A program made the translations under genes and the position numbers. This document shows, in pieces, positions 1-64,000 of a stretch of 64,000 bases of DNA. The notes under the pieces were generated by a model that was not told the origin of the DNA, searched no databases, and saw only the letters and a list, made by a program, of their open reading frames with translations. The stretch spans positions 248,001 to 312,000 of the forward strand of contig RECC01000036.1 in the NCBI GenBank assembly GCA_007692455.1, written 5' to 3'. This DNA is from Alkalibacterium sp. (GTDB lineage: Bacteria > Bacillota > Bacilli > Lactobacillales > Carnobacteriaceae_A). Positions within the stretch are counted from its first letter, which is position 1. Every line of letters starts with the position of its first letter.

Positions 1-1
1 C

Positions 2-232
2 TTTCAGGACGGTATCGCCCGTTACGATTTGAATATGAGTGATCAGAAGCATCAGCATCACCACCTCCTTTGTCTGAAGTGCGGTTCAATTGAAGAGGTT
101 AAACAGGATATGCTGTTTGAAATTGAACTGGAAATTGAAAGAGAATATAAATTCAAAGTTAAGGATCACCGTTTGACCTTTCATGGCTTGTGTAAAAACT
201 GCATTGCAAAACAAGAGGGCAGTGAGGGATAA
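2..232 (+). CDS. fur: Fur family transcriptional regulator, C-terminal part (5' end outside window)
   Basis: Open frame from window start, FQDGIARYDLNMSDQKHQHHHLLCLKCGSIEEV, matches Fur family metal-binding HHHH/CxxC region; upstream of xerD as in Bacillus. Confidence 0.88.
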   Translation, partial: FQDGIARYDLNMSDQKHQHHHLLCLKCGSIEEVKQDMLFEIELEIEREYKFKVKDHRLTFHGLCKNCIAKQEGSEG

Positions 233-234
233 CT

Positions 235-1134
235 ATGCTGAATCATACAGCTCTTGAAGATTATTTAGTATTTTTAAAAATTGAAAAAGGTCTCTCGCTC
301 AACACAGTTGAAAGTTATAAACGGGACATCACTCATTACTTGAATTACCTAGAAAAATATTCTATAAAGGATTGGGAGGAGATTGACCGCTATATTCTTC
401 TCTCTTTCTTTAGTGATGAACGAAAATCAAAAAAATCAGACAACACCATTATCCGCGAGTTTTCGAGCCTACGTAAATTTCATCAGTTTTTGAAACAGGA
501 AGGCTACACTAAAGAAGACCCCATGTTGTATGTGCAGACGCCAAAAAAGTCGGATACCTTACCAAAAATCATTTCGATGGATCAGGTTGAAGTTTTACTG
601 AATTCCCCGGATACTACAAAGCCTTTAGGAATTAGAGATCGGGCTATTATAGAAGTGTTGTACGCTACAGGTCTGCGCATATCTGAGCTGATAGATTTAA
701 CGACCGAAGAAGTACACCTCTCAATGAAACTCATCCAGGTTGTCGGTAAAGGCAATAAAGAACGCCTGATACCCATTGGGGAGCTGGGTACATACTGGCT
801 TGATTATTATATGAATCATGCCCGACCTCACCTGCTAAATAAATCTGAAAAAGACACGACAGTGATTTTTCTCAATTCAAGAGGCAGACCCTTATCGAGG
901 CAGGGAGTCTGGAAAAAGCTGAAGCAGCTTTCCCGTGAAGCAGGTATACAGTCTTCCATTACTCCGCATACTTTGAGACACTCCTTTGCTACACACTTGC
1001 TCGAAAATGGTGCAGACTTGAGAGTGGTACAAGAACTGCTGGGTCATTCCAATATCTCTACAACACAAATATACACTCATATTACCAAGCACCGCCTGAA
1101 AGATGTCTACTCACAGTTTCACCCAAGAGCCTGA
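235..1134 (+). CDS. xerD: Tyrosine recombinase XerD
   Basis: SAM-like N-terminal domain plus TGLRISEL, HTLRHSFATHLLENGADLRVVQELLGHSNISTTQIYTH catalytic motifs. Confidence 0.93.
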   Translation: MLNHTALEDYLVFLKIEKGLSLNTVESYKRDITHYLNYLEKYSIKDWEEIDRYILLSFFSDERKSKKSDNTIIREFSSLRKFHQFLKQEGYTKEDPMLYVQTPKKSDTLPKIISMDQVEVLLNSPDTTKPLGIRDRAIIEVLYATGLRISELIDLTTEEVHLSMKLIQVVGKGNKERLIPIGELGTYWLDYYMNHARPHLLNKSEKDTTVIFLNSRGRPLSRQGVWKKLKQLSREAGIQSSITPHTLRHSFATHLLENGADLRVVQELLGHSNISTTQIYTHITKHRLKDVYSQFHPRA

Positions 1135-1168
1135 TTCTTAAAATTGACTAACAATATGCTTAAATTAA

Positions 1169-1201
1169 AAGGCAAGGAACAACGGTTTTCTTGCTTTTTT
1201 A
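1169..1201 (+). terminator. Rho-independent terminator after xerD
   Basis: aaggcaaggaa-caacgg-ttttcttgctttttt stem-loop and T run. Confidence 0.6.
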
Positions 1202-1248
1202 TGACGGCTGATTTATTCTGAAAGAAAGACTCACAAGGAGGAAAAAAC

Positions 1249-2418
1249 ATGTCATTTAAACGGATACACTTACTGGTCATGGATTCTGTTGGTATAGGCG
1301 AAGCGCCTGATGCAAAGGAATTTAATGACGAAGGTTCGAATACACTTGGTCACATCGCTGAGGAAGCAGGACTGTCCATCCCTAACCTGCAGTCGCTTGG
1401 TCTTGGGAATATTGCACCAATTAAGGGTGTCGACCCTGTCGATGATACGAAAGGGTACTACACTAAACTGGAAGAAGTATCGGTAGGCAAAGATACGATG
1501 ACAGGTCACTGGGAAATAACTGGTTTAAACATTCAGACACCATTTCGCGTATTTCCTGACGGTTTTCCAGAAGAGCTGATTGATAAAATCGAAACACACA
1601 CAGGCAGAAAAATTGTAGCCAACCGCCCGGCTTCAGGTACAGAAATAATTGATGAATTTGGTGAACATCAGATGGAAACAGGTGATTTAATAGTTTATAC
1701 TTCTGCGGACCCTGTTTTACAGATAGCTGCACATGAAGACATTATTCCTCTTGATGAACTGTATTCAATTTGTGAGTATGTCAGAGAAATTACCAAAGAA
1801 GAGCCGTACATGATTGGCCGAATTATAGCCCGTCCATATGTTGGAGAACCTGGCAAATTCAAGCGTACAAGCAACCGACATGACTATGCACTGGATCCGT
1901 TTGGGGACACAGTACTGGATTACCTTGAGGAGGGCGGCAAAGACGTTATTGCAATTGGTAAAATCAATGATATTTTTAATGGTCAGGGTATTACCGATTC
2001 TGTTCGTACCGAGTCCAATATGGATGGTGTAGATAAACTGATTGATGTAATGAAAAGAGACTTCAATGGTCTGAGTTTCACCAACCTCGTTGATTTCGAC
2101 GCCTTGTTTGGGCATAGAAGAGATGTCGTGGGCTACAAGGAAGCCTTGGAAGAATTTGATGCACGGATTCCAGAACTGCTCGACGCTCTGCAAGAAGATG
2201 ATCTTCTTATGATAACTGCCGACCATGGGAACGACCCTACTCAACCAGGTACCGATCATACCAGAGAGTATGTCCCACTATTAGTTACTGGACCTAAACT
2301 CAAAGAGTCTAAAGAATTGCCTCAAGGTTATTTTGCTGACATCAGTGCAACCATTGCCGACAACTTCGGGGTGAAGAAAACTGGTTTTGGTGAGAGTTTC
2401 CTGGATTTACTAAAATAA
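1249..2418 (+). CDS. deoB: Phosphopentomutase
   Basis: [29 protein letters not shown] motifs; SD aaggagg. Confidence 0.95.
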
Positions 2419-2444
2419 TGACTGATATTAAAGGAGAACACACT

Positions 2445-3266
2445 ATGAATACAAATTATTTAGAAGCGGTAGAGAAAGCAGCTTCATTTCTGAAGGATAA
2501 AGGAATGCAGACACCTCAAATAGGACTGATTCTTGGATCAGGCTTAGGTGAATTGGCAGATGAGGCAACTGATACGATAGAAGTAGCGTATGAGAATATC
2601 CCGGGGTTTCCGGTATCAACTGTAGAAGGGCATGCAGGAAAGCTGGTATATGGTGATTTAGGCGGTAAAAAAGTACTGGCCATGCAGGGGCGCTTTCATT
2701 ACTATGAAGGTTATTCGCTCAAAGAAGTAACATTTCCAGTTAGAGTCATGAAAGCTTTGGGTGTCAGCTCATTGGTGGTAACCAATGCTGCAGGAGGAGT
2801 GAATGAAAACTTCACACCGGGAGACTTGATGATTATTACTGATCACATCAACTTGACGAGTGACAATCCATTGCTTGGACCAAATAACAATGATTTGGGT
2901 CCACGATTTACAGATATGAGTGAAGCGTATGATAAAGGTTACCAGTCTCTTATTGAAGCTGCGGGTGAAGAAAACGGCCTGTCTGTTCAAAAAGGCGTCT
3001 ACCTTGGCTTGGCGGGACCGACCTATGAAACACCAGCTGAAGTTCGCATGATTAGAACCTTAGGTGGCGATGCAGTCGGGATGTCAACTGTACCCGAAGT
3101 CATCGTTGCAAGACATGCAGGACTAAAAGTCGCAGGTATTTCATGCATTACAAACTTTGCTGCAGGCTTGCAGGAAAGTCTGAACCATGATGAAGTAGTT
3201 GAAGTAACGACTCGTGTCCGTGAATCATTTAAATCTTTAGTCAAGACGCTTATAGAAAAAATGTAA
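2445..3266 (+). CDS. punA: Purine-nucleoside phosphorylase
   Basis: GLILGSGLGELAD, QGRFHYYEGY, GVNENFTPGDLM motifs; start after aaggagaa SD. Confidence 0.93.
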   Translation: MNTNYLEAVEKAASFLKDKGMQTPQIGLILGSGLGELADEATDTIEVAYENIPGFPVSTVEGHAGKLVYGDLGGKKVLAMQGRFHYYEGYSLKEVTFPVRVMKALGVSSLVVTNAAGGVNENFTPGDLMIITDHINLTSDNPLLGPNNNDLGPRFTDMSEAYDKGYQSLIEAAGEENGLSVQKGVYLGLAGPTYETPAEVRMIRTLGGDAVGMSTVPEVIVARHAGLKVAGISCITNFAAGLQESLNHDEVVEVTTRVRESFKSLVKTLIEKM

Positions 3267-3300
3267 ATTCAAGCTTGATAATTAATAATAAATAACCTTC

Positions 3301-3342
3301 GAGGATGTTTCAAAGAGTGCATTTGAAACATTCTCTTTTTTT
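3301..3342 (+). terminator. Terminator after punA
   Basis: gaggatgtttcaaa-gagtgc-atttgaaacattctcttttttt. Confidence 0.85.
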
Positions 3343-3501
3343 GGAATTAGTAAAGGTATTCAATGAAATCTGTCTGATACTCAGCTAATAAATCAAGGTT
3401 TGATTTTTAACTGAGATGTAGGTATGATAGTCATGAATGATTCTTTCAGATAGTTGAATAATTATAATAGTAATAACTCAATAATAGAAATGTGGGATAA
3501 A

Positions 3502-4839
3502 ATGACTAGTACAGATTTCAATAAAAGATTGATGGATGGCATGACCATCAGTGAAGAAAATCATCTGAAGATAAACGGAGTAGATACTGTCGCACTTGCT
3601 GAGAAATACGGAACGCCTCTTTACGTATACGATATTGATCTGGTTTTAAATAAAATCCGGTCGTTTAAAGATGCCTTTAAATGTTATGAAAAAAAGACCC
3701 AAGTAGCGTATGCCAGTAAAGCATTTTCTTCTCTTGCCTTGTATGAAAGACTGGCAGGTGAAGATGTATCTCTTGATGTAGTCTCAGGTGGAGAGCTGTA
3801 TCTGGCACTAAAAGCTGGGTTTCCTGCGGACAGAATTCATTTCCACGGCAATAACAAATCTTCCCGCGAATTGAGAGAAGCCATTGCTAATGGTATTGGT
3901 TGTATAGTACTAGACAATTTTATTGAACTGACTATGCTGGAAGAAATCACTGAACAGCTTCAAAAAAACATCAATGTGCTGATTAGAGTGACTCCGGGTA
4001 TTCATGCGCACACGCATGACTACATTTCAACAGGGCAGGAGGATTCCAAATTTGGTTTTGATTTGGCTTCCGGCCAGGTCGAAAAGGTCATAGAGCGACT
4101 TATGTCGTCAACTTACATTAATGCGATTGGTCTCCATGCTCATATCGGTTCCCAAATATTTGAAGTAAGCGGGTATGAAGCTGTTATAGATAAACTGATG
4201 AAAAAAGCAGATGAATGGCGTTCAACCTATCAGTTTAATCTGGAAGTGTTAAATGTAGGTGGAGGGTTCGGTATTCGTTATGTTGAAAACGACGCACCAT
4301 TATCCTTGAGTGTATTTGCAGAAGCCATTATGACTGCTGTAAAAAAATCTTCAAATGAACTGAATCTTGAGCTGCCGGAGATTTGGATTGAACCTGGAAG
4401 AAGTATAGTAGGAGAAGCTGGAACGACTCTCTATACAGTCGGAACAGAAAAAGAGATTCCAGAGGTCAGAAAATATATTTCTGTTGACGGTGGAATGGCC
4501 GACAACATTCGTCCTGCTTTATATCAGGCGACTTACACGGGTGTATTAGCGAACAGGGTAAATGATGACTCTGTTGAAAAGGTATCAGTTGCAGGCAAGG
4601 CGTGTGAAAGTGGCGATATGCTGATTTGGGATATCGAGTTGCCTGAGATCAACCAAAGTGATATTTTAGCTGTTTTCAGCACAGGGGCATATGGCTATTC
4701 AATGGCAAGTAATTATAACAGGCTCCCACGCCCAGCGGTCGTTTTTCTGGAAAATGGTGAAGATTCACTGGCCATTAGAAGAGAAACGTATGATGACTAT
4801 CTTAATTTAGAAATCAGTCATGCTGACAGGACGAAATAA
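3502..4839 (+). CDS. lysA: Diaminopimelate decarboxylase
   Basis: YVYDIDLVLNKIR, AYASKAFSS, HIGSQIFE, GGGFGIRY, EPGRSIV, CESGD motifs; exact start uncertain (track ORF begins 3454). Confidence 0.93.
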   Translation: MTSTDFNKRLMDGMTISEENHLKINGVDTVALAEKYGTPLYVYDIDLVLNKIRSFKDAFKCYEKKTQVAYASKAFSSLALYERLAGEDVSLDVVSGGELYLALKAGFPADRIHFHGNNKSSRELREAIANGIGCIVLDNFIELTMLEEITEQLQKNINVLIRVTPGIHAHTHDYISTGQEDSKFGFDLASGQVEKVIERLMSSTYINAIGLHAHIGSQIFEVSGYEAVIDKLMKKADEWRSTYQFNLEVLNVGGGFGIRYVENDAPLSLSVFAEAIMTAVKKSSNELNLELPEIWIEPGRSIVGEAGTTLYTVGTEKEIPEVRKYISVDGGMADNIRPALYQATYTGVLANRVNDDSVEKVSVAGKACESGDMLIWDIELPEINQSDILAVFSTGAYGYSMASNYNRLPRPAVVFLENGEDSLAIRRETYDDYLNLEISHADRTK

Positions 4840-4853
4840 TAGGAGGGCTGCAC

Positions 4854-5219
4854 ATGCTCATTAGATATAAACCGGATTATCAGAAAATCACCATGGGCCT
4901 GCTGTCTTATGTACCCGATCTTAAAGAAACCAGTCGATTGACCAATGAAATGCAATGGTATGATCAGGAAGAAAACAGACAGTTGTTTTTATGGAAGAGT
5001 CAGGAAACTGGAGACTTGGCTGGTGTTATTGGCATTGAAGAAGAGGATGAAATTATTCTCCTTAGACATATAGCGATTAACCCGTCCTATCGTGATGAAG
5101 GTATGGCTTACAGTATGCTTGATGCACTAAATAAGACATGTTCACCTAAGAGAATTGTAGGGACACTGGAAACAGCCTCTCTTATCACTAAATGGCAGAG
5201 AGAGACAGAAAAACCTTAA
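4854..5219 (+). CDS. ribT: RibT-like GNAT N-acetyltransferase
   Basis: MLIRYKPDYQKITMGLLSYVPDLK with GNAT-like LLRHIAINPSYRDEGMAYSML; position next to scpA as in Bacillus. Confidence 0.75.
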   Translation: MLIRYKPDYQKITMGLLSYVPDLKETSRLTNEMQWYDQEENRQLFLWKSQETGDLAGVIGIEEEDEIILLRHIAINPSYRDEGMAYSMLDALNKTCSPKRIVGTLETASLITKWQRETEKP

Positions 5220-5228
5220 AAAGTAGGA

Positions 5229-5978
5229 ATGATGATGAATGAGAAATGGCAAGTCAATTTAGAGATTTTTGAAGGTCCTTTAGATTTGCTTTTACATCTG
5301 ATTAATAAATTTGAAATTGATATTTATGATATTCCGATTAAAGACATCACAGACCAGTATTTAAGTTATATTCGTGCCATGCAGTTTCTGCAGCTGGACG
5401 TTGCGGGAGAATATTTAGTTATGGCAGCGACGCTGATGTCCATAAAAAGTCAGCTGCTTCTCCCAAGAAATGAAGAATGGGAAGAAGAGAGTGAAGCTTT
5501 TGAAGTTGAAGAAGACTCTTTAGAAACACTTCAACAGAAGCTTTTGGAGTACCGGAAATTTAAGTATGCTTCTCAGAAATTGTCAGAAAACAGAAAAGCC
5601 AGAGAAGACTATTTTTCAAAAAATCATTCTGATCTGACTCATTACCAGCAGGCCGTTCCTTTAGCTGAAGGCGAACTTGCTATAGAAGATCTGATCGGAG
5701 CTTTCGGAGAGCTACTGAAGAAAAAAGAATGGCTTGAACCGAAGCCGAACACAATTGAATTGGAAGAAGTAACCATCAGCGAAAAAATCGCCTGGCTGGA
5801 AAGTAAATTCAGTAAACAACGAAGAAGAATCTCTTTTAGAACACTGCTGAATATACCGACAAAGAAAGAGTTTATTGTTACGTTTTTGGCGGTGCTCGAG
5901 TTGATTAAAGAAAATAAACTGTTAATTGAGCAGTTTGAAAGTTTCGGCGAAATATACTTAAGCTCAGTGAGTGCTTAA
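5229..5978 (+). CDS. scpA: Segregation and condensation protein A
   Basis: FEGPLDLLLHLINKFEIDIYDIPIKDITDQYL. Confidence 0.95.
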   Translation: MMMNEKWQVNLEIFEGPLDLLLHLINKFEIDIYDIPIKDITDQYLSYIRAMQFLQLDVAGEYLVMAATLMSIKSQLLLPRNEEWEEESEAFEVEEDSLETLQQKLLEYRKFKYASQKLSENRKAREDYFSKNHSDLTHYQQAVPLAEGELAIEDLIGAFGELLKKKEWLEPKPNTIELEEVTISEKIAWLESKFSKQRRRISFRTLLNIPTKKEFIVTFLAVLELIKENKLLIEQFESFGEIYLSSVSA

Positions 5979-5996
5979 TGAAAGGGTCTATCTAGT

Positions 5997-6551
5997 ATGA
6001 AAGAATTAGCTGCGTATGAGGCATTGTTATTTATAGCAGGTGAAGAAGGACTGAAGCTGGAGGAGCTAGCTCAACTGACCCGCTCTACTGCGGATCATGT
6101 CAGTGTCTCTTTGGATAAATTAAAGAGTAAATACGAAGCGGATGAGAACTCCGGTCTGACATTGATTGAAACAGCGGACAATGTACGTTTAGTTACAAAA
6201 AAATCATTTTCACCACTTATTCAATTATATGCTCAATCACCATTAAGCAAGCAACTTAGCAAGGCGTCGATTGAGACCTTGGCTGTCATCGCGTACAAAC
6301 AGCCCATAACACGAATGGAGATTGAGGAAATTAGAGGAGTTCAGTTGTCCTCCAGTCTTCAAAAATTAAAATTAAGACAGTTAATCCAGGAAATCGGTAG
6401 ACTGGATGCCCCTGGCAAGCCGGTTTTATATGGAACGACCGAGTACTTTCTTGATTATTTCGGTCTGAATGATTTGACTGAATTACCAGAATTGGAAGTT
6501 GAAGAAGAACTGACAAGCCAGAGTTTGTTTGATGATATTACAGAATTTTAA
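5997..6551 (+). CDS. scpB: Segregation and condensation protein B
   Basis: LAVIAYKQPITRMEIEEIRGV...GRLDAPGKPVLYGTTEYFLDYFGL. Confidence 0.95.
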   Translation: MKELAAYEALLFIAGEEGLKLEELAQLTRSTADHVSVSLDKLKSKYEADENSGLTLIETADNVRLVTKKSFSPLIQLYAQSPLSKQLSKASIETLAVIAYKQPITRMEIEEIRGVQLSSSLQKLKLRQLIQEIGRLDAPGKPVLYGTTEYFLDYFGLNDLTELPELEVEEELTSQSLFDDITEF

Positions 6552-6585
6552 TAAGAGCTTCACATTATTTGGAGGAAATTAACTA

Positions 6586-7305
6586 ATGGAACGTTTACAG
6601 AAAGTAATGGCTCATGCAGGAATTGCGTCTAGAAGAGCCTCTGAAAAACTAATTAAAGAAGGTCGCGTAAAAGTTAACGGTGAAGTGGTCACAGAAATGG
6701 GATTGAACGTTTCAAAAAACGATACAATTGAAGTGGACAGTATTCCGATTACACAGGAACAGACACTTTATTTCCTCTTGAATAAACCAAGAGGGGTTAT
6801 TTCAAGTGCGGTAGACCCCAAGGGAAGAAAAACAGTAGTAGATTTTTTTCCATCTGTCGAGCAAAGAATTTATCCAGTAGGCAGGCTTGATTACGATACA
6901 ACGGGAGTGATTTTGCTTACCAATGATGGAGAACTGACTAATAAGCTGACTCATCCCACGTACGGAGTCGAGAAAACCTATGTTGCAAAAGTTACTGGTC
7001 TTATTGATAAAAAAGCCATCAAAACGCTTGAAAAAGGTGTGGTCATTGACGATTATAAGACCCAGCCGGCTAAAGCACGAATTTTGGATATCAATCCTAC
7101 AAGTAAAACAAGTCTTGTTGAATTGACTATTCATGAAGGCAAAAATCATCAGGTTAAGAAAATGTTGATGTCTGTCGGCTTTCCAGTAGAAAAACTGACT
7201 CGTGAAAAATACGCCTTTTTGACAACCGACGGACTTCAGTCAGGTGAATGGCGTGAATTGAAGGGCTTTGAAGTCAGTAAACTAAAACTCCTAGTAGATG
7301 ATTAA
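6586..7305 (+). CDS. rluB: Pseudouridine synthase (RluB/RsuA family)
   Basis: S4 domain MERLQKVMAHAGIASRRASEKLI and GRLDYDTTGVILLTNDGEL. Confidence 0.93.
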   Translation: MERLQKVMAHAGIASRRASEKLIKEGRVKVNGEVVTEMGLNVSKNDTIEVDSIPITQEQTLYFLLNKPRGVISSAVDPKGRKTVVDFFPSVEQRIYPVGRLDYDTTGVILLTNDGELTNKLTHPTYGVEKTYVAKVTGLIDKKAIKTLEKGVVIDDYKTQPAKARILDINPTSKTSLVELTIHEGKNHQVKKMLMSVGFPVEKLTREKYAFLTTDGLQSGEWRELKGFEVSKLKLLVDD

Positions 7306-7438
7306 TAGCATATTAACGCTTAAAAACTAAATTGTTGGAAGTATGGGCAGTCTTTAGTTATAATTAAAAGCAAGATAGTTTAATGACAGACATAATATGC
7401 AAATAACAACCTACTATGATTTAGAGGAGTGTCTTAAA

Positions 7439-8188
7439 GTGACGGATGAAAAGGTTCAGGAAAACGAAAAAAAATTATTAGTAGTGGATGATGAAGATAG
7501 AATCAGACGCTTATTAAAAATGTATCTTGAAAAAGCTGATTACAGTATAGACGAAGCTGAGAATGGCCAGCAGGCACTCGAGATGGCAATGGAAAATGAC
7601 TATGATCTTATTCTTCTGGATGTTATGATGCCGGAGATGGATGGCGTTGAAGTTGCTGAAGAAATCAGAAAAGAAAAAGACACGCCAATCATGATGCTGA
7701 CGGCCAAAGGCGAAGAATTAAACCGTATTCAAGGGTTTGAAGCCGGTGTAGATGATTACATTGTGAAACCATTTAGTCCGCGTGAAATAGTCCTGCGTGT
7801 TGCGGCCATTATAAAACGAACCAAATCAGGCTCAGGGGCTTCAGGCGGCAATGCCGAAGTAACCGATACGTTGAAGCTTCCGCATCTAGAAATCGATAAC
7901 GACTCGAGAAGGGTAACTGCAGATGGTAAGGCAGTAAATCTGACACCGAAAGAATATGACCTGCTGCATTATCTGATGTCGGCACCGGATCAGATTTTCG
8001 GGAGAGAGCAGCTGCTGCGTGAAGTATGGAAGTATGAATTCTTCGGAGATTTGCGTACAGTAGACACTCACGTTAAAAGACTTAGAGAAAAACTTAAGAA
8101 AGAATCTGACATTGCAGCTAAAATGATTGAAACAGTCTGGGGATTAGGATACAAACTTAATTCATATCCTCACGAAGAAGAGGAGTAA
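7439..8188 (+). CDS. resD: OmpR-family response regulator, ResD-like
   Basis: REC domain LLVVDDEDRIRRLL/LLDVMMPEMDG, winged helix C-terminus; GTG start after gaggag. Confidence 0.82.
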   Translation: MTDEKVQENEKKLLVVDDEDRIRRLLKMYLEKADYSIDEAENGQQALEMAMENDYDLILLDVMMPEMDGVEVAEEIRKEKDTPIMMLTAKGEELNRIQGFEAGVDDYIVKPFSPREIVLRVAAIIKRTKSGSGASGGNAEVTDTLKLPHLEIDNDSRRVTADGKAVNLTPKEYDLLHYLMSAPDQIFGREQLLREVWKYEFFGDLRTVDTHVKRLREKLKKESDIAAKMIETVWGLGYKLNSYPHEEEE

Positions 8189-8193
8189 AAGGA

Positions 8194-9984
8194 ATGAAAC
8201 TAAATGTAGTCGCAATAAGAATATGGCTGATTACATTCGGGATTACTCTATTCTCTTTCATAGCCACTACTGTATTTTATGGTGTGTTTTATTCTCAGCA
8301 AATTAAAGATAATATGTTGAATGACTTTGAAGAAATAATAATTAATGTGGAGCGCCTGGCTATAGGGGATCCACATTTTTTAGTAGAGAATATTGAACCG
8401 ATAAATAATTTGCACTCAAGCATTCATTTTGCTTTATTGAATGAAGGAAACCAGGAGTGGATTTACCCGTTTTCAGACGATGTCCTGGAGATAATGGAGA
8501 ATAAACCGGATATTTTGGAGAATTTTGATGTGACAGAGCCCACAGATATTCGGACAGATCGAGACGATACGTTAAGATACAATATCCCGTATGTGTTTCA
8601 CGTGCAGCCGGCAGAATATGAGGGAGATCAACTGCTTCTTTACTCCTATGCTGACCTCTCTTATTTGATTATGATTGAACGCCGTATGGCCTATGTAATA
8701 GGTGCTTTAGTTGTCTTACATATGCTTATAGCTGCTTACTACTATAATTACTTAAAGAAAAATATATCTGAACCGATAAATGCCATGACTAATATTGCCT
8801 TTGATTTTGCCCGGGATGATTTCAGCCATCAATTGCCGATATCCGGAAGAGATGACTTGTCTGAACTGGCTATGGCCATGAATAAAATGGGTCATTCCCT
8901 CGAAACAAATCGCACGGTTGTCAAACAGGAAAAAGAACTTCTAGCGCATATTATGGATAATATTGAAACAGGTATTTTGTATTACGACTCTGACTTGACA
9001 CTCTTGCTGTCCAATCCTGTTGGGGATTTATTTTTAACCCAATATCAGATTGATAAGGCTAATTTCGCAGATGAGAAAGAGTTTGTAGACCTTGAAAATA
9101 AATTGGATGAAGTGATTGAAACAAATACTATTCAAGAATTTACTATTGAAATGGAAGAATCCTACCACGATGTGACTATTCTTCCTCTGACAGACGATTA
9201 CACGAATGATTTGAGGGGTGTTCTGGTATCTACTAAAGACCTGACCAAAGAACACAGACTCGATAAAATGCGTGTGGATTTCATCAATAATATTTCGCAC
9301 GAATTGCGCACGCCTTTGGTTATGGTTCAGGGATACAGTGAAGCCATACTGGACGATATTGCTGAAAGTGTTGAAGAGAAAAAAGAAATGGCCAGCATTA
9401 TTAGAGATGAATCTCAAAGAATGAGCCGTATGGTGAATGAAATGCTTGATTTATCAAGGATGGAAGCCGGTTATATCGAATTACAGAAAACAGAAGTGAA
9501 TGTAAATAAATATTTGAGGAGCCTGCTGTTCCGCTTTGACAAAATGGCTAATGAAGCCGAAGTGTCTCTTCAACTTGACCTTACGAAAGACACTGTCAAT
9601 TTAACTATGGATAGAGATAAAATGGATCAGGTTTTCGTTAATCTAATTAACAATGCCATCAGACATACCAGTATGACTGACAAAGACGAAAAAGTCGTCT
9701 CCCTTCAGTTGCTGAACGAAGAGGAATTGGATGAAGTAGTTATGATTGTTAAAGATACGGGTACTGGGATTCCGGAAGACGATCTGCCGTTTATATTTGA
9801 TCGGTTCTTTAAGGCGGACAAATCCCGGAATAACTATTCTTATAATACTAATGGAACAGGCATCGGCTTATCCCTTGTGCAAAATATCATAGAAGCACAT
9901 GGTGGCTATGTTGAGGTTGAATCAAAATTACACAAAGGTGCTTCTTTTATCATTCATATCCCCAAGAAGGCTGAAACAGAGTAA
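8194..9984 (+). CDS. resE: Sensor histidine kinase, ResE-like (HAMP, PAS-like, HisKA, HATPase)
   Basis: NNISHELRTPLVMVQGYSEA H box, NLINNAIRHT N box, DTGTGIPEDDLPFIFDRFF G box. Confidence 0.83.
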   Translation: MKLNVVAIRIWLITFGITLFSFIATTVFYGVFYSQQIKDNMLNDFEEIIINVERLAIGDPHFLVENIEPINNLHSSIHFALLNEGNQEWIYPFSDDVLEIMENKPDILENFDVTEPTDIRTDRDDTLRYNIPYVFHVQPAEYEGDQLLLYSYADLSYLIMIERRMAYVIGALVVLHMLIAAYYYNYLKKNISEPINAMTNIAFDFARDDFSHQLPISGRDDLSELAMAMNKMGHSLETNRTVVKQEKELLAHIMDNIETGILYYDSDLTLLLSNPVGDLFLTQYQIDKANFADEKEFVDLENKLDEVIETNTIQEFTIEMEESYHDVTILPLTDDYTNDLRGVLVSTKDLTKEHRLDKMRVDFINNISHELRTPLVMVQGYSEAILDDIAESVEEKKEMASIIRDESQRMSRMVNEMLDLSRMEAGYIELQKTEVNVNKYLRSLLFRFDKMANEAEVSLQLDLTKDTVNLTMDRDKMDQVFVNLINNAIRHTSMTDKDEKVVSLQLLNEEELDEVVMIVKDTGTGIPEDDLPFIFDRFFKADKSRNNYSYNTNGTGIGLSLVQNIIEAHGGYVEVESKLHKGASFIIHIPKKAETE

Positions 9985-10015
9985 ATAAACATTGTGCATA
10001 AACGAACAAATCATC

Positions 10016-10044
10016 TTGACAAGACAAGCATAATTGATTATACT
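10016..10044 (+). promoter_or_regulatory. Sigma-70-type promoter driving the FMN riboswitch/ribU
   Basis: TTGACA-17 nt-TATACT. Confidence 0.8.
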
Positions 10045-10071
10045 AACTATGAAATTAAAAATTATATGATT

Positions 10072-10184
10072 CATCTTCAGGGGCAGGGTGCAATTCCCTA
10101 CCGGTGGTATAGTCCACGAGCGACGCAAGTTGCTGAACTGGTTAAATTCCAGTACCGACAGTATAGTCTGGATAAAGAAGATGG
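10072..10184 (+). ncRNA. FMN riboswitch (RFN element)
   Basis: catcttcaggggcagggtgcaattccctaccggtggtatagtccacgagcg...ccagtaccgacagtatagtctggataaagaagatgg matches RFN consensus. Confidence 0.97.
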
Positions 10185-10215
10185 AGCTTTTGACCGAATA
10201 CAATTCTGTCTTTTT

Positions 10216-10258
10216 GCTCTGTTTGTGACCTGAAGTGGGGTGCAAGCAGAGCTTTTTT
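10216..10258 (+). terminator. Riboswitch-associated terminator
   Basis: gctctgtttg...caagcagagcttttttg stem plus T run before ribU. Confidence 0.85.
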
Positions 10259-10346
10259 GACCTCATTTCTCACACAGAAAGCAAATTGAATAGTATCGCA
10301 GAAAAGTTCACCCTAAGTAGGATGAATCCTTCCAGGAGGATTTATT

Positions 10347-10955
10347 ATGACAAGTAACAAGACAAAACGATTAGTGGGTATTGCAATGCTCGCTTCACTA
10401 GCATGGGTTATTTCCATGTTCTCATTTCCTGTACTACCGGTAGCACCTTTTCTGAAGATTGATTTCAGTGATCTGGCTGTTCTGTTCGGTATGTATGTAT
10501 ATGGCCCTCTGGCAGGTATTGCTATCGCCTTTATACGGTCATTGCTCTCTTATGCCCAGAAAGGCGGAGAAATGGGCTTCCCAATTGGGGACACGGCCGC
10601 ATTTATTGCTTCTATATCATTCACCCTGCCGCTATACCTCTATATCAGTAAAAAAGGTCTTTCACTGAAAGACAAGCTAGTGTCAACTGCAATAGCCAGC
10701 ACCAGCCTTACTCTGATGATGGCTCTGATTAACTGGTTGGTCATAGCACCTGCTTATATGGCTGTAATGGGCTTTGATGTAGGACCTATGAGAACATATT
10801 TACTTTTTGCCATCGTTCCATTCAACTTTATTAAAGGTCCGATAGTAGCCACAGCTTTCTTCCTCGCATTTGCCAAGCTGAAACCATGGCTGGATAAAAC
10901 GAGAAAGAAACTGAACCGTAAAAAAGACACCAGCTATGTCATGAATAATTCTTAG
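10347..10955 (+). CDS. ribU: Riboflavin ECF transporter S component
   Basis: MLASLAWVISMFSFPVLPVAPFLKIDFSDLAVLFGMYVYGPLAG; downstream of FMN riboswitch. Confidence 0.94.
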   Translation: MTSNKTKRLVGIAMLASLAWVISMFSFPVLPVAPFLKIDFSDLAVLFGMYVYGPLAGIAIAFIRSLLSYAQKGGEMGFPIGDTAAFIASISFTLPLYLYISKKGLSLKDKLVSTAIASTSLTLMMALINWLVIAPAYMAVMGFDVGPMRTYLLFAIVPFNFIKGPIVATAFFLAFAKLKPWLDKTRKKLNRKKDTSYVMNNS

Positions 10956-10974
10956 ATAAAACGTATAGATTTTA

Positions 10975-11007
10975 AGTGTGTGCCGATAATGGCACACACT
11001 TTTTTTA
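10975..11007 (+). terminator. Terminator after ribU
   Basis: agtgtgtgcc-gataat-ggcacacactttttttat. Confidence 0.9.
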
Positions 11008-11104
11008 TACAACGTGCTATTTCTTTAGTGAGAACCTTATGTTTTTTAATAAAATAGTGTAAAGTGTTTTTAAGAAGATTATTTTGTCAAGAATAGGTGA
11101 TTGT

Positions 11105-12157
11105 ATGGACAAAACATTATTGATGGACTATATTAACTATCTAATTTCTGAACAGACATCTGTAAAAATGAATCAGCTGATATTAATCAGTGCAGGAAAA
11201 AGAACGCCTTCAAATTTGTTCTTAGCTGAAAAAAATCGGCTTCAGGCTTTGTTTAATGCTGAATATGACGTACATCTGGATGAATGGGAAAGCATATTAC
11301 ATAAATTGGTTGAAAAAAAATACCTGCAGGAAACAGAGGGTCTCTATACTGGTACTACTCAAGGGGAGTACAGAAGAGAGAAATTCCTTGAGGAAAACAC
11401 CATATTTACTGAGGTGTCATCTCTAGAGTTTTCACAGACACGAAAAGTCTTCTGGGGCTGGTTTGTATTTGTCTCTCAAGTACTTTCCGAAATAGCTTTT
11501 GAAAATAGCCGTTATATTCCTTACAGCAGCAATAAAGAAGAGCAGCTAAGAGTCAAATATTGGTTGAAAAATCAAGGGAAATCTGTAAGAGAACTAAGAA
11601 AATTATGGGCTGAAGAATTCACTGCTTATATGCATGATTTGCCGGAAGTGTATCGCTATCTGTTAATTGATCAGCTGGTGGGTTTCAATAAAGAAGGACT
11701 AACGAACAGACAGTTATCGGAGAAATATGACTTATCTGCTGTTGAGCTGTCTATAGTTATGAATCATCTGATGCATCTGATGATTTCCACTCATTATAAT
11801 TCCGACTCTCTCATCGGCTCTTTGATTAAGGAGGTTCACCAGGCGAACAATAATGGCTTAAGTCAAAGTGCAGCGGTCACTTTAGAATTGATAAATAAAA
11901 AATGGACTATTAAAGCTATCTCAGCAAAACGCAAAATCAAGCTGAATACAGTCAAGGAACATATACTAGAGATAGTACTGGTAACGCAGAAGCTGCAATC
12001 TAGTTTCTTTATTCCGGAAGAGGTTTACCGTGATCTTAACGGTCTATTTGAATTGAATCCCTCTTTGTCCTATAAAGAAGCAAGGTTGGCATTACAGGAA
12101 TGTGAATTTTTCTGGTATCGTCTGATTGAGATTGAAAGGATGCGATCAAGTAAATGA
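11105..12157 (+). CDS. Helix-turn-helix domain protein, YpbB-like
   Basis: N-terminus MDKTLLMDYINYLISEQTSVKMNQL and position immediately upstream of recQ-like gene as in Bacillus ypbB-recS. Confidence 0.7.
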   Translation: MDKTLLMDYINYLISEQTSVKMNQLILISAGKRTPSNLFLAEKNRLQALFNAEYDVHLDEWESILHKLVEKKYLQETEGLYTGTTQGEYRREKFLEENTIFTEVSSLEFSQTRKVFWGWFVFVSQVLSEIAFENSRYIPYSSNKEEQLRVKYWLKNQGKSVRELRKLWAEEFTAYMHDLPEVYRYLLIDQLVGFNKEGLTNRQLSEKYDLSAVELSIVMNHLMHLMISTHYNSDSLIGSLIKEVHQANNNGLSQSAAVTLELINKKWTIKAISAKRKIKLNTVKEHILEIVLVTQKLQSSFFIPEEVYRDLNGLFELNPSLSYKEARLALQECEFFWYRLIEIERMRSSK

Positions 12158-13593
12158 CTGAAGACGTAAAAGAAGAAATGTTTAATGTTCTGCAGGCTAA
12201 ATTTGGTTTCGACTCTTTTAGACCGGGACAGGAAGAAGCTGTTGAAGCAGCTGTTAATGGCTGTCATTCCTTAGTCATGCTTCCTACAGGAACAGGAAAA
12301 ACACTTTGCTATCAGCTGCCATCTTATCTGAAATCCGGGCATACACTTATCGTGACACCATTATTATCCTTGATGGAAGATCAAGTGGACAACATGAAAA
12401 AAAATGGCGAGAAATCAGTTGTCGCCTTAAACAGCTTTATGTCTTATAAAGAGAAAAAACAGACGCTTAAGCGACTAGATGACTACAAGTTTATTTTCAC
12501 TTCACCCGAAATGCTTCAACAGAATCAGGTAGTGGAAAGGTTAAAAAGTCTGTCAGTGACTCTACTGGTTGTTGATGAAGCACATTGTATTTCTCACTGG
12601 GGGATGGATTTCAGACCGGATTATCTCAAGCTAGGAGAAATTCGCTCTGTACTCGGAAATCCGTTAACCATGGCTCTGACTGCCACTGCCGTCAGTAAAG
12701 TTAGAAAAGAAATAATTTCAAGTTTAGGTATCGGTTCACGTTTAAAAGAGATAGTGTATTCAGTCGATCGACCTGACATTCAACTAAGAGTTATGAGAGT
12801 AGAAAAAGACAAAGATACTCGTTTGCTTGAAATGGTAAGTCAGCTGTCAGGTTCAGGTATCGTTTATTTTTCAAGCAAAAAGAAAGCTGATAAAATCGCT
12901 GCTTTAATCAGAAGTGAATTAAATCTAACAGCTGAAAGTTATCACAGTGACTTGTCTCCCAGCGACAAGCGGAAGACACAGTCACAGTTCATCCACAATC
13001 GACTTCAGATAATCTGTGCAACCAGTGCGTTCGGTATGGGAATTGATAAAGCTGATATTCGCTTCGTCATCCACTATCACCTCCCATCCAGTCCTGAAAT
13101 GTATCTTCAGGAAATTGGCAGATGCAGCAGAGACGGAGAAGGGGGAATGGCCTGTTTGCTTTACGAAGCAGGCGACGAATATATACAAAGACGACTTCAG
13201 GAGGACAGTCTGCCTACGACTGACGAACTCGCTTTTGCATACAAAAATGAGCATAAGCTTAAGGATTTTGAAGACGATCACAAAGCTCACCTAGCCAGTT
13301 ATTTTATCAAGCAGAGGCTTTCATATACTCAGGCAAATAATCTAATTCAGGAACGCCTCGACAATAAGTCTAGTCAATTAAAGACTTTAATTGACTACGC
13401 ACAATCTACAAACTGTCTGAGAGAAAATCTTCTGAATTATTTTAATGAATCCGTTGAACAGCGTAAACATGGATGCTGTTCGAATTGTACAAAAGATTTG
13501 ATAGTTCCTTTTTCCGAAACACTTAAGGATGCTAGTCAGTGGAGTAATGAACAAAATTGGTACAATCAGATAAAAATGTTATTTAATTTATAA
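12154..13593 (+). CDS. recS: Short RecQ-family ATP-dependent DNA helicase (RecS-like)
   Basis: MLPTGTGKTLCYQLP, VVDEAHCISHWGMDFRPDY, TALTATA, EIGRCSRDGEGG; C-terminal Cys motif CCSNC. Confidence 0.92.
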   Translation: MTEDVKEEMFNVLQAKFGFDSFRPGQEEAVEAAVNGCHSLVMLPTGTGKTLCYQLPSYLKSGHTLIVTPLLSLMEDQVDNMKKNGEKSVVALNSFMSYKEKKQTLKRLDDYKFIFTSPEMLQQNQVVERLKSLSVTLLVVDEAHCISHWGMDFRPDYLKLGEIRSVLGNPLTMALTATAVSKVRKEIISSLGIGSRLKEIVYSVDRPDIQLRVMRVEKDKDTRLLEMVSQLSGSGIVYFSSKKKADKIAALIRSELNLTAESYHSDLSPSDKRKTQSQFIHNRLQIICATSAFGMGIDKADIRFVIHYHLPSSPEMYLQEIGRCSRDGEGGMACLLYEAGDEYIQRRLQEDSLPTTDELAFAYKNEHKLKDFEDDHKAHLASYFIKQRLSYTQANNLIQERLDNKSSQLKTLIDYAQSTNCLRENLLNYFNESVEQRKHGCCSNCTKDLIVPFSETLKDASQWSNEQNWYNQIKMLFNL

Positions 13594-13654
13594 ACACTGG
13601 CTTTAAACAAGCTAGTTCTGTGATATAATAACATTTGAATGGATTGAAAGGAGT

Positions 13655-14371
13655 ATGACTATGAGTAGAAAAGATCGGGATTCTATGGAGGAACTTTGGT
13701 CAAAGCGTTTTGATGAAGAAGCGGATCTGACCGAAGATGAACCGATGTCCAGAAAAGCTAAACGGGAAAAAGAGCAGGGGATTTCTCCTATATTAACAGT
13801 TACTGTTATATTCTTGGCATTATTAATTATTTTACCTATATCAGCATACGCTTGGTTTTTAAATAGAGAAGATTTATCTGAAAGCCCATCCTCACCTTCT
13901 GTTGAACAAGTCGTTGTAGTCGAAGATGAAGATGAAGATGATGAAATAGAAGAAGAAGAAGAAGAAGAGGAAGAGCAAGAAGAGGAAGAGGAGACTGAAG
14001 AAGCTGAACCGGAGTCAGAAGAGCCGGAACTAGTTTCAGAGCCGGAAGAAACGACTGACCTTGGTCAATCTCAGGCAGCGTCTTCTCAGGAAACTACAGA
14101 TCAAAATGAATCTGGGTCAAGCGAGGAAGTAACCGAAACTGTATCGCAGCCAGAACCAGAACCAGATCCAGAGCCTGAACCTGAACCTGAACCTGAACAG
14201 ACTGTTGAGCAGACTGAATCAAATACGGAAGCCAGCTATCATACTGTCAGTGCAGGGGAAAACATGTACCGGATTGCTCTAAATAATGGTATGAGTACTG
14301 AAGAGTTGATGCAGTTGAATGGTTTAAGCGATGAAACAGTCTTTATCGGCCAGAAACTGAAAGTAAAATAA
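13655..14371 (+). CDS. Single-pass membrane LysM-domain protein with acidic low-complexity linker (YpbE-like)
   Basis: TM helix ISPILTVTVIFLALLIILPISAYAWFL; C-terminal YHTVSAGENMYRIALNNGMSTEELMQLNGLSDETVFIGQKLKV. Confidence 0.82.
   Translation: MTMSRKDRDSMEELWSKRFDEEADLTEDEPMSRKAKREKEQGISPILTVTVIFLALLIILPISAYAWFLNREDLSESPSSPSVEQVVVVEDEDEDDEIEEEEEEEEEQEEEEETEEAEPESEEPELVSEPEETTDLGQSQAASSQETTDQNESGSSEEVTETVSQPEPEPDPEPEPEPEPEQTVEQTESNTEASYHTVSAGENMYRIALNNGMSTEELMQLNGLSDETVFIGQKLKVK
13922..13998 (+). repeat. GAA/GAT/GAG-rich trinucleotide low-complexity run coding poly-Glu/Asp
   Basis: gaagatgaagatgaagatgatgaaatagaagaagaagaagaagaggaagagcaa. Confidence 0.85.
14153..14199 (+). repeat. Hexanucleotide (gaacct/gaacca) repeat coding Pro-Glu dipeptides
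   Basis: gaaccagaaccagatccagagcctgaacctgaacctgaacctgaacag. Confidence 0.85.
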
Positions 14372-14398
14372 TCTATGAATAATGAAAGTGTGAGTAGA

Positions 14399-15076
14399 AT
14401 GTCAAATGAGAGCCTAACAATAGCGATTGATGGTCCGGCTTCGTCCGGCAAAAGTACAGTGGCCAAAAGAATAGCCGCTGATTTAAATCTGATTTACGTG
14501 GATACAGGTGCGATGTACAGAGCGCTCACCTATAAAGCGTTAAAAGATCATGTTAATATAAAGGATGAAAAAGCACTGCTTGAACTTCTTGAAAACACGA
14601 TTATTTCTTTTGAAAAAACAGAAGATGGTCAGCGGGTTTTCATTGATGGAAAAGAAGTGACTGAAGATATCAGGCAAAATAATGTAACTAACACCGTTTC
14701 GATTGTTGCGGCTCATGCAAGAGTCCGTTCTGAACTGGTAAAAAGACAACAGAAAATGGCGCAAAATAATGGAGTCGTTATGGACGGTCGAGATATTGGA
14801 ACAGTCGTTCTACCGGATTCTGATTTAAAAATCTTTCTAGTTGCGAGTGTTAAAGAACGTGCTGAAAGAAGACACAAGGAAAACAAAAGCAAAGGCATAT
14901 TTTCAGATCTCGAACAGTTAAAAAAGGACATTGCCGAAAGAGACTATAAAGACTCAACTCGGGACACGTCTCCACTTAAGCAGGCAGATGATGCTGTAAG
15001 AATTGATACAACTAAATTATCCATCGATGAAGTGGTTAAAACGATTGAAAATTTGATTAGTACTAAGTTGAAGTAA
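14399..15076 (+). CDS. cmk: Cytidylate kinase
   Basis: [21 protein letters not shown]...[16 protein letters not shown]...[10 protein letters not shown]; 14375 is an alternative start. Confidence 0.95.
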
Positions 15077-15173
15077 AGACCCAAAAAAGAGTGAATATGT
15101 TTTAGTGGAAATTAAAATTCATATTCGGTACAATTATTGTGTAGGAATTTTTGGTATTGGGAGGCAGACAAAG

Positions 15174-16571
15174 ATGACAGAAAAAGAAAATAGTAATAAT
15201 GTTGAAAACGAAGAAGTGACTAATGAAGAAGCCGTTGAAACTGCCAATGAGCAGGTTCAGGTGAATTCACCAGCTGATACTTCTCCAGAAGATGTATTAG
15301 CTGATAATGAGGATGCAGACGTTCAGCCTGGAGTGGCTGGAGATCAGGCAGAATCAATGTCAGATGTCATGAGAGACGTAGTAGATATTACACCTGGTGA
15401 TTTAGTAAAAGGCGAAGTTCTTGCAATAGACAATGAAAAACAAGTTATTGTCGGGCTAGGTGGCGGTCAAGAAGGAATTATTCCGCCTAGAGAATTAGCT
15501 GGCGAACGCTTCGACCACCCATCTGATATCGTCACAGTTGGCGATGTCATTGATGTAGTCGTATTAAGAGACATTAAAGATAAAGAACAGGGAAGTTTCA
15601 TACTTTCCAAGAAACGTGTTGATCAGAGAAAAATATGGGAAGAGCTTCAGGATAAATACAACAATAACGAAGTAATTGAAGCCCCTGTATCTAAAGTCGT
15701 AAAAGGTGGATTGACAGTAGACCTTGGTGTAAGAGGATTCGTTCCTGCTTCACAAATGGATACGTCATTTGTCAGCGACTTGAATCAGTTTGAAGGACAA
15801 ACTTACGAGTTCAAGATTATCGAAATCGATCCGAATGAACGTCAGCTTATTTTATCACGTAAAGTATTGCTTGAAAAAGAACATGCAGCTGAACGAGAAG
15901 AAGCGCTTGATAACCTCGAAGAAGGTTCGGTAGTATCTGGTGAAGTTGTCCGTTTGACTAACTTTGGTGCTTTTGTCAATGTTGGTGGTGTAGACGGTCT
16001 GGTGCATATTTCTGAAATTGCACACGAGCGTATTGATCATCCAAAAGACAAGTTATCCAAAGGAGATAAAGTCGACGTTAAGGTTCTTAAAGTTGATAAA
16101 GAGCAGGAACGTATTTCTCTATCAATTAAGGATACATTACCAGGACCTTGGGATAATATCGAAGAGGAACTTGCACCAGGAACTGTTACAAAAGGGACTG
16201 TTAAACGCGTTACTGACTTTGGAGCATTTGTTGAAGTCAAACCAGGCGTTGAAGGTCTTGTGCATATTTCCGAAATGGCACACAAGCATGTTGAAACACC
16301 GCATGAAGTAGTAGCTAAAGATGAAGAAATCGATGTTAAAGTACTGAGTGTCAATCCTTCGGAAGAACGTATTTCTTTAAGTATCAAGGCACTAACTGAC
16401 GATAATGAATCAAATCAGAAATCTAAAGAAGAGCCTAATAAAAAGCAAGAAGACAAGCCTTCTGTTAAGCAGCCGTCTCTTAGAGATGATGAGGAAGACG
16501 GAGCCTTTACTTTAGGTGACCAGATTGGCGATCAGTTATCCAGTTTCATGAATAATGACGACGAAGAATAA
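15174..16571 (+). CDS. rpsA: S1 RNA-binding domain protein (30S ribosomal protein S1 homolog)
   Basis: Repeated S1 domains: GDLVKGEVLAID..., GSVVSGEVVRLTNFGAFVNVGGVDGLVHISEIAHERI, GTVTKGTVKRVTDFGAFVEVKPGVEGLVHISEMAHKHV. Confidence 0.92.
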   Translation: MTEKENSNNVENEEVTNEEAVETANEQVQVNSPADTSPEDVLADNEDADVQPGVAGDQAESMSDVMRDVVDITPGDLVKGEVLAIDNEKQVIVGLGGGQEGIIPPRELAGERFDHPSDIVTVGDVIDVVVLRDIKDKEQGSFILSKKRVDQRKIWEELQDKYNNNEVIEAPVSKVVKGGLTVDLGVRGFVPASQMDTSFVSDLNQFEGQTYEFKIIEIDPNERQLILSRKVLLEKEHAAEREEALDNLEEGSVVSGEVVRLTNFGAFVNVGGVDGLVHISEIAHERIDHPKDKLSKGDKVDVKVLKVDKEQERISLSIKDTLPGPWDNIEEELAPGTVTKGTVKRVTDFGAFVEVKPGVEGLVHISEMAHKHVETPHEVVAKDEEIDVKVLSVNPSEERISLSIKALTDDNESNQKSKEEPNKKQEDKPSVKQPSLRDDEEDGAFTLGDQIGDQLSSFMNNDDEE

Positions 16572-16606
16572 CTGAACCAGTTTAAAGGTATATTTGTATC
16601 TTACCG

Positions 16607-16647
16607 CACCCAACTAAAACAGGGCTCGCACCTGTTTTAGTTGGGTG
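16607..16647. repeat. Perfect 16-bp inverted repeat between rpsA and der
   Basis: cacccaactaaaacag-ggctcgcac-ctgttttagttgggtg; no flanking T tract. Confidence 0.9.
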
Positions 16648-16688
16648 TCACTGTTTCAAAAACCACAAGTTCGAAAGAAGGTGCATGA

Positions 16689-18002
16689 ATGACTAAACCA
16701 ACAGTAGCAATTGTCGGAAGACCAAACGTTGGAAAATCAACAATATTTAACCGAGTAGTAGGTGAACGTATCTCGATAGTGGAGGATACATCAGGTGTGA
16801 CGAGAGATCGGATTTACGCCGACGCCGAATGGTTAGGTAAAGAATTTTCACTCATAGATACGGGTGGAATTACAATGGAAAACGAACCGCTCAATGCTCA
16901 AATCCGATATCAGGCTCAGATTGCGATTGAAGAGGCCGATGTTATAATAATGATAACAAGTGTAAAAGAGGGCGTAACAAACGAAGATGAGCAAGTGGCA
17001 CCAATTCTCTTTAAATCTGGGAAACCGGTTATTTTGGCTGTCAATAAAGCTGATAACCCGGAAACACGTAACGAAATCTATGAATTCTATTCCTTAGGTC
17101 TTGGTACTCCGTATCCTATTTCCGGCTCCCATGGTCTGGGACTGGGTGATGTCCTGGATGCAGTTATCAAGGAGTTTCCAGAAGAAGTCGAAGAGGAATA
17201 TGATGAATCTACTATTAAATTCAGTCTAATCGGCCGACCTAATGTAGGTAAATCCAGCCTTGTCAATGCCATCATTGGTGAAGAACGTGTAATAGTGTCG
17301 GAAATTGCCGGAACAACAAGAGAAGCCGTCGATACGCGTTTTGAAACTCAGGATGGAAGAGACTTTGTCATGATTGACACTGCGGGTATGCGGAAAAAAG
17401 GCAAGGTTTACGAAGATACGGAAAAATACAGTGTATTAAGGGCCATGAGAGCGATTGAACGCTCTGACATAGTCTTGTGTGTCATCAATGCCGAAGAGGG
17501 TATTAGAGAACAGGATAAGCGTGTATTCGGCTATGCTCACGAAGCAGGTAAAGGTATTATTCTTGTAGTCAATAAATGGGATACCGTAGAAAAAGAAACA
17601 AACACGATGAAAGAGTTTGAGCTGGACATTCGAGATGAATTTCAGTATTTAAGTTATGCACCAGTCGTATTTGTTTCAGCTTTGACCAAGAAACGCCTCC
17701 ATTTGCTTCCAGATAAGATTGAAGAAGTATTTATGAACCGTAATCTGCGTATTCAGTCATCAATTCTTAATGACGTGGTGATGGATGCTGTAGCCACGAA
17801 TCCAACGCCTACTGATAAAGGAAGAAGACTGAAAATTTATTACGCTACCCAGGTAGCTGTTTCTCCTCCCACTTTTGTTATTTTCGTAAATGACCCGGAA
17901 TTAATGCACTTCTCATATGCACGATTCCTCGAAAATAGATTCAGAGCGACGTTTAATTTTGAAGGTACACCGATTAGGATTATTCCGCGAAAACGAAAAT
18001 AA
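16689..18002 (+). CDS. der: Ribosome-associated GTPase Der (EngA)
   Basis: Two G domains: [20 protein letters not shown] and [20 protein letters not shown]. Confidence 0.97.
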
Positions 18003-18236
18003 GATTAACGAAGTGAGTTTAAAAACATCTTAGCTGATGATAATGAGCTATTTCATTAATAGTTTGCACAAAAGCATTGCAGTATCAACGATTCTATGGT
18101 ATCTTTTTAATTGAAATGTCAAGTTTAGACTATTTCACCCATTATGTTTAATTACAAAAGAATGGTGTAAGATATCGTGTTAATATACTTATTGTTGACT
18201 CGAATCGATCTTCTTTTGAGGAGGTGAAAGAATACG

Positions 18237-18512
18237 ATGGCAAATAAAGCAGAATTAATCGAAAAAGTAGCAGCTTCCGCTGATCTTACTAAAAAAGATG
18301 CAACTGCAGCAGTAGAAGCGGTTTTTGAAACAATCAAGGAAACACTTGCTGAAGGTGAAAAAGTTCAAGTAATTGGCTTTGGTAACTTTGAAGTACGTGA
18401 CCGTGCTGCACGTAAAGGACGCAATCCTCAAACTGGGGAAGAAATCCAGATCCCTGCAAGCAAAGTACCTGCATTTAAAGCGGGTAAAGCATTGAAAGAT
18501 GCTGTAAAATAA
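18237..18512 (+). CDS. hup: HU family DNA-binding protein
   Basis: [33 protein letters not shown]...[44 protein letters not shown]. Confidence 0.98.
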
Positions 18513-18531
18513 AAAGTGAAAGCTTTTATTT

Positions 18532-18561
18532 AGTCGAGATCAATTGATCTCGACTTTTTTT
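18532..18561 (+). terminator. Terminator after hup
   Basis: agtcgagatcaattgatctcgacttttttt. Confidence 0.9.
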
Positions 18562-18717
18562 ATGTACATAACATATTATCTGAGAATAGTTGACTATAGT
18601 AGTTTTAAGTACAGGCAGTTTATAAGGCCTCTCATTTGACATATGGTTAGGAAGTTAGTACGCTTAAATGTGTAAAAAATAAGCCTTAAAGGCAAAAAGA
18701 AGGATGATGAATGGACA

Positions 18718-20058
18718 ATGTCCACAGATATTAAGAGTACAATTAAAAAGGAAGCAGAAGAAAAAAATGTGAGATTTCTACGTCTGATGTTTACAGATAT
18801 TGATGGAGTCATAAAGAATGTGGAAGTGCCAATAAGCCAGCTGGACAAAGTAATGGATAATGAGATGGCTTTTGATGGATCTTCAATAGACGGATTTGTA
18901 GAAATTGACCAGAGTGATATGAAACTGCATCCCGATTTAGATACTTGGCTGATTTTCCCATGGAATCTGGAGAATAATAACGGCAAAATAGCACGATTTA
19001 TCTGTGATGTTCATATGCCTGACGGCTCCCCATTTGCAGGAGATCCGAGAAATAACTTAAAGAGAGTATTAAAAGAAATGGATGATTTAGGTTTCAATGC
19101 CTTTAATTTAGGTCCAGAACCTGAATTTTTCCTATTTAAATTGGATGAAAATGGCAAACCAAGCAAAACGCTTAATGACAACGGTGGCTACTTTGACCTA
19201 GCGCCTACAGATTTAGCAGAAAATTGCCGTCGTGATATTGTACTTGAGCTTGAAGCATTAGGCTTTGAAATTGAAGCGAGTCATCATGAAGTTGCTCCTG
19301 GTCAGCATGAAATCGACTGGAAATATGCAGATGCTGTAGAAGCATGTGACAATATCCAGACATTCAAGCTTATTGTTAAAACAGTGGCAAGAAAACATGG
19401 ACTTCACGCAACCTTTATGCCGAAACCAATTGAAGAAATTAGTGGGTCCGGTATGCACTTCAATATGTCCTTGTTTAATGATGACGGAAATGCCTTTTTC
19501 GATGCAGACTCTAAGGATGGCTTGAGCTTAACGGCGTATCAGTTCATCGCTGGTTTACTGGACCATGCGCAAGCTTACACAGCCGTCTGTAACCCGATTG
19601 TCAACTCCTATAAGCGTCTGACACCTGGCTTTGAAGCACCAGTATACGTTGCCTGGTCTGGAACGAACAGAACACCTCTAATCAGGGTGCCGGCTTCAAG
19701 AGGGAACTCTACACGTGTTGAATTGAGAAGTGTGGATCCGACAGCTAATCCGTATCTTGCCCTGGCAGTACTCCTGAAGGCAGGACTTAAAGGAATAGCT
19801 GAAGCGAAAAGCGCACCAGAGCCAGTGAATAGAAATATCTACACTATGGACCAGATTGAACGTAACGAAAACAACATTCAATCACTGCCTAAGAATTTGA
19901 ATGAAGCTATCAATGCGTTAAAAGAGGACGAAGTGATTAAAGATGGATTAGGTGAACACATTTTCGATCGATTTATGGCAGCTAAAGTTTCTGACTGGAA
20001 TAACTATGCCAAATCAGTATCTCAATGGGAAACTGATCGATACTTTGAATTGTATTAA
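18718..20058 (+). CDS. glnA: Type I glutamine synthetase, paralog 1 (feedback residue pair altered)
   Basis: [77 protein letters not shown]. Confidence 0.95.
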
Positions 20059-20084
20059 TTCAGTAACCTTTAAAATCGACATGA

Positions 20085-20117
20085 ACTGCTGCAGAAAACT
20101 CTGCAGCAGTTTTTTTA
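20085..20117 (+). terminator. Terminator between the two glnA genes
   Basis: actgctgcag-aaaact-ctgcagcagtttttttact. Confidence 0.93.
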
Positions 20118-20309
20118 CTGTAAAAATAGGGTGTAAACTATTTGTTATTGTTGAGATTCTGACAGTTTTTTCGAAATAAAAAAATAGGCGTAGTACTATA
20201 TTTTGGTAAACCCGAACAATCGCCAGCTTAATAATGAAAGCCCAGGATGGGTAAATACTTTATATAATTAACTATTTTCCAGTCATAACCACAAGTTGTT
20301 TAGTATCCC

Positions 20310-20338
20310 TTGTCGATTTAACTCTATAGTGGTATTAT
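20310..20338 (+). promoter_or_regulatory. Candidate promoter for second glnA
   Basis: TTGTCG-17 nt-TATTAT. Confidence 0.5.
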
Positions 20339-20407
20339 TCTGAAGTGCTTTTGTTATAAGTGATAATGAAAGTATAAATAGAAGTGGTATAGATGGGGGA
20401 AAAGATG

Positions 20408-21751
20408 ATGAGTAAAATTACAAAAGAGGAAATCTTTCAGGAAGTAAAAGAAAAAAATGTGAGGTTTTTACGATTGATGTTCACCGATATCTTAGGTGTT
20501 GTTAAGAATGTCGAGGTACCAGTCAGTCAGCTCGATAAAGTTCTGGATGGCAAAATGATGTTTGATGGTTCATCTATCGAGGGTTTTGTTAGAATTCAGG
20601 AATCGGATATGTACCTTATACCAGATCTGGAAACTTGGCTGGTCTTTTCGTGGGAAACTGATTCTACTAAAAAAGGTCGTGTGGCAAGATTGATATGTGA
20701 TATTGCCAATCCTGATGGGACACCTTTCTTGGGAGATCCACGTACCAACCTAAAAAGAATGATGAATGAAGCGCGCGAATTGGGCTTTACATCATTTAAT
20801 CTAGGACCAGAACCGGAATTTTTCTTATTTAAATTAGATGAAAATGATGAAATTACTGAAAAATTGAATGACAGCGGTGGTTATTTCGATTTAGCTCCAA
20901 CTGATTTGGCCGAAAACTGCCGACGTGATATCGTGCTTGAACTTGAAGATCTAGGGTTTGAAATTGAAGCCAGTCACCACGAAGTTGCTCCTGGTCAGCA
21001 TGAAATTGACTGGAAATATGCGGATGCAGTAGAAGCGTGTGACAATATCCAGACGTTTAAACTGGTCGTCAAGACTGTTGCAAGAAAGTATGGCCTGCAT
21101 GCGACCTTCATGGCCAAACCATTGTTTGGCATTAATGGATCAGGAATGCACTGTAACATGTCTTTATTTAAAGGTGAAGAAAATGCATTCTATGATGAAA
21201 CAGATGAAAGACAGTTGAGTACAGAAGCCTACCAGTTCTTAGCCGGCTTACTGCACCATGCTCCGGCTTTCACAGCCTTGACTAATCCAACGGTAAATTC
21301 TTACAAGCGCCTCGTTCCGGGATATGAAGCACCTGTATATATTGCCTGGTCATGCAGTAACCGTACACCGATGATTAGAATACCGGCTTCCAGAGGGTTG
21401 TCAACACGTCTTGAGGTTAGATCGGTTGATCCGATGGCTAATCCTTATCTGGCGCTTGCAGTTATGCTGAAAGCAGGACTTGACGGAATTAAAAATGAAA
21501 TGACACCACCCGAAGAGACTAACGATAACATTTATGACATGAATGAAGTGGAACTGGAAGAACAGGCAATCAAATCACTGCCGACCAGTCTTCACAGTGC
21601 ATTAAAAGCTTTGAAACGTAATGAAACAATCAAAGAGGCTTTAGGAAATCATATCTACATTAATTTTGTAAAATCAAAAACGGTGGAGTGGGATTCATAC
21701 AAGGCAGAAGTCAGTAAGTGGGAAAAAGAACATTACCTGCATTTATATTAA
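20408..21751 (+). CDS. glnA: Type I glutamine synthetase, paralog 2 (canonical feedback residues)
   Basis: [65 protein letters not shown]. Confidence 0.95.
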
Positions 21752-21757
21752 GCAAAT

Positions 21758-21803
21758 AAAAATCCGGGAAAAAGAGATTAATTCTCTTTTTCCCGGATTT
21801 TTT
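21758..21803 (+). terminator. Terminator after glnA paralog 2
   Basis: aaaaatccgggaaaaagaga-ttaat-tctctttttcccggattttttat. Confidence 0.95.
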
Positions 21804-21806
21804 ATA

Positions 21807-21850
21807 CAAAAAAAGCATCCAGTCCTATTAAAGGAAAGGAATGCTTTAAT
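21807..21850 (-). terminator. Terminator of tRNA-Arg (minus strand)
   Basis: Reverse complement aaagcattcctttcctttaataggactggatgcttttttt. Confidence 0.6.
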
Positions 21851-21853
21851 GAC

Positions 21854-21926
21854 GTTCCGGGAGGGATTCGAACCCCCGACCGTTCGCTTAGAAGGCGAAT
21901 GCTCTATCCAGCTGAGCTACCGGAAC
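21854..21926 (-). tRNA. tRNA-Arg (anticodon TCT)
   Basis: Reverse complement GTTCCGGTAGCTCAGCTGGATAGAGCATTCGCCTTCTAAGCGAACGGTCGGGGGTTCGAATCCCTCCCGGAAC folds as cloverleaf; anticodon loop CTTCTAA. Confidence 0.96.
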
Positions 21927-22064
21927 TTTATAACAACAGAATTTATTATATAATCTATTCAGTCATAAGTCAATACTCTTTTTAGTTTTTTAAGTTGCTT
22001 TATTGGTCAGTTTGATAAAGCTTTGGTAAAATAATAAAGTAAAATACTAAAGGAGGTAGACTTA

Positions 22065-22523
22065 ATGAAGTTTGTAACAGCCCATCAGAATGTGGAAGAT
22101 CTTGTAGCTGAGCTGGAAAATTATATTCAAAGTGGTACATTTCATGCCAATAATTTAGTTGTTGTTACACTTGAATCACATGCGTCCGACTTGAAATCAA
22201 TGGTTCCAATAGAAGTGGAAACAGTGAAGGAAAGCGATTTTGATGAAAACAAGCCATTGAACCATCATGGTTTAGATGAAAAAACTGTAGAATTGTATGA
22301 TGATGTGTTAAGAAATGGAGGGTACGTAGTGCTCCAGAAAGACGAGAAGCATGGCGTAACTGATAATAGATCAGCTGATTCAAAACCGAATAGTGAAGGG
22401 TCAAATGATGTAGAGCTGCACGCACCTGGATTTGGAGTCGATATTGACGATCCGGATTCCAGTGCTGAAAATCATGAAGATAATTTCAATCCGGACAATC
22501 CCAATCCACAGGCAGGAAAATAG
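22065..22523 (+). CDS. Small acidic protein, possibly general stress (YflT-like) family
   Basis: SD aaaggagg then MKFVTAHQNVEDLVAELENYIQSGTFHANNLVVVTLESHASDL; acidic C-terminal tail; family assignment tentative. Confidence 0.55.
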   Translation: MKFVTAHQNVEDLVAELENYIQSGTFHANNLVVVTLESHASDLKSMVPIEVETVKESDFDENKPLNHHGLDEKTVELYDDVLRNGGYVVLQKDEKHGVTDNRSADSKPNSEGSNDVELHAPGFGVDIDDPDSSAENHEDNFNPDNPNPQAGK

Positions 22524-22540
22524 GGGTAATTGAATAAATT

Positions 22541-22587
22541 AAGTCAGCTTATTACGTAATACGTTATAATAATAAGCTGGCTTTTTT
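22541..22587 (+). terminator. Terminator
   Basis: aagtcagcttatta...taataagctggctttttt. Confidence 0.85.
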
Positions 22588-22596
22588 CATTCCTGA

Positions 22597-22625
22597 TTGC
22601 TATTTAAATAATATTTGAGTATACT
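22597..22625 (+). promoter_or_regulatory. Candidate promoter for leader RNA/phosphatidyltransferase
   Basis: TTGCTA-17 nt-TATACT. Confidence 0.6.
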
Positions 22626-22654
22626 TGTACAGTAGAAATAGAGTGCGTTATATT

Positions 22655-22730
22655 TCGTAGACCCGTATTTCTGATAACTGCAGGTGTGCAGCCGAGTGCA
22701 GTCTGTGAGCTAAAGGCAGGGGTCTTTTAT
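22655..22730 (+). ncRNA. Candidate structured 5' leader (unassigned)
   Basis: AGACCC (22659-22664) can pair with GGGTCT (22720-22725); enclosed hairpin ctgca-ggtg-tgcag with a second tgcag alternative partner. Confidence 0.4.
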
Positions 22731-22746
22731 GAAAGGAAGCCGATCT

Positions 22747-23307
22747 ATGAATAAAAAAGACTGGTTTACCATTCCTAACATTATGTCTTATTTTAGACTG
22801 GTGCTGATACCTTTCTTTTCCTATGCTTACCTCAACGCTCAGACTCAAAGAGAATATGCTTTTGCAACAGGACTGCTGGTCGTTTCCGGAGCTACCGATG
22901 CACTGGACGGTTTTATAGCGCGTCGCTTCAATCAGGGCACTAAATTAGGACAGCTTCTGGATCCTATAGCGGATAAATTGACTCAAATTGCTGTAGCTGG
23001 AGTTTTAATGTTCAACTGGCCGGTATTTGGCTTACTGCTACTCTTGTTCATTATTAAGGAAACATATATGTTTATTGAAAATATCCGATTATACAAAAAA
23101 GATATTACTCTTGATGGAGCCAAGTGGTATGGGAAAATTGCTACCATTGTTTTTTACCTGACGATGTTTCTCGCAGTCTTTTTTCCAAGGCTAAATGAGC
23201 CGACCATCATTTTTCTTGTTGTTTTTGCCAGTTTTTTTCAGATAAGAGCACTCTATCATTATAGTCGTTTATTTCAGAATCTTCATAAATCCATAGATGG
23301 CAACTGA
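22747..23307 (+). CDS. CDP-alcohol phosphatidyltransferase family protein
   Basis: IPNIMSYFRLVLIP...SGATDALDGFIARRFNQGTKLGQLLDPIADKL (DG...AR...G...D...D motif). Confidence 0.88.
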   Translation: MNKKDWFTIPNIMSYFRLVLIPFFSYAYLNAQTQREYAFATGLLVVSGATDALDGFIARRFNQGTKLGQLLDPIADKLTQIAVAGVLMFNWPVFGLLLLLFIIKETYMFIENIRLYKKDITLDGAKWYGKIATIVFYLTMFLAVFFPRLNEPTIIFLVVFASFFQIRALYHYSRLFQNLHKSIDGN

Positions 23308-23406
23308 GAAGTTTAAATAGCCATTAGGATTTTATTGAAGTTGATACTGATTTAAGAAAGTTTTTTAAAACCGGTGCCACATTTATAGTGGTAAGAGAAA
23401 ATTGAA

Positions 23407-23862
23407 ATGGTGGTGAGTTCGATGAGTGATAATAAAAATGAATTAAAGGCCTTGACGATTTTATTTAGGGCATCTTCCAGTGTCGAAAAAGTTGTAAAAA
23501 ATGATATGTCGAGATATGGATTAAACGCTACAGAATTTTCTGTGCTTGAACTCTTATATAATAAAGGCAGACAGCCGATTCAGATGATTGGAAAGCAGAT
23601 ATTACTGGCATCCAGTAGTATTACCTACGTTGTCGATCGTCTGGAAGAAAAGAATTATGTGAACCGTATTGCTGACAAGTTTGATCGACGCGTCACCTTC
23701 TGTGAGCTGACGGATGAAGGAAAACAGTTGATGGACGATGTTTTCCCCAAACATGCAATGAAAATAGCAGAATTGTTCGAAGAGTGTACTGAAGAAGAAA
23801 TTAAAAATCTACAGAAAACCTTAAAAAAGGTAGGATATAAAGCTGTAGATTTATTGGATTAA
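23407..23862 (+). CDS. MarR family transcriptional regulator
   Basis: Winged-helix pattern LNATEFSVLELLYNKGRQPIQMIGKQILLASSSITYVVDRLEEKNYVNRIADKFDRRVTFCELTDEG. Confidence 0.88.
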   Translation: MVVSSMSDNKNELKALTILFRASSSVEKVVKNDMSRYGLNATEFSVLELLYNKGRQPIQMIGKQILLASSSITYVVDRLEEKNYVNRIADKFDRRVTFCELTDEGKQLMDDVFPKHAMKIAELFEECTEEEIKNLQKTLKKVGYKAVDLLD

Positions 23863-23952
23863 TATTATTCTTAATTAACCTCAATTCGCTATATTTATCC
23901 TTTTATGGTATAATGATTAAAGGAGTTTAATATTTAAAGAAGAATTGAGGGG

Positions 23953-24306
23953 ATGAAAGTGGCTAAGGAAGAAATAACAGCTGAAGTCCAGCAATTAGTG
24001 GAAACTGAACTTCGAAAAGGGGCCAGCAACTCCCGTATTGCTAATTTATTGGATTTGCCTTATAAAGAAGCAGTCGAAATAATTGAGTCGATTAAAGAAG
24101 ATTTGAGGCCTGATGTTGGAGACGAAATTGTTTTCTCCTTCCGCGATGAACCAATGGAAGGAACAATTGAAAAGTTACTGACAAACAGCGCCATTGTTCG
24201 AATCAACTGGACTCATTCTGCAGAACGCATGCATGATTTAGTTGAAGAAAAAACTGTTGTAAACTTTAAAGATATTGAAGGATTTAAAAACCAGATGGAT
24301 GATTGA
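23953..24306 (+). CDS. Small protein with C-terminal DUF2187-like domain
   Basis: VGDEIVFSFRDEPMEGTIEKLLTNSAIVRI...DLVEEKTVVNFKDIEGF resembles YkvS/DUF2187; N-terminal HTH-like segment. Confidence 0.6.
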   Translation: MKVAKEEITAEVQQLVETELRKGASNSRIANLLDLPYKEAVEIIESIKEDLRPDVGDEIVFSFRDEPMEGTIEKLLTNSAIVRINWTHSAERMHDLVEEKTVVNFKDIEGFKNQMDD

Positions 24307-24314
24307 AAAACTTA

Positions 24315-24352
24315 AAGACGAACCACAAATAAGTGGATTGTCTTTTTTTTTA
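24315..24352 (+). terminator. Candidate terminator before fab cluster
   Basis: aaagacgaaccac-aaataa-gtggattgtctttttttt. Confidence 0.7.
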
Positions 24353-24362
24353 CGAAATTTTC

Positions 24363-24391
24363 TTGACACATGTAAAATTGTGAGTTAATAT
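24363..24391 (+). promoter_or_regulatory. fab operon promoter
   Basis: TTGACA-17 nt-TAATAT, -10 overlapped by FabT-like operator. Confidence 0.75.
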
Positions 24392-24420
24392 TTTGAATGT
24401 CAAACAGTTTGATAATCAAA
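24392..24420 (+). promoter_or_regulatory. Two tandem FabT-like operators
   Basis: TTTGAATGTCAAA (24392-24404) and TTTGATAATCAAA (24408-24420), both TTTGA-N3-TCAAA. Confidence 0.8.
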
Positions 24421-24448
24421 CAAAAATAATTGAATAGGAGGAGCTGAT

Positions 24449-24904
24449 GTGGAGCCGCAGATAAATGAGATAAATAGTTACCTTGTATCAATATTCAATG
24501 ATGTATTGATGATTGAGGAACGCACATTACAGACAAGTCAATTTAAAGATGTTTCAATAAAAGAAATGCACACGATTGATGCGATTGGAATGTATCAGGA
24601 ACATACTACAAGTGAGGTAGCCAAAAAATTAGGCATTACAGTAGGAACGTTAACCGTATCTGTAAATAACCTGGTTAGAAAAGACTATGTTAACAGAGTA
24701 CGGAGTGAAACAGATCGGCGCGTCGTTAAACTTGCCTTAACAAAAAAAGGCAGACTGCTTTATCGACTGCATGACAAATTTCACCGTGATATGGTGAGAG
24801 AAACGATTCGGGAAATGAGTGAAGCAGAGGCAGAGCTTTTAATGAAGGGCCTTGTGAATCTTCATGGATTCCTTGAACGTACAAAGGAGCAGTTGCCGGA
24901 GTGA
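24449..24904 (+). CDS. fabT: MarR-family fatty acid synthesis repressor FabT
   Basis: MarR fold EVAKKLGITVGTLTVSVNNLVRKDYVNRVRSETDRRVVKLALTKKG; first gene of FASII cluster. Confidence 0.9.
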   Translation: MEPQINEINSYLVSIFNDVLMIEERTLQTSQFKDVSIKEMHTIDAIGMYQEHTTSEVAKKLGITVGTLTVSVNNLVRKDYVNRVRSETDRRVVKLALTKKGRLLYRLHDKFHRDMVRETIREMSEAEAELLMKGLVNLHGFLERTKEQLPE

Positions 24905-25890
24905 ATAATCTAGCTAAAATTAGAATACTTTCAACTGGCCGCTATATTCCTAAACGACGAGTACTTAACCAGGAACTTACCGAATGGATGGATACGTCTG
25001 ATGACTGGATAAAGAAACGCACAGGCATACAGAGCCGTTACCTCTCAACTGGTGAAGAAACGAGTGACTTGTGCAGTAAGGCTGCTGACAAGATTGTCAG
25101 TAATGGAGGAGTCAGGGTAGAAGATATTGGTCTGATAATCGTTGCGACCATGTCACCAGACAGCCAGTCGCCTTCTGTCGCCAGTAAGGTTCAGGCACAT
25201 CTGGGAGCAGTGAATGCTGTTGCTTTTGACCTGAATGCAGCTTGTTCCGGATTCATCTATGCGCTGTCTGCTGCAGAAAAAATGCTTAGACATATGTCTC
25301 ATTCTCATGCCCTGGTAATTGGCGGAGAAGTGATGTCAAAAGTAGTGGACTGGAATGACCGTAAGACAGCTGTATTATTTGGAGATGGGGCTGGCGGGGT
25401 AATGCTTGAACGAAATTCTGATACAGAGCATTTCATATCAGAAGATTTGAAAACAGATGGAACTAGAGGAGAAGCGCTTGTATCCGGTCTGTCGACTGTT
25501 TCAAACCCCATTTTTGAAGGTGAAACAGCCAATGGTTTTCTAACTATGGATGGCAGAGAAATATTTAATTTTGTTATCAAGTCAATTCCAATGAGTATCC
25601 AGTCTGTAATGGCTGATCAGAAGTTAACAGTTGACGATATTGATCAGTTCATCCTGCATCAGGCTAATGCCCGTATTATTGAAAGTGTTTCAAAGAAAAT
25701 TAAATGTCCGATAGAAAAATTTCCTATGAATATACAACATTACGGAAATACATCGGCTGCAAGTATTCCAATATTATTGGATGAACTAAATGAACAGAAT
25801 AAATTATTTACCGACAAAAAACAAAAACTAATTCTAAGTGCATTCGGCGGGGGACTAACCTGGGGAACGCTACTCTTAGAAATAAATTAA
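24901..25890 (+). CDS. fabH: Beta-ketoacyl-ACP synthase III
   Basis: DDWIKKRTGIQSRYL, AFDLNAACSGFIYAL, FILHQANARI, YGNTSAASIP. Confidence 0.96.
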   Translation: MNNLAKIRILSTGRYIPKRRVLNQELTEWMDTSDDWIKKRTGIQSRYLSTGEETSDLCSKAADKIVSNGGVRVEDIGLIIVATMSPDSQSPSVASKVQAHLGAVNAVAFDLNAACSGFIYALSAAEKMLRHMSHSHALVIGGEVMSKVVDWNDRKTAVLFGDGAGGVMLERNSDTEHFISEDLKTDGTRGEALVSGLSTVSNPIFEGETANGFLTMDGREIFNFVIKSIPMSIQSVMADQKLTVDDIDQFILHQANARIIESVSKKIKCPIEKFPMNIQHYGNTSAASIPILLDELNEQNKLFTDKKQKLILSAFGGGLTWGTLLLEIN

Positions 25891-25905
25891 ATGGAGGAAA
25901 TTATT

Positions 25906-26136
25906 ATGACAACGTTTGAAAAAATTCAGGAAATTATCGTAGATCAGTTAGACAAAGAGGAAAGTGAAGTACAACGCTCAACAAACTTCAGAGAAGAACT
26001 GGAAGCTGATAGCTTAGATTTATTCCAAATCATTAATGATATCGAAGATGAGTTTGATATCAAGATTGAATCTGAAGAAGGTCTGACGACTGTTGATGAC
26101 TTAGTTAAGTATGTAGAAACTCAACTCGAAGCTTAA
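25906..26136 (+). CDS. acpP: Acyl carrier protein
   Basis: [27 protein letters not shown] (DSL phosphopantetheine site). Confidence 0.95.
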
Positions 26137-26155
26137 AAAAGGAAGGAGCTCCTAG

Positions 26156-27106
26156 ATGAATCATTCATTATTAGAGCAAGTTGGCATTGAATATCCCATC
26201 ATTCAAGGAGCGATGTCATGGGTAGCTACACCTAGCTTGGCAGCAGCTGTGTCAAATGCCGGAGGTCTCGGCATGTTAGGGGCAGGTCATCAGCCAGGTG
26301 AATATGTTAGGGAAATTATTAAAGAAACAAAGGGATTAACTGATAAACCCTTTGGAGTTAATGTACTGCTTCTATCTCCTTATGTAGACGAGGTTGTGGA
26401 TGTTGTCTGCGAAGAAAATATAAAAGTAGTGACAACCGGAGCCGGCAGTCCAGGTAAATATATGAAAAAATTTAAAGAAGCGGGTATAACGGTCATCCCA
26501 GTTGTTGCCTCAACAGCACTGGCAAGACGTATGGAAAATGACGGTGCCGATGCGATAATATGTGAAGGCATGGAAGCCGGTGGACATATTGGTAAACTAA
26601 CGACGATGACGCTAGTGCCACAAGTTGTGGATGCTGTCAGCATTCCTGTTATCGCTGCAGGCGGAATAGCAGATGGCAGAGGAATGGCGGCAGCTATTAA
26701 TCTCGGAGCATCTGCAGTTCAGTTAGGCACTCGTTTTGTCGTTGCTCACGAAAGTATTGCTCATGATAATTTTAAAAAGAGAATACTGAAGGCAAAAGAT
26801 ATCGATACAGTCGTAACTGGAATGATAACCGGTCACCCGGTGAGAGTTTTGCGTAACAAGCTGACAAAAGAATATTTAAAAGTGGAAAAAGCTATTACAA
26901 GTGATCCATCACCGGACTTTTCCCGACTTGAAGAACTAGGAAAAGGCGCTTTGCAAAAAGCTGTTGTAGAAGGCGACAAAGATAAAGGGTCCTTCATGTC
27001 TGGACAGATTGCCGGTTTAGTGTCCAAAGAACAAAGTTGTGATGAAATCATTTCAGAATTGATGCAGGAATATAATCAAGTGATTTCTAATCCAGTACGC
27101 TTTTAA
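26156..27106 (+). CDS. fabK: Enoyl-ACP reductase II (FMN)
   Basis: YPIIQGAMSWVATPSLAAAVSNAGGLGMLG, ICEGMEAGGHIG, IPVIAAGGIADGRGMAAAINLGASAVQLGTRF. Confidence 0.95.
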   Translation: MNHSLLEQVGIEYPIIQGAMSWVATPSLAAAVSNAGGLGMLGAGHQPGEYVREIIKETKGLTDKPFGVNVLLLSPYVDEVVDVVCEENIKVVTTGAGSPGKYMKKFKEAGITVIPVVASTALARRMENDGADAIICEGMEAGGHIGKLTTMTLVPQVVDAVSIPVIAAGGIADGRGMAAAINLGASAVQLGTRFVVAHESIAHDNFKKRILKAKDIDTVVTGMITGHPVRVLRNKLTKEYLKVEKAITSDPSPDFSRLEELGKGALQKAVVEGDKDKGSFMSGQIAGLVSKEQSCDEIISELMQEYNQVISNPVRF

Positions 27107-27117
27107 GCTATTTATTT

Positions 27118-27150
27118 AGAGTAATACTTTGATATTCAAAGTATTACTCT
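27118..27150. promoter_or_regulatory. Perfect 33-bp palindrome with embedded FabT-like box, fabK-fabD intergenic
   Basis: agagtaatactttga-tat-tcaaagtattactct; core TTTGA-TAT-TCAAA. Confidence 0.75.
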
Positions 27151-27188
27151 TGGATAGAAAGTTAAGTCAATCAGGAAGGGTGTAAGAC

Positions 27189-28109
27189 GTGAAAACAGGA
27201 TTCGTATTTAGTGGGCAGGGAGCGCAATATATGGGTATGGGGAAGGATTTTTATGATTCTTATGCCGCAGTAAGAGAAACATTTGAAGAGGCCAGTGATG
27301 CAATCGGTCATGATTTGGTGAAAATCTGCTTCGAAGATGAAAATGCAATTCATTTCACACCTTATACTCAACCTGCAATATTGACGGTATCTCATGCAAT
27401 TGAAAAAGTTGCTTTGGAAGAAGGCCTGCACTCAGATATGCTTGCCGGCTTAAGTCTGGGTGAATACACCGCACTAGTGTCGGGAGAGGCACTTTCTTTT
27501 TCTGATGCCGTTAAATTAGTACATACAAGGGGAACCTTGATGGAAAACGCTGTGCCGGATGGTCAAGGTAAAATGGCGGCTGTTATCGGCTTGGAGGCAT
27601 CTGCTGTGGAAGAGCTATGTGAGAAAGTCAGCAAAAGTCATTATGTGGCCTTGGCAAACTACAACACACCGAACCAACTGGTTGTATCAGGTTCAGCAGC
27701 TGGGGTAGATAGGGTAGCTGATCTGGCTGCAAAAGCAGAAGCTAAAAAAGTAGTAGAATTGAAGGTCAGCGGACCGTTTCATTCTCTGTTGCTAGAGCCG
27801 GCTGCTGAAGAATTTGCTCAGCACTTGAAGTCAGTTGAGTTTTCTGCAATGAAAAAACCAGTTTATTCCAATGTTACAGCACAGCAGTATCCGGATAGTT
27901 CAGCTATTCCAGACCTGCTGACGAAGCAGATGGTTTCATCCGTTCGATTTGAACAAATGATCAGACAGATGATTGCTGATGGTGCAGAGTCATTTATAGA
28001 AATCGGCCCAGGAAAAACATTGAAGTCATTCATTAAAGCGATTGACAGAAGTGTCCAGCCAAAAAATATAGAAAAACCACAACAGCTGCTAAAGCTGTTG
28101 AATCGATAG
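27189..28109 (+). CDS. fabD: Malonyl-CoA:ACP transacylase
   Basis: FVFSGQGAQYMGMGKDFYD, AGLSLGEYTALV. Confidence 0.96.
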   Translation: MKTGFVFSGQGAQYMGMGKDFYDSYAAVRETFEEASDAIGHDLVKICFEDENAIHFTPYTQPAILTVSHAIEKVALEEGLHSDMLAGLSLGEYTALVSGEALSFSDAVKLVHTRGTLMENAVPDGQGKMAAVIGLEASAVEELCEKVSKSHYVALANYNTPNQLVVSGSAAGVDRVADLAAKAEAKKVVELKVSGPFHSLLLEPAAEEFAQHLKSVEFSAMKKPVYSNVTAQQYPDSSAIPDLLTKQMVSSVRFEQMIRQMIADGAESFIEIGPGKTLKSFIKAIDRSVQPKNIEKPQQLLKLLNR

Positions 28110-28123
28110 GGGGGATAAATAGT

Positions 28124-28855
28124 ATGGAGACAAAAACTATTATAGTAACGGGGAGTTCTCGAGGGATTGGAAAAGCAATTGCCAGTCATTTTCTAAAGTT
28201 AGGACACAATGTGGTGGTCAATGGACGCAAAGAATTACCCAGTGACTTGCTGGATTACTTTAACTCCTTTGAAGGAACTGCTTATCCAATAACAGGGGAT
28301 ATCAGCGAACCTGGTTTTGCCAAACAGCTGATCAAGGAAACAAAGAAGCAGTTTAAGAAAATTGATGTTCTAGTTAATAATGCCGGGATTACACGGGACA
28401 ACTTGATTATTCGCATGTCTGATGAAGAATTTGATTCTACTTTGAATATTAATTTAAAAGGTACTTTTTATACAACAAAAGAAGTGGCAAAAGTCATGCT
28501 GAAACAGCGGTCTGGTCATATTATCAATTTATCAAGTGTAGTTGGTGTGGTCGGAAATGTTGGGCAGTCAAATTATGCAGCCAGTAAAGCTGGCGTTATC
28601 GGACTGACCAAGTCCATTGCTAAAGAGCTGGCTCCAAGAGGGGTAATGGTCAATGCCATTGCACCAGGATTTATCGAGTCTGATATGACAGAAAGTCTGA
28701 CGGACGAGGTAAAGGAGAAAGCGCTGGAGTCTGTTCCTTTGAAAAGATTAGGCAAAGCAGAAGAAGTCGCTGAAATGGTTCACTTTATCAGTACTCAGTC
28801 TTATATCACGGGACAAGTTTTTCACGTAGATGGCGGAATGGTTATGAACGGATAA
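28124..28855 (+). CDS. fabG: 3-oxoacyl-ACP reductase
   Basis: GSSRGIGKAIA, NNAGITRDN, YAASKAG, VDGGMVMNG. Confidence 0.95.
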   Translation: METKTIIVTGSSRGIGKAIASHFLKLGHNVVVNGRKELPSDLLDYFNSFEGTAYPITGDISEPGFAKQLIKETKKQFKKIDVLVNNAGITRDNLIIRMSDEEFDSTLNINLKGTFYTTKEVAKVMLKQRSGHIINLSSVVGVVGNVGQSNYAASKAGVIGLTKSIAKELAPRGVMVNAIAPGFIESDMTESLTDEVKEKALESVPLKRLGKAEEVAEMVHFISTQSYITGQVFHVDGGMVMNG

Positions 28856-28871
28856 TACTAGGAGGATAATG

Positions 28872-30116
28872 ATGGAAAGAGTAGTAATTACTGGTCTAGG
28901 CGCAATTACACCACTGGGCAATTCAGTTGAAGAATTCTGGGAAGGCATAAAAACTGGAACCAATGGTATAGCACCATTGACCAAATTTGACGGTGAAGCA
29001 ATTAATGTTCACGTTGCGGGAGAAGTAAAGGGGTTTGAGGCTAAATCATTTATGGACCGCAAGTTAGCTAAAAGAATGGATCCCTTCTCTCAATATGGTG
29101 TAGCGGCAGCGCTGGAAGCCATGAAAGACAGTGGCATCAATCTGGAAGAAATGAATCCTGAAAGACTGGGAGTCATGGTCGGTTCTGGAATCGGTGGACT
29201 GAATGCCATGCAGGACCAGATTATTAAAATGCATGAAAAAGGACTGGACAGAGTTGCACCCTTTTTCGTACCTATGGCTATTGGAAACATGGTGGCCGGA
29301 AACATCTCTATTGCAACGGGGGCGAAAGGACCAAACTTGTCCATCGTTACCGCTTGTGCTTCAGGAAACAATTCAATTGGTGAAGCGTTCCGTACAATCA
29401 AGCACGGTTATGCCGATGCTATGTTGGCCGGAGGATCTGAAGCCAGTATTAATGAAATTGGCATGTCCGGTTTTGCAGCTCTGAATGCATTATCAACAAG
29501 TGAAGATCCGGATGCGGCATCAACACCCTTTGATAAGAATCGCCACGGTTTTGTTATGGGTGAAGGGGCAGGTATTCTTGTACTAGAGAGCTTGACATCA
29601 GCACTTAATCGTAACGCGAAAATCTACGGTGAAATAACCGGATACGGTGCCACGGGGGACAGCTTCCATATGACAGCACCTTCTCCGGACGGATCTGGAG
29701 CAGCTCGTGCTATGAAACTGGCTATGGAAGAATCTGGAATCAGTTCAGAAGAAGTGAACTATATTAATGCTCACGGTACGTCTACCCCGGCTAATGATGT
29801 CTCAGAAACAGAAGCCATCAAGTTGGCCCTTGGTGAGGATGCAGCCAAACAAGTTGGTATTTCAAGTACAAAGAGTATGACAGGCCATCTACTTGGTGGT
29901 GCAGGAGCAATCGAAGCTATCGTCACTGTCAAGGCACTTCAGGAAGGAATCTTACCTCCAACAATTAACATAAAGACACCGGATGAGGCTTGCGATCTGG
30001 ATTACATTAAAGATACAGCTAGAGAGATGGAATTGACTTATGGTCTTAATAACTCTTTAGGATTTGGAGGACACAACGCAGTCACTTGTTTTAAAAAGTG
30101 GGAGGAACAAGCATGA
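28872..30116 (+). CDS. fabF: Beta-ketoacyl-ACP synthase II
   Basis: RVVITGLGAITPLGNS, TACASGNNSIGEAFR, NAHGTSTPANDVSE, GHLLGGAGAIEAI. Confidence 0.96.
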   Translation: MERVVITGLGAITPLGNSVEEFWEGIKTGTNGIAPLTKFDGEAINVHVAGEVKGFEAKSFMDRKLAKRMDPFSQYGVAAALEAMKDSGINLEEMNPERLGVMVGSGIGGLNAMQDQIIKMHEKGLDRVAPFFVPMAIGNMVAGNISIATGAKGPNLSIVTACASGNNSIGEAFRTIKHGYADAMLAGGSEASINEIGMSGFAALNALSTSEDPDAASTPFDKNRHGFVMGEGAGILVLESLTSALNRNAKIYGEITGYGATGDSFHMTAPSPDGSGAARAMKLAMEESGISSEEVNYINAHGTSTPANDVSETEAIKLALGEDAAKQVGISSTKSMTGHLLGGAGAIEAIVTVKALQEGILPPTINIKTPDEACDLDYIKDTAREMELTYGLNNSLGFGGHNAVTCFKKWEEQA

Positions 30117-30589
30117 ATTTCGAGCAGATAAAAGAGCTTATTGATCATATTGACGCTTCCTCGCTATATGATTTTGAAATGATTAACGAAGATATCTCAT
30201 TAAAGATGAGCAAGCGTAAGTTTGCAGAAAATCAGCCAAATAATGAAGAAAAACCCGTTCTTAAAAAAGTATCTGAACCTGAATCTGGTTCTGACACGGA
30301 TGGATTGGAAAAGACGGGCAACAAGAAGAAAGAAACGGCAGCAGAAGAGAATGATTATCACGTTATCACTGCTCCTATAGTGGGTACAAGTTACCTGTCT
30401 TCTTCACCGGACAGCCCGCCTTTTATCAGTGTGGGCGACGAAGTGAAAAAAGGACAGACACTGGTCATTATTGAAGCTATGAAAGTAATGAACGAAATAA
30501 AAAGTGACCGTGACGGAATGGTTGCTGATGTACTGGTTGAAGATGGCCAGCCGGTAGAGTTTAATCAGCAGTTAGTGAAAATTAAGTAA
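30113..30589 (+). CDS. accB: Biotin carboxyl carrier protein of acetyl-CoA carboxylase
   Basis: VITAPIVGTSY...VIIEAMKVMNEIKSD biotinylation motif. Confidence 0.95.
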   Translation: MNFEQIKELIDHIDASSLYDFEMINEDISLKMSKRKFAENQPNNEEKPVLKKVSEPESGSDTDGLEKTGNKKKETAAEENDYHVITAPIVGTSYLSSSPDSPPFISVGDEVKKGQTLVIIEAMKVMNEIKSDRDGMVADVLVEDGQPVEFNQQLVKIK

Positions 30590-30607
30590 AATTAAAGGAG
30601 ATTTAAA

Positions 30608-31039
30608 ATGACGACTATGAACATAGCAGAGATTCAGGAACTGATTCCGAATCGCTACCCTATTTATTTTATCGATAAAGTGACTGAAATGATTCCAGGT
30701 GAACACGTAACGGCTATTAAAAATGTTACAATTAACGAAGAGTTTTTCCAGGGACATTTCCCGGGAGAGCCGGTTATGCCAGGTGTTTTGATTGTAGAAA
30801 GTTTAGCTCAAGCGGGATCAATTCCATTGCTTAAACTCGACCAGTTTAAGAATCAGACTGCCTACCTTGGCGGATTGAACAAAGTCAAGTTCAGAAAAAA
30901 GGTAGTTCCAGGAGATGTTCTTGAACTTAAAGTGGATATTGTTAAACTAAAAGAGTATGCCGGAATAGGTAAAGGCGTGGCTTATGTTGATGGTAAAAAA
31001 GTCTGTGAAGTTGAAATGACTTTTATCATCGGACGATAA
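30608..31039 (+). CDS. fabZ: 3-hydroxyacyl-ACP dehydratase
   Basis: LIPNRYPIYFIDKV, FFQGHFPGEPVMPGVLIVESLAQAG. Confidence 0.96.
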   Translation: MTTMNIAEIQELIPNRYPIYFIDKVTEMIPGEHVTAIKNVTINEEFFQGHFPGEPVMPGVLIVESLAQAGSIPLLKLDQFKNQTAYLGGLNKVKFRKKVVPGDVLELKVDIVKLKEYAGIGKGVAYVDGKKVCEVEMTFIIGR

Positions 31040-31074
31040 TTATTTAAGTAGACTGTTTTAAGGAAGGATTAGGC

Positions 31075-32460
31075 ATGTTTCAGAAAATATTAGTAGCCAA
31101 TAGAGGTGAAATAGCCGTACGCATCATTAGAGCGTGTAGAGAACTGAATATCAGAACTGTTGCCATTTACTCTACTGCAGATGAAGATGCGCTCCACATG
31201 CAGCTGGCTGATGAGGCAGTTTGCATTGGTCCTCCAAAAGCATCAGATTCGTATTTGAATATGCATAACATTCTTAGTGCAGCTGTTCTGACCGGAGCTG
31301 AGGCCATACATCCAGGTTTCGGTTTCTTATCGGAAAACAGCTTGTTTGCGGCTATGTGTGAAGAAGTAAACATAACGTTTATTGGTCCCGATAAAGAGAC
31401 AATCGAAGAGATGGGCAACAAATCAAATGCTAGAAAAATGATGATAGATGCTAATGTTCCGGTAATACCCGGAAGCGATCACTCTATCACTACTTATTCA
31501 GAATTAACTGAGATTGTGGATGACATCGGGCTTCCAGTCATTATTAAAGCAGTGGCTGGTGGCGGAGGAAAAGGCATGCGTATGGTGTTCGAAGAGGAGA
31601 ATCTGGAGGCACAATTCCTTCAGGCCAAGTCTGAATCCAAAGCGGCCTTTAATGATGACCGCATGTATGTTGAGAAGATAATTACACCTGCCAAGCATAT
31701 TGAGGTTCAAATACTGGCTGATCATTTTGGTGAAGTTATTCATTTAGGAGAGAGAGATTGCTCACTCCAGAGAAATCATCAGAAAATACTTGAAGAGGCC
31801 CCCGGTCATACCTTATCTCCAGTTACAAGAGAGCGTATTTGTGAAAGCGCAGTTAAAGCAGCCAAGGGCGTAGGGTATAAAAATGCTGGTACGATTGAAT
31901 TTCTTGTCGATGCTCAGGAGAACTTCTTTTTCATGGAAATGAACACCCGTATTCAGGTGGAGCATCCTATTACTGAAATGATTACGCAAATTGACATCAT
32001 AAAGGAAATGATTAAAATTGCGTATAATCAGCCGCTCGGTATAAAACAGAGTGATGTGGAATTTAAAGGTCATGCGATTGAATGCCGTATAAATGCAGAG
32101 AATCCGCTCTTTAATTTTGCACCTTCGCCTGGGGAATTAACTTACTTGAATCTGCCCTCAGGTGGCCTTGGCTTGCGAGTGGATACAGCTATGTTTGCCG
32201 GTGGACTTATCCCTCCTCATTACGACTCGATGATTGCTAAAATAATTACTCATGGAAATACCAGGGATGATGCTATTATGAAAATGAAACGTGCCCTTAA
32301 TGAGATGGTCATTGAAGGCATTCAGACAAACCTGGATTTCCAGCTGGATTTATTGTCTGACGATCGTTTCATATCAGGAGAGTATACAACCGGTACACTG
32401 ACCGAAGTAATCATTCCGGACTGGGTAGCAGCAAAGGAGGCCGAGAATGAGACTGTTTAA
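31075..32460 (+). CDS. accC: Biotin carboxylase
   Basis: [46 protein letters not shown]. Confidence 0.97.
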
Positions 32461-33316
32461 GAAACGACCATATATTTCACTGGAAAAAACGACATCACAA
32501 AACGGCCCCTCTGTTCCAGATGGCATGTTTGAAAAATGTCCAAACTGTAAGCAGTCAGTCTATGTCCGGTCAATGGGTCAGGAGAGAATCTGTCCGCACT
32601 GTCACTATGCCTTGAGAATAAGGGCCCAGGAACGACTTGCCCTGACTATAGATCAGAATTCTTTTGACGAATGGGACGAAGCGGTGAGAGGGGAAAACCC
32701 TTTGGGATTTCCTGGCTATGAAGAGAAAATAGCGAAAGTTCAAATCAGTTCGGGACTGAGAGAAGCAGTCGTAACAGGAAAAGCTACATTTCAAGGAACG
32801 GAATCAGCAATAGGAATTATGGATTCCCATTTTATTATGGGGAGCATGGGGCAGGCAGTTGGAGAGAAAATCACCCGTTTGTTTGAACGAGCGACTGAAG
32901 AATCACTGCCAGTGGTCCTGTTTACTGCATCTGGAGGAGCCCGAATGCAAGAGGGGATTTTTTCACTGATGCAGATGGCGAAGACCAGTGCAGCAATAAA
33001 ACGCCATTCTGATAAAGGTTTGTTTTACCTGACTGTTTTAACTGACCCGACAACTGGAGGAGTAACAGCGAGTTTTGCCATGCTTGGAGATATTATACTG
33101 GCTGAACCCGGCGCATTAGTCGGTTTTGCCGGAAAAAGAGTCATCGAACAGACGATTAAAGCATCCTTACCGGATGATTTCCAATTGGCAGAGACGGTAC
33201 TCAAAAATGGTTTTATCGATCAGATTGTCGAAAGAAACCAGATGCGCATGGTCATCAGCCAGCTGCTGGCACTGCATACTTACTCGGACAATAAAGTTAA
33301 GGGGGACAAGACATGA
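32447..33316 (+). CDS. accD: Acetyl-CoA carboxylase carboxyltransferase beta subunit
   Basis: Zinc ribbon CPNCKQSVY...[20 protein letters not shown]. Confidence 0.96.
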
Positions 33317-34095
33317 GTCGTGTAATGGAAGTTGTATCATTAGCGAGAAAAACAGACCGAATCAATATGAAAGATATTACCGCTCATGTTATTGATGATT
33401 TTATTGAACTCCACGGGGACAGAGTATTTACAGATGATCCGGCTATTGTTGGCGGAGTAGGACGACTGAACGGATTACCAGTAACAGTTATCGGTAATCA
33501 AAAAGGCACAACGATTGAAGAGAACATGCACAGCAACTTCGGCTCAGCTCATCCGGAGGGATATAGAAAGTCACTTCGACTAATGAAGCAGGCAGAAAAA
33601 TTTAACAGGCCTATTATCAATTTCATCAATACTTCAGGTGCCTACTGTGGAGTAGAAGCTGAAGAGCGTGGACAAGGCGAGGCAATAGCCAGAAACCTCT
33701 TTGAAATGAGTGCCCTGAAAGTGCCGATTCTTTCCATTATTATGGGTGAAGGTGGAAGTGGTGGCGCCTTGGCTTTGGCCTTGGCTGATGAAGTATGGAT
33801 GATGGAACATTCCATTTATTCCATTCTATCTCCTGAAGGTTTTGCCTCCATACTTTGGAAGGACTCAAAAAAAGCAGGTGAAGCGGCCGAACTGATGCGA
33901 TTGACCTCTGCAGATTTGAAAGAACTGGGCATCGTTGAAAAGGTAATCAAGGAAAACGGACCAGATGGGGAGTTAACTAAAGAAACGGTACTGCAGATGT
34001 TGAAAGATGATATGACAGCCAAAATTAATGAACTTTCAAAATTATCAGCTGACAGTTTAACTGCAGAACGATATGAGCGGTTCAGAAAATACTAA
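33313..34095 (+). CDS. accA: Acetyl-CoA carboxylase carboxyltransferase alpha subunit
   Basis: [32 protein letters not shown]. Confidence 0.96.
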
Positions 34096-34097
34096 AG

Positions 34098-34132
34098 AAA
34101 GCAGTAGGGAATACTTTCCTATTGCTTTTTTG
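34098..34132 (+). terminator. Terminator of fab-acc operon
   Basis: aaagcagtaggga-atact-ttcctattgctttttt. Confidence 0.85.
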
Positions 34133-34301
34133 ACGCCAAGGAAGCTGTTCAATCAATTCATTTTATAAGTGGAAAACAGCGTAATGAAATAGAGTTCATC
34201 TTAAAATGTGACAAGTGTTAACTGCAGAAACTCCTTCATTTTGCAGTTAAATTGGGCTGTTCTATGCATTTAAACTTTGGTACACTTACATAGAGAAGAA
34301 G

Positions 34302-35258
34302 GTGAACCAAATGGGAGAACAGATTGAATTTCCGAAAAATTACGGAACCTACATGCAGCTCGCGATGAGTGCTCTTGAAAGAGGGAACTACGAAGAAGCT
34401 ACGGAGCATTTGAAGAAAGCCTATCAGCTTAAAGATGAAAACAGTCTGAATATTTTACTCGTGTCCTCGCTGTATCACAATGGTCAGATTAAAGAAGCGC
34501 TTGAATATGCTGAAGAAAAGTTAGCTTTTTATGAAAAAAATGAAAAACGACTGCTTCTTTTGGTGGAGCTCTTAATTCAGTCAAATCAATTTCTTCAGGC
34601 CCGTAAGTATATTGATGACAACAGTAAGAGTACAGTAGAATACGCCATCAACTGGTCTCAGCTGGATGATCAATTAACTGACAGGCAGTATGAGAAAGAA
34701 AAAGAACGGATTGAATATGAAAGCACATTAGTAAAAAAACTGTTTTCACTGGCAGCTGTCACACAGGATGAGCAGTTTAAACTGGTTGATGAAGCGGCTA
34801 ATTTAAAAACAGAGAATCTTGAAAAGGCAGCTCCTTCAGTTTTTCAAAATCCTTATGTCCATCCGTTAGCTCGCTCAGGCTATCTGTCTCTTCTGGTCGA
34901 ACGTAAGAGTGAAAAAGAATTCAGCTACAGCTGGTTTGGTGAATCGAAGAGCGTAGTTCCTGCGGACTGTCAACGTTTTGATTATGATCCGGTATTAGTC
35001 AGCGTTGTTGAGAAAATTGATGATTATTGTGCTCAGAATCCGTCGCTTAGAGAACTGGTTCTCAATGAATTAATGACGGTACTGCTTAATCTCTTTCCGT
35101 TTATATCTGAGGTTGTGCAGGAAGAGGACGCAATAGACTGGGTTAAAGTAGTCTCTTTCACTATAGACGGCGACCCACAGTCATTAGAGGGAGTGTCGCA
35201 AAATAAATCAGACTATATCTCTCAATGGATAGATAAAGTTCACCGACAACTGCAATGA
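34302..35258 (+). CDS. Tetratricopeptide-repeat-containing protein
   Basis: TPR-like: YMQLAMSALERGNYEEATEHLKKAYQLKDENSLNILLVSSLYHNGQIKEALEYAEEKL. Confidence 0.75.
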   Translation: MNQMGEQIEFPKNYGTYMQLAMSALERGNYEEATEHLKKAYQLKDENSLNILLVSSLYHNGQIKEALEYAEEKLAFYEKNEKRLLLLVELLIQSNQFLQARKYIDDNSKSTVEYAINWSQLDDQLTDRQYEKEKERIEYESTLVKKLFSLAAVTQDEQFKLVDEAANLKTENLEKAAPSVFQNPYVHPLARSGYLSLLVERKSEKEFSYSWFGESKSVVPADCQRFDYDPVLVSVVEKIDDYCAQNPSLRELVLNELMTVLLNLFPFISEVVQEEDAIDWVKVVSFTIDGDPQSLEGVSQNKSDYISQWIDKVHRQLQ

Positions 35259-35410
35259 ATTAGTCTACATCAGTTTACATTAACATTAAAATATTGTATG
35301 ATATGAAAGTATGTTTAAATAAAATAACGTGAAAGTATGTATTTTTTTAATTTCGTTAAAAGAATACTGCTGTAGCTTAAAATACAATTCAATTCGGAGG
35401 GTAATCATTC

Positions 35411-36721
35411 ATGGGAACATCATTTGAAAAAACAGGACCGACAACGGGTCGCTTAGAATTTACTATTGACAAAGAAACAGTAAATAAAGGTTTAGATAAG
35501 ACATTTAAAAAAGTTCAGAAAAGCTTAAATGTACCTGGATTCCGTAAAGGAAGAGTGCCAAGACGCATCTTCAACCAGATGTACGGAGAAGCTGCATTAT
35601 ATGAAGATACTTTAAATGATTTACTGCCAGTAGCTTATCCAAAAGCTCTTGACGAAGCGGGTATTGAGCCAGTAGCTCAGCCTAGCATCGATATTAAATC
35701 AGTTGGAAAAGATCAGGACTGGGAACTGATTGCTGAAGTAACATTGAAGCCAGATGTCGAGCTTGGTGAATACAAAGGCATTGAAGTTGCTAAACAAGAC
35801 CGTGACCTGACAGAAGATGAAGTACAGGAAGCTATCAAGAGACGTCGTGAAAGCATGGCAGAACTGACTATCAAGGAAGATGCTGCTGAAGAAGGCGATA
35901 CAGTAGTTATCGACTATGAAGGCTTCAAAGATGGCGAAGCTTTTGAAGGTGGAAAAGGCGAAAATCATTCATTAGAAATAGGGTCAAACTCATTTATCCC
36001 TGGTTTCGAAGAACAGTTAGTTGGCGCTAAAGCCGGTGACGAAAAAGAAGTGACGGTTACTTTCCCTGAAGAGTATCACTCAGATGACTTAGCCGGACAG
36101 GAAGCTGTATTTAAAGTAACTGTTCATGAAGTTAAAGCGAAAGAGCTACCTGAATTAGATGATGAATTCGTTAAAGATCTTGACGAAGATGTTGAAACTG
36201 TAAGCGAGCTTGAAGACAAAATTCGTGAAGAATTAGCTGAAAGCAAGAAAACAGCTGCGGACGATGCTAGAGATGATGAAGTTATCCGTAAAGCTGTTGA
36301 AAATGCAAACATTGAAGAAATCCCAGACGAAATGGCTCACGAAGAAGTTCACCGTCAAATGGATATGTTCCTTAACAACTTGAAACAGCAAGGTATCTCT
36401 GCTGAAATGTACTACCAGATGACAAACTCTTCTGAAGAAGACCTGCACAAGCAGTTCGAAGGAGAAGCTGAATTCAACGTTCGTACAAACCTTGTGCTAG
36501 AAGCAATTGTTGAAGAGGAAAATCTTAAAGCAACAGACGAAGATATTGAAAAAGAAATCTCTGATTTAGCTGGACAGTACAACATGCCTGAAGATCAGGT
36601 TAGAAACGTTCTTTCTCCAGACCTGTTAAACAGAGACATTTCTCTTAAAAAAGCAATCGACTTGATTACGTCTACAGCAAAAGAAACGCTAGAAGCAAAA
36701 GAAGAGTCTGAAGAAGCGTAA
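35411..36721 (+). CDS. tig: Trigger factor
   Basis: VPGFRKGRVPRRIFNQMYG ribosome-binding motif; FKBP domain GDTVVIDYEGFKDGEAFEGG. Confidence 0.97.
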   Translation: MGTSFEKTGPTTGRLEFTIDKETVNKGLDKTFKKVQKSLNVPGFRKGRVPRRIFNQMYGEAALYEDTLNDLLPVAYPKALDEAGIEPVAQPSIDIKSVGKDQDWELIAEVTLKPDVELGEYKGIEVAKQDRDLTEDEVQEAIKRRRESMAELTIKEDAAEEGDTVVIDYEGFKDGEAFEGGKGENHSLEIGSNSFIPGFEEQLVGAKAGDEKEVTVTFPEEYHSDDLAGQEAVFKVTVHEVKAKELPELDDEFVKDLDEDVETVSELEDKIREELAESKKTAADDARDDEVIRKAVENANIEEIPDEMAHEEVHRQMDMFLNNLKQQGISAEMYYQMTNSSEEDLHKQFEGEAEFNVRTNLVLEAIVEEENLKATDEDIEKEISDLAGQYNMPEDQVRNVLSPDLLNRDISLKKAIDLITSTAKETLEAKEESEEA

Positions 36722-36734
36722 ATTTTTAAAAATG

Positions 36735-36771
36735 TAAAAAGGGGAATGCTCAACTGGCATTCCCGTTTTTC
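36735..36771 (+). terminator. Terminator after tig
   Basis: ggggaatgc-tcaact-ggcattcccgttttt. Confidence 0.85.
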
Positions 36772-36821
36772 ATAAATGAGACAAATTAAACTTAGTAAAA
36801 CGAAAAGAGGTGACTGTGCCC

Positions 36822-38075
36822 ATGTTTAATGATGACGAACAAAAAGGTAATATTTCCTGTTCATTCTGTGGAAAATCTCAGGAGCAGGTTAAAAAAATAG
36901 TGGCTGGTCCAGGAGTATATATTTGTAATGAATGCGTAGACTTATGTCAGGAAATTATGGAAGAAGAATTTAATAAGCAGGCATTTGACAGTGATATGGA
37001 AGTTCCTAAGCCTCATGAAATCAGAGCGATTCTGAATGAGTATATCATAGGTCAGGAAGCGGCTAAAAAAGCTCTATCCGTAGCTGTATACAATCATTAC
37101 AAGCGAGTAAATAATTTGGATGAAGAATCCGAAGATGATATTGAACTGCAGAAAAGTAACATATGCCTGATTGGCCCAACCGGATCAGGTAAGACGTATC
37201 TAGCTCAGACGCTGGCGCGTATTCTTAATGTCCCATTTGCTATTGCTGATGCGACTAACTTGACGGAAGCCGGTTATGTAGGTGAAGATGTTGAAAACAT
37301 TCTACTGAAACTTCTTCAGTCGGCGGATTACGATGTCGAACTGGCTCAGCGTGGAATTATCTACGTCGATGAGATAGATAAAATTGCACGCAAGTCTGAA
37401 AATGTCTCCATTACCCGTGATGTCAGTGGTGAAGGTGTTCAGCAGGCCTTGCTGAAAATACTTGAAGGCACGACTGCGAGTGTTCCTCCACAAGGCGGAC
37501 GCAAACATCCGCATCAGGAACTAATTCAAATAGATACAACGAATATATTATTCATCGTTGGCGGAGCTTTTGATGGAATAGAAACAATCGTTAAAAATCG
37601 TCTCGGTGATAAAGTCATTGGGTTCGGAGCCTCAAGCAAGCGTAAGGAAGCGGATGAAAAGCATAGCATCATGCAGCAGATTATCCCTGAAGACTTGCTG
37701 AAGTACGGTCTGATACCTGAATTTATCGGTCGTCTGCCAATTACGGCAGTATTGGATAGATTGAACGAAGAGGACTTAATCGAAATCTTGACCAAGCCGA
37801 AAAATTCTCTGGTCAAGCAGTACAAGAAACTGCTTGAAATAGATGATGTTGAACTGGACTTTGAAGAGGAAGCTCTGAGAAGCATCGGTAAAAAAGCGAT
37901 TGAAAGAGATACAGGTGCTCGAGGACTGCGCTCAATTATTGAAAGTATTATGCTTGATATTATGTTTGAAGTCCCAAGCCGTCCGGATATCAAAAAAGTA
38001 GTGATTACAGAAGAAACGGCAGAAAATAATCTGAATCCTCTATTTTACGATGAAGATGGTCAGAAAGTCAGCTAA
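36822..38075 (+). CDS. clpX: ATP-dependent Clp protease ATP-binding subunit ClpX
   Basis: Zn finger [54 protein letters not shown]. Confidence 0.97.
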
Positions 38076-38093
38076 TAATTAAAGTAAAGCCAT

Positions 38094-38119
38094 TTGCTTA
38101 GCGGCAAATGGCTTTTTTG
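38094..38119 (+). terminator. Terminator after clpX
   Basis: aaagccatttgc-ttagcg-gcaaatggctttttt. Confidence 0.9.
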
Positions 38120-38391
38120 ATTAAAAATATGTTTCTGCATAACAGATTCTCATACCCTATCTGCTATGGAAGTCAACGTGTCATCGGGGGAAATATAAAG
38201 TTAAAGAAAGTTACAGCACTGGGTTAATACAGTGTGTTCCTTATTCGACAATAGTTACACATTGAGACTAAATCAGTCATTTTTTTGTAACAATCTACCC
38301 TTTTTGTCATCTTTTGTTAATATTAGCCTTTAAAAATTTCTGTGATATGCTATACTAACAATTGATAAATTATGCAATGGAGGAGAAAAAT

Positions 38392-38997
38392 ATGAACAGC
38401 GATAGAATAAATTATGCTGAAATTACAATTAGTGCCGTATCTCCTTCTCAATATCCAGATGATGGTTTACCAGAAATCGTATTGGCCGGTCGATCTAATG
38501 TAGGGAAATCATCTTTTATTAATACGATGGTTAACCGAAAGAAGCTAGCACGTACGTCAGGTAAACCCGGTAAAACTAGAACATTAAATTTTTTCAATAT
38601 TGAACATGAATTGTTTTTTGTAGACGTACCTGGATATGGGTATGCGAAGGTATCTAATGCTGAACAGGATAAATGGGGCAATATGATGAGTGACTATTTT
38701 GCTTCGCGAGAAGAACTTGTCCTTGGTATTCTACTTGTAGATTTTAGACACGAACCTTCCGAACAGGACTGTCAGATGTACGATTTTTTCAAATACTATG
38801 ATGTACCCGTAATCGTTGTTGCAACTAAAGCAGATAAGATTAAATCATCGCAGTACAATAAGCATTTAAGTATTATTAAAAAGACGCTGGATTTAGACCC
38901 GGAAGATAAACTGATGTTATTTTCTTCCTTTAACAGAGAAGGAAGGACGGAAATCTGGGAAGAAATTTTAGCGTATACAGGGAATGAGACGACATGA
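38392..38997 (+). CDS. engB: Ribosome biogenesis GTPase EngB (YsxC/YihA)
   Basis: [50 protein letters not shown]. Confidence 0.96.
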
Positions 38998-40133
38998 AAC
39001 TGTTAATGTATGGAGTGAACAGGGAGACCGTCTCTTCAGAAGATATACACAAGTACAGTCTAAATCAGACTGCCTATAGAATGCATTTGAATGATATTTA
39101 CCAGTTTGACGGTGTCAGTGAAGTTGTTCTGCTCGTTACGGAAAACCGCAATGAGTATTATTTATATGTTGACGAAGCGTCATTTAAGCACGGTGATTTA
39201 TTGCGATATTTATCTGACTATACAGAGAAGCCCCTTGAAGAAATTATCTTGGAAACATACAGTAAATTTAATGATGATGTCGTTAAACACTTGTTAAATG
39301 TTTCCAGTTATGTAGAGGTGTCAGAAGCTCATACGTTTGAATCAATTGATATTATTGACCACGCACTGATGAAATCAATTGAAGAAAAAACAGTAGGAAC
39401 GATATTGTACACTTTATTTAAAAAATCAGTAGAATTTTCTCTGTCACTCTGCGAAAAAGAAGAGATCAAACCCTTACTCCAAGGTGATGTATCGAAAGCA
39501 GTACGCTCAATAAAAGAGACAATTAAAGAAACTGATTCCAGTCACTATCTTATTATCGGCAATGATAAATTTACCAATCAGGTGATGAAATATTTTGTCG
39601 GTTCCCAGTACAGCTCCATGGCTGTAGTTAACCGGGGACATGATTCTCAAAATACAGTAAATGAACTGAGAAGATGGCTACGTTTGACCAAACAGTCCTC
39701 GTGGATTAAAAATATTCATGAAATCAGTTCATCTCAGCTTTTATACCGTCTGGCTAAATCAGATGTCGTCATTATAGGACCTGATGAAAAGAATTCATGG
39801 TTTACAGAAGAACTGTTCGATGAAATGAGATGCCTGAGACCCAGTCCTAAAAAGCAGCTGGTCTACGATTTCAGCTTAACGCAGGATGAGACGGTGCTGC
39901 AGAAATTTGATTTGATTCATTACAAACATATAAGTGACGAACCGAAACGTCTCTATACTGATGAGAAAATCGAAGAAGCAAAGACAACTTACGATGAAAT
40001 GGTGTCTCTACAGACAGAGCAATATATCAAGCAGTTCAATAAACTCCAGGAATGTCTGCCAATCAGGATAGAGAATGAATTTGTATCTGAGGGAAATATT
40101 AGTTTTACTAAAAAAATTAGTTATAAAGTTTAA
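38994..40133 (+). CDS. HemA (glutamyl-tRNA reductase)-like protein lacking catalytic Cys; probable pseudoenzyme
   Basis: [19 protein letters not shown] aligns to Hem[46 protein letters not shown] aligns to [28 protein letters not shown]; located downstream of engB as in Bacillus ysxC-hemA region; overlaps engB by 4 nt. Confidence 0.78.
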
Positions 40134-40161
40134 GAGTGTCTCGTATGAGACACTCTTTTTA
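40133..40161 (+). terminator. Terminator after hemA-like gene
   Basis: aagagtgtctc-gtat-gagacactcttttt. Confidence 0.9.
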
Positions 40162-40368
40162 AATGGACTGATTTGACTAAAAAGGGCATCCTTAATTACT
40201 GAAAGGGTGTTCTTCATATTAAAAGGTAACGTAGTCAGCCCATTAAAACAGAAAAGAGACCATTTAATATAACAATATGCTTAAGTTATTAGATATCAGT
40301 GGTAAATTAGTGTAGAATAAAAGAGATAAGCAAGTGGAACGTGATAGAAAGAAGGGTTTAATGTGTCA

Positions 40369-41664
40369 ATGTTTTTAGATCAAGTAAAAGTGAATGTTAG
40401 AGCAGGAAAAGGCGGAGACGGTATGGTCGCTTTCCGTAGAGAGAAATATGTACCAGATGGTGGACCGGCCGGCGGTGATGGTGGTCTTGGAGGCGACGTT
40501 ATTTTTGTCGTGGACGAAGGCCTAAGAACGCTGATGGACTTTCGATACAATCGACATTTCAGAGCTGAGCATGGTGAAAACGGCATGTCTAAAGGTATGC
40601 ATGGCCGAGGTGCAAAGAATTTATTTGTTAAAGTACCACCTGGAACTGTAGTAAAAGAAGCCGAAACTGGCCGTTTGCTGGCTGATCTCGTTGAACACGA
40701 TCAGCAGGCAGTTATTGTAAAAGGCGGTAGAGGAGGAAGAGGAAACATTCGTTTTGCTTCCCCTAGAAACCCCGCACCGGAAATAGCTGAAAACGGCGAA
40801 CCCGGAGGAGAAATGGAAGTTGAACTGGAATTGAAGGTTCTGGCAGATGTCGGTCTTGTAGGTTTTCCTTCAGTCGGAAAATCAACACTACTCAGTGTTG
40901 TCTCTTCAGCCAGACCGAAGATAGGGGCTTACCACTTCACCACTTTAGTACCTAACTTAGGTATGGTTCAGACAGAAGAAGGCGAAAGTTTTGTTCTGGC
41001 AGATATGCCGGGACTAATTGAAGGCGCCTCTCAAGGTGTCGGCTTAGGAATTGAATTTCTTAGACATATAGAACGGACAAGAGTTCTGCTTCACGTTATT
41101 GATATGAGTGGTGTGGAAGGTAGAAGCCCAGTAGATGATTATTATACAATTAATCAGGAACTGGAACAGTACGACCTTAAACTTAGAGAGCGACCGCAGC
41201 TGGTTGTCGCAAATAAAATGGATATGCCAGATGCAGAAGAAAATCTAAGAGAATTTAAAGAAGCAATGCAGAAGAACAACGAAGATGTGGAAATCTTTGA
41301 AGTGTCAGCTTTGACTCGAAAAGGTTTAAATCACGTAATGAGCCGAACTGCTGAACTGCTTAAAACAACTCCGGAATTCCCTCTTTATGAGGAAGAAACT
41401 GAGCAGGAAGAACGCGTACTATACAAATTTGTACCAGAAGACAAGGATTATCATATTACTAGAGATCCTGATGGCACATGGGTGCTTTCGGGTGATAAAC
41501 TCGAAAAACTTCACCAGATGACCAATTTCCAGTTTGATGAGTCGGTTATGCGTTTTGCTCGTCAGCTAAGAGGAATGGGAATTGATGAGGCCCTTAGAAG
41601 AAAAGGTGCTAAAAACGGTGACACCGTCAGAATTGACGAGTATGAATTTGAATTTGTTGAATAA
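40369..41664 (+). CDS. obg: GTPase ObgE/CgtA
   Basis: [51 protein letters not shown]; 40363 GTG also possible. Confidence 0.97.
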
Positions 41665-41684
41665 ATTTTGCAAAGGATAGATTT

Positions 41685-42620
41685 ATGGATTTATTATTTC
41701 TAGGAACAGGTTCAGGCGTACCTGCAAAACATCGCAACGTCTCCAGTATAGCTTTAAGGTTGCTGGATGAACGAAACAGCATCTGGTTATTTGACTGCGG
41801 AGAAGCAACCCAGCATCAGATACTTGAAACATCTCTGAAACCGAGAAAAATCGAGAAAATATTCATTACCCATATGCATGGGGACCACATTTTTGGGTTG
41901 CCCGGACTGCTAAGCAGTCGAGCTTTTCAAGGGGGAACTACGCCTCTCACCATTTATGGTCCTCCGGGGATTAAGCAGTATGTAAAGATGTCAATGAAAT
42001 ACTCCCAGTCGCATTTTAAATACCCTATAAATTTTGTGGAATTCTCTGGGGAGGGTGTTATTTTTGAAGATGATCAGTTTATCGTCAGCATAAAAAAACT
42101 CAATCACGGTATACCTTCATACGGGTTCAGAATCCGAGAAAAGGATCGTGAAGGGGAATTAATGGCTGACGAGCTTCTAAAAGCGGGGGTGCCTTTCGGT
42201 CCTTTATTTGGAAAACTGAAAGGTGGCGAACAGGTGACGCTGGATGATGGCCGAGTCATTAACGGTAAGGAGTTTATCGGGCCCAGTCAGAAAGGCAGAA
42301 TCGTAACCATACTTGGAGATACCTTGAAAACTGAAAAGAGTGTGGACTTAGCTGAGGGCGCAGATGTCCTGGTGCATGAAAGTACATTTATGGATAAAGA
42401 TCAGGAACTTGCCGTTAACTACAATCACTCAACCAGCTCTCATGCAGCTGAAACAGCACTGAAAGCGAATGTTTCCAAACTGTTGCTTACGCATATAAGT
42501 GCCAGATATTTATATGCTGACAGTAAACTGATGGAAAAAGAAGCACGTCAAATTTTTCCGAAAACCTATGTTATGAATGATTTTTCAGAAGTGACTATTC
42601 CCTTAAAGAAAGAAGAGTGA
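41685..42620 (+). CDS. rnz: Ribonuclease Z
   Basis: [37 protein letters not shown]. Confidence 0.96.
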
Positions 42621-42624
42621 GCGT

Positions 42625-43416
42625 ATGACGAGCATTAAAGGTAAAGTCGTTTGGATTACAGGGGCATCATCAGGAATTGGAGAAGAGCTGGCTTATCAGC
42701 TTGCACAAAAGGGAGCCATCCTGATTTTGAGTGCACGTAGAATGGAAAAGTTAAATCAGGTAAGAGACCGCTGTCGCGCTGAGCATAACGCTCAGGCAGT
42801 GGTTTATCCTCTAGATATGACAGATCTTGAAGCTATTGATGAGGCTGTCTCATATCTTTTGTCTAAGTTTTCTCATATAGATATTCTGATTAACAACGCC
42901 GGTTTTGGGCACACCCAGTCATTCCTGGATTATGACATAAAAAAAGCTGAAAATATGTTTCAAGTCAATGTTCTTGGTCTCATGTACTTATCTCAATTAG
43001 TTGGAAAAAATATGAGACAGTTTGAAAAGGGCCATATTGTTAATGTGGCATCTGTTGCAGGAAAAGTGGCTACCCCTAAATCCGCGGTATATTCTGCATC
43101 GAAATTTGCCGTCACCGGTTTTACCAATGCATTGAGGATGGAACTGAAACCTCATAATATCAAAGTAACAGCAATCAATCCCGGTCCTGTTGACACTGCT
43201 TTTTTTGATGAATTTGATCCGTCCGGGGAATATCTGGATAATGTTAGTTCTGTCGTCCTGACCTCCGAATACGTCGTGAATAAGACTATTAGAGCAATTG
43301 AAACAAATAAAAGAGAAATCAATCTGCCAAAAAGGTTAGCTGTGGGCTCAAAAATTCATACTATAGCCCCAGCATTTGGTGATTTTTTCATCCGAACCGC
43401 ATTTAACAAAAAATAA
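42625..43416 (+). CDS. SDR family oxidoreductase (YqjQ/DltE-like)
   Basis: VWITGASSGIGEELAYQLA; NNAGFGHTQ; YSASKFAVTGFTNAL. Confidence 0.9.
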   Translation: MTSIKGKVVWITGASSGIGEELAYQLAQKGAILILSARRMEKLNQVRDRCRAEHNAQAVVYPLDMTDLEAIDEAVSYLLSKFSHIDILINNAGFGHTQSFLDYDIKKAENMFQVNVLGLMYLSQLVGKNMRQFEKGHIVNVASVAGKVATPKSAVYSASKFAVTGFTNALRMELKPHNIKVTAINPGPVDTAFFDEFDPSGEYLDNVSSVVLTSEYVVNKTIRAIETNKREINLPKRLAVGSKIHTIAPAFGDFFIRTAFNKK

Positions 43417-43486
43417 AGGTATTTAATGATTTACTAATGTAATTATGGTATTCTTAATTTAAAGTATGGTTGGTTAATGGAGGGAT

Positions 43487-43795
43487 TTGTGGATGAAAAG
43501 ACAATGGAGCATGATTGGTGCAATCGTTTTATTCCTGCTAGTAGCAATATTATCTGTACTGAATGTGGACAGGGTTCCTATCAATTTCGGCTTTGCTGAA
43601 GTTGAATTACCGCTGATAGTCATTATTTTTGGCTCTGTTTTATTGGGAGCGCTTATAGCAACATTATTGTCGACGTTTAAAATTTACAAAGATCAGCGAA
43701 ATCAGAAACAGCAGAAAGATTCAAAACGCAAAACACGTTCTAAGTCCAGTGAAAAAGAAGAAACACCCATTCAGAAAAACGATAAGCTAAAATAA
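43487..43795 (+). CDS. LapA-domain (DUF1049) membrane protein
   Basis: Two TM helices with NVDRVPINFGFAEVELPLIVIIFGSVLLGALIATLLS. Confidence 0.8.
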   Translation: MWMKRQWSMIGAIVLFLLVAILSVLNVDRVPINFGFAEVELPLIVIIFGSVLLGALIATLLSTFKIYKDQRNQKQQKDSKRKTRSKSSEKEETPIQKNDKLK

Positions 43796-43819
43796 ACTTT
43801 AAAGGTAGGGGATAGTAAT

Positions 43820-44683
43820 ATGAATAACCAGAAAATAGCTGTTTTGACTGATTCAGGTTCAGATGTGCCGGAAGCAGTTAAAAATGAATTTGATGTTAAA
43901 GTTATTCCATTAAAAATATTATTTGAAGACGGTGAGTATGTCGATAAAGTCGATATCACTGCTGAAGAAGTTTATGAACGCATGGAAAAAGAAATTCCTA
44001 AAACCTCTTTGCCCGATGGTGAAATGATTAAAGGTATCTTTGATGATATTAAAGCTGAAGGCTATGAAAAAGTAATGGTGGTAACCATTTCAAGTGGTTT
44101 AAGTGGTACAAACAATATGATTCGTGTCGTAGCTGAACAGTTCGAAGGATTGGATATTTATGTTCTCGATACTAAAAATATCGGCATAGGCTCTGGTTTT
44201 ACTGTCGTTGAAGCAGCCAAGCAGGTAGCGGCAGGGGTCGATTGGGATACGTTGAAAACCAATCTGGAAAAAAGTAAAGAAAAAGCAACAGTATTTTTCC
44301 ATGTACCTACTCTTGAGTACTTACAAAAGGGCGGAAGAATCGGACTGGTTCAGTCTGTAGTGGGCAGCATGATGAATCTTAAACCTATCATTACTTGTAA
44401 TGAGGAAGGTATTTATCACACGGTTGCTAAAGTTAGAGGGAAAGCTAAATCGGTAAGCAAAACTTTGCAGTTAGTAGAAGAATTTGCGTCAACATCTACA
44501 AAATACAATTTAGCAATTGCTTATGGCGGAAAAACAGCATTGAAAGAAGCCGAAGCAATTCGTCTTGAAATGCAGGAAAAACTGCCAAACTTCGAAGATT
44601 TCTTCTTTGATCAGATTAGTCCTGCATTAGGTGTTCATACAGGTCCTGGTTTGATTGGTATTGGCGTTCAATTGCTGGACTAA
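43820..44683 (+). CDS. DegV family fatty-acid-binding protein
   Basis: KIAVLTDSGSDVP, SSGLSGTNN, LEYLQKGGRIG, GPGLIGIGV. Confidence 0.93.
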   Translation: MNNQKIAVLTDSGSDVPEAVKNEFDVKVIPLKILFEDGEYVDKVDITAEEVYERMEKEIPKTSLPDGEMIKGIFDDIKAEGYEKVMVVTISSGLSGTNNMIRVVAEQFEGLDIYVLDTKNIGIGSGFTVVEAAKQVAAGVDWDTLKTNLEKSKEKATVFFHVPTLEYLQKGGRIGLVQSVVGSMMNLKPIITCNEEGIYHTVAKVRGKAKSVSKTLQLVEEFASTSTKYNLAIAYGGKTALKEAEAIRLEMQEKLPNFEDFFFDQISPALGVHTGPGLIGIGVQLLD

Positions 44684-44700
44684 TAGTTCAAAGACCTTAT

Positions 44701-44741
44701 AAGGCACAGTAAAGAGCATTCTTTATTGTGTCTTTTTTTGT
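44701..44741 (+). terminator. Terminator after degV-like gene
   Basis: ggcacagtaaag-agcatt-ctttattgtgtcttttttt. Confidence 0.8.
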
Positions 44742-44767
44742 TATACTAGATAGGCAATTGATGAGGA

Positions 44768-47113
44768 GTGAACCGAGTGCTAAGTAATACACGCTGGAAA
44801 ACAAGAGAATTTGATGAAAGTAATGTCGCTAAATTAGCAGAAGAAACAAATCGCTCAAAGACCTTCGTCCGATTATGTTTAAGTAGAGGGTTGGATACGA
44901 AAGCAGCAATTGAAAACTTTACAGAGCCAACTGCTGAATGGTTCCATGATCCATTCCTGCTGTTTGATATGGAAAAATCAGTTGAACGAATTCAACAGGC
45001 TATCGCAGAGAACGAATTAATTACAGTCTATGGGGATTACGACGCGGATGGTGTGACTAGTACGGTCATTATGCTTGAAGCGATTGAAATGTCTGGGGGA
45101 CGGGTGAATTACTTTATCCCTAACCGATTCAAGGAAGGCTACGGACCAAACGTAGAAGCCTTTGAGCAGATGATTAACGAGGGCACGCAATTAATCATAA
45201 CCGTAGATAATGGGATAGCTGGGCATGAAGCTATAGAGAAAGCACAGAATCTGGGTGTCGACGTAATAGTGACTGACCACCATGAGTGTCCGGCTGAGCT
45301 TCCAAAAGCTTTCAGCATTGTACACCCGAAGCACCCCGACGGCCAATATCCATTCAAGGACCTGGCTGGTGCAGGCGTCAGTTTGAAAGTGGCACAGGCA
45401 CTATTGGGGGAGATGCCCCAGGAACTGATTGAGCTGGCCATGATTGGAACGGTTGCCGACCTGGTGTCTCTCACAGATGAAAACAGAGCACTAGTTTATT
45501 TTGGACTGAAACTAATCAGACAAACAGATCGCTTAGGACTACTTGCCTTACTAATGAAAAGCTCACTGAAACCCGAAGACATTGATGAGGAAGCGATTGG
45601 CTTTAAATTATCGCCTCCTATAAATGCAGTCGGACGTCTGGGAGACGCCTCGATGGTGGTGGAACTACTCAAGACATTTGATGAAAATGAAGCCGAAAAG
45701 CTAAGCGAAATCGTTCTGCAGAAAAATGAAGAACGCAAAGAATTAGTTGAATCAATTACCTCTCAGGCTATGGCCGAACTGACAAACTATAATGGTGATA
45801 AGGTTGTTGTGATGAAGAATCCTGACTGGCATGAAGGGGTCTTAGGAATTGTTGCCAGCCGTATTGCTGAAAAAGTCAGTAAACCGACGCTGATTTTAAC
45901 AGAAAATCTCGAGGAAAATAAAATAAAAGGTTCCGGAAGAAGTATCCCTGGTTTTAATCTATATGATTGCGTGAACCAGACAAAAGAACTGCTGAGTAGT
46001 TTCGGCGGACATGAGATGGCTTGCGGATTGAGCCTGAAGAGTTCAGACTTTGACACATTTCGTCAGGAAATCAACCTGTCAGCTGAACGGTTAGCTGGAG
46101 AAGAAACTATAGTAAAAGAACTGGAGATTGATTCGACAGCAGAAGGGGAGGAGCTCTCCGTTAAGCTTGTTGAAGAGATTGCACTCTTGAGACCGTTTGG
46201 TCAAGACAACAAAAAACCCGTCTTTAAGTTATCTGACATGAAGACTGTTCAGTCAAGGGTAATAGGAGCAAATCAGAATCATTTCAAAGCGGTTCTTGCG
46301 AAAGCAGGTAAAGAAATCGATATGATTGCTTTCAATGCCTCTGACTGGAATCCGGTTTTCACCTCTCAGCCTCAACTCGATGTTGCGGGGTATTTGGATA
46401 TTAACGAGTGGAATGGCAACCGGAAAGTTCAGCTTCAGGGAATTGATTTCAAGACGAATACTCCTGTTATCATTGACAAGCGAAAGTCTGGCCTGAACTC
46501 GGCTGTCTTCCAACAGGAAAATGCTCATTATCTATTCTTCAGTGAGAAAAACTACAAAAAATGGGAAGCTGCTATTATAGAAGGCGCGACCAGTCAGTTG
46601 TACAGTAAAGATTCTTCAATTGATCCGGTAATGGATGGTAAAACTATCTATATTATTGACATTCCTGATGAAACGACAGACTTCTTTAATGTGATTGAAG
46701 AGTTTAAAAATCAGGAAATTTATCTCTTTTTATATGCACCTCATGACTATTATTTCAAAGGGATGCCTAAACGAGAGACGTTCACCCGATTATATAAATG
46801 GCTATTAAAGAAACAGGAGATTAATCTGAAGAAAGACACAAGAGAGATCATTTCTCTGCTGAAAGTTGACAAAGAGATAGTAAAGTTTATGTTAATGGTG
46901 TTTTTAGAGAATGAATTTGTTACAATAGAGGATGGGAAGTTAAGCGTCGTTGAAAATCCAGGTAAAAAAAGTCTGGAACACACGAAAACTTATAAAAGAC
47001 GATTGAACCAGATTGAAGTGGAAGAAAAACTGGTTTACAGTTCCTTTAATGAGCTGCTGGCTGCCCTTAAAAATAAAACTAGTGATAGTGTTATTCATAA
47101 CGGAGGATTATAA
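44768..47113 (+). CDS. recJ: Single-stranded-DNA-specific exonuclease RecJ
   Basis: VYGDYDADGVTSTVIM, VTDHHECP, GAGVSLKVAQAL; start could be 44777 GTG. Confidence 0.95.
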   Translation: MNRVLSNTRWKTREFDESNVAKLAEETNRSKTFVRLCLSRGLDTKAAIENFTEPTAEWFHDPFLLFDMEKSVERIQQAIAENELITVYGDYDADGVTSTVIMLEAIEMSGGRVNYFIPNRFKEGYGPNVEAFEQMINEGTQLIITVDNGIAGHEAIEKAQNLGVDVIVTDHHECPAELPKAFSIVHPKHPDGQYPFKDLAGAGVSLKVAQALLGEMPQELIELAMIGTVADLVSLTDENRALVYFGLKLIRQTDRLGLLALLMKSSLKPEDIDEEAIGFKLSPPINAVGRLGDASMVVELLKTFDENEAEKLSEIVLQKNEERKELVESITSQAMAELTNYNGDKVVVMKNPDWHEGVLGIVASRIAEKVSKPTLILTENLEENKIKGSGRSIPGFNLYDCVNQTKELLSSFGGHEMACGLSLKSSDFDTFRQEINLSAERLAGEETIVKELEIDSTAEGEELSVKLVEEIALLRPFGQDNKKPVFKLSDMKTVQSRVIGANQNHFKAVLAKAGKEIDMIAFNASDWNPVFTSQPQLDVAGYLDINEWNGNRKVQLQGIDFKTNTPVIIDKRKSGLNSAVFQQENAHYLFFSEKNYKKWEAAIIEGATSQLYSKDSSIDPVMDGKTIYIIDIPDETTDFFNVIEEFKNQEIYLFLYAPHDYYFKGMPKRETFTRLYKWLLKKQEINLKKDTREIISLLKVDKEIVKFMLMVFLENEFVTIEDGKLSVVENPGKKSLEHTKTYKRRLNQIEVEEKLVYSSFNELLAALKNKTSDSVIHNGGL

Positions 47114-47626
47114 ATGGATTTTAAAAATTTTATAGCGGATGTGCCCGATTTTCCTGAAAAAGGAATTATCTTTAGAGATATTTCTCCTTTAATGGCTAAC
47201 GGAGAAGCCTATAAAGAAGCAACAAACCAGATAGTGAAGTATGCCAGAGAAAAAGGCGCTGAAATGATTGTAGGGCCTGAAGCGAGAGGCTTCATCGTAG
47301 GCTGTCCGGTTGCCAATGAGCTGGGTATCGGTTTTTCACCTTGTCGTAAAAAAGGAAAATTGCCGAGAGAAACCATTGAAGTAAGTTACGGTCTGGAATA
47401 CGGTAGTGATGTTCTGCAGCTCCACAAAGATTCCATCACACCCGGACAGAAAGTATTAATTACAGATGACCTTCTCGCTACCGGCGGGACAATCGCTGCT
47501 ACCATTGAACTCGTTGAGAAATTGGGTGGAGAAGTAGTGGGTGCTGCTTTCTTTATAGAATTAAAAGAGTTAAAGGGTAGAGATAAAATCAAAGGCTATG
47601 ACATTTTCACTTTAATGACCTATTAA
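47114..47626 (+). CDS. apt: Adenine phosphoribosyltransferase
   Basis: [45 protein letters not shown]. Confidence 0.96.
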
Positions 47627-47833
47627 GTGTTGATTAAAGTGCTGTATAAAGTAGAGTGATTTTCTGCCAAAGGCTTATAAATAAATCGTGTTATCATTTT
47701 TAGTAGTGCCTTTGCTGAAGTGAAACGCGATTTTTTTATGCTCTATTGGTATAGTGTTATGTTAAACAAAGGATTATGATTAAGAATAGTGGTGCTTCTG
47801 TGTTCTCACTAAGAGACTATCTTGTCATAGAAA

Positions 47834-47872
47834 AAAACGATTCCTCCAATTATCATTGAGAGGAACCGTCTT
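47834..47872 (-). terminator. Terminator of lexA (minus strand)
   Basis: acgattcctc...gaggaaccgt inverted repeat, minus-strand T run. Confidence 0.7.
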
Positions 47873-47911
47873 ATTTTATCTTTGTTTAGAGTGTTATCGC
47901 TAATCAGTTTC

Positions 47912-48547
47912 TTAAAGAATATGACTGCGGTATAATGAAATGACTTTACCGAGTATGGATACGTTTGAAAGAATAATAGGATCCATCGAGTCATTTTCCG
48001 GCTGAAGACGTATATGATTTTTTTCTTTGAAGAATCGTTTACATGTTGCTTCGTCTTCATCAGTCATTGCAATCACAATGTCACCGTTATTAGCTGTTTC
48101 CTGTTTGCGGACGATGACCTGGTCGCCATCAAGTATGCCGACATTCATCATACTGTCACCGCGAATAGTCAGCATGAACAGATTGCCTTTGTCGATTTCC
48201 AGGTCAGAAGGAATCGGGAAATAATCAGTCGCTTCTTCTACTGCCAGTATAGGTTCTCCGGCAGTTACTACACCCAGTAATGGAATTTTATCTTCATCTT
48301 CGTTAATTCCCAATTTGTCCAGACCGTTTTTTGTAAACTCAATTGCTCTAGGTTTGGAAGGATCTCTTAAAATAAAGCCATTTTTTTCAAGTCGTGCTAA
48401 ATGTCCGTGAACAGTCGAAGTGGATGAAAGGGCAGTAGCTTCACCTATTTCTCTGACAGTCGGGGGATACCCCTTTTTTTTAGCTTGTTCATATATATAC
48501 TGAAGAATTTCGAATTGCTTTTCACCTTTTCGGCCTCTAGTGGTCAT
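47912..48547 (-). CDS. lexA: LexA repressor
   Basis: [54 protein letters not shown] cleavage region; [13 protein letters not shown] catalytic Ser. Confidence 0.96.
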
Positions 48548-48576
48548 TCTAAAACCCTCACTTTCCTCTATTTAAT

Positions 48577-48590
48577 GGAACAACCGTTCT
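48577..48590 (-). promoter_or_regulatory. LexA (DinR) box 1
   Basis: ggAACaaccGTTCt: GAAC-N4-GTTC. Confidence 0.75.
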
Positions 48591-48602
48591 ATTAATAAGT
48601 CA

Positions 48603-48631
48603 AGTATAGCACAGTAGTAGTGCTAATTCAA
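48603..48631 (-). promoter_or_regulatory. lexA promoter (minus strand)
   Basis: Minus strand TTGAAT-17 nt-TATACT with extended -10 TGC. Confidence 0.7.
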
Positions 48632-48642
48632 ACGGATGTTCG
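48629..48642. promoter_or_regulatory. LexA (DinR) box 2, overlapping lexA -35
   Basis: CAAACGGATGTTCG vs consensus CGAACRNRYGTTYC, 12 of 14. Confidence 0.65.
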
Positions 48643-48744
48643 ATAAAACACAGATGTCATTTAAACTAGTACTATCACTTTTTTATGAGTAATGTTATGA
48701 TTATCTAGTAAGTGAAAAGTGGACATTAAGTTTAGGAGGCAATT

Positions 48745-48987
48745 ATGCTTGAAAAGAAAAAGTTAGACCGAATTAATGAGTTAGTGAGAAAAGAACGCAA
48801 TGACGGATTAAGTGTAGAAGAAAAAGAAGAACAGAAAAACCTTAGAGAAGAATACATCCAAGCATTTCGTTCTGGAATGAAAAATCAGATTGAAGGCATG
48901 AAAGTCGTCGATCCTGATGGAAATGACGTCACTCCGGATAAAGTAAAAGATATTCAAAAAGAAAAGGGTCTGCACGGAAGAGACTAA
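48745..48987 (+). CDS. DUF896 family protein (YnzC-like)
   Basis: KKLDRINELVRKERNDGLSVEEKEEQKNLREEYIQAFRSGMKNQIEGMKVVDPDGNDVTPDKV. Confidence 0.92.
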   Translation: MLEKKKLDRINELVRKERNDGLSVEEKEEQKNLREEYIQAFRSGMKNQIEGMKVVDPDGNDVTPDKVKDIQKEKGLHGRD

Positions 48988-49084
48988 CGGAATACTCATT
49001 TTTATATTGACAGTATTTATTGAATAAAAACGGGTAGAATAGTATAATAATTAAGTAAGTTTAAAATTTAAACAAACGAGAGGG

Positions 49085-51085
49085 TTGAATACATTGTTCG
49101 ATAAAATAGATCAAATGGCTGTAGATACTATACGTACTTTAAGTATTGACGGCGTTCAGAAAGCTAACTCAGGCCACCCTGGCTTACCAATGGGGGCGGC
49201 TCCAATGGCCTATACATTGTGGACACGTCACCTTAAAGTAAACCCAAGCAACTCAAGATGGTTTGACAGAGACCGCTTTGTCTTATCAGCAGGACACGGT
49301 TCAATGCTGTTATACAGCTTGCTTCACTTATCTGGTTATGATGTTTCTATTGACGATTTGAAAAATTTCCGTCAATTAGGTGGCAACACACCAGGTCACC
49401 CTGAAGTGCATATTACTGATGGTGTCGAAGCGACAACTGGTCCTTTAGGACAGGGAATTGCAAATGCTGTAGGTATGGCAATGGCTGAAGCGCATCTGTC
49501 AGCAACTTATAACAAAGACAGCTATAATGTAGTGGATCATTACACTTATGCACTTTGTGGAGATGGCGACCTTCAAGAAGGTGTTTCTCAGGAAGCTGCT
49601 TCATTGGCCGGTCACCTGAAATTAGGCAAAATGATTATGCTGTATGATTCCAACGATATTCAACTGGATGGTCCAACATCCAACGCCTTTACAGAAGATG
49701 TCGGTAAACGTTTTGAAGCCTATGGCTGGGAGCATATCCTTGTTGAAGATGGCAATGATATGGAAGCCATTGATGAAGCTATCACGAAAGCGAAACAATC
49801 AACTGACAAGCCGACACTGATTGAAATCAAGACGATTATCGGCTTCGGAGCAACAAACGCCGGTACACACAACGTTCACGGTGCACCTCTTGGGCCTGAA
49901 GGCGTTGAAGCAGCCAAGAAGGCTTACGGCTGGGAAAACGAAGACTTCTATGTACCACAAGAAGTGTCTGATCGCTTCAAGGAGTTAATTGGAGATAAAG
50001 GGCAGAAAGCTGAAGATGAATGGAACAGCCTAGTAGAAGACTACCGCAAAAACAATTCAGATCTGGCTAATGAATTTGATTCAGCATTATCTGGTAAATT
50101 ACCTGAAAATTGGGATAAAGATCTGCCATCATACGCAGCTGGTGACAGTGACGCAGCAACTCGCTCAACGAGTGGTGAAGTGCTGAATGCCATTGCTAAA
50201 AACGTTCCGAACTTCTGGGGCGGTTCTGCAGACTTGTCTGGATCAAACAAAACGATGATTGACGGTGTCGAAGATTTCCAGGCTGGTCAGTACGAAGGAC
50301 GCAATATCTGGTATGGTGTACGTGAATTTGCAATGACTGCAGCGCTTAATGGTATCTTGCTTCACGGTGGTACCAAGTCTTATGTATCTACATTCTTTGT
50401 GTTTACAGATTACTTGAGACCAGCTGTTCGTCTGGCTGCATTGTCTGAAATTCCTGCCATCTATGTAATGACACATGATTCAATTGCAGTTGGGGAAGAT
50501 GGCCCAACACACGAACCTGTAGAACAGCTGTCAAGCTTCAGAGGTATGCACAATTTGACTGTGTTACGTCCGGCTGACGGTAACGAAGTCGCTGCAGCTT
50601 GGGAAGTAGCTGTAACCTCTACAGACCGACCCACTATGCTGGTGCTGACTCGTCAGAATCTGCCAGTACTGGAAGGTACGCAGGATAATGCCCGCAACAA
50701 CGTTAAAAAAGGTGCTTACGTGTTATCACCTTCTGAAAATGATAAGCCAGAAGGAATTCTTATTGCGACAGGTTCGGAAGTATCTATTGCAGTTGAAGCA
50801 CAAAAGCAGCTTAAAGAAAAAGGACACGATGTTTCAGTGGTGTCCATGCCAAGTTTCGATTTGTTCGAGCTTCAGTCAGCTGACTATAAAGAGTCAGTTC
50901 TGCCATCAGCTGTAACAAACAGAATGGCTATTGAAATGGGATCTTCTTTCGGTTGGCACAAATACGTTGGAACCGATGGCAAAGTTCTTGCCATTGATAA
51001 ATTCGGTGCGAGTGGTAACGGAGAAGCTGTTGTTGAATCATACGGCTTCACTCCTGAAAATATCGTAAACACTTATTTATCTTAA
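49085..51085 (+). CDS. tkt: Transketolase
   Basis: [63 protein letters not shown]. Confidence 0.97.
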
Positions 51086-51104
51086 TGACTTAAACTAAAC
51101 TCTG

Positions 51105-51136
51105 AAAAGGTCACCTCACTCAGGTGGCCTTTTCTA
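51105..51136 (+). terminator. Terminator after tkt
   Basis: aaaaggtcacct-cactc-aggtggccttttct. Confidence 0.8.
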
Positions 51137-51242
51137 TCATTATAGGAAGTATTGTTCCTATCTGGTAAATATAGGTTTATTTTTGTGCTGTTATTGTGTA
51201 AAATAGTTCAGTGAACAGTTTTAAGAGTGTATAAGAATTTTT

Positions 51243-51506
51243 TTGAGAACGAGAGGAGTGAACGTATTGAATACAGGATTAGCAATTACATTAATTATAT
51301 TAGCATTAATCGGTGGGCTCGTAGGCGGTTTCTTTATTGCGAGAAAATACATGATGGACTACTTTGAGAAAAATCCCCCAATTGATGAAAACATGCTGCG
51401 TATGATGATGCTGCAAATGGGTCAGAAACCTTCTGAACGTAAAATTAACCAGATGATGAATCAAATGAAAACACAGCAGAAATCCACAAAAAAGAAAAAG
51501 AAATAG
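51243..51506 (+). CDS. YneF family (UPF0154) membrane protein
   Basis: [63 protein letters not shown]; real start probably 51268 TTG. Confidence 0.9.
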
Positions 51507-51513
51507 ATAGGAT

Positions 51514-51540
51514 AACGGACAGTGTTTCGCTGTCCGTTCT
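51514..51540 (+). terminator. Candidate terminator/hairpin after yneF-like gene
   Basis: aacggacag-tgtttcg-ctgtccgtt; weak T tract. Confidence 0.5.
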
Positions 51541-51609
51541 AACTTAACACAATATGACAATATGTCACTTTTAGTTTCACAATAGATAGTTTAAATAGGA
51601 GAATGCATA

Positions 51610-53361
51610 ATGGGGATATTCAAGAGACTGAGCTGGTTTTTCAAGCAGGAAAAAAAATCCTACATGATAGGGGTAGCCGGGTTATTAATTGTAGCTGTTC
51701 TTCAGCTGATTCCGCCGAGGATTATAGGAATAGTAGTGGATGAGATAGACACCAACACTATAACTCAGGAATCGCTGACTTTTTGGCTGCTTATATTAGC
51801 CTCGACGGCGGTATTTCAATATGTTCTGCGTTATATGTGGCGGGTACGCATTTGGGGAAATGCCGCGAAGCTGGAGCAAATTGTGAGAAAACAGTTGTAC
51901 GATCATTTTACAAATATGGATAATCAATTTTTTCAGAAGTACCGTACAGGAGATTTGATGGCTCATGCCACTAATGACTTAAGAGGTCTGCGTATGGTAG
52001 CGGGTGGAGGAATTCTCACTATGGCAGACGCTTTAAGTGTCGGTTTAACTACGCTTTTGGCCATGGTATTCATTGTTGACTGGAGATTGACCTTACTTGC
52101 CATCATACCTCTGCCATTTCTGGCGCTGGCCTCACGGGTGCTCGGACGGAAACTTCATCTACGCTTCAGAGATGCACAGGCAGCTTTTTCACAGTTGAAT
52201 GATAAAGTTCAGGAGAGTATTCAGGGGATTAAAGTCATTAAGACGTTTGGTCAGGAAAAAGAGGACATAGAAGAATTTTCTGTACAGACAGACAATGTGG
52301 TGCTGAAAAATAAATCAGTTTATAAAATAGATTCGCTTTTCGATCCGACCATCACTTTTATCATGGGAATTTCGTATTTCCTGACTATACTGGTGGGGGG
52401 CTTATTAATCAGCGGTAATGAAATATCAATCGGGGATTTCGTCACCTTTATCAACTATATAGGGATGCTTGTCTGGCCAATGTTTGCCATCGGACGTTTA
52501 TTTAACATCATTGAACGTGGGTCTGCGAGCTATGACAGAATAGAGAACTTGCTGAACGAAGACACTTCAATTGAAGAACGTCAGGGAGCAATTGACGCCC
52601 CAATCTCAGGAGAGCTGAACTATGCGGTCGATTCATTCCGCTACCCTGATGACAATACGGAAGCGCTCAATTCAATTCATTTCAAACTTGAAGCAGGTGG
52701 AACGCTAGGAATTGTAGGGAAGACAGGAGCTGGAAAAACCACGATTCTAAAACTGCTCTTGAGAGAATACGATGATTACAAAGGGAAGATTGAGTATGGA
52801 AGATATGATATACGTGATTATACACTGGATGCTTTATTGAAGCATGTAGGGTATGTGCCTCAGGACAATTACCTATTTTCCAATACTATAAGAGAGAATA
52901 TTCGCTTTGCCGATCCGTCCTTATCACAGGAGGCAGTGGAGGCGGCGGCTAAACTTGCCGATATTCATGCCGATATCGTCGATTTGCCGGAAGGGTATGA
53001 TACAGAAGTCGGTGAACGCGGTGTGTCCTTATCAGGTGGCCAGAAACAGCGTATATCGATTGCCAGAGCTATTTTAATCAATCCGGAATTAATGATTTTG
53101 GACGATTCACTTTCTGCAGTTGATGCAAAAACTGAAGAGAGCATCTTATCGGGACTTAAAAAAATAAGAACGGGACAGACTACAATCATAGCAGCCCACC
53201 GAATCAGCTCAGTCATGCACGCTGAAGAAATAATTGTTATAGATAGTGGGAAGATTGTGGAAAGAGGCACGCATAACACACTGCTCGCAATAGATGGCTG
53301 GTATAAAGACATGTTTGAGCAGCAGCAGCTTGAAAGAAAAATTGAAGGGGGAGATGAATAA
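51610..53361 (+). CDS. Heterodimeric ABC exporter subunit with degenerate Walker B (D for E)
   Basis: TM domain then GIVGKTGAGKTTILKLL, LSGGQKQRISIARAI, LMILDDSLSAVD. Confidence 0.92.
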   Translation: MGIFKRLSWFFKQEKKSYMIGVAGLLIVAVLQLIPPRIIGIVVDEIDTNTITQESLTFWLLILASTAVFQYVLRYMWRVRIWGNAAKLEQIVRKQLYDHFTNMDNQFFQKYRTGDLMAHATNDLRGLRMVAGGGILTMADALSVGLTTLLAMVFIVDWRLTLLAIIPLPFLALASRVLGRKLHLRFRDAQAAFSQLNDKVQESIQGIKVIKTFGQEKEDIEEFSVQTDNVVLKNKSVYKIDSLFDPTITFIMGISYFLTILVGGLLISGNEISIGDFVTFINYIGMLVWPMFAIGRLFNIIERGSASYDRIENLLNEDTSIEERQGAIDAPISGELNYAVDSFRYPDDNTEALNSIHFKLEAGGTLGIVGKTGAGKTTILKLLLREYDDYKGKIEYGRYDIRDYTLDALLKHVGYVPQDNYLFSNTIRENIRFADPSLSQEAVEAAAKLADIHADIVDLPEGYDTEVGERGVSLSGGQKQRISIARAILINPELMILDDSLSAVDAKTEESILSGLKKIRTGQTTIIAAHRISSVMHAEEIIVIDSGKIVERGTHNTLLAIDGWYKDMFEQQQLERKIEGGDE

Positions 53362-55148
53362 TGGAACAGGAAGAACTGTCTAAAAGACGATCCATTCCTT
53401 TTAAGGAACAAATGACAATCATTAAACGGATTTTGTCTTTTGCATCACCCTATAGAAATCAGTTTATCCTTGCAATATTTTTCAGTATAGCATTGGCTGT
53501 AACCAACGCTGCTCTTCCTAGAATCATTCAGATATTCATAGATGACCACTTAGCTGCCGGAGCAGTTGCACTACAGACTATTCTTTTCTTTGCTGGACTG
53601 CACTTAGGTGTGACCATTTTGAGAATGACAGTATGGTATTTTGAACTGTATATTTTCAATATGGCATCTGAGAAAACAGTTCAAAATATTCGATTTCATC
53701 TGTTTAAGAAACTGCACAATTTGGGAATGCGTTTCTTTGATCAGACATCGACGGGCTGGATTATTACCCGCGCAACAAATGATACAGAAGCAATGAAGGA
53801 TTTCTGGCATGTTTTCCTGACCATTATGCAGGGAGTCTTTGGCGTAGTTATTTCACTCGGCGCCATGTTTTTACTTGATGTGACTGTGACCTTGTGGATT
53901 CTAATTTTTGCACCGGTCCTCCTGCTCGTTATTCGTTTCTATCAAGTGTACAGTTCAAGAACCTACAGAGAAATGAAATCAAAATTAAGTCTTCTGAATA
54001 CTAAGCTGGCTGAAACGATTAACGGCATGTCGGTTATTAAGCAGTTTAGACAGGAAAGACGTCTTCAGAAAGAATTCGAAGAAACGAACAAATCATACTT
54101 TGATTCTCGTTTTTCAATGGTTCGAATCAATGCTCTGTTGTTGAGTCCGGTTATCAACATGCTCTACACCTTATCGGTTGTTCTAATATTGGCCATTTTC
54201 GGTGTTGAAGCGCTGAACAGTCCGATAGAAGTCGGAATCATCTATGCATTCACTTCCTATGCCAATGATTTCTTCCGTCCGCTAACACGTTTAATGGACA
54301 GCTTAAGTCTGTTTCAGGACGGAGTGGTATCCAGTAGTCGGATTTTGACAGTGATGGACAACGAAGAGTATGTACCGGAACAGAAAGACGACGCGAATGC
54401 CAAGGTGAAGGATGGGAAAGTTGAGTTTAAAAATGTTTCCTTCTCTTATGATGGTGAGAATAACGTCTTGAATGACATTTCCTTCACCGTAAACCCTGGA
54501 GAAACGGTTGCTTTAGTTGGCCATACAGGAAGCGGAAAATCATCTATAATTAATGTTCTAATGCGATTCTATGAATTTCAAAAAGGAGAGGTGCTTATTG
54601 ATGGCCAGTCCATCAGAGAGTTTCCTATCAGAGAACTACGACAGCGTACTGGTTTAGTGCTGCAGGATTCCTTCCTTTTTTATGGAACAATCAAAGATAA
54701 TATTCGCTTAATGAACAAGGCGATAACTGATAGGGAAATTATCGAAGCAGCTCGTTTTGTTCAGGCTGATCAGTTTATAGAAGACTTACCAGGGCAATAT
54801 AATGCTCGTGTAGTTGAAAGAGGAGCAAGCTTTTCAAGCGGCCAGAAACAACTGATATCCTTTGCTTCTACAATCGTACGCGATCCAAAGATTCTGATTC
54901 TCGATGAAGCGACAGCCAATATTGATACTGAAACAGAGTCGCTTATTCAGGAAGGTTTGGAACGCATGCGTCAAGGACGAACGACCGTAGCGATTGCACA
55001 CCGACTGTCCACGATTCGGGATGCCAACCAGATTTTAGTATTAGATAAAGGGCATATCGTTGAACGCGGAACACATGATGAGCTGATATCCAGTGGCGGC
55101 TTATATAAAGATATGTACGAACTTCAGAATATAGGGCTTCAAGCATAA
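53361..55148 (+). CDS. Heterodimeric ABC exporter subunit, consensus catalytic Glu
   Basis: ALVGHTGSGKSSIINVLMRFY, FSSGQKQLISFAST, ILILDEATANIDTETE; overlaps preceding gene. Confidence 0.92.
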   Translation: MEQEELSKRRSIPFKEQMTIIKRILSFASPYRNQFILAIFFSIALAVTNAALPRIIQIFIDDHLAAGAVALQTILFFAGLHLGVTILRMTVWYFELYIFNMASEKTVQNIRFHLFKKLHNLGMRFFDQTSTGWIITRATNDTEAMKDFWHVFLTIMQGVFGVVISLGAMFLLDVTVTLWILIFAPVLLLVIRFYQVYSSRTYREMKSKLSLLNTKLAETINGMSVIKQFRQERRLQKEFEETNKSYFDSRFSMVRINALLLSPVINMLYTLSVVLILAIFGVEALNSPIEVGIIYAFTSYANDFFRPLTRLMDSLSLFQDGVVSSSRILTVMDNEEYVPEQKDDANAKVKDGKVEFKNVSFSYDGENNVLNDISFTVNPGETVALVGHTGSGKSSIINVLMRFYEFQKGEVLIDGQSIREFPIRELRQRTGLVLQDSFLFYGTIKDNIRLMNKAITDREIIEAARFVQADQFIEDLPGQYNARVVERGASFSSGQKQLISFASTIVRDPKILILDEATANIDTETESLIQEGLERMRQGRTTVAIAHRLSTIRDANQILVLDKGHIVERGTHDELISSGGLYKDMYELQNIGLQA

Positions 55149-55241
55149 AAAAACTTATCCTTAAGAGATTGCTGCTGTAGGGACTCAGAAAGTCTGACTT
55201 TCTGAGTCCCTACAGTTTTTAATCTCCAGGGATAAGTTTTT
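55149..55241. terminator. Nested bidirectional terminator between convergent ABC operon and plsC
   Basis: Inner 19-bp perfect stem ctgtagggactcagaaagt-ctg-actttctgagtccctacag (55175-55215) inside outer imperfect arms aaaacttatcc...ggataagtttt. Confidence 0.88.
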
Positions 55242-55836
55242 AAATTTCACTGTCCAGGCGGTCAAATTCAGCCTGAATTAGATTGGAATAATGCGCATTA
55301 ATATCATCTACGCCATCAAGTTTGCGTTCAACTGTAAAAGGCTTGCCGAAGCGCACACTGGCTTTTTCGCGTTTGATTAGACTTTTGAATGTATAAGGGC
55401 CTTTATATACAACTGGAATAATCGGTTTCTTGCTCATTTTGGCAATTGTTACGGCACCGCCTTTTAATTCAGTCGAGTGCCTTGTGCCGGTCGGGAAAAT
55501 AACCACACCCAAGTCGGTTTCTTTTAAAATTTTCACAGGGGTCTTGATGGCACTCGGACCGGGCTTGTGACGATCGACTGGAAAAGCGTTCATTTTCTTA
55601 ATCAACCAGTTGAAGACCGGGTATTTAAACAGTTCTTTTTTCGCCATAAAACTAAAATGTTTAGGTGACGCCGCCAGAACAAGAAAGACAGGGTCAATCC
55701 ATGAGCGGTGAGGAGCGATTAGGATATAGTTCTCATTGGCAGGCAGATTTTGTTTTTCCTGAACATCCGGTCTGCCGTTTAGAATCCATACAAGCAGACG
55801 GACAATGAATCGAATAAACGAATAAAACACTAGCAC
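55240..55836 (-). CDS. plsC: 1-acyl-sn-glycerol-3-phosphate acyltransferase
   Basis: APHRSWIDPVFL (HX4D), FPTGTRHS (EGTR-like), PIIPVVYKG. Confidence 0.9.
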   Translation of the reverse strand: MLVFYSFIRFIVRLLVWILNGRPDVQEKQNLPANENYILIAPHRSWIDPVFLVLAASPKHFSFMAKKELFKYPVFNWLIKKMNAFPVDRHKPGPSAIKTPVKILKETDLGVVIFPTGTRHSTELKGGAVTIAKMSKKPIIPVVYKGPYTFKSLIKREKASVRFGKPFTVERKLDGVDDINAHYSNLIQAEFDRLDSEI

Positions 55837-55909
55837 ACACTTCCTTTAGTTATTCTGTTTATAGTATGCTACAGAATCTAAAATAGCGCAACAATTATTT
55901 AGATGTCTG

Positions 55910-55938
55910 TTGCAATATCTGCTTATGTGTAGTATACT
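55910..55938 (+). promoter_or_regulatory. rpsB-tsf promoter
   Basis: TTGCAA-17 nt-TATACT. Confidence 0.7.
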
Positions 55939-55945
55939 TATCTGC

Positions 55946-56045
55946 GGTGCATTAAGCACTAATTTCACACTTCGGTGGATGTCTTGGATGGTGCTCTGTT
56001 GCCATGGAGTGTCCAGACAGTAGAAGCCGTGGGAGGAAAAATACA
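55946..56045 (+). ncRNA. Candidate structured rpsB leader (possible S2 autoregulatory element)
   Basis: gtgc-attaa-gcac hairpin followed by long stem cttc...tgtcttgga.../...tccagaca...gaag before SD of rpsB. Confidence 0.45.
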
Positions 56046-56067
56046 AAACCAAATGGAGGAATGACAA

Positions 56068-56826
56068 ATGGCAGTTGTATCAATGAAACAATTATTAGAA
56101 TCAGGTGTACATTTCGGTCACCAGACAAGACGCTGGAACCCAAAAATGAAGCCTTACATCTTTACAGAAAGAAACGGTATCTACATCATCGACTTGCAGA
56201 AAACTGTTAAGTTGATTGACCAGGCGTATAACTTTGTACGTGATATCGCAGAAGACGGCGGAACAGTATTGTTTGTCGGAACTAAAAAACAAGCTCAGGA
56301 TGCTATCAAAGAAGAAGCACAAAGAGCTGGCGCTTACTACATCAACCACCGTTGGTTGGGTGGAACGTTAACAAACTGGGATACTATCCAGAAGCGTATC
56401 AAGCGTTTGAAACAGATTGAAAAAATGGAAGAAGATGGAACATTTGACGTCCTTCCTAAAAAAGAAGTCGGTATCTTAATTAAAGAACGCGATCGTCTGG
56501 AAAAATTCTTAGGCGGAATCAAAGACATGCCTAAGCGTCCTGACGTATTGTTTGTTGTAGACCCAAGAAAAGAGCACATTGCAGTTAAAGAAGCTCAAAA
56601 ATTGAACATTCCTATTGTGGCTATGGTAGACACAAACTGTGATCCAGATGAAATCGATGTAATCATCCCTTCAAACGACGATGCTATTCGTGCAGTTAAA
56701 CTATTAACTAAAACAATGGCTGATGCTGTTATTGAAGGAAACCAAGGAGAAGAAGGCTTTGAAGAAGAAGCTAAATCTGACTCTTTAGATGAAATCGTAG
56801 AAGTTGTCGAAGGCGACAACGAGTAA
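56068..56826 (+). CDS. rpsB: 30S ribosomal protein S2
   Basis: [44 protein letters not shown]. Confidence 0.99.
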
Positions 56827-56872
56827 TTTCATTTAGATTCATTACTTTATTCTACTAAGGAGGAACTAAATA

Positions 56873-57757
56873 GTGGCAAATATTAAAGCAGCTCAAGTTA
56901 AAGAATTACGTGACAAAACAGGCGTAGGAATGATGGACGCTAAAAAAGCACTTGTTGAAACTGACGGAGACATGGATGCAGCCGTTGACTACCTGAGAGA
57001 AAAAGGTGTGTCAAAAGCAGCTAAGAAAGCGGACCGCATCGCAGCTGAAGGATTGGCAAACGTTCATATCGACGGAAACGTTGCAGCGATTGCTGAAATC
57101 AATTCAGAAACTGACTTTGTATCTAAAAATGACAAATTCCAGAATCTGGTTAAAGGCATTACTAAAACTGTTGCAGACAACAACCCTGCATCAGTTGAAG
57201 AAGCATTGACACTGGATATGAATGGCGAAAGCATTCAAGATACAATTACAGAAGCAACTCAGACTATTGGTGAGAAAATCACTTTCCGTCGTTTTGCTGT
57301 TGTTGAAAAAACTGACAACGATGTTTTTGGTGACTACGAGCACATGGGCGGACGCATTACTGTTCTTTCTACTGTTGAAGGAACGGATGATGCTGAAGTG
57401 GCACGTAATGTTTCTATGCACATTGCTGCAATCAATCCTAAATACATTACTCGTGATGAAGTGTCTCAAGAAGTACGCGACCACGAATTGAGTGTGTTGA
57501 CTGAACAGGCAAAAAATGAAGGAAAACCTGCTAATATCGTTGAAAAAATGGTACAGGGCCGTCTAAACAAATGGTTAGCTGAAGTTAGTCTTGTAGATCA
57601 GCCATATGTTAAAGATCCTGATAAAACAGTTGGTGAGTACTTGAAAGAAAAAGGAGCGTCAATGAAATCTTTCATCCGTTATGAAGTTGGAGAAGGAATT
57701 GAGAAACGTTCTGAAGATTTTGCTGCTGAAGTTCAAAGTCAGTTAGGTAAAAAATAA
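56873..57757 (+). CDS. tsf: Translation elongation factor Ts
   Basis: [38 protein letters not shown]. Confidence 0.99.
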
Positions 57758-57765
57758 TATTATAA

Positions 57766-57793
57766 AGCGGGGGCTTTTTCCCCGCTTTTTTTA
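57766..57793 (+). terminator. Terminator after tsf
   Basis: aagcggggg-cttt-ttccccgctttttttat. Confidence 0.92.
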
Positions 57794-57898
57794 TAGCAAT
57801 TTTAACCATAGAAGAGTGTAAGAGGCTATATTTTATAATGACCTCAAAGAGGTTGTATGGTAAAATGGTGTCGTATGAATGATGGAGGGAAAATAGTT

Positions 57899-58630
57899 AT
57901 GGAAGAAGCGAAGTATAAGCGTATAGTACTTAAATTAAGTGGAGAAGCGTTAGCAGGTGACACTGGATTTGGTATTCAGCCACCTACCATTCAGGAAATC
58001 TGCCAGGAGATTAAAGATGTTCACGCATTGGGAATTGAAATCGCCATTGTTGTCGGTGGGGGAAATATCTGGCGCGGACATGTAGGAGCAGAAATGGGAA
58101 TGGAACGTTCTCAGGCTGATTATATGGGCATGATTGCGACAATCATGAATGCTCTGGCACTTCAGGACTCTCTGGAGAATGTTGGCGTCCCTACACGTGT
58201 ACAGACTTCAATTGAAATGAGACAAGTAGCTGAACCTTACATCAGAAGAAAGGCCATTAGGCATCTTGAAAAAGGCCGCGTCGTCATTTTTGCCGGCGGT
58301 ACGGGAAGTCCCTATTTCTCAACGGATACGACAGCTGCTCTAAGAGCTGCAGAAATGCATGCGGATGTCATCATGATGGCTAAAAATAATGTTGACGGCG
58401 TCTATTCAGCTGATCCAAAGCTTGATGCCAATGCTGTTAAATACGAAGAATTGACTTACCTGGATATCATCAATAAGTCTCTCCAAGTTATGGACACGAC
58501 TGCGTCATCATTGAGTATGGATAATGATATTCCATTAGTGGTATTCAATCTGAATAAAAAAGGAAACATCAAACGTGTCGCCTTAGGTGATACGATTGGA
58601 ACAACTGTTAGGAGGAAGAATAATGACTGA
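57899..58630 (+). CDS. pyrH: UMP kinase
   Basis: [51 protein letters not shown]. Confidence 0.97.
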
Positions 58631-59171
58631 GGCAATTTTAAAAGATACAAAAAGCAGAATGATTAAAGCAGAACAGGCTTATGTAAGAGAATTGGGGAAT
58701 ATCAGAGCAGGAAGAGCAAATCCTAGCCTGTTGAACCGTGTCCACGTTGATTATTACGGTGCGCCAACACCACTTAATCAGCTGGCTCAAATCAGTGTAC
58801 CTGAACCGCGTGTACTTCTAATTACACCGTTTGATAAAACAGCACTGGGCGAAATTGAAAAGGCCATTAACCAGGCAGATTTAGGTATTCCACCTGCAAA
58901 TGACGGCAATGTTATTCGTATGATTGTTCCTGCTTTAACAGAGGAGAGACGTAAAGAAGTGGCCAAGCAAGTTGGCAAGGAAGCAGAAAATGCTAAAATT
59001 TCTGTTAGAAACATTCGTCGTGATGCAATTGATTCAATCAAGAAAGATGAAGAATTGACAAAAGACGATGTTCATTTCTATGAAGAAGAAGTTCAGAAAC
59101 TGACAAATGCCAGTGTGGCAGCGATTGATAAATTGTCAGCAGAGAAAGAGAAAGAAATACTGGAAGGTTAA
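58623..59171 (+). CDS. frr: Ribosome recycling factor
   Basis: [34 protein letters not shown]; overlaps pyrH. Confidence 0.98.
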
Positions 59172-59178
59172 AATAAAT

Positions 59179-59257
59179 AAGGAGAGCAGCCTGTCTTTCT
59201 TTAAGGTCAATCAGCATTTAGATTCCTTAAAGAGGCAAGCCGCTCTCCTTTTTTTAT
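59179..59257. terminator. Large (bidirectional) terminator hairpin between frr and antisense micro-ORF
   Basis: aaggagagcagcctgtctttctttaagg...ccttaaagaggcaagccgctctcctttttttatt; T-rich on both exits. Confidence 0.85.
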
Positions 59258-59347
59258 TTACAGTCTACTGATAATATATTTATTCACCAGTTTAGTGACT
59301 ACTGAAGTCACAACTATACTTAAGATATACTTTCTTAAACGTCTCAT
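59258..59347 (-). CDS. 29-aa cationic hydrophobic micro-peptide (not in ORF track)
   Basis: Minus strand aaggagga SD (59356-59363), ATG 59347, MRRLRKYILSIVVTSVVTKLVNKYIISRL, stop, then terminator; extended -10 TGCTATACT upstream. Confidence 0.55.
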   Translation of the reverse strand: MRRLRKYILSIVVTSVVTKLVNKYIISRL

Positions 59348-59400
59348 ATAAACGTTCCTCCTTAACATAAAATTAACATTTAGAATCGGTTCACACTTAT

Positions 59401-59409
59401 AGTATAGCA
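59401..59409 (-). promoter_or_regulatory. Extended -10 promoter for the antisense micro-ORF
   Basis: Minus strand TGC-TATACT. Confidence 0.5.
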
Positions 59410-59549
59410 AATTAAAAAAGAGACTAAAAACAGAACGATTTAAAATACTTAAAGGCTTTGTAATTTTTATGGTAATTTCTGTCTTTTTTTACTACAATAG
59501 AAGAGATGACTTAATATTAGGAGGGTATGGTGCACGCGCACCTCATATT

Positions 59550-60275
59550 ATGGCCAAGAATCTTGAACTAAATATACCCGATCATGTTGCCATGATTATG
59601 GATGGCAATGGCCGGTGGGCTGAACAGAGAAACAAACCAAGAAAATACGGACACGAAGAAGGCATGGAAGCTGTACGCCGCGTGACTATGCGGGCTAGTG
59701 ACAGAGGAGTCAAGGTACTGACACTTTATGCGTTTTCGACTGAAAACTGGAAACGTCCTCCCCAGGAAGTTCATTTTCTGATGCAGCTGCCGATACGCTT
59801 TTTTGACAAGTTTGTGCCTGAGCTACAGGAACGAAATGTAAAAGTTAATATGATTGGTTTTGAAGAGAATGTTCCTTCCTCAACTAAAAAAGCAATTAAG
59901 AAGGCAATGGATGAGACTAAAGACAACACTGGTATGGTTTTGAATTTTGCTTTCAATTACGGCAGTCGATCTGAAATTGTTCACGCCACTAAAGCTATCA
60001 GTAAAAAGGTTCTAGAAGGCAGCCTCAAACCAGATGATATAACTGAACAGACTGTAGAAGACTATCTTTTTACTCAGACTATAACACCTTATCAGAATGT
60101 AGATTTACTTATTCGAAGCAGCGGAGAACAGCGGTTGAGCAATTTTCTCCTCTGGCAGAATGCTTACAGTGAGTTTTATTTTTCAGACTTGTTGTGGCCC
60201 GAATTTGACGGTGATGTGCTGGATGAAGCGCTTCTAAGTTATAAAAACAGAAAGCGTCGATACGGGGCGCTGTAA
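59550..60275 (+). CDS. uppS: Isoprenyl (undecaprenyl diphosphate) synthase
   Basis: IPDHVAMIMDGNGRWAEQRNKPRKYGHEEGMEAV; LTLYAFSTENWKRP; IRSSGEQRLSNFLLWQNAYSEFYF. Confidence 0.95.
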   Translation: MAKNLELNIPDHVAMIMDGNGRWAEQRNKPRKYGHEEGMEAVRRVTMRASDRGVKVLTLYAFSTENWKRPPQEVHFLMQLPIRFFDKFVPELQERNVKVNMIGFEENVPSSTKKAIKKAMDETKDNTGMVLNFAFNYGSRSEIVHATKAISKKVLEGSLKPDDITEQTVEDYLFTQTITPYQNVDLLIRSSGEQRLSNFLLWQNAYSEFYFSDLLWPEFDGDVLDEALLSYKNRKRRYGAL

Positions 60276-60302
60276 TTAATTGATGAAAGTTGAGGAAACT
60301 TT

Positions 60303-61082
60303 ATGTTTAAACGAGTTGCAACTGCTGTAATTGCTTTACTGTTTTTTATACCTATTATGTGGTTTGGCTCATGGCCACTGGAATTACTCATGGCAGTACT
60401 GGCAATTCTAGCTCAAATGGAATTTATCCAAATGAAAAAATTAAAACTGAACTCCTTCCCGGCAATTATCAGCAGTCTGGGAGTAGCTGGCCTCATATTT
60501 AGCCAGAGACTGGTATTTATATTCGGGGGTCAGGTTCTCATTAAACTAATCAGCCTGACAGCCATTTCTTTACTGATTTATGCGCTGAATAAACCGGATT
60601 TTAAAATCAGTCACATTGCCTCAATCGTCTATCTCATGACTTATATTGGCATTGGCTTTTACGCCTTTGTTCAATTGAGAGCAACAAGCCTGACCTTTTT
60701 AATACTAATGCTACTAATAATATGGACAACTGATTCAGGTGCATTCCTTGTAGGGCGTAAGATTGGGAAGCGGAAGCTCGCTCCCTCAGTCTCGCCAAAT
60801 AAAACAGTTGAAGGAGCAGTTGGAGGGACGGCAGTCGCAACAATCGTCAGTGCTGTCTATCTATTGTTTTTTCCCTTATACGCTTCTTATTTTCTCACCC
60901 TTCTATTCATGATTGGTCTCTCAATTACCGGCCAGCTGGGTGATTTGATTGAGTCCAAATTGAAGAGGGAGTACAACATTAAAGATTCTGGCAATTTGCT
61001 GCCAGGTCACGGAGGCATACTTGACCGTTTCGACAGCATGCTGCTTGTATTAAACGTTATATTTATAATTGGTGTGCTGTAA
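60303..61082 (+). CDS. cdsA: Phosphatidate cytidylyltransferase
   Basis: GKRKLAPSVSPNKTVEGAVGG; GDLIESKLKREYNIKDSGNLLPGHGGILDRFDSML. Confidence 0.96.
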   Translation: MFKRVATAVIALLFFIPIMWFGSWPLELLMAVLAILAQMEFIQMKKLKLNSFPAIISSLGVAGLIFSQRLVFIFGGQVLIKLISLTAISLLIYALNKPDFKISHIASIVYLMTYIGIGFYAFVQLRATSLTFLILMLLIIWTTDSGAFLVGRKIGKRKLAPSVSPNKTVEGAVGGTAVATIVSAVYLLFFPLYASYFLTLLFMIGLSITGQLGDLIESKLKREYNIKDSGNLLPGHGGILDRFDSMLLVLNVIFIIGVL

Positions 61083-61109
61083 GAAAAGTACGCATGAAGG
61101 AGTCTTATT

Positions 61110-62378
61110 ATGATACAAACTATATTAGCTTTTGCACTCGTATTCGGAATCATCGTCATTATTCACGAATTCGGACACTTTTATTTTGCAAAAAGAGCCG
61201 GAATCCTCGTTAGAGAATTTGCGATAGGATTCGGTCCGAAGATTTTTCATCACCGTAAAGGAGAAACCACTTATACAATAAGACTCTTACCTGTGGGCGG
61301 CTATGTACGTATGGCCGGCTATGAAGAAGAAGCCGATATTCGTCCCGGTATGTCTGTACAGTTGACACTGGATGAGGATGAAAAGGTATCGCAAATTGAT
61401 TTGCAGTCAAAAGAAGGCAACCTGGATACGATACCCCTGGAAGTGACCTCATTTAATTTTGACGATGATTTATTTATAGCAGGTCGTGTTGGTTTTGAAG
61501 AAACGGATCAGGTATTCAAAGTTAACAGAGACGCTCTACTGATTGAAAAAGATGGCACGTTACTCCAGATTGCACCAAAAGACCGTCAATTTCAAAGTGC
61601 GAGTCTGGGGAACCGTATGATGACGAATTTTGCCGGTCCCATGAATAACTTCATCTTGGCTATTATCGCTTTTACTGTGCTCGCGTTTATGCAGGGTGGT
61701 GTACCGAGTCAGGAGCCTTTAATCGGTGAAATAGAAGAAGGATCTCCAGCTGAACAGGCAGAGCTTGAGCAGGGAGACAGAGTCCTGTCTATTGATGGAG
61801 AAGCTGTTGATTCATGGAATGAAATGGTCACTATAATTCAGCAGCACCCGGGAGAAGACATCACTTTAGAATTTGAAAAACAAACCGGTGAAATAATGGA
61901 AGAGACAGTTCAACCTGAAGCAGTTGAGGTTGAAACCCAGACTATTGGTCGAATCGGCATACAAGCATACATTGATGACAGTCTGTCTTCTAAATTAACA
62001 TTTGGCTTTACAGAAACACTCTTTATCGTTACGCAAATTTTCACACTGCTGGCGTCCTTCTTTACCGGCGGATTCAGTGTGGATCAACTGGGAGGACCCG
62101 TTGCTATTTACGCAACGACAGAAGCTGTTGTACAGGCAGGGGCCTTTGGTTTAATCAGCTGGATTGGATTTTTGAGTGTTAACCTGGGTATTATGAATCT
62201 TCTGCCTATTCCTGCTCTAGACGGAGGAAAACTTCTACTCAATGTTATTGAAGGGATACGAGGAAGACCGATCAGCCAGGAAAAAGAGGGCTACATTACG
62301 TTAATTGGTGTTCTTTTCTTGTTAATACTCATGCTTCTGGTTACATGGAACGATATACAGACATTCTTTTTAAATTAA
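61110..62378 (+). CDS. rseP: Site-2 protease RseP (RIP metalloprotease)
   Basis: VIIHEFGHFYFAKRAGI HExxH, PDZ segment, MNLLPIPALDGGK. Confidence 0.96.
   Translation: MIQTILAFALVFGIIVIIHEFGHFYFAKRAGILVREFAIGFGPKIFHHRKGETTYTIRLLPVGGYVRMAGYEEEADIRPGMSVQLTLDEDEKVSQIDLQSKEGNLDTIPLEVTSFNFDDDLFIAGRVGFEETDQVFKVNRDALLIEKDGTLLQIAPKDRQFQSASLGNRMMTNFAGPMNNFILAIIAFTVLAFMQGGVPSQEPLIGEIEEGSPAEQAELEQGDRVLSIDGEAVDSWNEMVTIIQQHPGEDITLEFEKQTGEIMEETVQPEAVEVETQTIGRIGIQAYIDDSLSSKLTFGFTETLFIVTQIFTLLASFFTGGFSVDQLGGPVAIYATTEAVVQAGAFGLISWIGFLSVNLGIMNLLPIPALDGGKLLLNVIEGIRGRPISQEKEGYITLIGVLFLLILMLLVTWNDIQTFFLN

Positions 62379-64000
<1,622 letters not shown>

Follow-up and report, generated by a model that had tools for sequence, protein, structure and literature searches.

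The engB-HemA* unit and its retention

The window, by which we mean the entire 64,000-nucleotide stretch of Alkalibacterium sp. DNA analysed here (from a genome of 2.05 Mb, 89.5% complete), carries on its forward strand a two-gene unit. EngB (YsxC) is an essential GTPase involved in assembly of the 50S ribosomal subunit, and its gene engB occupies positions 38392-38997. Directly downstream lies an open reading frame (38994-40133) that starts with ATG and encodes 379 amino acids with profile and profile-profile homology to glutamyl-tRNA reductase (GluTR, HemA), the first heme-making enzyme, whose substrate is a tRNA. We refer to this putative GluTR-derived pseudoenzyme gene and its product as HemA*. 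The engB stop codon and the HemA* start codon overlap by 4 nt in ATGA (38994-38997); this overlap and the intact frame are both seen as described in the initial annotation. A probable intrinsic terminator (40134-40160, forward strand) consisting of a 9-bp stem and a T run ends the unit. The terminator had been called strong, which agrees with a folding computation assigning -15 kcal/mol and a z-score of -5.5 to the hairpin at 40134-40155 with the T run after it, but the hairpin is absent from the list returned by a consensus terminator scan. The next gene after the hairpin is obgE. We infer that engB and HemA* share one transcript and are translationally coupled.

The window's family, termed f1 and including Alkalibacterium, retains this arrangement. 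HemA* is carried by 25 of 27 f1 genomes, and its frame is intact in all 25, which span eight genus codes. It lies between engB and obgE in every f1 genome with an assembled locus (25/25, the window's own counted), an engB orthologue is located upstream of it in f1 genomes having both genes and the 4-nt overlap is found at 20 of 24 measurable loci. The apparent absence of HemA* from the two remaining genomes (G010 and G013) is explained by assembly gaps, with engB unmatched as well and 144 and 201 nt between obgE and the end of the contig. The gene order clpX-engB-HemA*-obgE is kept across the f1 loci read. In G008 and G005, clpX and engB are separated by two inserted opposite-strand genes (L140 3174-5531 and L141 2917-5452).

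Homology to GluTR, lost catalytic features and constraint

Sequence comparisons identify HemA* as a true GluTR/HemA homologue. The protein matches Pfam GlutR_N (1.3e-12, 48.2 bits) above the gathering score (cut-off 27), together with a weak match to Pfam Shikimate_DH. The NCBIfam hemA model TIGR01035 matches at 9.7e-17 and 61 bits, below the equivalog cut-off of 209.55 bits. Profile-profile alignment (hhalign) of HemA* with canonical HemA yields a probability of 100 and an E-value of 6.7e-49 over 349 columns, and a profile built from 13 f1 members matches the solved GluTRs 4n7r (1.1e-13) and 1gpj (5.6e-13). The initial annotation had aligned the product with GluTR along its length by eye; the profile searches recover this similarity, and the segments picked by eye coincide with the corresponding GluTR parts in the computed alignment. 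AlphaFold2 runs limited to two input sequences resulted in poor models with pLDDT values of 45 for full-length HemA* and 41 for residues 1-160.

GluTR consists of an N-terminal domain with the catalytic cysteine, a second domain supplying NADPH and a third domain responsible for dimerization (PMC6399207). We compared motifs between 25 f1 proteins and 37 HemAs that are either canonical or from f2, a second family of the same order; 27 of the first 345 positions are invariant across the 37. The catalytic Cys is present in all 37 of these proteins but in only one of the 25 f1 proteins. In the window its site is occupied by Glu50, encoded by GAA at 39141-39143 (forward strand). As 24 of 25 f1 members are without the Cys, its loss does not represent a sequencing error. 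The annotated replacement of Cys by Glu stands for the window itself but not as a fixed swap, position 50 being mostly acidic (Asp in 11 and Glu in 10 proteins) rather than invariant, with Ser in two, Asn in one and Cys in one. The protein with Cys50 (G017, L022 1501-2514, SECQRLE) has none of the remaining motifs, which could reflect late loss elsewhere or a reversion.

Further GluTR features are largely gone from f1. T49 is retained in 11 and N51 in eight of 25 proteins. The active-site helix region at residues 101-150 (39294-39443, forward strand) is degenerated by alignment and entropy, with GLDSxxxGExQILGQVK lost: S109 is retained in four proteins, E114 in two, Q116 and Q120 in one each and K122 in none, and G113 is also among the pocket residues mostly replaced. 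Where GluTR has the NADPH-binding GAGKMG, the window reads GNDKFT (residues 189-194, 39558-39575, forward strand), as noted initially; G191, the second Gly of this motif, is found in two of 25 f1 proteins, and P296 and R297 in none. At 335-385 aa, f1 proteins are shorter than canonical and f2 HemAs (412-478 aa), and the C-terminal dimerization domain is missing, the alignment stopping just past the start of the spinal helix. E43, E54, D60 and H99 are kept in 25/25 and R52 in 22/25. Judged by its sequence, HemA* is not a functional GluTR, and the protein is likely to be enzymatically dead and to function by binding.

HemA* evolves under purifying selection. While dS is saturated for most f1 pairs, the least saturated pairs, G014/G020 (dS 0.64) and G025/G026 (dS 0.85), give Nei-Gojobori dN/dS values of 0.114 and 0.107, respectively, and the same pairs give 0.04-0.05 for codons 1-100. 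Synonymous sites diverge in these first codons too, which argues for constraint on the protein. A dN/dS of about 0.1, not near 1, and family-wide retention bear out the earlier view that the gene is maintained and not decaying. Entropy analysis delineates a near-invariant block at residues 54-100 (39153-39293, forward strand), with a mean of 0.85 bits in f1 versus 2.16 elsewhere and none of 344 circular shifts as low. In canonical HemA the block shows no such advantage over region 101-150 (1.13 versus 1.04), and the latter rises to 2.30 in f1. Conservation of the block combined with variability of the active-site helix region indicates that constraint has shifted from chemistry to the N-terminal subdomain. 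HemA* qualifies as a pseudoenzyme at the level of sequence, being an enzyme homologue that lacks catalytic residues and evolves under purifying selection. HemA* evolves far faster than EngB, for example with 47% versus 80% identity to G005. Four Alkalibacterium HemA* proteins (G000, G002, G004 and G005) have in common the C-terminal tail K[KR]ISYKV (40113-40130 in the window; L007, L008 and L009); the preceding residues are not shared and the tail resembles a short linear motif.

Heme pathway genes and the origin of HemA*

Searches for hemB, hemL, hemC and cydA, each covering 24-27 f1 genomes and among them that of the window, detected none of these genes there, and the same searches gave matches in control genomes. 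The only hemL-like match in f1, in G018, is weak and falls under the family cut-off. The initial annotation had seen no other heme gene in the window; hemB, hemL, hemC and cydA were not found anywhere in the window's genome either (89.5% complete). The survey of engB-downstream genes and of hemB and hemL that it had suggested returns Cys loss in 24 of 25 f1 members and neither hemB nor hemL in the f1 genomes searched.

Proteins of the f1 form were confined to f1 in scans sampling 396 genomes from the order and 399 from the class. In these scans f2 proteins score 233-247 bits and all others at most ~95 bits. When the collection was searched with HemA* as a single protein, L031 (Alkalibacterium subtropicum) was the one true relative to come up; the other match, L032, is weak and probably arose by chance. 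In a phylogenetic tree a branch with an SH-aLRT support of 100 separates the f1 proteins from the rest, and their nearest neighbors are f2 HemAs. The inner order within f1, which contains several long branches, is unsure, but the single group holds, and the tree indicates a single origin of HemA*.

Cys50 is intact in each of the 12 f2 genomes examined, as are the QIL[SG]QVK helix and the G-x-GKM or GEM sequence. All 12 have hemL, which by position directly follows hemA, but hemB is found in none and hemC is missing from 11. The f2 hemA-hemL pair (L126, L127, L128, L131, L132 and L145; for example L127 6065-8742) should yield 5-aminolevulinate, with no known route onward. For Carnobacterium divergens and C. 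maltaromaticum, a published table of genes includes hemA but none of hemB to hemE (PMC6857183), and Carnobacterium presumably belongs to f2. Proteins of f1 and f2 share K2, Y6, G40, FxHG[DE]xLxY and I85, which the other HemAs of the order do not have. A gap of 85-144 nt separates engB and hemA in 11 measurable f2 loci versus the 4-nt overlap in 20 of 24 f1 loci, and on this basis tight engB coupling is associated with the inferred loss of catalysis. Adjacency of engB and hemA is also found in the Listeria-like G039 and is therefore ancestral. Apparently, f2 represents an evolutionary intermediate. Because f2 retains hemA-hemL without hemB and shares residues with f1, the path looks like a full operon reduced to hemA-hemL only, followed by loss of hemL, the Cys and the dimerization domain.

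Several observations concern other HemAs. Canonical HemA is present in G029, G261 and G281 (f4, nearly identical) and in others belonging to groups mostly without hemA, with hemB found in G029; this looks like sporadic retention or gain. HemA matches at G262:C8:20383, G329:C9:602412 and G333:C1:1914756 lie within frames of 748-764 aa, possibly fused to another enzyme. G116 contains a siroheme/nitrite-reductase cluster (L170 8621-16182) in a genome with hemA-hemL and without PF00490 hemB. In this cluster hemC was assigned by Pfam, and hemD, SUMT-like, SirC-like, CbiX-like, nitrite reductase and NirC-like genes were named from sequence reading. Either a step is missing in G116 or a substitute for hemB exists.

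A probable repurposed GluTR and alternative explanations

HemA* is probably a repurposed, non-catalytic GluTR pseudoenzyme retained throughout f1 for a binding or regulatory role. The initial annotation had put forward such a repurposed pseudoenzyme, and motif loss, family-wide retention and a dN/dS of about 0.1 support it. An ancestor with engB-hemA(-hemL), in which the middle of the heme pathway was already gone, would have lost hemL. HemA would then have abandoned catalysis through loss of the nucleophilic Cys, the glutamate/tRNA pocket, the NADPH site and the dimerization domain, with the N-terminal subdomain of the catalytic domain staying as a strongly constrained non-catalytic module. 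Its gene would have become translationally coupled to engB, so that HemA* would be made in step with EngB and may, as a binding protein, play an accessory or regulatory part in an EngB/50S-assembly or tRNA-Glu context, via conserved residues around E54, D60, E61, H66, G67, D68 and H99.

We favor the EngB or tRNA-Glu context because no contextual feature other than the engB overlap combines novelty with conservation, and because the substrate of GluTR is a tRNA; the assignment to EngB, the ribosome or tRNA is nonetheless tentative and any named partner a guess. Since engB-hemA adjacency is ancestral, little can be concluded from the neighborhood by itself about a link to EngB. This link gains some support, while staying conjectural, from the 4-nt overlap, which f1 has and f2 does not. 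Not all of the conservation in block 54-100 can be due to the new role, since FxHG[DE]xLxY already occurs in the catalytically intact f2 HemA. HemA* is acidic with a mean pI of 5.3, but normal HemA is likewise acidic, and an argument against RNA binding based on charge was dropped for this reason. The complete scenario, in which a heme enzyme gave up catalysis and became a factor for ribosome assembly or tRNA sensing, specific to this lineage and co-translated with EngB in bacteria that no longer make heme, must be considered rather doubtful.

The best rival to the pseudoenzyme reading is a new enzyme in which the GluTR pocket (acidic residue 50, Arg52, Glu54 and His99) was rebuilt for other chemistry, which we judge unlikely. 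Asp or Glu at position 50 in 21 of 25 proteins, Arg52 in 22 and Glu54 and His99 in all would suit it, and the invariant polar residues D60, E61 and H66 suggest a site. However, T49, N51, S109, G113, E114, Q116, Q120 and K122 are mostly replaced, the lost Rossmann glycines leave no known cofactor site and position 50 is non-acidic in the four proteins outside the 21. The same retained Arg52, Glu54 and His99, plus Cys50 in G017, could be taken as signs of a working GluTR relying on another nucleophile or partner. This is hardly credible given that the f1 genomes searched offer no hemL or hemB for its product, that the NADPH motif and dimerization domain are gone and that G017 has also lost the remaining motifs.

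Largely poor conservation of residues 101-355 and a length varying between 335 and 385 aa are compatible with a decaying hemA relic kept through slow loss or linkage to engB, but a dN/dS of about 0.1, an intact frame in 25/25 across eight genus codes and the near-invariant block make this quite improbable. Alternatively, selection on the frame might concern engB, through RNA or translation (overlap, mRNA stability), and not the encoded protein; the close 4-nt overlap and the strong hairpin at the 3' end would fit this. There is very little probability in this, as synonymous sites diverge freely and amino acids do not, the first 100 codons included, and as coupling through an overlap downstream of engB would act on HemA* and not on engB. 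Heme can be bound by GluTR proteins, an example being S. aureus GtrR, cited in PMC10991733, and HemA* might sense heme, ALA or another tetrapyrrole taken up from outside. The f1 genomes searched have no cydA, hemB or hemC, His99 and His66 are the only invariant residues among His and Cys and no Cys is conserved, all of which renders a sensor a far-fetched candidate.

The pseudoenzyme reading would complete a natural series from the full hem operon through hemA-hemL only to a dead HemA, in which the pathway and then the chemistry are lost and strong selection persists. Because the HemA* gene is easy to delete and tag, one can test directly which selective force preserves a dead GluTR and whether a second, hidden role of GluTR exists elsewhere among bacteria. 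Automatic annotation may call HemA* a glutamyl-tRNA reductase, wrongly crediting f1 bacteria with heme synthesis. In the open-access literature searched we found no description of an earlier GluTR-derived pseudoenzyme family, though an earlier account may exist elsewhere, nor any description of HemA* in work on GluTR in Carnobacteriaceae, Alkalibacterium or lactic acid bacteria.

Compared with GluTR (HemA/GtrR), as represented by the Listeria-like G039 locus and PDB entries 1gpj and 4n7r, HemA* is homologous over residues 1-350, occupies the same place after engB and has in common E43, R52 (22/25 f1 proteins), E54, D60 and H99. It differs in having lost Cys50, the QILGQVK region, GxGxMG and the dimerization domain, and in belonging to a genome without the heme pathway. 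Its closest sequence relatives are the f2 HemAs (453-478 aa, encoded as engB-hemA-hemL), which share K2, Y6, G40, E-Y-Y, FxHG[DE]xLxY, I85 and N93 with HemA* but differ from it in possessing Cys50, QIL[SG]QVK, GxGKM, the dimerization domain and hemL, and in the 85-144 nt gap to engB. Pseudoenzymes in general have lost catalytic residues and kept the fold for binding or regulation, and HemA* resembles them in being under purifying selection with its catalytic residues gone.
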